Shown here: positions 1 to 32,672 of the stretch, one piece after another
Layout: every line of letters begins with the position of its first letter
Position numbering within the stretch: position 1 is the first letter of the stretch
Origin: a virus
Virus record (IMG/VR): IMGVR_UViG_3300032287_002105
Location: 1 to 32,672 of that record
DNA length: 32,672 bases
Strand: one strand, 5' to 3'
The notes under the pieces: model-generated
What the model saw: the letters and a program-made list of their open reading frames with translations, nothing else
Database searches by the model: none
What the model was told of the DNA's origin: nothing
Translations under genes and position numbers: made by a program

Positions 1-2
1 AC

Positions 3-272
3 AGTGATGCAGTGTGTACGGCTTGCCGGTTGGCTGAGTGGAAGGACCAGCAACAACAGGCAGAAGCAATCCGGCAAAGAGCCTATGCGCTGGAATCGAA
101 CAGGGCTGCATATCTTGGACGAAAGAAGGCAATCAAGGACAGCATCAAGGCTGGTGTTATTACTGCTATATCGGTTCTGCTGTTCTTGGCTCTTGTGTCT
201 GCTACCCGTGATGCCATGCGGTACGAGTGGGAGATAAAGCCGGCGATGCTCAAGGCTAACGGTGTCAAGTGA
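3..272 (+). CDS. small single-pass membrane protein, 5' end possibly outside the window
   Basis: The frame is open to the left edge, so the gene may begin upstream; a GTG at 12 is the only start inside. The visible protein has one CxxC pair (CTAC) near the start, a charged Gln-rich stretch (WKDQQQQAEAIRQ), then one clear transmembrane helix (about residues 47-65 from the GTG, AGVITAISVLLFLALVSAT) and a short polar tail. Its stop overlaps the GTG start of the methyltransferase, which implies translational coupling. The family is not recognised. A membrane-anchored accessory role is only inference. Confidence 0.55.
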   Translation, partial: SDAVCTACRLAEWKDQQQQAEAIRQRAYALESNRAAYLGRKKAIKDSIKAGVITAISVLLFLALVSATRDAMRYEWEIKPAMLKANGVK

Positions 273-1513
273 GATATCTGAGCGTATGTAGTGGCATTGA
301 AGCTGCAAGCGTTGCATGGGAGCCCCTCGGCTGGGCTCCTGTTGCATTTGCCGAGATTGAAAAGTTTCCTTCCAAGGTGTTAGCGCATCATTATCCTGGA
401 GTGCCTAACCTTGGTGACATGACGAAGTTTAGGGAGTGGGATATTGAAAGAGGTTCAGTTGATGTTCTTGTGGGAGGAACTCCCTGCCAGTCCTTCAGCG
501 TTGCAGGACTCCGCAAAGGGCTTGACGATCCAAGAGGAAATCTTGCACTCACTTTCGTTGCAATGGTTGACCACTACCGCCCCGAATGGGTTATCTGGGA
601 AAACGTCCCCGGTGTTTTGTCCAGCTCAGGAGGACGGGATTTTGGTTCCTTCCTCGGGGCGTTGGTTCAACTCGGGTATGGGTTCTCCTACCGAGTGCTT
701 GACGCTCAGTACTTTGGAGTCCCCCAGCGTCGTAGAAGAGTCTTTGTTGTCGCACATTCTTCAGGGGACAGCAGACGTGCAGCCGAAGTATTATTTGAGC
801 CAGAAAGCCTGCGAGGGGATTCTACGAAGAGCAACCGCAAGGGGGAAAAGTCTACCTCCAGCCCTGCATCAAGCTTTGATGCAAACGGCATCCAAAGAAC
901 AGTAGGGACGCTTTGCGCTGACACACATCCCGGTGCTTATTCTGGTCAAGATGCCTATACAGGAAGGCTTGTGCCTGTAATGTATGAAAACCACCCGAAT
1001 GATTCACGTATAACTGGCCCTGTTGACCCAAGCCCTACGGTAGCTGCACGATGGGGTACAGGTGGTGGGAATATGCCACTTGTGCATCATGTTGAGTCAT
1101 TCGCACAGAATCAGGTAGGTGAACTGCGAACAAGCCCTATAGCCAGCACACTTGGCACAAACTCAAATGCTAGTGGACACAACACACCTATGGTTATTCA
1201 ACCAATAGCCCTTGCAGAGAACACCATCGGACGGCAACCAATGAACGGCGGTAATGGTGATGGATACACGGTAGGTGGCCCAATGTACACGCTCAACGCA
1301 ACCGGGGTTCACGGTGTAGCGCATCCAGATCACAGTATGGCAGTACGAAGGCTAACACCGACCGAGTGCGAAAGGCTCCAGGGATTCCCTGATGGATACA
1401 CTGACATCATGCCTAACACTCCAGACGGTCCAAGATACAAGGCACTCGGTAACTCCATGGCTGTACCTGTGATGGCTTTTATAGGAAAACGCATACAGAA
1501 ATACAATAAATGA
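269..1513 (+). CDS. DNA (cytosine-5-)-methyltransferase, phage Dcm-like
   Basis: Methylates C5 of cytosine in a specific DNA site using S-adenosylmethionine. The protein is 414 aa, normal for the family. It starts with motif I (LSVCSGIEAASVAWE, residues 4-18). Motif IV is GGTPCQSFSVAG with catalytic Cys73, motif VI is ENVPG (111-115) and motif VIII is QRRRRVFVV (153-161). The long variable region at about 165-355 should hold the target recognition domain. Motif IX (LTPTECERLQGFP) and motif X (ALGNSMAVPV) close the protein. The GTG start at 269 overlaps the previous stop. No restriction endonuclease lies beside it, so it is probably an orphan enzyme protecting phage DNA against host restriction. 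The recognition site cannot be read from the sequence. Confidence 0.95.
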   Translation: MRYLSVCSGIEAASVAWEPLGWAPVAFAEIEKFPSKVLAHHYPGVPNLGDMTKFREWDIERGSVDVLVGGTPCQSFSVAGLRKGLDDPRGNLALTFVAMVDHYRPEWVIWENVPGVLSSSGGRDFGSFLGALVQLGYGFSYRVLDAQYFGVPQRRRRVFVVAHSSGDSRRAAEVLFEPESLRGDSTKSNRKGEKSTSSPASSFDANGIQRTVGTLCADTHPGAYSGQDAYTGRLVPVMYENHPNDSRITGPVDPSPTVAARWGTGGGNMPLVHHVESFAQNQVGELRTSPIASTLGTNSNASGHNTPMVIQPIALAENTIGRQPMNGGNGDGYTVGGPMYTLNATGVHGVAHPDHSMAVRRLTPTECERLQGFPDGYTDIMPNTPDGPRYKALGNSMAVPVMAFIGKRIQKYNK

Positions 1514-1514
1514 T

Positions 1515-2054
1515 ATGATGTTTCCTATGGAAAAACAAAGCCGCCGTCAAAAAATGACACCAGAACAAAGAGAAAGAGATCGAGAAACTCAGAGGCGTTG
1601 GTATCTCAATAACATTGAAAAGGTACGAAAAGCAAAACGTGAATCTATGAAACGCAGGCGCGATGCAAATCCTGAGCTTGTCAGAGAAAAACAAAAAGAA
1701 TGGCGCAGTAAACACATAGAAGAACATAGATCAAAATTGCGAAATTACACACGCAGACGGTTTTTTTGGTCTGCGTCAATGCACTTGCGTCAAAACAATA
1801 GAGCCACATACAAAGAATTAGCCAGACTGTATAAAGATCAAAAAGGTTATTGTGCTTTAAGTGGCCGTAGATTACAAAAGGGTTTAATACATCTAGATCA
1901 CATACTTCCACTAAGTAAAGGTGGAACAGATGAAATTGGTAATTTACGCTGGGTATGCAAAGACGCAAACTTAGCTAAAAGAGCGTTGACAGATTTTGAA
2001 TTTATTAAATTATGTTGCGATGTTGCAAAGTTGCACGCAAATAAAGACACGTAA
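1515..2054 (+). CDS. HNH endonuclease, free-standing homing type
   Basis: The first 70 residues are Arg/Lys/Glu-rich with a repeated RRxxNPE/RxKxxEW pattern, likely a DNA-binding helix. The C-terminal half carries the HNH core: GYCALSGRRL, then LDHILPLSKGG with the central His, then IGNLRWVCKDANLAKRAL with the Asn. Such enzymes nick or cut DNA and often spread as selfish genes between phage genes. The gene is clearly richer in A and T than its neighbours and sits between the methyltransferase and thyX, which fits an insertion. ATG codons at 1515, 1518 and 1527 are all possible starts; none has a good ribosome site. No intron signature was seen in the flanking genes. Confidence 0.85.
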   Translation: MMFPMEKQSRRQKMTPEQRERDRETQRRWYLNNIEKVRKAKRESMKRRRDANPELVREKQKEWRSKHIEEHRSKLRNYTRRRFFWSASMHLRQNNRATYKELARLYKDQKGYCALSGRRLQKGLIHLDHILPLSKGGTDEIGNLRWVCKDANLAKRALTDFEFIKLCCDVAKLHANKDT

Positions 2055-2094
2055 CTTTATATTCCAGTCATGCGCTGGATTGGGGAAAGAATCA

Positions 2095-2739
2095 ATGAAT
2101 ATCGCTAAACTGGTAACGATCACACCAGACGCAGAGAGACACATCGCTTACTGTGCTCGAGTGTCATCGCCAAACCAAGAAAACCCAGAGATAACACGTC
2201 TTCTCAAGTACTGTATTAGCCACAAACACTGGAGCATATTTGAGATGGCGCATATGGTTATCGAGATCAAAACGTCTAGGGCTATCGCCGCACAAATTCT
2301 CAGACATAAAAGCTTCTCATTTCAAGAATTTAGTATGCGCTATGCGCCTGTGCAGTCTGAACCACCACAGGTAATCGGCATGCAACGTCTCTCTGGTTCA
2401 CACAACCGCCAATCAAGCTTGCCATTACCAGAGTGGGAAGAACTTACCGACCAGCAACAACTCGTGCTCATACAGGCAGATGAAGTAGTCAAAAGCGCAT
2501 TCACCGTATACAACGATCTGCTTCAGTCAGGGTTTGCTACAGAAACAGCGCGAATGATATTGCCACTTGCAACACCGACACGCATGTACATGGCTGGCAA
2601 CATCAGGGACTGGCTACACTATGTTGACCTGCGAACACAGGACGACACACAGTATGAGCACCGTCAAATAGCCAACGACATAAAACTCATCATCGAGGAA
2701 CAGTTGCCAACAATCTACGCAGCTATGTGGGGGAAATAA
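2095..2739 (+). CDS. thyX: flavin-dependent thymidylate synthase ThyX
   Basis: Makes dTMP from dUMP with FAD, NADPH and methylenetetrahydrofolate. The diagnostic ThyX motif is at residues 70-83 (RHKSFSFQEFSMRY); the third position is Lys where the textbook motif has Arg. The C-terminal RMILPLATPTRMYMAGNIRDW segment with the following conserved helix also fits the family, and 214 aa is a normal length. I chose ATG 2095 because GGGGAAA at 2082-2088 precedes it and the 33 codons upstream look non-coding. The stop overlaps the dUTPase start by one base (TAATG), so the two dUMP-handling enzymes are translationally coupled: dUTPase supplies dUMP and ThyX methylates it. Confidence 0.96.
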   Translation: MNIAKLVTITPDAERHIAYCARVSSPNQENPEITRLLKYCISHKHWSIFEMAHMVIEIKTSRAIAAQILRHKSFSFQEFSMRYAPVQSEPPQVIGMQRLSGSHNRQSSLPLPEWEELTDQQQLVLIQADEVVKSAFTVYNDLLQSGFATETARMILPLATPTRMYMAGNIRDWLHYVDLRTQDDTQYEHRQIANDIKLIIEEQLPTIYAAMWGK

Positions 2740-3164
2740 TGAACATCTTTGCATTGATCAACACAGACGAGGAAGTATTTCTTCCTGCACAACAGACGAC
2801 TCGGTCCGCTGGATACGACCTACGAGCACGTATCAGCGAAGCACGTGTGCTTGACCCTGGTCAACGTATGCTTATTCCGACAGGCGTGTGTCTCACTCAG
2901 GACATGCCTGATAATTATTTACTTGCTATCTGTAGTCGCTCTGGACTAGCTATCAACCACGGAATCTATGTTCTCAACGCTCCAGGCATCATTGATGCTG
3001 ACTTTGTAGGGCAAGAGATACAAGTCATCCTGTCCAATTGTGGATCGGAACCTATCTACATCCAGCCTAGACTACGCATAGCGCAATGTGTACTTTTTGA
3101 GCACAAGGGACAGATTGGCACGAACGAAACACTACGCCTTGGTGGCTTTGGTAGTACAGGCTAG
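2739..3164 (+). CDS. dut: dUTP diphosphatase
   Basis: Hydrolyses dUTP to dUMP and pyrophosphate, keeping uracil out of DNA and feeding ThyX. All five trimeric dUTPase motifs are present in 141 aa: I AGYDLRA (24-30), II SRSGLA (66-71), III GIIDADFVGQ (83-92), IV RIAQCVLF (113-120), V RLGGFGSTG (133-141). ATG 2739 is preferred over GTG 2727 because GGGGGAAA at 2729-2736 sits just before it. The stop codon TAG at 3162-3164 lies in a CTAG palindrome that also provides the stop of the convergent phosphoesterase gene. Confidence 0.97.
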   Translation: MNIFALINTDEEVFLPAQQTTRSAGYDLRARISEARVLDPGQRMLIPTGVCLTQDMPDNYLLAICSRSGLAINHGIYVLNAPGIIDADFVGQEIQVILSNCGSEPIYIQPRLRIAQCVLFEHKGQIGTNETLRLGGFGSTG

Positions 3165-4054
3165 ATAATCAGTCGGCTATTGACCACCAGTTCACGCTTG
3201 TGCTTTCCGTGGTCATCTACACACTCTAACTCCAACATCATTCCGCCTTTTGGTAGCGCACTGCCATCCATCAGTGCACCGTAGTTATCTTTACGGCCAT
3301 GCTCCATTAGGTGGTTTGATGTTGTTCCTATATATGTGTCCATGTACGCAGCGGTACGAATAGTCAATACATCTTTATGGTTAACTCTGTTCTCAAGCTT
3401 TACCTTGGATGTATCAAAGACAATCTTTCCATCACGTCCAGCCTGGCGGTTATGCGTATGTCCACGCCAGATTGCGTTGACTCCCTCGAGCCACATCTGT
3501 GCACGTGAGAATGTAATAGCACCCTTAGTTACTGGCGCTCCACCACCAGCACCGTGATGGTAATGGATGACGTAGTGCCCAAACCCACGCTTTGAATCTT
3601 GTCCTATTGACATCTTGAAGTGCAGGAACCCGTGGTATCCACCGTAGGCGATAGACTTGCCTGATTCCTTGGCAAGCAGGATGCACAGATGCTTCACTGG
3701 CTCAATATGGTGAAACCTTGCAACGCTGTCGTCGTGGTTTCCGTCGCCAATCATAATGATGCGATCGGCATAAGGTCCTAGAATCTCAGCTGCCCATCGA
3801 ATAGACTCGCCGATCATGTCGTCGCCAGCAGAATACATCCGTGGATGAAGGTTGTTAGCCCGGTAACGCTTCCTATCACCAGGGAGGATGGCGTCGAACA
3901 CATCACCGTTGATGGCGATAAGCGCATTCTCTTCCTTGGCCCTTTTCAGTTCGTCGTCTATCATCTTGTAATCGGTGTGCAATGAACCGATGTGCAAGTC
4001 TGACATCAACGCCACTTTGACTGTTGTTCCTGTTACATGCTCGATTACTGTCAT
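3161..4054 (-). CDS. calcineurin-like metallophosphoesterase
   Basis: A 297-aa protein of the binuclear-metal phosphoesterase superfamily. The metal ligands are visible in order: SDLHIGS (D19, H21), INGDVFD (D51), GDGNHDD (GNHD at 105-108), YVIHYHHGAGGG (about 161-172) and RGHTHNRQ (GHTH 198-201). The substrate is not shown; phage members of the superfamily include DNA nucleases, phosphatases and nucleotide-signal hydrolases. The gene converges with dut and shares a CTAG stop palindrome with it. No clear Shine-Dalgarno precedes ATG 4054, so the start is less certain than the identity. Confidence 0.9.
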   Translation of the reverse strand: MTVIEHVTGTTVKVALMSDLHIGSLHTDYKMIDDELKRAKEENALIAINGDVFDAILPGDRKRYRANNLHPRMYSAGDDMIGESIRWAAEILGPYADRIIMIGDGNHDDSVARFHHIEPVKHLCILLAKESGKSIAYGGYHGFLHFKMSIGQDSKRGFGHYVIHYHHGAGGGAPVTKGAITFSRAQMWLEGVNAIWRGHTHNRQAGRDGKIVFDTSKVKLENRVNHKDVLTIRTAAYMDTYIGTTSNHLMEHGRKDNYGALMDGSALPKGGMMLELECVDDHGKHKRELVVNSRLII

Positions 4055-4148
4055 ATTTCGATTATTGACAGATAATTTGGTGTGTGTAGTATTACGTGTT
4101 AACTGCTGACAGAATCCAAGTATCTACACTTGTGCCACGCTATAGCAC

Positions 4149-4172
4149 AAAAAAGGGCATCCGAAGATGCCC
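4149..4172 (-). terminator. Rho-independent terminator with UUCG loop
   Basis: On the minus strand the sequence forms GGGCATC, loop TTCG, GATGCCC, followed by six T. It lies directly downstream of the gpF-like gene (stop at 4190) and so ends that transcript before the phosphoesterase gene. The rest of the 4055-4189 gap holds nothing else I can name with confidence. Confidence 0.9.
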
Positions 4173-4189
4173 TGTGAGTGGGAGACAAG

Positions 4190-5269
4190 TTATGAAACAC
4201 CTTGCTCGCGCAAGGCAGACAACGGAGTAATGCGAATGAGCTGGCCGTACTCCTGTGTCTGTTCTATATATATCATGCGGTCTATAGAGACTCCATTGTC
4301 GTAGAGCTTCATGCGAGCTGGTCCAAGGATGTCTGCCAGTACTTCACGGGGAAGCATGCCAATCAACTCATCACGGCTTAGGTCAGAAGGCACAGCACCA
4401 CCTTGAACCCCGGCGTATTCCATCCACGTAGCCGATATTGGTACTAGCATACACCTACACCGAGGATGCGACTCAAATGCATCGTTGGTTGCGTACACCT
4501 TGCCATGAAGCGCCAAGCATCCAACGCATGTCTTGTTGTCAATGACTGCAACACGGCGATATCCACGGACAACAGTAGGGTTTAGTCTATTGATCCGCTG
4601 CACAACGCTTCTAGACATTTCCATGACCTCTGTGGTCGAGATGTTCTCAGCGTAACTGTCAATCACATCGATGGCTTCGTTCACATCGCGGATAAAGTCT
4701 TCACGGGTTACATCTGGGTTGGTCACATTCTCGGTCATTCGAACAATGAACCTGGTGAACGTGTCTGTGGATGTTTGCCTAACTAAGTCGCCAATACTGT
4801 CTCCACCAAAGCTGAACCCGGGATTGAACTCATTCAGCTCAGGTGTGCGAATCTTAGGCTTCATCACACGCGCTGGCTTTGCACCCATGTAGGCAACAAT
4901 CACAGGTGGATAGAACAGCAAGGTAGCAGAGATAGACGCATCCTGAGCCGCTAGTACATCTTCCTGTACTGCTTCAGCGTACCTATTCTGCTTCTCTGGA
5001 TCCTGCAGCAAGTCAATGATTTCCCGGTAGAACATCTGAACCTGTAGTTCCGTAACATCAGGTTTGTGTGCCATGGCAAGGATATCTATAATGCGATCGT
5101 AGACTTCGACAAACGTGTTACTCAACTTATCCTTGGCTTGCAGTAACACACTGTCAATCTCGTCACGGTAGTAACCAAGAGCACCATTGACGTAGTTGTA
5201 GGTCTCCTTGGTGCTGATGCGTTCACAACAGCCGTCACCGCAGATGTATGCCATCCACTTGTTGTCCAT
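4190..5269 (-). CDS. Mu gpF-like minor head (head morphogenesis) protein
   Basis: From ATG 5269 the product is 359 aa. The C-terminal third carries the signature of the phage Mu gpF / SPP1 gp7 minor-capsid family: a helix with NISTTEVMEMSRS (about 209-221), then VIDNKTCVGCLALHG (242-256) with a CxxC, and SHPRCRCMLVP (267-277). These proteins sit at the portal and help capsid assembly or DNA entry. ATG 5269 is preferred over 5338 because AAGGAG lies about 9 bases before it. The gene is isolated: its usual neighbours, portal and scaffold or capsid genes, are not in the window, and the tail operon is more than 12 kb away. It ends at a strong terminator. Confidence 0.82.
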   Translation of the reverse strand: MDNKWMAYICGDGCCERISTKETYNYVNGALGYYRDEIDSVLLQAKDKLSNTFVEVYDRIIDILAMAHKPDVTELQVQMFYREIIDLLQDPEKQNRYAEAVQEDVLAAQDASISATLLFYPPVIVAYMGAKPARVMKPKIRTPELNEFNPGFSFGGDSIGDLVRQTSTDTFTRFIVRMTENVTNPDVTREDFIRDVNEAIDVIDSYAENISTTEVMEMSRSVVQRINRLNPTVVRGYRRVAVIDNKTCVGCLALHGKVYATNDAFESHPRCRCMLVPISATWMEYAGVQGGAVPSDLSRDELIGMLPREVLADILGPARMKLYDNGVSIDRMIYIEQTQEYGQLIRITPLSALREQGVS

Positions 5270-5282
5270 AAAAACATTCTCC

Positions 5283-5312
5283 TTGCTATACAACCAACAC
5301 TTGTTATAGAAT
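5283..5312 (+). promoter_or_regulatory. candidate sigma70-type promoter for the Tad2-like operon
   Basis: TTGCTA at 5283-5288 and TAGAAT at 5307-5312 are separated by 18 bases, in the divergent gap between the gpF-like gene and the plus-strand operon starting at 5359. Matches to the consensus are 4/6 and 5/6. Confidence 0.45.
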
Positions 5313-5358
5313 AGTGTAACGCATTTTGATGCTATCACGGCATCTGGGGAGTATTACA

Positions 5359-5571
5359 TTGGGGAAAAGACAAGGTTTTCAGTGGGCGTTTGGGGAGCTA
5401 GTCAAAGGTCAGCCAGTCATGCGCTTTGAGGCTCGTTGGTTTCTGCGCGTCGTAGAGAAGTCAATCATCCGTTACCGTGTTGATGGTGCTGGTAATCCAG
5501 TCTTTGAAGGCCATGCAACGCTGACATCTGCTGACTTACTTGCCAATGATTGGACAGAGTACAACGCATGA
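5359..5571 (+). CDS. Tad2-like (DUF2829) small protein A
   Basis: A 70-aa product if translation starts at TTG 5359, which has GGGGAG at 5346-5351; an ATG at 5326 is an alternative but overlaps the opposite gene's leader. It shows the DUF2829 pattern: FQWAFGELVKGQPVMRF near the start, then a beta-rich middle, ending with LTSADLLANDWTEY, the typical L-x-x-x-D-L-x-A-x-D-W end. DUF2829 is the Thoeris anti-defence 2 (Tad2) family, known to sequester cyclic ADP-ribose-type immune signals. Whether this copy binds a signal is unknown. Its stop overlaps the next start (ATGA). Confidence 0.62.
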   Translation: MGKRQGFQWAFGELVKGQPVMRFEARWFLRVVEKSIIRYRVDGAGNPVFEGHATLTSADLLANDWTEYNA

Positions 5572-5786
5572 CATTCGGTCAAGCTTATCCAAGGCTCCTT
5601 GAAGGTCGTGGGATACGACGCACAGTGTGGGAGCAAGGCATGGTCGTACGCTTATCAACGCTACAAGCTGACCATCTGGTTATCCACTATGTCGGTGGCA
5701 ACCGATCAGTCTTCTGTCCAGCCGCAACCGACTTGTACGACAAGGAAGTGCAAAACCTTAGAGATGATTGGGAGATTGTTTTATGA
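5568..5786 (+). CDS. Tad2-like (DUF2829) small protein B
   Basis: A 72-aa protein starting at ATG 5568 inside the stop of the previous gene (ATGA). The N-terminus MTFGQAYPRLLEGRGIRRTVW is the classic DUF2829 start (F-x-x-A-x-x-x-L-x-x-G-x-x-x-R-x-x-W), and the end EVQNLRDDWEIVL matches the family's D-W-E terminus. The middle is short and beta-rich. It is the second of four such domains in one operon; the copies differ too much to be recent duplicates. Family membership is a pattern judgement, and ligand binding is inference. Confidence 0.72.
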   Translation: MTFGQAYPRLLEGRGIRRTVWEQGMVVRLSTLQADHLVIHYVGGNRSVFCPAATDLYDKEVQNLRDDWEIVL

Positions 5787-6085
5787 CACACATAACAGTA
5801 AAAGATAACGGATTCAACTTCCCTGACCACTGGCTGGAAGTGTACGAAGTCTGTGACGACAACGGATACGGCGCCAAGGTTGCTCAGTTTGAGCAAGTTA
5901 TCATCGGTGCAGTCATCCAAGAGATGCGTAACGTCAAACATGGCACAATCCAACCAGAACCGCATCACCAGGAAGTATTGAATTGGGTAAACGAGCAAGT
6001 TGAGACCACTGACGTAGATGAATGGCTCCAAGAGTTGACTGAGATGCTCAATGAATTCAACTATGAGCTGGAGTACGAAGACTAA
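5783..6085 (+). CDS. acidic hypothetical protein in the Tad2-like operon
   Basis: A 100-aa, strongly acidic protein, starting at ATG 5783 overlapping the previous stop (ATGA) and ending one base into the next gene (TAATG). It begins MTHITVKDNGFNFPDHWLEVYEV and ends in a Glu/Asp-rich helix with a terminal LEYED. I do not recognise a family and it lacks the Tad2-like W and DW anchors. The high negative charge would fit a DNA mimic or a protein-binding inhibitor, which is speculation from composition and context. Confidence 0.7.
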   Translation: MTHITVKDNGFNFPDHWLEVYEVCDDNGYGAKVAQFEQVIIGAVIQEMRNVKHGTIQPEPHHQEVLNWVNEQVETTDVDEWLQELTEMLNEFNYELEYED

Positions 6086-6483
6086 TGGACAAGCGAAAGA
6101 AGCTGAGTGATGCAGACTTTAAAAAGATTCACCGTCTTTTGAAGCAAGGTGTCAAAGGCGAAGCGATCATGCAACTAATGGACATCAGTAGTACACACTT
6201 CTACAGGATCCAGCAAGCGTATCGCAATGGAGAAGTCAATCTAAAGCGCACGTCACTACACGGCATAACACGAATGGTTTCTGAAGGACTTCCATTCAGA
6301 CGCGCTTCATGGCCTGAGAAGCTTTACTACTACTGCGCCATTGATGAGCCATCAAAGTGGTTTATCCAAGTCAACAGAGAAACTGGAAACGAGCTGATTG
6401 CGTTTCAACTTGAGTTGTCTTTGGAAGACTTACTAGCCAAGGACTGGGTTGCTATTACTTGGGAGTCTGTAAATGAAGTTTAG
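6085..6483 (+). CDS. helix-turn-helix protein fused to a Tad2-like (DUF2829) domain
   Basis: A 132-aa protein in two parts. Residues about 7-50 (LSDADFKKIHRLLKQGVKGE, then MQLMDISSTHFYRIQQAYRNG) look like a homeodomain/resolvase-type helix-turn-helix. Residues about 58-126 follow the DUF2829 plan: LHGITRMVSEGLPFRRASW at the start and LSLEDLLAKDWVAI at the end. A DNA-binding head joined to a putative ligand-binding Tad2 fold would make a one-component sensor, possibly regulating this operon. ATG 6085 overlaps the previous stop by one base. Both domain calls rest on pattern reading. Confidence 0.65.
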   Translation: MDKRKKLSDADFKKIHRLLKQGVKGEAIMQLMDISSTHFYRIQQAYRNGEVNLKRTSLHGITRMVSEGLPFRRASWPEKLYYYCAIDEPSKWFIQVNRETGNELIAFQLELSLEDLLAKDWVAITWESVNEV

Positions 6484-6733
6484 TGAAGTGGTTGATGCAC
6501 TCATGGAAGGCAAGCGTGTACGTAAAACCAACTGGGATAACAGTACTGCTTATCTAATCTATGAAGCTGAATGTAATACCTTTGATTTCTATATGACATC
6601 AGATGGAGAGATTTACAAAATTCAGTCGTACACAACGTTAGACCTGACACCCAAAGACCTTACATGCGACTCTTGGGAAGTAATGGATGACCATGTTGTT
6701 GACGGCAACAAAGAGGTAGAATGTGACCAATAG
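6473..6733 (+). CDS. Tad2-like (DUF2829) small protein C
   Basis: An 86-aa protein, last of the operon, starting within the end of the HTH-fusion gene. MKFSEVVDALMEGKRVRKTNW is a textbook DUF2829 start, and LDLTPKDLTCDSWEVMDD supplies the terminal D-x-W-E pattern; a short polar tail follows. Known Tad2 proteins assemble as tetramers that hold immune signalling nucleotides. No other copy here is closer to the family pattern than this one. Confidence 0.75.
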   Translation: MKFSEVVDALMEGKRVRKTNWDNSTAYLIYEAECNTFDFYMTSDGEIYKIQSYTTLDLTPKDLTCDSWEVMDDHVVDGNKEVECDQ

Positions 6734-6734
6734 A

Positions 6735-6817
6735 ACCTGTCAAGCTTAGGCTCAAACCGACAGGTCAAGCATGGAGCCAGGGCAATAACTTTGGATTGGT
6801 AATTGAGACCTGGCTCC
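6735..6817 (+). other. structured non-coding segment with two strong hairpins
   Basis: Directly after the Tad2-like operon there are two perfect stems: ACCTGTC (6735-6741) with GACAGGT (6759-6765), and GGAGCCAGG (6773-6781) with CCTGGCTCC (6809-6817). ATTGGT (6795-6800), inside the second loop, can also pair with ACCAAT (6829-6834) outside it, a pseudoknot-like option. It could be a structured 3' UTR, an RNA element or a small RNA. No coding frame was seen here. Confidence 0.45.
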
Positions 6818-6908
6818 AGTTGCAAAGAACCAATGGTAGAATCTTCTCTGTATAAGAAAGGTCTCCAGAAAACCCGGTTCATATACAATCCTTTTGTCCA
6901 ACCAACGA

Positions 6909-6981
6909 GAAACCCCTGTCAGATGTGTACCTGAGTAACCACCCTCAGATGAAGTGCATAAGTAGCAGTGGTTTCTTTTTT
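6909..6981 (+). terminator. terminator or attenuator-like element with alternative stems
   Basis: A run of six T (6976-6981) follows a 3' arm that can pair in two ways: GTGGTT (6968-6973) with AACCAC (6937-6942), or GGTTTC (6970-6975) with GAAACC (6909-6914). AACCAC also sits in the loop of a separate hairpin, CTGAG (6931-6935) with CTCAG (6944-6948). It probably ends the plus-strand operon; the competing pairings resemble an attenuator. Confidence 0.4.
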
Positions 6982-6984
6982 GCC

Positions 6985-7009
6985 AACTTGTAAGAGATCC
7001 TTACAAGTT
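6985..7009. repeat. perfect inverted repeat, 10-bp arms
   Basis: AACTTGTAAG (6985-6994), five-base centre, CTTACAAGTT (7000-7009). It lies between the T-run at 6981 and the twin operators. No T-run follows on either strand, so a protein-binding site or RNA hairpin is more likely than a terminator. Confidence 0.7.
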
Positions 7010-7015
7010 CAACAT

Positions 7016-7060
7016 TTTCCATTATGGAAATAGTTGTTATGGGTGGTTCCATTTTGGAAC
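7016..7060. promoter_or_regulatory. twin palindromic operators TTCCATTnTGGAA
   Basis: Two 15-bp palindromes share one core: TTTCCATTATGGAAA (7016-7030) and GTTCCATTTTGGAAC (7046-7060). Their centres are 30 bp apart, about three helical turns, which would place two dimers on the same DNA face. A candidate promoter begins at 7068. The binding protein is unknown; the HTH-Tad2 fusion is one candidate. Confidence 0.6.
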
Positions 7061-7067
7061 ATACCAG

Positions 7068-7097
7068 TTGTAAAGAAATCCTTGACTACTGTAGACT
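7068..7097 (+). promoter_or_regulatory. candidate promoter of a short transcription unit
   Basis: TTGTAA (7068-7073), 18-bp spacer, TAGACT (7092-7097). The -10 lies inside a small palindrome, CTGTAG-A-CTACAG. It is placed between the twin operators and a strong terminator at 7162-7188. Confidence 0.35.
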
Positions 7098-7099
7098 AC

Positions 7100-7189
7100 A
7101 GACGGCAGCAGCAATGCTGACTATGCTTGGAACAACAACTACATTTGGTGCTTGGTAAGCGAAAGACCACCTATAACGGGTGGTCTTTT
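7100..7189 (+). ncRNA. putative small RNA with a 14-codon ORF
   Basis: Between the promoter-like element and the terminator lies a hairpin with a GCAA tetraloop (CAGCA 7106-7110, TGCTG 7115-7119) and a tiny ORF at 7114-7158 encoding MLTMLGTTTTFGAW. There is no Shine-Dalgarno, and the ATG partly sits in the hairpin stem, so a non-coding RNA is at least as likely as a peptide. Confidence 0.35.
7162..7189 (+). terminator. strong terminator, possibly bidirectional
   Basis: AAAGACCACC (7162-7171) pairs perfectly with GGTGGTCTTT (7179-7188), followed by TTTTGTTTT on the plus strand. It also lies just past the stop of the minus-strand gene at 7200, so it can serve both directions. Confidence 0.88.
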
Positions 7190-7199
7190 GTTTTGCACA

Positions 7200-7424
7200 T
7201 TAATCCTTTGAGGGAGCGGGTGAAACCCGTCTCAACTCAAACACACAACCATCGTGGTCATTACAGTAAACAATAGCTGATCCACGCTTCCTGTAAACCA
7301 TAACCACACAACCATCAGCATCACGGACAACGTACTCAGTAGAAGCTGCACGTAACCTATTAACAGTTCGATCATGCTCCCACCTAGAAGCATCCCAACG
7401 ATCTGTATAACTACGTCTAGGCAT
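7200..7424 (-). CDS. small basic hypothetical protein
   Basis: A 74-aa protein, MPRRSYTDRWDASRWEHDRT at the start, then a beta-rich part (EYVVRDADGCVVMVYRKR, AIVYCNDHDGCVFELRRV). The two DGCV segments look like a short internal repeat about 26 residues apart. ATG 7424 has GGGGAA just upstream (complement of 7428-7433). The gene ends at the 7162-7189 terminator. The family is not recognised. An overlapping hydrophobic frame on the same strand (7232-7456) is a shadow. Confidence 0.6.
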   Translation of the reverse strand: MPRRSYTDRWDASRWEHDRTVNRLRAASTEYVVRDADGCVVMVYRKRGSAIVYCNDHDGCVFELRRVSPAPSKD

Positions 7425-7475
7425 ATATTCCCCATTGACCTAAATACGTCAACCAATGCTTAAATATATTAGACT

Positions 7476-7543
7476 ATATATCTACAAACAAGTAAGTTTT
7501 CAGAAGAAGCAATATCGAAACTCTTACTTGTTTGTAGATATAT
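7476..7543. repeat. perfect 21-bp inverted repeat with 26-base centre
   Basis: The left arm at 7476-7496 contains CTACAAACAAGTAAG and the right arm at 7523-7543 is its exact reverse complement. The stem can extend with TTTC/GAAA in the centre. It sits between the minus-strand gene ending its leader at 7424 and a small plus-strand ORF at 7578. No transposase is near. It may be a transcription barrier, a recombination or replication site, or an RNase III target. Confidence 0.85.
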
Positions 7544-7577
7544 TTAATAATATGTCCCTTACGAAAATCAACGCAAG

Positions 7578-7745
7578 ATGACAAAACAGAGAAACAACAA
7601 AATAATACAACTATTTTTACAGTTAGCATCAAAGCTTGTGACATTACAGGAGGAAGCGAAAGTGAGAAAAAATGTGGGTTACCTATTGCAATCGTTCCGT
7701 TTCGTTTTTGTTACGTCCCTCTCTTGTGTGACACGGGATCAATAA
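7578..7745 (+). CDS. possible small protein (55 aa)
   Basis: An open frame from ATG 7578 to TAA 7743-7745 encodes MTKQRNNKIIQLFLQLASKL, then TLQEEAKVRKNVGYLLQSFR and a short hydrophobic end. The first 35 residues form a plausible amphipathic helix. A shorter form from GTG 7662 has an ideal AGGAGG eight bases upstream (7649-7654); ATG 7578 has none, but overlaps the stop of a 9-codon leader ORF beginning at 7552. No family is recognised. The upstream 21-bp inverted repeat may act on it. Confidence 0.35.
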   Translation: MTKQRNNKIIQLFLQLASKLVTLQEEAKVRKNVGYLLQSFRFVFVTSLSCVTRDQ

Positions 7746-8369
7746 TGCGCGGGTAGCAGGTGGTGGTATTTACCAGAATCGATCGCATTTCCTGAGCTCT
7801 AACCACGTGCACACCACCAATAGAGCACACCGGAATTTTTACATTTGCCTATGTTTAGGTAATGAGCACCGGCAGAATTAATATTTAAGCGTGTCCAGAT
7901 TTAGGATTTCTAAATGTTTCGCATGTGTGTTATTGATTGACGCATGGTGCGTACCGTGTGTGCGTGCGTGTGTTGACTGTAGAGCGTGGTATTTGCCGTG
8001 CGTGTGCAATTATCCCGGCGTGTGTGTATATCGCCGTTTTAAGCCAAAACGCGCGGTGTGTAAAGGGAATAGAGCGTGCGTATTTAATAGAGTGTGCACC
8101 ATGTGTACGCGTGCGATCGCCTGCCATGCATGCGCCGTGCGTGTAGCTCTATCACTAACATATGGTGCCGGTGTGTGTATTGGATCCAATGGTAGAGCGC
8201 GTGCCCTGGTAGAGCGTGCGTAGAATACCGGTAGAGCTGGTGCGCCGTGTGTGTACCTGTAGAGCACACTACATGCCCGAAATACGCCGTTTTTGCTGCG
8301 CACGGCGTTATTATTCAGGCAATAAAAAACCGGGAATATATCCCGGTTTAGAGTTTTGTAGAGCGTGCT
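7746..8369. other. non-coding tract rich in TAGAGC and GTGTG/GCGTGC
   Basis: I see no convincing gene in this stretch. It holds about a dozen copies of TAGAGC or its complement (for example 7796, 7821, 7980, 8070, 8144, 8193, 8210, 8232, 8260, 8359) amid purine-pyrimidine alternations such as GTGTGTGCGTGCGTGTG (from about 7958). One GCGATCGC lies at 8113-8120. Apparent frames here are Cys-rich only because TGT and TGC are repeated. The stretch lies downstream of the minus-strand operon that stops at 8370 and includes its terminator. Confidence 0.6.
8324..8349 (-). terminator. Rho-independent terminator of the membrane-protein operon
   Basis: On the minus strand AAACCGGGA, five-base loop, TCCCGGTTT is followed by further T (six in total on the 3' side). 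It lies 20 bases past the stop at 8370. Confidence 0.9.
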
Positions 8370-8657
8370 CTAACAGTCTAGAATTGCACCGCATGCCGTA
8401 CCATCCAAGTAAATACGCCGTGCATCAATCCTTAATGGGTTTTCAATATACCGGCACGCTTCACACCATGCGGTAGTGTCGCGACAATCCCGGCATTTCG
8501 TAGTGTCAATAATCGCCTGTAGAGCTACACGGCGCGATACACGGCGTGTGCCGTTAGGCGTTATCAATCTTATGTACTTACTGTTGAGCACCAAATCAAT
8601 AGCGTAATTTTTAACCGGTGCACCGGCAATATATTGTGTAGTGTCGCGATCGCGCAT
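8370..8657 (-). CDS. hypothetical protein with Cys pairs
   Basis: A 95-aa protein; the middle has VLNSKYIRLITPNGTRRV and a Cys-rich piece KCRDCRDTTAWCEACRYIEN (CxxC, eight residues, CxxC) that could bind zinc. The start overlaps the upstream stop (TAATG), with AGGAAGG about 12 bases before it. It is the last gene of a four-gene minus-strand operon of small proteins. No family recognised; a zinc-binding or redox role is only suggested by the cysteines. Confidence 0.6.
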   Translation of the reverse strand: MRDRDTTQYIAGAPVKNYAIDLVLNSKYIRLITPNGTRRVSRRVALQAIIDTTKCRDCRDTTAWCEACRYIENPLRIDARRIYLDGTACGAILDC

Positions 8658-8794
8658 TATTCGGTTTCACCTTCCTGCAATAATGCGTTTTGACGCTCTA
8701 TCACATCGGCGCATACCCATACATCATAGGCACACATCAACAGTAAAAACGCCGTGGCAATTACCACGGCACACACAATAATAAAAACGCTCAT
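8657..8794 (-). CDS. small single-pass membrane protein (45 aa)
   Basis: From ATG 8794 the product is MSVFIIVCAVVIATAFLLLM followed by a polar Glu-rich tail ending QEGETE. One transmembrane helix with a short outside end is predicted. ATG 8794 is preferred because GGGGTGG precedes it and it overlaps the upstream stop (TAATG); a longer frame from 8887 overlaps the preceding gene. Function unknown; a phage lysis or membrane accessory factor is possible. Confidence 0.6.
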   Translation of the reverse strand: MSVFIIVCAVVIATAFLLLMCAYDVWVCADVIERQNALLQEGETE

Positions 8795-8988
8795 TATATG
8801 CCACCCCATATATAGAGCGCATCGATCAATTGACGCATGCCCATAATAATCAGGAATACACCGCATATCACCGATGCATCGATCCACGCGCGATACACGG
8901 CATGTTCAATGCGCATACGGCGTGCACGGCGAAACATAGCACCGCATACCGTTAAAATGGCATGCACACACAATACATAAGTTAACAT
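8794..8988 (-). CDS. small two-helix membrane protein (64 aa)
   Basis: Hydrophobic segments at about 2-18 (LTYVLCVHAILTVCGAM) and 37-62 (ASVICGVFLIIMGMRQL, extending to the end) flank a basic loop RRARRMRIEH. Size and two-helix form resemble small holins, but no endolysin is nearby, so this is weak. ATG 8988 has GGGGAAAT upstream, inside the stop of the preceding gene. Confidence 0.6.
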   Translation of the reverse strand: MLTYVLCVHAILTVCGAMFRRARRMRIEHAVYRAWIDASVICGVFLIIMGMRQLIDALYIWGGI

Positions 8989-8991
8989 CGA

Positions 8992-9405
8992 TTATTTCCC
9001 CATTCTCAGTTCGTATGCACGGCGTGCATTTTCCATACGCATTTCATGCGCACGGCGTGCGTTTTCCATTCTAAGCTCATATGCAAATTGTGCATTTTTC
9101 ATGCGCAATTCATATGCGGTAGCAGGTGATACGGTTTCAGTTTTGACGGTTTCGATTTCTACAGGTTTCACGGTTTCAGGTTTCACCGCTTCAACGGTGT
9201 TAAAGCTCACACCGTAATTACCGCTACACACACACACCATTGCAAAAATAACCACACCACACCACATCGACAAAACCTTAAACATCGGCAATATAACCTG
9301 TTCAAAGTAACCGCGCGTGAAATCGATGTGCGCAGATCCAATGTTATAACTTGCAATAATCGCGATAGTTACCGCGATAATCAACAAAACGTTTTTGATT
9401 TTCAT
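8992..9405 (-). CDS. membrane protein with 11-residue helical repeats
   Basis: A 137-aa protein. Two transmembrane segments are seen at about 4-19 (KNVLLIIAVTIAIIAS) and 42-60 (FKVLSMWCGVVIFAMVCVC). A Val/Glu/Thr-rich linker follows (ETVKPVEIETVKTETV). The C-terminus has nearly four copies of an 11-residue unit, AYELRMENARR, at 97-137. Eleven-residue repeats often form right-handed coiled coils. The start has GGGGAAA upstream (9414-9420 complement), and the gene is the first of an operon with a clear promoter and operator. Function unknown. Confidence 0.72.
   Translation of the reverse strand: MKIKNVLLIIAVTIAIIASYNIGSAHIDFTRGYFEQVILPMFKVLSMWCGVVIFAMVCVCSGNYGVSFNTVEAVKPETVKPVEIETVKTETVSPATAYELRMKNAQFAYELRMENARRAHEMRMENARRAYELRMGK
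8995..9117. repeat. 33-bp imperfect tandem repeat, about 3.7 copies
   Basis: These repeats encode the 11-residue units at the end of the membrane protein. The DNA copies differ mainly by synonymous or conservative changes, consistent with expansion by slippage or unequal recombination. Confidence 0.8.
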
Positions 9406-9421
9406 TTTCTACATTTCCCCG

Positions 9422-9438
9422 TCAATCCATTGGATTGA
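9422..9438. promoter_or_regulatory. 17-bp operator-like palindrome
   Basis: TCAATCCA-T-TGGATTGA, perfect. It starts six bases downstream of the -10 box of the promoter at 9445-9474, the position expected for a repressor site, and just before the GGGGAAA ribosome site. Confidence 0.6.
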
Positions 9439-9444
9439 TGCGTA

Positions 9445-9474
9445 ATAATAACATGATAGATATAAAAACATCAA
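9445..9474 (-). promoter_or_regulatory. promoter of the membrane-protein operon
   Basis: On the minus strand TTGATG, 18 bases, TATTAT. It drives the genes from 9405 down to 8370 and is followed by the palindrome at 9422-9438. Confidence 0.6.
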
Positions 9475-9501
9475 TACCCGTACGCATGCACGCACGGGTA
9501 T
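9474..9501. terminator. candidate bidirectional terminator hairpin
   Basis: ATACCCGT (9474-9481) pairs with ACGGGTAT (9494-9501); TTTTT follows on the plus strand. On the minus strand it lies just past the clamp-like gene (stop at 9532), where only a weaker T-rich tract follows. Confidence 0.5.
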
Positions 9502-9531
9502 TTTTAATTTAGCTCTATCCCTGTTGATACT

Positions 9532-10227
9532 TTAGATATCTTGCATTGGCATAATGAGCGCGAATCGCCTGCCGGGATCAATTACACAATTTCCGGTAAT
9601 AGCTCTATTATCAAAAACAATTGCCGGTCTTAAGGTTTCGTTTTGCCAAAACTTGACACGCGGTGCGCCGTCGGTTTTGCCAGTATCGCATATATATTTG
9701 CATGCATCAGTGATATATGCCGGGTTAAAAGCTCCCTTTAATCCCTGATGTTCCACGCGCCAATTTTCAGGTATCACGCGCTCAAAATTCGGCAAATTAG
9801 GCACCGCTGGCATTATGTTAGGGATTTGATCAACACCACGCGCGGTAACGTCAATTTTCAGGAATTCGCCGGCATTTGTTACCGTCGCGGAAATTACAAT
9901 TTCGTCAACTTTAAACGCCGTGCACGTTTTGAGCGCGGAATTTATGTCGATCGCAATTTGTATATCTTGCCGGCAATTGTCCAGCATGTAGTGGTTTCCA
10001 ATGCACACAACATGCATGCGGTGCGTGTCTGATGTTCCACAAATCATTGATGCACATTTAGAGCTATATCGGATTTGACCTACAGTCAAGCTATCGCGCG
10101 TTTTGTCTGTTGATAGAGCTACGGCAAGAAAACGCAAATCATTTTTGGATAGAGTGCCGATAATTTCCGTGCATGTTCCGGTGTGTGTGCCGGCGCTGGT
10201 GCCGGTGTGTACTGTTGATGTTTCCAT
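9532..10227 (-). CDS. shortened DNA polymerase III beta clamp-like protein
   Basis: A 231-aa protein with several beta-clamp landmarks in the right order: GTSDTHRMHVV (64-74; E. coli VATDGHRLAV), NLPNFERVIPEN (144-155; E. coli GRFPDYRRVLPKN), GAFNPAYITDACKYI (165-179; E. coli IGFNVNYVLDVLNAL) and the C-terminus FALIMPMQ (E. coli YVVMPMRL). Compared with a three-domain clamp of about 370 aa, the first domain is missing and only about 10 residues separate the VIP and FNP motifs, where E. coli has about 70. So domain 2 and the last half of domain 3 seem to remain. It may be a mini-clamp, a regulator of the host clamp or a DNA-binding relative. ATG 10227 has AGGGGAAATT just upstream. Confidence 0.65.
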   Translation of the reverse strand: METSTVHTGTSAGTHTGTCTEIIGTLSKNDLRFLAVALSTDKTRDSLTVGQIRYSSKCASMICGTSDTHRMHVVCIGNHYMLDNCRQDIQIAIDINSALKTCTAFKVDEIVISATVTNAGEFLKIDVTARGVDQIPNIMPAVPNLPNFERVIPENWRVEHQGLKGAFNPAYITDACKYICDTGKTDGAPRVKFWQNETLRPAIVFDNRAITGNCVIDPGRRFALIMPMQDI

Positions 10228-10245
10228 AATTTCCCCTTTATGTAT

Positions 10246-10269
10246 TGCCGGGATATTTCTATCCCGGCA
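10246..10269. repeat. 10-bp-stem hairpin between two minus-strand genes
   Basis: TGCCGGGATA (10246-10255), loop TTTC, TATCCCGGCA (10260-10269). There is no T-run on the minus strand, so it may be an mRNA processing or stability element upstream of the GGGGAAA ribosome site of the clamp-like gene. Confidence 0.75.
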
Positions 10270-10280
10270 TTCTCAAAACG

Positions 10281-10907
10281 TTAGATAATCGCGACAAATT
10301 GCCCATTAAGGTAAACATGCAATTCCGCATTGTAGGTATGCAATACCGCGCCGTTTTCGTCAAGCTCATTGAAGCGCGCATTATCGGTTTTATCCCATAC
10401 AAAATCTGCGCCGTTTTCGCGTGCGATTTTTTCCGCGATGTCGTCAAAATCGCGATCATTAATAGATTTCTTGTATGTATCCCATTGCAGGTTTTCTACC
10501 TCAAAACCTGTAGTACTACCCGACGTCAAGTGAATATCAATTGTCGCATATTCAGACATTAAGACACATAACCAATCGACAGCCAAAACCGTTTTTACCT
10601 GATCGATATATTCGGCGCTTGACATATTAAGTTCACTACCGACATTTGCGATTAATGTATATGGGTGCTCGCCGGTTTCATCGGCGTATGCATCGACCAA
10701 CAAATTAACGGCGTTTTGATGTTTTGCGTAAATATCGTTAATTTCCGAATTGTAAATGAAACCAGCGACGCCGGAATTGAAACCGTCAAGCTCTAACGCC
10801 GGGATAATGCTAGCGCGTACCATTTCGCCTGCAAGCTGTTTAACGCCGTGCTGTTTTGTCACGTGCAATGGTGCACCGGTAAATGGTGCGCGATCGATTG
10901 TATACAT
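10281..10907 (-). CDS. hypothetical protein, first gene of a regulated unit
   Basis: A 208-aa acidic protein. N-terminal GVKQLAGEMVRASIIPALEL, an alpha-rich centre (NDIYAKHQNAVNLLVDAYAD), and a C-terminal half with DFDDIAEKIARENGADFVWD and a beta-rich end (YNAELHVYLNGQFVAII). No signal peptide or membrane segment. I do not recognise the family. ATG 10907 has GGGGAAAT (complement of 10917-10923) and the gene follows a near-consensus promoter with an operator. The clamp-like gene lies downstream in the same direction, separated by a hairpin, so the two may be co-transcribed. Confidence 0.7.
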   Translation of the reverse strand: MYTIDRAPFTGAPLHVTKQHGVKQLAGEMVRASIIPALELDGFNSGVAGFIYNSEINDIYAKHQNAVNLLVDAYADETGEHPYTLIANVGSELNMSSAEYIDQVKTVLAVDWLCVLMSEYATIDIHLTSGSTTGFEVENLQWDTYKKSINDRDFDDIAEKIARENGADFVWDKTDNARFNELDENGAVLHTYNAELHVYLNGQFVAII

Positions 10908-10934
10908 GTCTCTATATTTCCCCTTATGCTCAAA

Positions 10935-10949
10935 ACTCTACAGTAGAGT
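10935..10949. promoter_or_regulatory. 15-bp operator-like palindrome ACTCTAC-A-GTAGAGT
   Basis: A perfect palindrome 11 bases downstream of the -10 box of the promoter at 10961-10990. Its half-site GTAGAG matches the TAGAGC word scattered through the island, so one protein might read both. Confidence 0.6.
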
Positions 10950-10960
10950 ATTGATGTCGC

Positions 10961-10990
10961 GTTATACCGGCATTGATAGGAATATGTCAA
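10961..10990 (-). promoter_or_regulatory. strong sigma70-type promoter
   Basis: On the minus strand TTGACA, 18 bases, TATAAC. This is the best promoter match in the window; it drives the 208-aa gene and probably the clamp-like gene. Confidence 0.78.
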
Positions 10991-11068
10991 GTATACGCCG
11001 GTGTGTATTTTCCGGGATTGTTTCGCGCTTTATCCCGGTGTGCGCCGGTGGTTTCAGTCGATCGCCGG

Positions 11069-11100
11069 TAGAGCTGGTGCGCTGGTGCGCTGGTGCTCTA
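11069..11100. repeat. three 8-bp direct repeats flanked by inverted TAGAGC
   Basis: CTGGTGCG, CTGGTGCG, CTGGTGCT run from 11074 to 11097. They are bounded by TAGAGC (11069-11074) and GCTCTA (11095-11100). Confidence 0.7.
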
Positions 11101-11489
11101 TCCCGGTGTGTATCGGTAGATCTACGCAAAACCACCGCAGGCGATCGCACATTTCGTTATAGAGGAATCGCGCACGCGAGAGATCTCAGATAATTTCCCC
11201 TCGCGGATGTGCGCGGGCACATGCACACACATTTAAATGCTAGCCGTGGCGCTCTCTCGGGCGCCGTGTATATTACATGCTGTGTATTTGCGCCCATACC
11301 GATTAACGTACGACGGGATAGGTACGCGTAATTTGCGTCCGTTAACGTCCGGTTTGCAGCTACGTCCAATTCCAGGTGATCGCCTGGATTTGTCCGTTCG
11401 ATTTAGAATCCAATACCAAGGCAAGCGAGCTGTGGGTCAGCCTGGCTCGGATCCTGACACATTTGCGACGTGGACACACACATGTACAT

Positions 11490-11516
11490 GTCCGTCCGTC
11501 CGTCCGTCCGTCCGTC
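11490..11516. repeat. (GTCC)6 microsatellite
   Basis: Six perfect GTCC units plus GTC. Two shorter tracts of the same unit occur at 11763-11782 and 12391-12402. Confidence 0.95.
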
Positions 11517-11565
11517 TTGCGTCCGTTTTAGCAGCCCGTCTCGGGTTAGCCTATATACGCGCGTT

Positions 11566-11614
11566 ACGTGCGTTATCGTGCGGGCATACGTGCGGTACGT
11601 GCGCTTTACGTGCG
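11566..11614. repeat. helically phased iteron-like repeats ACGTGCG
   Basis: ACGTGCG starts at 11566, 11588, 11597 and 11608, with a one-base variant (TCGTGCG) at 11576. Spacings are 10, 12, 9 and 11 bp, close to one DNA turn. A further TTACGTGCG occurs near 11729. Such arrays bind replication initiators or regulators. Confidence 0.6.
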
Positions 11615-11644
11615 GCCATTGTGCCTGGCTCGAGCTTCTGTAGT

Positions 11645-11678
11645 TTGTGGAGTCTGAAATCGATTCTAGACTCCACAA
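11645..11678. repeat. inverted repeat, 11-bp arms with palindromic centre
   Basis: TTGTGGAGTCT (11645-11655) and AGACTCCACAA (11668-11678) flank a 12-base centre containing AATCGATT. It lies between the phased repeats and the terminator of the zinc-ribbon gene. Confidence 0.85.
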
Positions 11679-11685
11679 CGAGACA

Positions 11686-11721
11686 AAGAAAAAGCACGGC
11701 GGGTTGTTTACCTACCGTGCT
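11686..11721 (-). terminator. Rho-independent terminator after the zinc-ribbon gene
   Basis: On the minus strand AGCACGG pairs with CCGTGCT, and the 3' arm runs into TTTTTCTTT. Inner GGT/ACC pairs can extend the stem. It lies 64 bases past the stop at 11785. Confidence 0.8.
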
Positions 11722-11762
11722 CACTATGCGTTACGTGCGCTCGCTATGTACGCGTATGCGCC

Positions 11763-11782
11763 TCCGTCCGTCCGTCCGTCCC
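11763..11782. repeat. (TCCG)4 microsatellite abutting a stop codon
   Basis: Four TCCG units plus TCCC, ending two bases before the stop of the zinc-ribbon gene (11785). The same unit lies just upstream of that gene. Confidence 0.9.
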
Positions 11783-11784
11783 GG

Positions 11785-12273
11785 TCACTGCTGCATCCAA
11801 GTCTCGGCATGTTCACAGTGTGCGAAGAAGCGCATGCGATCGGCTGAGCTGAAGTGGTTAAGTACTCTGATGGCGCGTGATTCCCGGTCTTCTACCGGGG
11901 AACTGAACTCGAGTTCCTCTGGTAGCAAATGCCATTGGTCGGACTCTAGATCGGTCATGTTCAAGTTGCTGTGCTCGATTGCATTGCTGCCAAAGTGCAC
12001 TCCCATAACGGCTAAGTTGCCACGCTCAAAGAACATGTACTTAACTGCCTTGCCTTTAGGTACAGGCATCATCCGAACAGCTATCCTTCCTGTCCACAAA
12101 CGCGGCATCAGGCTGAAGAATGAATCCGTGCCCGGGTGTGATACCAATACCTTGAGCTTATCTGCGTAGGTCACGGGTTCCGGATCGCGGTGAACTTGAA
12201 ACAATCGGCACTCGATACACTCACCGTCAACTACCTGCATTGCGGGCACTCCGCACTTTGGACATTTATCCAT
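11785..12273 (-). CDS. zinc-ribbon hypothetical protein
   Basis: From ATG 12273 the product is 162 aa and begins MDKCPKCGVPAMQVVDGECI then ECRLF, a complete four-Cys zinc ribbon. The rest is mixed alpha/beta, with IAVRMMPVPKGKAVKYMFFE and a C-terminal RVLNHFSSADRMRFFAHCEH helix. GGGGATG about 9 bases before ATG 12273 decides the start; an upstream ATG at 12381 would add 36 residues with a further CxxC, but has no ribosome site. The gene is flanked on both sides by GTCC microsatellites and ends at a terminator. Not recognised; a DNA- or RNA-binding accessory role is possible. Confidence 0.68.
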   Translation of the reverse strand: MDKCPKCGVPAMQVVDGECIECRLFQVHRDPEPVTYADKLKVLVSHPGTDSFFSLMPRLWTGRIAVRMMPVPKGKAVKYMFFERGNLAVMGVHFGSNAIEHSNLNMTDLESDQWHLLPEELEFSSPVEDRESRAIRVLNHFSSADRMRFFAHCEHAETWMQQ

Positions 12274-12390
12274 TTTGTCTACATCCCCATTTGCGTCAAT
12301 ATGTGTGACGACTTTGCGTGTTTTGTGATTTGCTGGACACACACTACATTTGCTCAGTATTAGGATATGAGCGATTCTCATGTAGCATGT

Positions 12391-12402
12391 GTCCGTCCGT
12401 CC
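12391..12402. repeat. (GTCC)3 microsatellite
   Basis: Third tract of the same unit, upstream of the zinc-ribbon gene. Confidence 0.85.
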
Positions 12403-12441
12403 CGACGTCATAGCTTATGGCTATACAATGTTGGTCACTTA

Positions 12442-12945
12442 TTACGGATGCTTTGGATTAAAAATCGCATCCTGTTTACGCCAACGATTGTACTCATCAA
12501 GGTAATCATTGATCACCTCAGATTCTTGAACATGTTGGTTCCACATGTGAGCGTTGTCATCAAACTCATCTGCCGTGTACATCCAGATGCGCTGCATGTA
12601 CTCTTGGACTTCGTATGCCGTACCGTCAACCGTCATGTGATCGATTAACCTTGAAACTGTAAAGCTAACTGTGTCCATTACACGGTTTCCGTAGTTAAGG
12701 TCTGGATCGATGGACACCTGTGTAAAGTGTGTGTTGACTTCTACTACAATCTCTTTCGGTTCATACTTACCGACCAACGTAAACTTTACGTTTGCACTGC
12801 AAGCGTGTTGATCACCTTTCGTGTCCATGCCGATAGATGCATTGACGACGCGTACATCTTCTGTCTCGCGAAGATGCTTGATGATGCCGCTGATTGTCTC
12901 TTGCACAGAACCTGTCTGTGTCCAGATTGCCTGATACGTGTTCAT
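12442..12945 (-). CDS. hypothetical protein in the replication block
   Basis: A 167-aa acidic protein. It opens MNTYQAIWTQTGSVQETISG, has a beta-rich centre (ACSANVKFTLVGKYEPKEIV) and ends in a helical Asp/Glu/Trp-rich tail (NDYLDEYNRWRKQDAIF). ATG 12945 has GGGGAA at 12955-12960 on the complement. No membrane segment or known motif seen. It follows the HTH gene with a two-base gap, so the two are co-transcribed. Confidence 0.72.
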   Translation of the reverse strand: MNTYQAIWTQTGSVQETISGIIKHLRETEDVRVVNASIGMDTKGDQHACSANVKFTLVGKYEPKEIVVEVNTHFTQVSIDPDLNYGNRVMDTVSFTVSRLIDHMTVDGTAYEVQEYMQRIWMYTADEFDDNAHMWNQHVQESEVINDYLDEYNRWRKQDAIFNPKHP

Positions 12946-12947
12946 AA

Positions 12948-13223
12948 CTACTGATTCCCCTTCAGTGCAGCAATGATTTGTGCGACCGCTGCAACGTCGC
13001 TATTGTCAAGACCGTAAGCTTGCACGGCCTTCAGAACATCTTCCCCGTAATGGCAACGAATGTTCGCCACTAAGTACATCGCAGCACACTCAGTAAATGT
13101 GACACCAGTAATGTCAGCAATTTCTTTGATGCGCTTTTGTGATGGCATGTTCTTACCACGCCCATACCTTGACACTACACCTTCGGTAACTCCAAGGGCT
13201 CTCGACAGTTCAGCACCACTCAT
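12948..13223 (-). CDS. Cro/CI-type helix-turn-helix regulator
   Basis: A 91-aa protein beginning MSGAELSRALGVTEGVVSRY, a Xre-type HTH at residues 3-28, followed by KNMPSQKRIKEIADITGVTF, the usual continuation of this fold. The rest is helical, with VLKAVQAYGLDNSDVAAVAQ. ATG 13223 has GGGGAAAG (complement of 13228-13234). An inverted repeat at 13236-13260 directly upstream suggests autoregulation. It lies inside the replication operon rather than beside a divergent partner, so a local operon regulator is more likely than a lysogeny repressor. Confidence 0.8.
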   Translation of the reverse strand: MSGAELSRALGVTEGVVSRYGRGKNMPSQKRIKEIADITGVTFTECAAMYLVANIRCHYGEDVLKAVQAYGLDNSDVAAVAQIIAALKGNQ

Positions 13224-13235
13224 TGACTTTCCCCT

Positions 13236-13260
13236 ATCTGCGTTATTACAACACGCAGAT
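13236..13260. promoter_or_regulatory. inverted repeat, likely operator upstream of the HTH gene
   Basis: ATCTGCGT (13236-13243) and ACGCAGAT (13253-13260), nine-base centre. It begins 13 bases before the HTH start codon, directly upstream of its ribosome site. Confidence 0.55.
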
Positions 13261-13261
13261 A

Positions 13262-13699
13262 TTAGCCTGACGTTTCCAATATGTCAATACCATGTATTGA
13301 TTTCATCAATCTCTTTTTAGTCTTGTACGCTTGCGTCTTATGTCCCTTGACATCTTCCACAATGGTTTCCCCATCTTGCTGGTACACAAAGTCAGCTATG
13401 TACACACCAAAGAAGACTCCCTCATGCTCGAGGCGGTAACGTACCTGTCGCTTGAGATCCTTTATCTTTCCTGCCTTCCCCAGAATCAAAAGAGTATTGA
13501 ATCGCTTGAACTCCATCTTTGAATCAAAGTGCCCGTGCTCGATAGAGTACACACGACTGTTGCCGTACTTGCTTTTCTTCTTTGGGATAACAGTCGCGAA
13601 TCCAAGCATTCCACACTTCGTACAATTCACCAGGGTTGTCCCGTGAGCACCTTGTGTCGCTACACCTTCCGTCCCACACTTCTTACACGCGACTGTCAT
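13262..13699 (-). CDS. DUF1064-type PD-(D/E)xK nuclease with zinc ribbon
   Basis: A 145-aa protein. Cys5, Cys8, Cys26 and Cys29 form an N-terminal zinc ribbon. KYGNSRV (44-50) and FDSKMEFKRF (58-67, with a conserved Glu63) lead into the nuclease core: YIADFVY (Asp103) and VEDVKGHKT (Asp116, Lys118), then a helix with KTKKRLM. This matches the DUF1064 family found in phage replication modules, which belongs to the restriction-endonuclease-like fold. A role in resolving or trimming replication and recombination DNA is inferred. It overlaps the upstream HTH gene by 17 bases. Confidence 0.82.
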   Translation of the reverse strand: MTVACKKCGTEGVATQGAHGTTLVNCTKCGMLGFATVIPKKKSKYGNSRVYSIEHGHFDSKMEFKRFNTLLILGKAGKIKDLKRQVRYRLEHEGVFFGVYIADFVYQQDGETIVEDVKGHKTQAYKTKKRLMKSIHGIDILETSG

Positions 13700-14036
13700 C
13701 TTGGCTCGCTCTCATCTCATCTAAGATAGGACCCGTGAGAATGTCTGGCTTCTGTGTTAGCCACCATCTAAGGTTCTCCGGATCGTTGGCTTCCATGTAA
13801 GCACGGATGCTTGCACCATGAAGTAGGAATATCTTCCCCATCTTCTCGCCGGTAAAGATTCCTCGATGCTTGTACACACGTATGGTCGTTGGATTCATCC
13901 GCAGGAATATGGCGGCATCCCTGTAGGTCATCAAGTCATTCTCAATACAAAGCTTCACACGCCTTCGAGGAGCATGCTTGTACCCGCTGTGTTCAGCAAT
14001 CGGATCGTACTTGAGTCTGCGACCTCGCCACTTCAT
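13683..14036 (-). CDS. excisionase-like helix-turn-helix protein
   Basis: A 117-aa protein. The basic N-terminus (MKWRGRRLKYDP) precedes a winged HTH-17-like domain at about 35-80: LMTYRDAAIFLRMNPTTIRV, YKHRGIFTGEKMGKIFLLHG, ASIRAYME. AGGAAAGAG lies upstream of ATG 14036. The family includes excisionases and phage regulators; with no integrase in the window, a regulatory or replication-accessory role is as likely as excision. Confidence 0.72.
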   Translation of the reverse strand: MKWRGRRLKYDPIAEHSGYKHAPRRRVKLCIENDLMTYRDAAIFLRMNPTTIRVYKHRGIFTGEKMGKIFLLHGASIRAYMEANDPENLRWWLTQKPDILTGPILDEMRASQDDSRV

Positions 14037-14440
14037 GGCATTCTCTTTCCTGCGATAAGGTCACGGAACTTCTGTCGGAACCTCTCACGTGCTCTTTCTG
14101 TCTCTTCTGGGTGTGCTTCGATTGCGATGGGTGCACGGTACACACGCCGTGCTTCCGCTTCGTTCGCAGCGATGTGGCGTCCTGCAATCTCGTCCGCCCA
14201 ATCTTCGACTTCTTTGGGTGTTGGTCGAAACTTGCACTCACGGCGAATCTTCATCTCCAGCTCGTTCAAACCTTTAGGGTTGTATGGTTGCGCCAAAGAA
14301 CGGCAAGCCTGGGCATAAAGCTTGCAGTCTGTCTCATCTATCGTGACGCCCTGATAACGCGCCAGAATCGGCACTATGCGGTCCACAACGTGCCTAATTG
14401 CTTCGGCATCCACACCGCTTCGCGTTGCTACTTGGTTCAT
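14033..14440 (-). CDS. hypothetical replication protein, possible helicase loader
   Basis: A 135-aa protein right after the DnaD-like initiator, overlapping it (ATGA). All-helical. The part NPKGLNELEMKIRRECKFRP, then TPKEVEDWADEI, resembles the helical region of phage helicase loaders with an FxPTxxEV-like motif. The C-terminus is a charged helix (EETERARERFRQKFRDLIAG). GGAG lies eight bases before ATG 14440. The loader call rests mainly on position and a short motif. Confidence 0.55.
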   Translation of the reverse strand: MNQVATRSGVDAEAIRHVVDRIVPILARYQGVTIDETDCKLYAQACRSLAQPYNPKGLNELEMKIRRECKFRPTPKEVEDWADEIAGRHIAANEAEARRVYRAPIAIEAHPEETERARERFRQKFRDLIAGKRMP

Positions 14441-15258
14441 TGCATTTGCTCCAATATCGAATCACGAAATCTGTCCGCAACATCAACACTCACACTACGT
14501 TTCGTGGTCTTGATCAGTGCACTACCAGTGACCAAAGAATCCCATTGACTGATGAGGATTGTTGGCTTGTGAGCGTTCTGTAAAACCCAGTTATCCGATA
14601 GCGTAAAAAACGCCGAAATAGACGACTTTATAGTCTCGTCGGGTGTTTTCCCAATAACGCGCTTAAAGTGCGCTCCTAGCGGGGCTAGCGAGGCTGTAGG
14701 GGTGCTCCCGTACTTCTGTGCCCATGCATCCACGTACATAGCTACGCATGCCTTGGCTGTCAATGGCTCGTTTGCGTTAGCAAGCGATGAATTAGTAATT
14801 ACTTCTCTTATACATATATCTTTATCTTTATCTATTTCTTTATTCTTAATTCTTAATTCTATACGCGTGGAATCTTCTGCGGACTCCACTGTGGATTCCG
14901 GTGCGGATTCCGCTGCGGAATGATTGCGTTTAGCAACTACTCTGGTCTTTCGAGCACGATCATCAGCACGTCGTTTTTCCACGTATTCCCGTGATGTTTG
15001 CGTGTCCGTAAATCCCACGAATTCATACTGCCATGCGTCTGTTTCGCGCAGAAGTCCAGCTTGCAGACATTCGGTAAATGCAGCCTCTGTGACGCGCATA
15101 CAGGCGGTAATTGTCTCTACGTCCATAGAGTCCAGCTTGCCGTCTGTGAGGTGCTCTCCGCAGTAGCAGAGCGCATAGATGTACCAACGGAACGCGTCCC
15201 CGGATAAACGGCGGACGCTCTTATTCATTGGTAGTTTAGTGTCGAGTTTTACCCACAT
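14437..15258 (-). CDS. phage replication initiation protein, DnaD/replisome organizer-like
   Basis: From ATG 15258 the product is 273 aa and begins MWVKLDTKLPMNKSVRRLSG, the winged-helix start common to phage replisome organizer proteins; the WH runs to about residue 100 and includes VETITACMRVTEAAFTECLQ. A Lys/Arg-rich linker (EKRRADDRARKTRVVAKR) and a low-complexity Ser/Glu stretch follow. The C-terminal half (YVDAWAQKYGSTPTASLAPL) is a helical domain like the partner-binding ends of DnaD-type initiators. AGGGGAAATT just before ATG 15258 fixes the start; the longer frame to 15366 is rejected. It probably opens the origin or loads the helicase. Confidence 0.78.
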   Translation of the reverse strand: MWVKLDTKLPMNKSVRRLSGDAFRWYIYALCYCGEHLTDGKLDSMDVETITACMRVTEAAFTECLQAGLLRETDAWQYEFVGFTDTQTSREYVEKRRADDRARKTRVVAKRNHSAAESAPESTVESAEDSTRIELRIKNKEIDKDKDICIREVITNSSLANANEPLTAKACVAMYVDAWAQKYGSTPTASLAPLGAHFKRVIGKTPDETIKSSISAFFTLSDNWVLQNAHKPTILISQWDSLVTGSALIKTTKRSVSVDVADRFRDSILEQMQ

Positions 15259-15281
15259 AATTTCCCCTTGTGATGCAAAGA

Positions 15282-15301
15282 ACCCGGCTACAAAACCGGG
15301 T
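15282..15301. repeat. hairpin ACCCGG/CCGGGT upstream of the initiator gene
   Basis: Six-bp stem with an eight-base loop, between the stop at 15309 and the GGGGAAA site at 15261-15267. On the minus strand TTC TTT follows, so it could be a weak terminator. Confidence 0.55.
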
Positions 15302-15308
15302 CCCTCTT

Positions 15309-15668
15309 CTATCTCATTCGCGCAATGTCTAGCATTGCTGATCGCAGTACGGTTGTAAGTAGCCATCTTGGTTTCTTGCTATCACAAAACTGCTGAAGAT
15401 GACTATGTACTGTTTCCCCCAGGTTGATCTGTAGTCTTTCTTCCCTACGTGAAACCGCTCGCTTGAGCACTGGTTGCAATGCTCCGCTGATAAGAAGCTG
15501 TGCTGCTTCCCGTGCTAGTGCAGATATTGTCAACCCGCGACGTTCTGCGGCGGCTTGTATAAAGTCCATCTCATCCTTCGCAAAGCGCAACATGAAAGGA
15601 CGGTAGCCGACAGTAACGCGACTTCCTACCTTCACGGCCTTGCGAGCATGAAAAGCGTATTCAGGCAT
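15309..15668 (-). CDS. ribbon-helix-helix-like DNA-binding protein
   Basis: A 119-aa basic protein. YRPFMLRFAKDEMDFIQAAA and ERRGLTISALAREAAQLLIS (about 22-61) have the strand-helix-helix pattern of Arc/MetJ (CopG-type) repressors. A second similar piece (LQINLGETVHSHLQQF, KKPRWLLTTVLRSAMLDI) suggests two RHH units in one chain. Its start overlaps the end of the previous gene by eight bases. Probably a transcriptional regulator or DNA-partitioning-like protein of the early operon. Confidence 0.65.
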   Translation of the reverse strand: MPEYAFHARKAVKVGSRVTVGYRPFMLRFAKDEMDFIQAAAERRGLTISALAREAAQLLISGALQPVLKRAVSRREERLQINLGETVHSHLQQFCDSKKPRWLLTTVLRSAMLDIARMR

Positions 15669-15933
15669 TAAACTTTTCTATTTCCTTCCAAATCCTGAAG
15701 GCAATAAACCTTCGTCCCTCTGACCACTTCCTTAGGTCGTAGTCAAAGCTAATCGCGCCGACGACATCACCCTTCCATGAAACCTGAATGATACGAATAT
15801 ATTCCGGCTCATTCTTTGTCGTGATGTTTGTTAGCGTCAGTCCGTCACAGTAAACCGGGCGAACCCAACGAGCAAACTTAGCACTCGTTGGGAACTCCTC
15901 GGAAATAAACGCATCAACATCGCGAAGTGTCAT
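15661..15933 (-). CDS. hypothetical protein, 90 aa
   Basis: Starts MTLRDVDAFISEEFPTSAKF, has a beta-rich centre (EYIRIIQVSWKGDVVGAISF) and ends with a basic-aromatic helix (RRFIAFRIWKEIEKF). ATG 15933 overlaps the previous stop (ATGA) and the gene end overlaps the RHH gene. Not recognised. Its place between the Gp157-like and RHH genes suggests an early recombination or replication accessory. Confidence 0.72.
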   Translation of the reverse strand: MTLRDVDAFISEEFPTSAKFARWVRPVYCDGLTLTNITTKNEPEYIRIIQVSWKGDVVGAISFDYDLRKWSEGRRFIAFRIWKEIEKFNA

Positions 15934-16478
15934 AGCGTCTTGATCGCCATGCTTTCCTCAGCAGGGATAACCTCAAATGCATCCGTATCCGCTGGTAGGT
16001 TTTCAATACTTACCTTGGAGACGAGAACCTTCTTTGTGGTCACTACTGCTTCCGGTACATTTGCTTCCGCCCAGGCAATTGCCTTCTCGTCATCCTTGAC
16101 AACGATACGAGGATTCTTCTTGCGGAAGCTGACTGTGCCATAGACACACCGGTAGGTTTTGCTTCCCCGTGGTAGGTTGCCTTCAGCGACCATGCGAATC
16201 TCGTCGTGGTGCTTGAGTTTGTACCACTCAACACGTGCAGATAACTGACTGATAAGTTTGTTGGCATTCTCAACGATGGCGTTCAACGCAATCTTACGTG
16301 CTGCAAGATCCGATTCCATTTCCATGAGGTTAGACATGTAACGCTCAAGGTCGTGAATGGTTTCCACGCGCTTGATGTACTTGGAGCTGTCCTCCACCAT
16401 GCCGATGATTTCGCCCGTTTCGATATCCACTAGCCAATCCCCACATTGTTCTACTTGCTGAAGACTTTGCTCGTCCAT
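15930..16478 (-). CDS. Gp157-like (Siphovirus Gp157/Gam-like) protein
   Basis: A 182-aa protein. A long coiled-coil helix at about 38-95 (HDLERYMSNLMEMESDLAAR, NAIVENANKLISQLSARVEW) precedes a beta hairpin and the family-typical end: YRCVYGTVSFRKKNPRIVVK, then AIAWAEANVPEAVVTTKKVL. Gp157 proteins are encoded beside ERF or RecT annealing genes and are thought to act like nuclease inhibitors such as Mu Gam; this gene is two steps from an ERF gene. GGGGGAG lies just before ATG 16478. Confidence 0.72.
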   Translation of the reverse strand: MDEQSLQQVEQCGDWLVDIETGEIIGMVEDSSKYIKRVETIHDLERYMSNLMEMESDLAARKIALNAIVENANKLISQLSARVEWYKLKHHDEIRMVAEGNLPRGSKTYRCVYGTVSFRKKNPRIVVKDDEKAIAWAEANVPEAVVTTKKVLVSKVSIENLPADTDAFEVIPAEESMAIKTL

Positions 16479-16747
16479 TTCTCCCCCTTGTCATCTTTCC
16501 AGCTAACTCTGTCTGCATCGAGCACGAACACGATGCCTACTGGCTCACCCATCAGGTCGCATCTTTGTACGACAATGTAATCTGTGCCTTCGTACTGATG
16601 ACCAATGGTCTTAGCGAACACACGCTCGCCACGCTGGTTTGTGTACTGCACGATGGTGTCGTCCTGCACACGCTTAGGAAGCAGTGCGAACCCACCAACG
16701 ATAAAACCAAACAGCGAACAAAAGATGCTTACGAGTATGTAACTCAT
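16451..16747 (-). CDS. small membrane-anchored hypothetical protein
   Basis: A 98-aa protein with one N-terminal helix (YILVSIFCSLFGFIVGGFAL, residues 3-22) and a beta-rich soluble part with YIVVQRCDLMGEPVGIVFVL. The start overlaps the ERF stop (ATGA), and its end overlaps the Gp157-like gene by 28 bases, an unusually long overlap. No family recognised; the membrane anchor is odd inside a recombination operon. Confidence 0.7.
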   Translation of the reverse strand: MSYILVSIFCSLFGFIVGGFALLPKRVQDDTIVQYTNQRGERVFAKTIGHQYEGTDYIVVQRCDLMGEPVGIVFVLDADRVSWKDDKGEKWTSKVFSK

Positions 16748-17403
16748 TTCTTTTCCTGTAACTTTCTAAGTGCCAAGGTGTAGCCTTCCGGTGATGGCTT
16801 ATCCGTACCGGAAAACTCCATGTAGATTTCCTTCTTGCGGTCAGGCGTTAAGTCTGTGCCATAGCGTTGATTTACTGCCAGCCAGAACTGATCGCCAATA
16901 CCAATCTGTTTTTGTGCAGGGATAACAGTGTGTGTTGCTGCATTGCCGTCGTCATCCTCGTCCGTTGCAAGAGCAAGCAAGGATGCAAGCGAGAATCGCC
17001 GTGCGTATGTTTGTGCAGCTCCGAGACCGTGTGCGTCAAACTTAGCAACAGGGACAATGCTGTAGGATTCAATCCACTGACCGGATAGATGTATACAACG
17101 TGACAACGCTGTAATAGTGAACACCGATGTCTCTTGAAACGTCTCTACAACTTGGTCTGTTTCCTCGTTGTTCTGCTTGCGACGCATTGTGACGTTATGA
17201 GTAGAGCCCTCAGTAACAGTCTGCGTGATAAAGCATCCGTGCTTGACAAGGATAGGACGTACAGTGTCCAGAATAGCATCCAAGGATGCGTACTTACTCT
17301 TGAATGCAGGATTCTTTGAATCCTTTATAATCGCCCGCAACTCATTGTGGACACCCACAAGAGCAACTGCGATTTGGTCTAACTGATCGCTTGTTCGCGT
17401 CAT
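16744..17403 (-). CDS. ERF family single-strand annealing protein
   Basis: From ATG 17403 the product is 219 aa. It shows the ERF pattern: NPAFKSKYASLDAILDTVRP near the start, LSRCIHLSGQWIESYSIVPV in the middle, and the signature GLGAAQTYARRFSLASLLAL followed by ATDEDDDGNAA (about 126-156). ERF proteins anneal complementary single strands during phage recombination and circularisation. GGAGG five bases before ATG 17403 decides the start. A C-terminal helical tail (about 165-219) may bind a partner such as SSB. Confidence 0.92.
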   Translation of the reverse strand: MTRTSDQLDQIAVALVGVHNELRAIIKDSKNPAFKSKYASLDAILDTVRPILVKHGCFITQTVTEGSTHNVTMRRKQNNEETDQVVETFQETSVFTITALSRCIHLSGQWIESYSIVPVAKFDAHGLGAAQTYARRFSLASLLALATDEDDDGNAATHTVIPAQKQIGIGDQFWLAVNQRYGTDLTPDRKKEIYMEFSGTDKPSPEGYTLALRKLQEKK

Positions 17404-17439
17404 AACTACCTCCATATGAAGGCATTATGTCACACGAGT

Positions 17440-17679
17440 TCACGCTCCGTCAATATTTATGCGTTCAATCCTAATGCGTATTCCCAAAATCTTGGCTTGC
17501 TCGTGTCTATTGTTGGTTCCGAGAGCCTTTGATATACGGTACATGTGCCACTCAAGAGTACGCTCGCTTTTATGTAAGACTTTGGCAGCACCAGCAAAAC
17601 CAAGCTGAGTGACGGCAGCCCATACCCGTTTTTGTTGCCGGGTTAAAACTTTTTGGGTTGCAGTCTCTTGGGTATTCAT
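17440..17679 (-). CDS. LuxR/GerE-type helix-turn-helix protein
   Basis: A 79-aa protein. TRQQKRVWAAVTQLGFAGAA, KVLHKSERTLEWHMYRISKA and LGTNNRHEQAKIL (about 13-65) follow the GerE fold: the first helix after a T-x-x-Q, a helix-turn-helix with K-S-x-R-T-x-E-x-H-x, then the closing helix. It lacks any receiver or ligand domain. It is the first gene of the replication operon, right after the tail genes, so it may control the early block. Only a weak ribosome site precedes ATG 17679. Confidence 0.75.
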   Translation of the reverse strand: MNTQETATQKVLTRQQKRVWAAVTQLGFAGAAKVLHKSERTLEWHMYRISKALGTNNRHEQAKILGIRIRIERINIDGA

Positions 17680-17688
17680 GGCTTTCTG

Positions 17689-17717
17689 TGTATACTCTGA
17701 TTGCTACCGTTTCATAA
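17689..17717 (-). promoter_or_regulatory. candidate promoter of the recombination-replication operon
   Basis: On the minus strand TTATGA, 17 bases, TATACA, just upstream of the LuxR-type gene. The -35 match is poor (3/6); the -10 match is good. Confidence 0.35.
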
Positions 17718-17737
17718 TTTCCCCATTACGTAGCGAG

Positions 17738-17761
17738 GCCCGCTTGTTCCCCCAGGCGGGC
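17738..17761. terminator. hairpin at the end of the tail operon
   Basis: GCCCGC (17738-17743) and GCGGGC (17756-17761). TTCTTTA follows on the plus strand. On the minus strand, where the tail operon ends (17766), no T-run follows, so termination there would be weak. Confidence 0.5.
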
Positions 17762-17765
17762 TTCT

Positions 17766-20699
17766 TTATGTCAGGACAACTTCCCACGTTGCTCCTAAGT
17801 CAGTAGACCTACAAACCTTCTTTGTTCCACCAATGTCAAAGATTGCGTAAAGCATTCCGCCAAGGCGTGGATCGTAGCTCGTATCCAGCACCTTACCTAC
17901 CTGCGGTGTCACACTGTTTATTGTGCAGTTTGCTGCCGTTGTCCATGTAAGACCATTATTCTTACTGAGTCGGTACTTAATGTTCCCTGGTGATGCTGTT
18001 GTTCCATCATCATAAATGATGATCATCAATCCACGGTTTGTGTCTGCTTCGAATCCTGCTGTCCCTGCTGTCACTGTCAGGTAGTCTCCCTTCGTGGCGC
18101 CGTTATCTGTCGTGTAACTGAGCGTGTAACTTGTACTTCCCTTGATGAGGATATAGATATAGTCGCCGTTGTTCTCTGCGTCTCGAAGCTTCACGATGTT
18201 GTCGCTTGTTATCACCGTACCGGGGATGCGGTCAGTCAGTGGGTTGTCTTGCCATCGAACGTTTATCTTTGTGGCTTTACCAAGCATCAGGAATCCTTTG
18301 TTCTTGAATGCTTCAATCGCTGAATAGACTTCCTGTAGAACATCCCGGAACCATACGCGATGCCTATGGCTTGTGTGTACCGGGTTGATGTTCTGGCTTT
18401 TCGTTAGGTAGTCAGCATGGTGGTTCACTTCACCGAGTCCCCAGGATGTGCTAGTGTAGTATCTGCCTTGAGCGTCTATCGTGGAATCCGATCCACGGTT
18501 ACTACTATCGCTTGTCCGGATAAGGTCTACTGTGCCTGTCGTGACAATGTCACCTGCTGTATCTAATAATCCACCGTGAGCGATACCACGGAGCAATGAC
18601 ACACCACCAAGGTACAACGCGCTATCGGTACCACCATTGATGTCAAATGGGTCGTACAAGTCTGGTGGGAAGTTCCCGTTTATGCGGTCAAAGACTGTCT
18701 GTGCTGTAATTGTTCCTGCCGTTATTTGATGGCCATACGAAAAGTCGGTCCCGGATGTTGCGTTAGGTGTAAGCAAGGCGCCTCCACCGTACAACCACGT
18801 AGCAAGCCCAGTATCACCATTGAGGTAGCAGTCGCGTAACGGTGGTTGTGATGCGGCACACGTACCACCACCAGGTTGTGCCACGGACCGAGTCATAACC
18901 CAACCAGGATGACGAACGATGCTGTTATCACTGGCATTGACTTGGGATGCAAGACCGGCGATTGTAAGCATGCTTACCGTATAGGTAGTAACGCCCGTTG
19001 AACCACCAACCGTCATCTGCCAATGTACATCAGACTCTTCTTCGTTCCTGCCATCGCGATCCTGCTGCCAAAATCTGCGCCCGTAGTAGTAAGTTGTCGT
19101 TCCAGCTTCCGCAACAATGGCCGGTGTAATGCGTTCATACACAGATGTAGGCGTATCGGGTACATACGTTGAGTCTGTGTTTGTGTACTTTAAAGTCGTC
19201 GTACCGATGTCTATTGCGCCAGACGAGACGCGCAATCTCTGGCACGAAGTAACACCCCAGTACGCGCTATCAACGCTCTCTGAGCCAGCGTAAGACGTGC
19301 TGGCCGTATTCTTTCGTGGATACGGATTATCCTTTGGGTCTTTGTCTGGCATTGCGCCCAGAGACTGCGAATCAGGCGAGCACAAGTCTAGAGTTACGGT
19401 AGCGTAGGACGTCGTCGCGGCTGTTACATTCCATGACTTCGTATTGCCGTGATAGTCAGTCAGAGTAATAGTGCCAGGTACGCTTGTGCCGCTTTGTGCC
19501 TTGACTTGCACATCCAAGTACCGGTAACCAGACATGCCCTCAAACGGTAAATACGTCCTGTCGTTACCTGTACCAGAAATGGAACGGTTGTTAGTCTCTG
19601 CGACTGACCATCCCGTGAAGCGCCATCCACGGAACAGAACCCGTGTATCACTGCTGCTGTCTCCATTAGCAGTTAGGCTTGCTGTAGTGATGGCTGCGCT
19701 TATGTATGCAGGCACACCATTCAATGCAGTGGTCAAAGAACTACTGCCACCAGATGTCGTTATGTTTGAAACAAAAGAATACTTGTAAAAAACATCCGTG
19801 CCGGCAATCGAACCAGTGCCAGTGATGTCACGATATCCAGTGGTTTCGTAATCAAAGCCTGTTACACGAACGGTTAGACTATCGGGATATGCACCTTCCC
19901 ACGCTCTCATTCTTGCAGCTAACCCAACATTGGCGGCTAGTCTAGCAGACGATGTTAGAACTACATCGGTTGCCTCGGTTGCATAAGATGTTCCAGTGGT
20001 TGACCAGTTGCCAGCCGTCTGCCGATCATAAGAATGGCTGTGTGTCGCTTGGTAAGGCGTTACAGTGTTGACCTTGATATTAGTGATGCTTGATGATGCC
20101 GTGCCTGTGTCTTCACATCGCTGAGTAAGACCAGCGGTAAAGTCATATGTGGCTGTCGCACCACCGCCTGCTCCAACTGTCCCTGTTGCCGTTGTACCGG
20201 TTCCTGCAAGCGTCAAAGTAGCGGTACAAGTTGCTGATGGTTTTGCCTGCTCATATACGTCATATGTCGTATAAGGCGGAAACTGTGTCGGGGCTGAAGA
20301 AACAGAATATGCAGTCTCTGTAATGTTCCACAGTACATTCGTGGCTACACTTGCAGACCAACTCCCGGTTATAGTTCCAGAGACATCACGATAATCCAAA
20401 ACAGTCTCAGTGCCGGATGCAACCGTGATTGTATTGGTCGCTGTTTGTCCGTTTCCGTTGGCTACATTTACGGTAAGTAGAATCTGCCAAGACCATGGAT
20501 TCCCTGGGCGGTTTCTAACTGTGTTGGTCATACTCATCGACCAAGTACCAGACCAACCCATATGACCACCGACAGATCCATCAACCTTGCCGACCTTGAG
20601 TACAAAAGGCACTAGGTTACTGGGATAAACAGTCCATTCCCAACCGATACTGATATCTGCTGCACTGGTCGCAGTTCTGCTAACGTCAAGGTATGCCAT
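17766..20699 (-). CDS. large tail or receptor-binding protein with Asp-box repeats
   Basis: A 977-aa Ser/Thr/Gly-rich beta protein, last of the tail operon. The N-terminal 400 residues consist of repeated beta-sandwich-like stretches (Thr/Ser strands with SYATEATD, SGTGNDRTYLPFEG). Near the C-terminus SKNNGLTW (912-919) and RSTDLGATW (964-972) fit the Asp-box (SxDxGxTW) of sialidase/BNR-type beta-propellers. Position after the hub and these domains suggest a tail-tip fibre that binds surface glycans. ATG 20699 overlaps the upstream stop (TAATG). Confidence 0.7.
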   Translation of the reverse strand: MAYLDVSRTATSAADISIGWEWTVYPSNLVPFVLKVGKVDGSVGGHMGWSGTWSMSMTNTVRNRPGNPWSWQILLTVNVANGNGQTATNTITVASGTETVLDYRDVSGTITGSWSASVATNVLWNITETAYSVSSAPTQFPPYTTYDVYEQAKPSATCTATLTLAGTGTTATGTVGAGGGATATYDFTAGLTQRCEDTGTASSSITNIKVNTVTPYQATHSHSYDRQTAGNWSTTGTSYATEATDVVLTSSARLAANVGLAARMRAWEGAYPDSLTVRVTGFDYETTGYRDITGTGSIAGTDVFYKYSFVSNITTSGGSSSLTTALNGVPAYISAAITTASLTANGDSSSDTRVLFRGWRFTGWSVAETNNRSISGTGNDRTYLPFEGMSGYRYLDVQVKAQSGTSVPGTITLTDYHGNTKSWNVTAATTSYATVTLDLCSPDSQSLGAMPDKDPKDNPYPRKNTASTSYAGSESVDSAYWGVTSCQRLRVSSGAIDIGTTTLKYTNTDSTYVPDTPTSVYERITPAIVAEAGTTTYYYGRRFWQQDRDGRNEEESDVHWQMTVGGSTGVTTYTVSMLTIAGLASQVNASDNSIVRHPGWVMTRSVAQPGGGTCAASQPPLRDCYLNGDTGLATWLYGGGALLTPNATSGTDFSYGHQITAGTITAQTVFDRINGNFPPDLYDPFDINGGTDSALYLGGVSLLRGIAHGGLLDTAGDIVTTGTVDLIRTSDSSNRGSDSTIDAQGRYYTSTSWGLGEVNHHADYLTKSQNINPVHTSHRHRVWFRDVLQEVYSAIEAFKNKGFLMLGKATKINVRWQDNPLTDRIPGTVITSDNIVKLRDAENNGDYIYILIKGSTSYTLSYTTDNGATKGDYLTVTAGTAGFEADTNRGLMIIIYDDGTTASPGNIKYRLSKNNGLTWTTAANCTINSVTPQVGKVLDTSYDPRLGGMLYAIFDIGGTKKVCRSTDLGATWEVVLT

Positions 20700-20947
20700 T
20701 ACGGTCTAGGTACGTCCGGGCCGCCGGTCATAGAGTAACCAGCAAGAACGTAAAACGCACCATTGGCGTCCTGCTGGACAAAGTTCCAATCAGGAGTGAC
20801 GTACACCGGAAGCTCATGGAAGGTGGAGACGTTAGCGTTCAACTCACGCTCGGAGTTGAATCCGATCGTGCCGTTTACCTGTCCACTCAAGAAGGATTGC
20901 CGCATCGCAGCCGCTTGCTGCATCTCAATCTGTGCTCTGACATTCAT
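20699..20947 (-). CDS. small hypothetical tail-associated protein
   Basis: An 82-aa protein, MNVRAQIEMQQAAAMRQSFL then FHELPVYVTPDWNFVQQDAN and AFYVLAGYSM. An N-terminal helix is followed by a short beta part. It lies between the hub-like and large Asp-box genes, with a one-base gap and a TAATG overlap. Not recognised; a linker or chaperone for the tail tip is an inference from position. Confidence 0.72.
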   Translation of the reverse strand: MNVRAQIEMQQAAAMRQSFLSGQVNGTIGFNSERELNANVSTFHELPVYVTPDWNFVQQDANGAFYVLAGYSMTGGPDVPRP

Positions 20948-20948
20948 T

Positions 20949-23318
20949 TTAAAACACCGTGCTCATGTAGTTTGACTCACAGTTATATTCAACCTTCGGA
21001 GCCACAACCCCACCGCTATCACGACTGATAATAACTGTACGACGCTTCATGTACAAATCATCGTAGTCTGTGTCAACACCATTAACCATCAGCATTCGAC
21101 AACGTGCACCAGGCTGGAATCCATCAACATAGTAGAACGAACACACTTTGAGTTGGAACCTACGTTGTGCCGCCGCATCATACACACGACGAGTCATCTT
21201 TAAAATGTCATCTGGATTTACATACGGGACAAAGATTGGCATGGAAGTAACGATACGCCCAAGGTAATCCGTGGAGTTTGCATCGAAGATACTTGCCCGG
21301 TTAATCAATGGATGTGCAGCAGGTACGCGAGCTGCGTCGTTCTGTGCAGTCGTTGTGCCAACACCATTGATGTAGTTGGTTTCAGGCGGCTGGACGTTGA
21401 TACTGTAAACCTTCGGAGACTCACCAACGCATATCTTGTTTAGAGACACATTGTGATCTGCTGGGTTCGGAACAAACTTCCATATAGTAGCCGCGTTGTA
21501 AGCGGGTTTTGCTTCCAGTACCCATTTGTAATTGGCTGCGTCCCAACGTAATCGATATTCGACGAATTGCTTCCGGAGTAACATCAGAATCTGGCGAATA
21601 ATCTTGTCTCCGCGATCACCAGTCTTTGTACCGTGCCTCCAAGATTGCCCTCGAGGAGGAACAGGAACAGTAGTGTTGATTGCGTCCGCTGGCATATCTA
21701 TTGTCGGAATAGCGTCGTACCCAGCTGCGTTCAATACGTTGTTGACTGCCGATGCTACAGTGTTTCCATCAAATGCTGTGTGCAAATACTGGTTGACTTC
21801 ATTGAAGCGGCCAATCTCGCTTGTCAGTTCCCAGTCAGCTTCGTACCTGTAAGCGAACGAGTTTGTTCCAGCGTTATCAAGGAATACATCACAGGATGAC
21901 AGACGCGCCCAGCCTGTCTGCTGCGTAACCCAAGTAAGCGTACCAGCCGTCGGGTCGTCACATCGCTCAATCTTATAGGTAGTATCTCCGCGTTCAACGA
22001 TAGTAATCTCACCTTGAGTTACGTGCGTGGCTTTGAGTTTCCCGCCACCATAAGCAAGGTCATCGTCAAAGAACTCTAGGTGACTGTAGCGGTCAATCAA
22101 TACAGGTGTTGTTGATCGCAATACCTGTAACTTGTCCCACCTGAGGTAGACACCGTAGACCATTGGAGTGTAGACAGCGTTGCTAGTAGACAACATCACC
22201 TTATGGCGGAAGAATCTATCTGTGCCAATGTCGTATGTATTTAGGTCTTTATCCACCAACGACACACTAGATGATGTAGCAGCATTTGTCTGGTATGCCG
22301 TTGCAACGTGGCTTGCTGGTGATGTAGCGGGGATGTAGCCTGGGTCGTATGTCTGCGTCAGAAATCTGTAACCAGAACCACCTTCCGCCGTTGTCTTATA
22401 ACGAATGCGGTGTACGGCAATGTGGTAAGTAAGGTTTTCAAAGTCCGGATTAAATCCCAACTCCAACTTGCCGGCGTCAACAACGTACGGTACGCCTGAA
22501 TCAGTACGTAGTGGCACTTGTACTAACTTGCCAGAAATAGCCTTTGAGTCAGCTGCTGACTTAAAACTCTTCTGAACTGTTGACTTCGTTGTGTGGTTTG
22601 TAATCAATACACCAAGTTGAGGTATTGGCAGAATCGACAAAGTCTGCCACTTTCCAGTCATTTCGGTGATCGTTCCAATGTCAAACGAGTCAATCAATGT
22701 AGCCGTTGTATATACACCAGAAACAGGAGCGTCGTACCAATACACCGAACACTTACCTGTAAAGTCAACATGTATTCCTAACTTCTCAATAGCAACGAAC
22801 AAACAGTTCCTGTACTTGTTTGTCATTACTTCTCGAGACGCAATCTTCCAGTTGATTACAAATCCTTCGTCCCTGTATGTGTTTGCGCCCGTAGCAGTTT
22901 GCATACCTATGACAATCTTGTCATTTGGGTAACCACTTACAGTGTTGTATTGAGGTACGTGCACCGCTCCAGATATCGCTGGCATTATCTTGGTGCCAAG
23001 AGTAGGCGTTTCTGATGCTAGAAACTTACCGTTGAACGCTGGGTCTCCACCGTCTCCATGCCACATAAGTTCCCAGTAAGGCTCATCACGCGTAAGCACT
23101 GACTCATCGTACCAATGGGTAGCGGTAGACCAGTCAGTAGTCAAGAAGCTTGGCTTCAGCATCATGATGCCAGTGATTGGCTCTTGCCATGTCCACTCGT
23201 CATCATTGGACTTGATGTACTGTGTGATGTTCGTACCAAATGGAGACTGAGCAAAGCCTGGGCGTTGCGTCATCTTGTTTTCTACATCAAAGGTGATGCG
23301 CCATTGAGGTATAGGCAT
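20949..23318 (-). CDS. tail tip/baseplate hub-like protein
   Basis: A 789-aa protein directly after the tape measure gene. The N-terminal half (PIPQWRITFDVENKMTQRPG, ITQYIKSNDDEWTWQEPITG) is beta-rich. The C-terminal half has features of hub proteins of the gp27/Tal type: SAVNNVLNAAGYDAI, YRLRWDAANYKWVLEAKPAY, DDILKMTRRVYDAAAQRRFQ, then YYVDGFQPGARCRML. By gene order it should be the distal tail or tail-associated lysin-type hub; I see no peptidase motif. ATG 23318 overlaps the tape measure stop (TAATG). Confidence 0.68.
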   Translation of the reverse strand: MPIPQWRITFDVENKMTQRPGFAQSPFGTNITQYIKSNDDEWTWQEPITGIMMLKPSFLTTDWSTATHWYDESVLTRDEPYWELMWHGDGGDPAFNGKFLASETPTLGTKIMPAISGAVHVPQYNTVSGYPNDKIVIGMQTATGANTYRDEGFVINWKIASREVMTNKYRNCLFVAIEKLGIHVDFTGKCSVYWYDAPVSGVYTTATLIDSFDIGTITEMTGKWQTLSILPIPQLGVLITNHTTKSTVQKSFKSAADSKAISGKLVQVPLRTDSGVPYVVDAGKLELGFNPDFENLTYHIAVHRIRYKTTAEGGSGYRFLTQTYDPGYIPATSPASHVATAYQTNAATSSSVSLVDKDLNTYDIGTDRFFRHKVMLSTSNAVYTPMVYGVYLRWDKLQVLRSTTPVLIDRYSHLEFFDDDLAYGGGKLKATHVTQGEITIVERGDTTYKIERCDDPTAGTLTWVTQQTGWARLSSCDVFLDNAGTNSFAYRYEADWELTSEIGRFNEVNQYLHTAFDGNTVASAVNNVLNAAGYDAIPTIDMPADAINTTVPVPPRGQSWRHGTKTGDRGDKIIRQILMLLRKQFVEYRLRWDAANYKWVLEAKPAYNAATIWKFVPNPADHNVSLNKICVGESPKVYSINVQPPETNYINGVGTTTAQNDAARVPAAHPLINRASIFDANSTDYLGRIVTSMPIFVPYVNPDDILKMTRRVYDAAAQRRFQLKVCSFYYVDGFQPGARCRMLMVNGVDTDYDDLYMKRRTVIISRDSGGVVAPKVEYNCESNYMSTVF

Positions 23319-25288
23319 TATGCAAGTCCTGCATTCATCATGTTGTTTCTGGTCGCCATATACATCTCAAGTTCAATTGCAGATACTGCACCAGCAGCGC
23401 GTGGCCCAGCTCCGATAATACTGGAGGCAAGCATAGTCATAGCGATAGTAGCGTTATTAAGCGCCTTTGTATTCTCATCAAGAGCACGATCAGCAATCTT
23501 ATTTGGATCAGGTGATGTAAAGAATCCTGCAGCACCACCAAGAAGTGTTCCAGTAATGGTGCCTACGATGTTTCCAATGCCAGGGAACAATGAACCAATG
23601 ATTCCACCAAGCATAGCACCACTAGCTGCACCACCAAGCATATTTTGCATGCGTGTGTTTTCAGCCATCAGTTTCTTGTTACCAATGTTTTCTTGCTGTT
23701 GATTAGCAAGGCCTTGTGCTGCAAGCGAACCAGCCATCATCAATGAACCACTAAGTATGTTTCCACCTAACTGTGGATTCATATTCGCAAAGAAGTTTTT
23801 GACTCCGGATGTCAATCCAGTCATATTCATCTGCATGCCAAGTTTTGCTTTTTGCATAGCAGTCATAGGACCAGGAGCAGGTGGACCATAAACAGGATTC
23901 TGTATGTATGTACCCAATGGACCCATTGTGTGTGTAGCCAAGAACGCTGGGTTCATCTGCCCCATCATCTGACCATGAGCGTTCAAGTACATAGGGATGG
24001 TTGGTGCAGCACCGGAGGCAATAGCACCTGCCATACCCTTTGCTTGTGCTACCTGAATGCTACTCGTAAATCCGTTGAGGCTTGCGATAAAAGCATCAAG
24101 CCCACTCTTGGCTTGTGCAAATGCATTCTTCAAATAACCGAATGTGCCGATCAACAGCAGTAACCCGGGTACACCCATCGCAGCAGAGTTGAGTTTACCA
24201 ATGGTGCCCATCATGTCAGCAAGTAAGTTAAGACCACCTAATGCTACATTCAATCCCTGCCCACTAGTACCCATCAGCATGGACTGAGCACTTTCAGACA
24301 CACGCTGACCTACTGACTCAAGATTGGTTCGCCCCAGTGCTTTTGCACTACCACCAGCAAACCTATCTATAGCATCAGTAAGTTCCTTGACACCTGCTGC
24401 ACCACGACCACTTAGCCGAGACTGCAAGAACATCGTAGCTTCTTGCTCATTAGAGAACCTACGGCCAGCCATTGACTCCGCTGTCTGTCGCAATGGTGCA
24501 CCGGTGCGCACAAGACCAAGCAACGTGTCAGTGTCCATCGCACGTGGATTCATACGCAACTTGGCAATAAAATCAGCAAGTTCACCAAGTTCAGATACTC
24601 CACCACCACTTGCAACCGTAGCGTCAGCAAGAGTCGTAATGGTAGACATCAGTTCATTGCCAGGCATACCCATTGCAAGCATCTTGCGGCCAATGCCAGC
24701 AACGTCTTGTGCTCTGAATGGCGTCTGCATCGCAAAGTCTTGCAACTGCCCGGTAATCAAAGCACCCTGCCGGTTGTTCCGTAACGATGTGCTTATCTGA
24801 CTTTGTATCCCGCCAAGACTGGCAGCCATAGTGAAGCCAGTAGCAGTGCCAACTAGTTGTCCAATGTCTTTCAGCCCAGCAATAGCACTATGGATAGCGC
24901 CAATTGCATTTAGGATCGGACTACGGAATCCAACCGCAAACGAACTACCTACAGACTGACCTACCTGCGCCATGTTGCTTCCACCAGCAGCAGTAGCCAT
25001 TGTGCCTGTGGCTTGTCGTAGATTCTGTCGCATCTGCGCGAGTTGTTGTGCTTGCTGGCTGTTAGCAGAAGCAAACGCAGCAGCAAAAGCGTTCCTTACA
25101 CCGGAACCAATCGCAGCGTATTGTTGGTTAAACGCACTTGTGAGCGCAGCGTTTACTGAGGTTGCCATGCCCGCACCGAGTCGATTAAACGAACTCGTAG
25201 CACGGGCCATAGCGCTGTTCAAAGAAGCTTCGAACCTCGTAACATCTACGTCAATAAGGATTTTAATGTCGCCGAGTTCTGTTGCCAC
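23318..25288 (-). CDS. tape measure protein
   Basis: A 656-aa Ala/Gly/Met/Gln-rich helical protein following the frameshifted chaperone genes, the standard siphovirus position. It opens MATELGDIKILIDVDVTRFE, a common tape-measure start, then long coiled-coil-like stretches (NSQQAQQLAQMRQNLRQATG). FAMQTPFRAQDVAGIGRKML is the typical tape-measure core. Residues about 552-590 form a Gly-zipper membrane segment (GIIGSLFPGIGNIVGTITGT). GTG 25288 has GAGGAAAAG upstream. At about 0.15 nm per residue the tail would be near 100 nm. Confidence 0.93.
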   Translation of the reverse strand: MATELGDIKILIDVDVTRFEASLNSAMARATSSFNRLGAGMATSVNAALTSAFNQQYAAIGSGVRNAFAAAFASANSQQAQQLAQMRQNLRQATGTMATAAGGSNMAQVGQSVGSSFAVGFRSPILNAIGAIHSAIAGLKDIGQLVGTATGFTMAASLGGIQSQISTSLRNNRQGALITGQLQDFAMQTPFRAQDVAGIGRKMLAMGMPGNELMSTITTLADATVASGGGVSELGELADFIAKLRMNPRAMDTDTLLGLVRTGAPLRQTAESMAGRRFSNEQEATMFLQSRLSGRGAAGVKELTDAIDRFAGGSAKALGRTNLESVGQRVSESAQSMLMGTSGQGLNVALGGLNLLADMMGTIGKLNSAAMGVPGLLLLIGTFGYLKNAFAQAKSGLDAFIASLNGFTSSIQVAQAKGMAGAIASGAAPTIPMYLNAHGQMMGQMNPAFLATHTMGPLGTYIQNPVYGPPAPGPMTAMQKAKLGMQMNMTGLTSGVKNFFANMNPQLGGNILSGSLMMAGSLAAQGLANQQQENIGNKKLMAENTRMQNMLGGAASGAMLGGIIGSLFPGIGNIVGTITGTLLGGAAGFFTSPDPNKIADRALDENTKALNNATIAMTMLASSIIGAGPRAAGAVSAIELEMYMATRNNMMNAGLA

Positions 25289-25435
25289 TTATCTTTTCCT
25301 CTTGTTCCTTTTTCATCCGAGCGTACTCTTTTTGCTCTATCTGTTCTAGTTCAAGCAAATCAAGTACTGCATAGTAGGGAAGGTCAACCTCTAAGGGGTG
25401 TCTTCGCCAGTGCTTGGAGCACACTCGGACGAGGA
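25263..25435 (-). CDS. -1 frame extension of the tail assembly chaperone (T part)
   Basis: After a -1 shift at 25436-25442 the ribosome reads 57 codons to TAA at 25263-25265. The product continues LLVRVCSKHWRRHPLEVDLP, YYAVLDLLELEQIEQKEYAR, MKKEQEEKISGNRTRRH, a charged helix like the T region of lambda gpGT. It has no start codon of its own and overlaps the tape measure start by 26 bases, the usual geometry. Expressed only as a G-T fusion. Confidence 0.82.
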
Positions 25436-25828
25436 GTTTTTTAGGTCAGCTGGCTTCACTCCACGTACTTGAGTCAGACCAGCAAACGTCTCGTTGTATG
25501 TATTGAATAGATACTGAAAACAATCAAAGTTGTTCTGAGCGATCCATGTGTAAAACAATGCAGTAGGCCATTCCTCGGAAGGCAATGGCTTCTCATGAGC
25601 AGTAGCGATTGCACAGATATCCATAGCCAATGGAAACGGGATATCCGGGTAACGCTTTGTGAGTTCCTGAGCGTCAATACTAGCTTGATAGACTTGCGGT
25701 ACGCCTGGCCTTCGCCAAGTAAGGATAACCTTGTCGTCGTCATCCTTACCCAGCCACTGCGATACGTCTATCTCAATAGAAGGACGCTCATATTTCGGAG
25801 CGTTTTGAACAATGTCACCTAGTTTCAT
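25391..25828 (-). CDS. tail assembly chaperone (gpG-like)
   Basis: A 145-aa protein located between the tail tube and tape measure genes, the usual place of lambda G. It begins MKLGDIVQNAPKYERPSIEI and contains YQASIDAQELTKRYPDIPFP and a helical EEWPTALFYTWIAQNNFDCF segment. Near its end (ADLKNSSS) the slippery heptamer lets some ribosomes switch to the -1 frame; the unshifted product adds 15 residues after the site. Chaperones of this kind hold the tape measure protein during tail tube polymerisation. The ribosome site before ATG 25828 is weak. Confidence 0.85.
   Translation of the reverse strand: MKLGDIVQNAPKYERPSIEIDVSQWLGKDDDDKVILTWRRPGVPQVYQASIDAQELTKRYPDIPFPLAMDICAIATAHEKPLPSEEWPTALFYTWIAQNNFDCFQYLFNTYNETFAGLTQVRGVKPADLKNSSSECAPSTGEDTP
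25436..25442 (-). promoter_or_regulatory. -1 ribosomal frameshift site A AAA AAC
   Basis: On the minus strand the zero-frame codons are CTA AAA AAC, giving the canonical slippery heptamer in the correct phase. The -1 frame opened by it stays open for 57 codons. Confidence 0.88.
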
Positions 25829-25846
25829 ATAGCCATCTTACTATAC

Positions 25847-26317
25847 TTATGGAGGTGTTATAGCACTGGACCACCCGGTGGTGTCAGCCATTCCGTCAAG
25901 CTCGATGTCTTCAATCAGCGGATTACCTTGGTCAGTACTCATTCGAAAACTTCGAATAACTCCGACAAAGTCTTGGTATGTAGCCAGCGCACCGTTGTTC
26001 TTAATGCGGACGTACCCAACATAACCTACCGGTGAATAGACCGTAAGACCACGGATAGCAGACAAGTTTGAAACGTTGTCAGCGTTGTACGTGGTTACCA
26101 TGCGAAGGCGTACCATCTGTTGCCTATTGAAATAGCGACGCTTGATACCCGCTGCGCCACCAGCGTTGACGGAATCAAACTCGTCGCTATACTCAACAGA
26201 TCGGCTTACACCGATAATCTGACTATTGGTACTGAAAGTAGGTGCTGCCCCTGTGGGCGAGTATGGAAGTGCAGATATCCAAATCTGTACACCCATATCC
26301 TCCATAATCAAAGCCAT
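25847..26317 (-). CDS. tail tube protein paralogue 2
   Basis: A 156-aa protein clearly homologous to its upstream neighbour: both share MALI-EDM, SDEFDSVNAGGA-GIKRRYFN, TYNADNV/TYNANNV and MSTDQGNP-IE. Size, beta-rich composition and position before the chaperone gene fit a major tail (tube) protein. The end (ELDGMADTTGWSSAITPP) differs from paralogue 1. GGAG seven bases before ATG 26317. One of the pair may be the main tube subunit and the other a minor or terminal ring. Confidence 0.78.
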   Translation of the reverse strand: MALIMEDMGVQIWISALPYSPTGAAPTFSTNSQIIGVSRSVEYSDEFDSVNAGGAAGIKRRYFNRQQMVRLRMVTTYNADNVSNLSAIRGLTVYSPVGYVGYVRIKNNGALATYQDFVGVIRSFRMSTDQGNPLIEDIELDGMADTTGWSSAITPP

Positions 26318-26319
26318 CG

Positions 26320-26787
26320 TTATGCTCCTTGACTTACTGTGTAGGAACCCCAGTCAGCCATCAAGTCGATTTCCATCTCCTCAATCTGTGGGTTACCCTG
26401 GTCGGTGCTCATAGACATGCGACGCATCACGCCTTCGAATACCCTTGAAGGTGTAAGCGTAGAGTTGTTCTTTACAGTGATTTTGATGTTGTATAAACCA
26501 AGCGTATACGACGTAAGCGACTTAGCTTGCGGCAAGTTCAATACGTTGTTAGCGTTGTACGTGACAACACCACGAACACGAATCATCTGGTTACGGTTGA
26601 AGTAACGACGCTTGATGCCGGTCGCTCCTCCTGCGTTCACAGAATCAAACTCATCTGAAATTTCGATTGATCGTGCTACACCGAGGTACGAATACGTCGC
26701 TGCGCCTGTCCAGTTTGGTGCAGTGCCGGGAGTGTATGCATCACCAATCGAAAAGGTGATAGACATATCCTCAAGAATTAGTGCCAT
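26320..26787 (-). CDS. tail tube protein paralogue 1
   Basis: A 155-aa protein, MALILEDMSITFSIGDAYTP at the start, with ARSIEISDEFDSVNAGGATG, KRRYFNRNQMIRVRGVVTYN and RMSMSTDQGNPQIEEMEIDL. Two bases separate it from paralogue 2. AGGAG lies before ATG 26787. Tube proteins of siphoviruses are beta-sandwich hexamer formers of similar length. The identity is inferred from order (tail terminator upstream, chaperone and tape measure downstream) rather than a known motif. Confidence 0.78.
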   Translation of the reverse strand: MALILEDMSITFSIGDAYTPGTAPNWTGAATYSYLGVARSIEISDEFDSVNAGGATGIKRRYFNRNQMIRVRGVVTYNANNVLNLPQAKSLTSYTLGLYNIKITVKNNSTLTPSRVFEGVMRRMSMSTDQGNPQIEEMEIDLMADWGSYTVSQGA

Positions 26788-26796
26788 CTCTTACTC

Positions 26797-27213
26797 CTAT
26801 AAGTTACTGACGTATATGCGCCAGGTTCTACCAACAGTACGCCAATACACTTGACCGTCACCAAGTTCAATCGTAGATGGAACTATGGCAGACGAGCGAC
26901 ATATCACGCGATATCCACCGTACGTCTCGTTCGCATTAATTAATGCAGTATCTATTACATCCATCGCATTGTACATATTGTCATCATCACGTCCTGCAAA
27001 TCCCACTACTAGCACGTGAAATTCAATAAATGCACCTTGCCGATGACCAGCTTCAAGGTCGTAGCCACCAATCTCTTCAATGATTACATACGGACTATTA
27101 GCATCCTGAACAGCCAAGTCCTGATAGATGCCCGTAACGTAGTTTAGTACTGTCGTGGCATTCAGCTTGCTGTTGATCCACTGCCTTGCTAACCTTGGTT
27201 CATATATGCTCAT
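26797..27213 (-). CDS. tail terminator/tail completion protein
   Basis: A 138-aa protein, MSIYEPRLARQWINSKLNAT, then PYVIIEEIGGYDLEAGHRQG, FIEFHVLVVGFAGRDDDNMY and the typical end STIELGDGQVYWRTVGRTWR, IYVSNL. A short alpha/beta protein with a paired-strand end like lambda gpU / HK97 gp11-type terminators. It overlaps the gp10-like stop by ATGA and precedes the tube genes, the normal order. It should cap the tail tube and join it to the head. Confidence 0.75.
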   Translation of the reverse strand: MSIYEPRLARQWINSKLNATTVLNYVTGIYQDLAVQDANSPYVIIEEIGGYDLEAGHRQGAFIEFHVLVVGFAGRDDDNMYNAMDVIDTALINANETYGGYRVICRSSAIVPSTIELGDGQVYWRTVGRTWRIYVSNL

Positions 27214-27590
27214 GGCAGTACCTGTGCGATGTTGTCGCGAACAATGCGTTCTACGTTGTCCTTCTGCTCTACCATTGCTTTAACCAAGAACGGGTTTCCA
27301 CCGTATGCCACGATAGGCGCACGGTGTCCTTCGTGAAGGAAGATAGCGTAGTGAACAGTCTTTCCAACCCAGTTGACTCCGACCGGGTCAGCGATAACTT
27401 CAGCCTGGAACTTGCTTACCTTACGTCCGCGAATACTTTGCAGAAGTTCCCCGGTGTCAACGTTTGGTGTTGCATGTCGCTTGGCTGCCTGTGCTACCTT
27501 CTGTGCTGCGGGACGCAAGCCAGAAGCAACGCCACTCTTTATGCTGAGTGACACAGAACGAACGTTACTAGTGGCTGTGACGTATTTCAT
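27210..27590 (-). CDS. HK97 gp10-like head-tail connector/minor tail protein
   Basis: A 126-aa protein with the family pattern: a helical region rich in Lys/Ala (GLRPAAQKVAQAAKRHATPN), VDTGELLQSIRGRKV, then VHYAIFLHEGHRAP and NPFLVKAM near the end. HK97 gp10-type proteins link head and tail. Start and stop overlap the neighbours (TAATG, ATGA), so it is coupled to the beta-helix gene above and the terminator below. Confidence 0.82.
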   Translation of the reverse strand: MKYVTATSNVRSVSLSIKSGVASGLRPAAQKVAQAAKRHATPNVDTGELLQSIRGRKVSKFQAEVIADPVGVNWVGKTVHYAIFLHEGHRAPIVAYGGNPFLVKAMVEQKDNVERIVRDNIAQVLP

Positions 27591-29671
27591 TATCCGCTAC
27601 TTAGTTGTACCAAGAATGGACCAAAGGTAGTTGTAACACTGCTCATTGTACGCTCTACAACGATGCGGTATGTACCTGCTGTCGTAACTCCAAGAGCATT
27701 CCACGACAGGTTAGGCGACCATCTGATAACACCGCCATCAGCGTACGCGACTGTAGGTGTTACGTTATTGACGACTGCCGTACCCGCTTGGTTTCGTACA
27801 CGCATAACAAGCGTTGATCCAGCAACAGATACTGAGCCACCACTACTGTCAATCAACACCATCTCAATGTTGGGAACCGTTGAAAGAAACTGATTGACTT
27901 CAGTGATGACACTCTCAATAGCGTTCTGCTTGATAAGAAACGGGCCTTGTCGAAGCTGAATGCGCGATGCTTCAGACCCAGTAGAAACCTTAGTGTCAAG
28001 ATAATCACCAAAGGTATTAGGTATTGTATGGTTGGACTTTGCCTCATCCCAGACTTGATTAGGAACATCTAGTACATATGCCTCTGTAACTCCTACTACG
28101 TTACGAATCTCGTTGATAACACCTCCAAAAATTAGACCGGTATTGTAACCAGAGACGTCTTCCCCCCAGACAGCCGAGGCAGTCTGCGCTGCCGTCAATC
28201 CACCACTACTGAGCTTCACCGTCATTACCGCACCGTTAGTACCGCTTGCACCACGCACCACGATAGTGACATCATCAGCACCAGCAGCCAAAGCAGCATC
28301 GGGAATGTCTAAGCGATACACGCCCGGCATATTGGTAGCATCTACCTCGGCAAAGCCACCAGCAGTCCACGCCTGAGCGATTGTACGGGCTACTAGAGGG
28401 ATAGATACGCTTGCAGTCCTTGTGCGGTTGTATCGGGCTGTGAGACCGCTTGTGGAGGCTGTAAGACCTGTAGCACCGAGATACAGCTCGATGCTTTGTG
28501 ACGTGCTACCTGGTGCGATGGTGATGGTAGACGCGTTGCGCTCGGTTGGTAAATATTGACCTGTAGCCTGATTACTGTAGTACTCAATCGGCCCGATTGT
28601 TGGTGTTGATGGAGCGAGCCACGTCACACCGTAAAAGTCGGTAGTGTCTGAGTTTGTGTTAATGCCAGCGTTTTGCGATGCAGAAATATTGTGATTTGCC
28701 CAGAATGGAAGGTTTGCCCATCCAGACAATCTAGACAGTGTAAAGTCAGGACTCACAAATGCTCTTGTTAGAGAGCCTGTACCAGTGGCTACATTTGTTC
28801 GCTCTGTTGAGCAGTTGAAAATATTGTAAGACTCAACATAGTCTCCTGTTACAGTTGCGGCAACACCAGTCGGGCAATCAAATATACAGTTTTGAATCGT
28901 GACCGGAAACGTCTGACTTATTCTAAATGTGCTATATGGACGTATTCCGACAGGTGCTATAAATCGACAGTTTATGACTTTTACACCACCAAATGTAGCT
29001 GATGTACTCCCACTGTCAATACGCAATGCACTAAGAGTATTAGAACTTGTATTTTGATTAATAAAAATATTGTTTCTAAATAAACTTTGCGAGTCATATG
29101 ATGAACCGGGAATATTCGGAGTGTATGCAACATGACCAATAAAAACTGAATCCTCAACTGTAACGCCACGACTGCCAGCTGTACAAGTAAAGTAATAAGC
29201 AAATGATTCAGTGGATTGACTTGGACTATAAAATCCACACCGTTGCACGATGGAATAGATACCAGTTATCTCAAAAATTTTGCCAAAAGCTGGTGATGCG
29301 CCTGCTTGATAACCAACTATGTAAATATCGGTCAAAGTTACATAATCTTTAACGACTGATAATGCAAAACCAGACGTAGTGGTAGTTGGCCCACTAAAGT
29401 TTGTAATGATGACAGGCCCAGCCGTTATGCCACTAAATAGTGATGCTGTAGGGTTGCCTGAAATTGTTACACGCTGTGCGTTACTGGTTGGGTTTGTAAA
29501 TGCACCAGTAAAATTTCCACGATAAACACCAGGAGCAATATACAAAGTGTCACCAGGAGCAATGCCTGTTGCACCAATAGCCTTGGTTATAGTTGCCCAC
29601 GCTTGATTTGTGGCTGCACCAGTACCAGTGTTGACATCGCTTCCATCGGGTCTAACATAATAAGTAGCCAT
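27590..29671 (-). CDS. right-handed beta-helix fibre/spike protein, copy 2
   Basis: A 693-aa protein. MATYYVRPDGSDVNTGTGAA, then LYIAPGVYRGNFTGAF and repeated strand-turn units (VTLTDIYIVGYQ, VTVEDSVFIGHVAY, VKVINCRFIAPVG, VTIQNCIFDCPTG) are typical of pectate-lyase-like beta helices (residues 1-290). A conserved linker with TERNASTITIAPGSTSQSIE leads to a collagen-free beta part, and the C-terminus (MVLIDSSGGSVSVAGSTLVM, GTYRIVVERTMSSVTTTFGP) is an Ig-like domain like baseplate upper proteins. It is a close paralogue of the gene at 30196. No catalytic site is identifiable. Confidence 0.78.
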   Translation of the reverse strand: MATYYVRPDGSDVNTGTGAATNQAWATITKAIGATGIAPGDTLYIAPGVYRGNFTGAFTNPTSNAQRVTISGNPTASLFSGITAGPVIITNFSGPTTTTSGFALSVVKDYVTLTDIYIVGYQAGASPAFGKIFEITGIYSIVQRCGFYSPSQSTESFAYYFTCTAGSRGVTVEDSVFIGHVAYTPNIPGSSYDSQSLFRNNIFINQNTSSNTLSALRIDSGSTSATFGGVKVINCRFIAPVGIRPYSTFRISQTFPVTIQNCIFDCPTGVAATVTGDYVESYNIFNCSTERTNVATGTGSLTRAFVSPDFTLSRLSGWANLPFWANHNISASQNAGINTNSDTTDFYGVTWLAPSTPTIGPIEYYSNQATGQYLPTERNASTITIAPGSTSQSIELYLGATGLTASTSGLTARYNRTRTASVSIPLVARTIAQAWTAGGFAEVDATNMPGVYRLDIPDAALAAGADDVTIVVRGASGTNGAVMTVKLSSGGLTAAQTASAVWGEDVSGYNTGLIFGGVINEIRNVVGVTEAYVLDVPNQVWDEAKSNHTIPNTFGDYLDTKVSTGSEASRIQLRQGPFLIKQNAIESVITEVNQFLSTVPNIEMVLIDSSGGSVSVAGSTLVMRVRNQAGTAVVNNVTPTVAYADGGVIRWSPNLSWNALGVTTAGTYRIVVERTMSSVTTTFGPFLVQLSSG

Positions 29672-29898
29672 TACTCGGCATCCCCACTAATAATCTGCTG
29701 TGCCATAATCACTGCGAACTGTTGGACAATCCCATATTGAAACTGCTCATCCTGAGTGACCCACCAGATATTGACAGACGTTCCATCAGGCCCAAACGTA
29801 CCTAACAGAGTACCGTTGTCATCCTCGATGTCACCAAAGACACGCCAGTCTGTAGACGGTGCAGGTTCCTTTTCAATGCGGAAGTTTTGCAGATTCAT
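29671..29898 (-). CDS. conserved 75-aa protein of the fibre module, copy 2
   Basis: MNLQNFRIEKEPAPSTDWRV, GDIEDDNGTLLGTFGPDG, SVNIWWVTQDEQFQYGIVQQ, ending in FAVIMAQQIISGDAE. It is nearly identical to the protein at 32388-32615. ATG 29898 overlaps the stop of the 40-aa gene (ATGA) and its stop overlaps the beta-helix start (TAATG). Always next to a beta-helix gene here, so it may be its partner or adaptor. Family not recognised. Confidence 0.82.
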   Translation of the reverse strand: MNLQNFRIEKEPAPSTDWRVFGDIEDDNGTLLGTFGPDGTSVNIWWVTQDEQFQYGIVQQFAVIMAQQIISGDAE

Positions 29899-30017
29899 TT
29901 GCCCACCTTCAGGCTGTTCGCATCAACACCCTTGAACGGCATCGTAAGGAACGCCAGCACACTAGACACCGCAGCGGAGACTCCAGCCGCTACCGCCTTG
30001 CTTCCGTAGAGTGCCAT
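29895..30017 (-). CDS. 40-aa hydrophobic protein of the fibre module, copy 2
   Basis: MALYGSKAVAAGVSAAVSSV, then LAFLTMPFKGVDANSLKVGK. One short hydrophobic segment with an Ala/Val-rich N-terminus, ending in a conserved FKGVDANSLKVGK. ATG 30017 overlaps the previous stop (TGATG) and its stop overlaps the 75-aa gene start. The same C-terminus is encoded at the right edge of the window, which confirms that it is a real gene. Function unknown. Confidence 0.75.
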   Translation of the reverse strand: MALYGSKAVAAGVSAAVSSVLAFLTMPFKGVDANSLKVGK

Positions 30018-30199
30018 CACTTCTTCACCTTCCTTGCATCAATAGCAAGCATGACCACATCACGTACCTTTTCAAGGTCAGACGTAGACAGGAAGTCGAT
30101 GTTCTCTACAATCTGGTTGACCAACAGAATCTCACCAAAAGGTATCTTGACCTCTGGTAAACCAGTCTTCTTCTTTAATAGTTTACTTATCCAGCTCAT
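30017..30199 (-). CDS. 60-aa hypothetical protein
   Basis: MSWISKLLKKKTGLPEVKIP, then FGEILLVNQIVENIDFLSTS, DLEKVRDVVMLAIDARKVKK. Basic N-terminus, helical remainder. The start overlaps the beta-helix copy 1 stop (ATGA) and its stop overlaps the 40-aa gene (TGATG). It marks the boundary between the two duplicated units. Not recognised. Confidence 0.7.
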   Translation of the reverse strand: MSWISKLLKKKTGLPEVKIPFGEILLVNQIVENIDFLSTSDLEKVRDVVMLAIDARKVKK

Positions 30200-32388
30200 T
30201 GCACTTGTACCTTTATCTGCAACGGACCAAACGTTGTCGTCGTACCACTCACTGTGCGATCAACGAACAACCGATACATGCCAGCAGGACAACCAATGCT
30301 TAGATACGTCCCTGGTGCTGTCCATCTGACGATTCCACCTGTTCCGTATTCTATTGTAGGTGTACCTGTCTCTACCACCGTGCTCGTCACATCTAGGATA
30401 CGCAAGCCAAGTGTTGCCCCTGTGACAGGGACAAGGTTGTTGTCTCCATCAAACAACTGCAACTCAAACGCAGGTGTGTCTGTAGTGAACGCTTCAATGA
30501 TGTCGCCTTGCGTAGTGCCTGTCTGCGTCATCTGGAATCGACCAACAAACACTCGAGTAGCTGCACCACCGATTAGGTTACTGTCAATGTAGTCTGTGCC
30601 GTTGTGAAGCAGAGCACCTTCCAACTCATTAGCGGCAGCAACACTTGTGGATACGCGGACAACGTCAGAGTCAACGTAGCCTGTGCCATCGTGGAGCAAT
30701 GCACCCTTGAGTGCAGTAGCAGCAGCAGTGTCGTTAGCAACAGCGTGGATGTCAGCATCCACACGTGACACACCACCAGACTGATGAAGAGTAACCAACC
30801 CTTCTTTGGAGTCTTGATCCGCACGTAGAACATTCCAACCAAACGTTCCATGTGTTGTATGGTCGTTGGTCAATGCGTTCCATACGGCACTAGCAGTCTG
30901 TGCCGTTGTAAGACCACCGGAACTGAGCTTGATGCTCATCACTGCACCGTTGGTACCTGATGCTCCTCTGACTACAACTGTGACGTCGTCTGCACCAGCG
31001 GCTAAAGCCTCGTTTGGAATATCCAAACGATATACGCCAGGCATCGTGTTAGGGTTAACTTCAGCGAACCCACCACTTGTCCAGTTCTGTGTGATGTTAC
31101 GTGCTTGGAGGTTTATCTGTACGTCTGCACTACGTGTACGGTTGTAATAGGCTGAGAGACCAGAGGTGGAGGCTGTGAGACCTATAGCACCAAGATACAG
31201 TTCGATGGATTGTGAGGTTGAGCCGGGAGCGATTGTGATTGTGCTGGCGTTGCGCTCCGTTGGAACATAACGACCAGTTGATGAACTGTCGAAATATTCA
31301 ATCGCACCCATTGTTGGAGTAGATGGCGCAAGCCACGTTACACCATAGATATCAGTGGCAGGTGCGCCCGTTGATGTGCCGGCGTTCTGCGATGCACTAC
31401 TTGAATGGTTAGCCCAGAATGGATAATTCCCCCACCCAGTGACCCGGCTTAGGTTGTAGTCAGGAGATATAAACGCACGAGTAGAAGAACCTGTACCTGT
31501 GGCAACATTACCTCTAGCAAATCCACAATTGAAAATATTGTGCGACTCAACCATCTGTCCGTCAGCATTGTTAACATTTATTCCATATGATGTTTCGAAA
31601 ATGCAGTTCCGAACTGTTATTGGGAAACTACTAGAAAAATTATTAGCAGGATATGGAGCAATTCCAGTATTACCAATGAACCGACAGTTTTGTACTGTTA
31701 CACCACCGATATGTGCCCCATATGGGCTATAAAGAATCAAACACGCTGTCGGGGTATATTGCCCCGGATTTTGAAAAATACAATCCTTAAAACTAGACAG
31801 TGAATTCCACGCTGATGTAGTTGTACTTCCATCCCCAATTCTAACTGGAGCCATAAATACACATTTTGTAACTGTGAATCCGGTCGTACCCTGAATCAAT
31901 CCAAATATAACAGCGGCGTTAATGTCAACACTGTTAACTGGAGTATAAAATCCACACGATGTGACAATGTTTGATGTACCAGATATTCCAAAAATGCTAC
32001 CGTAGTTACCAGAACCACCTGTTGTATAACCAGTAATGTGTACGTTTTGCAATGTAATATAAGATTTTGCAATACCTAAAGTCGCTGAACCTGTTGTTGA
32101 GTATAAATTGACATAGTTTGTAATAATAACCGGTCCAGCAGATACACCGGTAAATTGTGAAGCGGTCGGGTCACCAGATATCGTGATGCGTTGCCCTTCG
32201 CTTGCTGGGTTTGCGAATGCCGCTGTGACCGACTCACGATAAACACCGGGAGCAATATAGAGCGTGTCACCGACACCTATGCCTGTTGCTCCGAGTGCCT
32301 TGCCTACAGTTTTCCACGCCTGATTAGTAGCAGGGCCTGTGCCAGTGTTTAAATCACTACCATCAGTCCTAACGTAATACGTTGCCAT
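30196..32388 (-). CDS. right-handed beta-helix fibre/spike protein, copy 1
   Basis: A 730-aa paralogue of the 27590-29671 protein. The N-terminal beta helix (ITLQNVHITGYTTG, FTVTKCVFMAPVRI, VTVQNCRFIGNTGI, ITVRNCIFETSYGI) and the TERNASTITIAPGSTSQSIE linker match copy 2. The later part differs: it has two related segments (LKGALLHDGTGYVDSDVV, LEGALLHNGTDYIDSNLI), then an Ig-like C-terminus (FELQLFDGDNNLVPVTGATL, PAGMYRLFVDRTVSGTTTTF) like baseplate upper proteins. Conserved ends with a changed middle suggest domain swapping for host range. No enzymatic residues identified. Confidence 0.78.
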   Translation of the reverse strand: MATYYVRTDGSDLNTGTGPATNQAWKTVGKALGATGIGVGDTLYIAPGVYRESVTAAFANPASEGQRITISGDPTASQFTGVSAGPVIITNYVNLYSTTGSATLGIAKSYITLQNVHITGYTTGGSGNYGSIFGISGTSNIVTSCGFYTPVNSVDINAAVIFGLIQGTTGFTVTKCVFMAPVRIGDGSTTTSAWNSLSSFKDCIFQNPGQYTPTACLILYSPYGAHIGGVTVQNCRFIGNTGIAPYPANNFSSSFPITVRNCIFETSYGINVNNADGQMVESHNIFNCGFARGNVATGTGSSTRAFISPDYNLSRVTGWGNYPFWANHSSSASQNAGTSTGAPATDIYGVTWLAPSTPTMGAIEYFDSSSTGRYVPTERNASTITIAPGSTSQSIELYLGAIGLTASTSGLSAYYNRTRSADVQINLQARNITQNWTSGGFAEVNPNTMPGVYRLDIPNEALAAGADDVTVVVRGASGTNGAVMSIKLSSGGLTTAQTASAVWNALTNDHTTHGTFGWNVLRADQDSKEGLVTLHQSGGVSRVDADIHAVANDTAAATALKGALLHDGTGYVDSDVVRVSTSVAAANELEGALLHNGTDYIDSNLIGGAATRVFVGRFQMTQTGTTQGDIIEAFTTDTPAFELQLFDGDNNLVPVTGATLGLRILDVTSTVVETGTPTIEYGTGGIVRWTAPGTYLSIGCPAGMYRLFVDRTVSGTTTTFGPLQIKVQVQ

Positions 32389-32615
32389 TACTCAGCCGTC
32401 CCTTGAATAATCTTTTGAGCCATCATTACAGCAAATTGTTGCACAATCCCATACTGGAATAACTCATCCTGTTGAACCCACCAGATATTGACGCTCGTAC
32501 CATCAGGCCCAAACGTGCCGAGTATATTGCCGGCATCGTCTTCGATGTCACCAAAGACACGCCAATCGGTAGACGGTGCAGGTTCCTTTTCAATCCTGAA
32601 GTTCTGGAGATTCAT
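32388..32615 (-). CDS. conserved 75-aa protein of the fibre module, copy 1
   Basis: MNLQNFRIEKEPAPSTDWRV, GDIEDDAGNILGTFGPDG, SVNIWWVQQDELFQYGIVQQ, ending in FAVMMAQKIIQGTAE. Differs from copy 2 at only about a dozen positions. Its start overlaps the partial gene at the right edge (ATGA) and its stop overlaps the beta-helix start (TAATG). Confidence 0.82.
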   Translation of the reverse strand: MNLQNFRIEKEPAPSTDWRVFGDIEDDAGNILGTFGPDGTSVNIWWVQQDELFQYGIVQQFAVMMAQKIIQGTAE

Positions 32616-32672
32616 TTGCCCACCTTCAGGCTATTAGCATCAACACCCTTGAACGGCATCGTCAAGAAGCCC
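32612..32672 (-). CDS. partial 40-aa-type protein of the fibre module, copy 1
   Basis: Only the end is in the window: GFLTMPFKGVDANSLKVGK, matching the end of the gene at 29895-30017 in all but one visible residue. The start lies past the right edge. Confidence 0.7.
   Translation of the reverse strand, partial: GFLTMPFKGVDANSLKVGK

Follow-up and report, generated by a model that had tools for sequence, protein, structure and literature searches.

Tad2-like genes, one of them fused to an HTH domain, in a hypervariable operon of a 32.7-kb virus record

The question raised by this locus is why a virus would carry four divergent Tad2-like genes in one operon, and what these would do in its host. 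The window is the entire virus record IMGVR_UViG_3300032287_002105 (32.7 kb; 32,672 nt). Five small plus-strand ORFs, A to E, occupy positions 5359-6733 and overlap or abut one another, with junctions of 4- to 11-nt overlaps or TAATG (Table 1). Every tested gene gave a dN/dS of 0.01-0.21 against its relatives, ratios which are rough as several comparisons are near saturation at synonymous sites. This signature of purifying selection argues that A-E are five real genes.

Table 1. Features of the operon and its flanks in the window.
Feature	Position	Strand	Description
Divergent promoter/leader region	5267-5340		between the minus-strand head gene and A; from an alignment of eight loci
Gene A	5359-5571	+	70 aa; TTG start, GGGGAG Shine-Dalgarno; divergent Tad2-like
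Gene B	5568-5786	+	72 aa; ATGA overlap with A; Tad2-like
Gene C	5783-6085	+	100 aa; ATGA overlap with B; very acidic
Gene D	6085-6483	+	TAATG junction with C; HTH and Tad2-like
Gene D, N-terminal HTH domain	6085-6249	+	residues 1-55, pI 10.2
Gene D, C-terminal Tad2-like domain	6250-6483	+	residues 56-132
Gene E	6473-6733	+	86 aa; 11-nt overlap with D; Tad2-like
Likely terminator	7160-7195	+	GACCACC-loop-GGTGGTC-TTTTGTTTT; hairpin and T run

A preliminary description, made from the sequence, held that four of the five overlapping genes are Tad2-like (DUF2829/PF11195), and this is borne out by Pfam, by hold-out HMMs and by the fold of A. With the PF11195 'Tad2-like' model, E (2e-6) and B (9.5e-6) exceed the Pfam cut-off, and D (0.0038) and A (0.12) fall short of it; a search of the whole 32.7-kb record with PF11195 gave matches at these four genes only. 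With hold-out HMMs, for which the profile was made without the orthologue group under test, scores of 7e-12, 2e-7 and 8e-6 were obtained for E, B and D, respectively. Both D (1.2e-4) and E also match phrog_643, which is labelled 'transcriptional regulator'. The Tad2-like family profile retrieves the sequences of solved Tad2 proteins at E-values of 4e-8 to 1e-4. The paralogues of the window are highly divergent, with a pairwise identity to E of only ~15-20%.

Gene A is the most divergent copy. Its hold-out score was 0.72 (10.3 bits; the best of 3,420 shuffled sequences reached 8.1), and its orthologue in the related contig L009 scored 3e-5. A was modelled with AlphaFold at a pLDDT of 91, and this model matches all ten of the listed Tad2 entries, from SPO1, Spt, Mo/Mod and Hgm/AcrIIA7, with Z of 9.2-10.4 and an rmsd of 1.8-2.1 Å over 60-65 of its 70 residues. 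The next structure match after the Tad2 entries has a Z of 5.8. Comparison with Tad2 structures, which had been proposed in the preliminary description, thus gives the Tad2 fold for A, the copy modelled. The sequence of the window copy was in itself unconvincing, and A is assigned as Tad2-like on its orthologues and predicted fold. For B, D and E a Tad2 fold is predicted from sequence.

The gcADPR pocket of Tad2 is formed by the β1-β2 loop, the β3-β4 loop, β4 and helix α3 (PMC12043709, a review). Solved Tad2 proteins carry a GWNGK(G/N)M loop and, where the alignment shows that segment, W-x-P-S-x-x-D or a close variant. These two segments are taken to correspond to the pocket elements of the review, and the pockets were assessed by motif rather than by listed ligand contacts. 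The GWNGK loop is absent from all four copies. In the W-x-P-S-Q-x-D segment before helix α3, A, D and E are without W-x-P. The segments read ARW-FLR and ATLTSADLLANDW in A, VWEQGMVVR and GNRSVFCPAATDL in B, SWPEKLYYY and LELSLEDLLAKDW in D, and NWDNSTAYL and TTLDLTPKDLTCDSW in E. The B family retains GNR-x-V(F/W)-x-P-x-x-x-D-L in a profile alignment to MoTad2, and its pocket-side segment, GNRSVFCPAATDL, is the nearest of the four to canonical Tad2. As B keeps most of the motif, while the scaffold but not the motif is preserved in A, D and E, the ligands of these proteins, if any, probably differ from those of known Tad2s or bind in another way. With the WNGK loop in no copy and much of the second motif in B only, Thoeris is at most a putative target. 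The suggestion that the operon is a panel of sponges for different immune signals therefore stands in part: the four Tad2-like domains and an accessory-type variability favour it, but the motifs of solved Tad2s are missing or altered, with most retained in B.

Gene D had been counted as one further Tad2-like copy, an account that has to be amended because of its additional N-terminal HTH. The HTH_23 match of the window protein (4e-4) is below the cut-off, but orthologues of D exceed Pfam HTH cut-offs (e.g. HTH_7 at 3.7e-9 in L007). The two domains also occur separately: L009 encodes a free-standing homologue of the D Tad2 domain without an HTH, and free HTH genes are found in the cassettes of L055, L058 and L065. 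The HTH of D had no match to known Aca families in the libraries searched. A profile search for HTH-Tad2 fusions revealed viral contigs (L079-L095) in which the fusion joins an A-type Tad2 domain to a preceding region with an HTH pair unlike the HTH of D. Of this pair, one HTH has Pfam support and the other is read here as an HTH-like segment. The three such contigs tested share with the window only a distant head protein (32-34% identity), so that HTHs are joined to two types of Tad2 domain in more than a single lineage. An example of this fusion lies at 3933-4496 of L081, and in this group further Tad2-like genes lie downstream of the fusion, together with an HNH endonuclease and apparent terminase genes. 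As a fusion of HTH and Tad2-like domain, D is probably regulatory, and hence so is at least one of the copies in the window.

The operon is one version of a hypervariable cassette behind a conserved promoter region. Between A and the divergent head gene lie 74 bases that are almost invariant in eight loci, and 14 viral contigs each have a single occurrence of the core of this region. It includes an invariant imperfect palindrome of 24 bp, CTATA-N14-TATAG (5286-5309), which could be an operator or a pair of divergent -10/promoter elements. A sigma-70-like site upstream of A (5283-5312) scores no better than chance. Gene A is the first behind the promoter region in every contig read past that region. 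Behind A come an acidic protein, an HTH that is either free or fused, and 0-4 additional Tad2-like genes. With X and T denoting further Tad2-like genes, a few of them assigned by visual inspection of the sequence pattern, the versions are A-B-C-D-E (the window, L005 and L006), A-B-C-D-X-E (L046), A-B-C-D-E'-E (L007), A-B-C-D-E-E'' (L008), A-C-D-X (L050), A-C-D (L052-L054), A-B-C'-HTH-T-T (L055), A-Mom-C'-HTH-T-T-T-T (L058) and A-C'-HTH-T-T-T (L065). In L058, the second gene of the cassette (6918-7355) is an insertion that encodes a DNA modification protein of the Mom-like type (phrog_1384, 6e-34); Mom-like proteins are a known anti-restriction type. Larger phages have larger sets: in G006 and G007, 12 PF11195 matches fall in ~10 ORFs, among them the ORF of a 232-aa protein with multiple Tad2-like segments. 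Runs of nearly consecutive Tad2-like genes, up to eight in number, are seen at 5820-8715 of L010, 5879-8428 of L012 and 3428-5494 of L076, and contigs of this type (up to 166 kb) encode proteins of ~190-290 aa with several Tad2-like segments.

Downstream of the operon, the hairpin listed in Table 1 is likely to be a transcription terminator, as predicted from its fold (-24.2 kcal/mol, z -7.2) and T run; the same element is present in L046, L055 and L058. Just 3' of E there is a long inverted repeat (6773-6817), GGAGCCAGG ... CCTGGCTCC, with a fold of -28.8 kcal/mol (z -3.9) and without a T run. A pattern search for this repeat was negative in the eight relatives checked.

Divergence within the operon was compared with that of its surroundings using L046, the nearest distinct relative. 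Among the proteins flanking the operon, identity to L046 is 84-95% for ThyX, dUTPase, phosphoesterase and head proteins and 72% for the methylase. For D, identity is 95% in the HTH and 50% in the Tad2 domain; for E it is 68%. The DNA identity of D drops to 35-42% in the middle of the Tad2 domain, the peak of divergence. A domain swap in D relative to L046 was considered and set aside, since synonymous sites are near-saturated in both halves and a faster divergence of the Tad2 half fits equally. Relatives of E in other phages are 64-84% identical, and horizontal transfer of E between phages fits its 64-76% identity in contigs whose records are without the head gene of the window. A nucleotide search against named phages gave no match, and proteins B, D and E and the array gene of L010 likewise had no matches in named phages. 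Relatives of D or E were not found in GTDB genomes.

Gene E ends in a C-terminal tail, DDHVVDGNKEV (6689-6730), which is portable between proteins. A tail of the form [D/N]H[I/V]VDxN[K/E]KV is also seen in L007, L008, L009, L010-L012, L065 and L076. Where present, it is on exactly one Tad2-like protein per array, yet on differing Tad2 subtypes.

The preliminary description had further noted a very acidic fifth protein of no known family, and C agrees with this. The protein has a pI of 4.2, a net charge of -18 and a mostly helical model, and no match was found in PDB, BFVD, Pfam, PHROGs or NCBIfam. Structure searches with the model, of pLDDT 73 only, likewise found nothing. In near relatives C is a constant member of the cassette alongside A and D, and any role for it there is putative. 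C' is also acidic; homology of C with the acidic proteins of L009/L055 was not established, as hhalign gave a probability of 5% and a profile search was negative.

The leading explanation, judged about as likely as not, is that the operon is a counter-defence cassette of Tad2-fold sponges for nucleotide signals, with D as an autoregulator of the HTH-Tad2 type resembling Aca proteins and AcrIIA15. The Tad2-fold proteins would soak up nucleotide immune signals of the host. D would bind the promoter of the cassette and limit its expression, as Aca proteins and AcrIIA15 do. Mid-domain sequence and gene set turn over quickly among related phages, and such rapid change would be expected were each set fitted to the signals of its hosts. 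A conserved promoter region with variable genes behind it, the apparent transfer of E and the Mom-like neighbour fit the behaviour of an accessory counter-defence locus, and make a panel of sponges reasonable, though unproven. Against this, PF11195 is a wide family, and the label of phrog_643 points to regulation. The candidate operator is identical in loci with differing HTHs and is thus a poor fit to a simple pairing of one HTH with one operator. It is rather unlikely, in our estimation, that D and the double-HTH/A-type fusions are phage transcription factors which sense an immune nucleotide via the Tad2 domain and derepress the sponge array on alarm.

The known systems with which this cassette can be compared differ from it in several respects. 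Tad2 (Thoeris anti-defence 2; SPO1 gp34.65, SptTad2, MoTad2 and HgmTad2/AcrIIA7) shares the PF11195/DUF2829 domain, the fold of the modelled copy A, the small size of a phage protein, and the F..A...L..G...R..W start and D-W end. The copies in the window are ~15-20 residues shorter than Tad2, without the GWNGK loop and mostly without W-x-P-S-Q-x-D, and occur as four paralogues in one operon, one of them HTH-fused. In Acr-aca operons, AcrIIA15 and AcrIIA1, counter-defence genes that are small and variable are likewise accompanied by an HTH gene, or the effector is fused to an HTH of ~55 residues. In AcrIIA15, a 56-residue HTH represses its own promoter and the C-terminal domain blocks Cas9 (PMC10901769). 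In D, however, the effector domain is Tad2-like rather than anti-Cas9, and promoter binding and repression are putative. The phage proteins Tad1, Acb2, Acb4 and RyDEP are oligomers and bind nucleotide signals of immunity, as the copies in the window may do, but their folds differ; Acb4 has been reported to have no structural homology to Tad2 (PMC11722364).

Other explanations of the operon have to be weighed against the counter-defence cassette. The Tad2-like fold may instead serve gene regulation or another phage process, with the A and D types as HTH-linked regulators and the free copies as co-regulators or antagonists. The fusion of both A-type and D-type domains to HTHs, the phrog_643 label and the loss of the known Tad2 pocket motifs speak for such a role. 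It is nevertheless considered unlikely, since fast turnover, up to ~10 paralogues per phage, the apparent transfer of E and the Mom-like neighbour better suit accessory counter-defence. It is also conceivable, in line with the hetero-oligomers suggested in the preliminary description, that the proteins form mixed tetramers. The pockets of Tad2 combine protomers of different dimers, so that paralogues which differ in their half-pockets would give a small set of genes access to many composite pockets. Known Tad2 assembles as a homotetramer whose protomers share pockets (PMC12043709), and the four paralogues are co-translated from overlapping genes. However, copies are gained and lost independently among relatives, A-C-D alone suffices in L052-L054, and the low identity of the paralogues to E suggests that interfaces may be incompatible, which makes mixed tetramers quite unlikely.

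A function as anti-CRISPRs of the AcrIIA7 kind is suggested by the common domain family: AcrIIA7 carries DUF2829, DUF2829 proteins near its homologues were recorded in 2019 (PMC6739104), and its structures are among the matches of A. PDB titles show this same protein, also named HgmTad2, with 1',2'-cADPR and cGG, so sponge activity is the better documented, and with no pointer to Cas9 in the present data an anti-CRISPR role is very unlikely. Neutral amplification, by which duplicated small genes would drift without a shared function, could account for the gain and loss of copies among relatives and for the strong divergence of the paralogues. This appears highly improbable given intact frames largely under purifying selection (by the dN/dS range above for all tested genes), the overlapping genes, the near-invariant promoter region and the similarly designed arrays in separate phage groups.

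While the fold and the family are already known, the array with HTH-Tad2 fusions behind a conserved promoter may be a new aspect; no description of such arrays was found in the open literature, the most relevant recent papers lying outside the search. Should the paralogues differ in the signals they bind, a single operon would provide a collection of pockets from which sponge sequences could be related to immune signals, and it might lead to nucleotide signals of immunity so far undiscovered. The HTH-Tad2 fusions raise the question of whether phages sense the immune signalling of the host as well as repressing it. As a simple anchor, the conserved promoter region could be used to mine further cassettes.

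Elsewhere in the window, the minus strand at 8992-9405 encodes a protein of 137 aa whose start is hydrophobic and whose C-terminal part has a tandem repeat of the AYELRMENARRA type; there was no PHROG match for this protein. Two large neighbouring paralogues, at 27590-29671 and 30196-32388 on the minus strand, both start with MATYYVR.DGSD.NTGTG.ATNQAW and are probably duplicated tail or fibre proteins.
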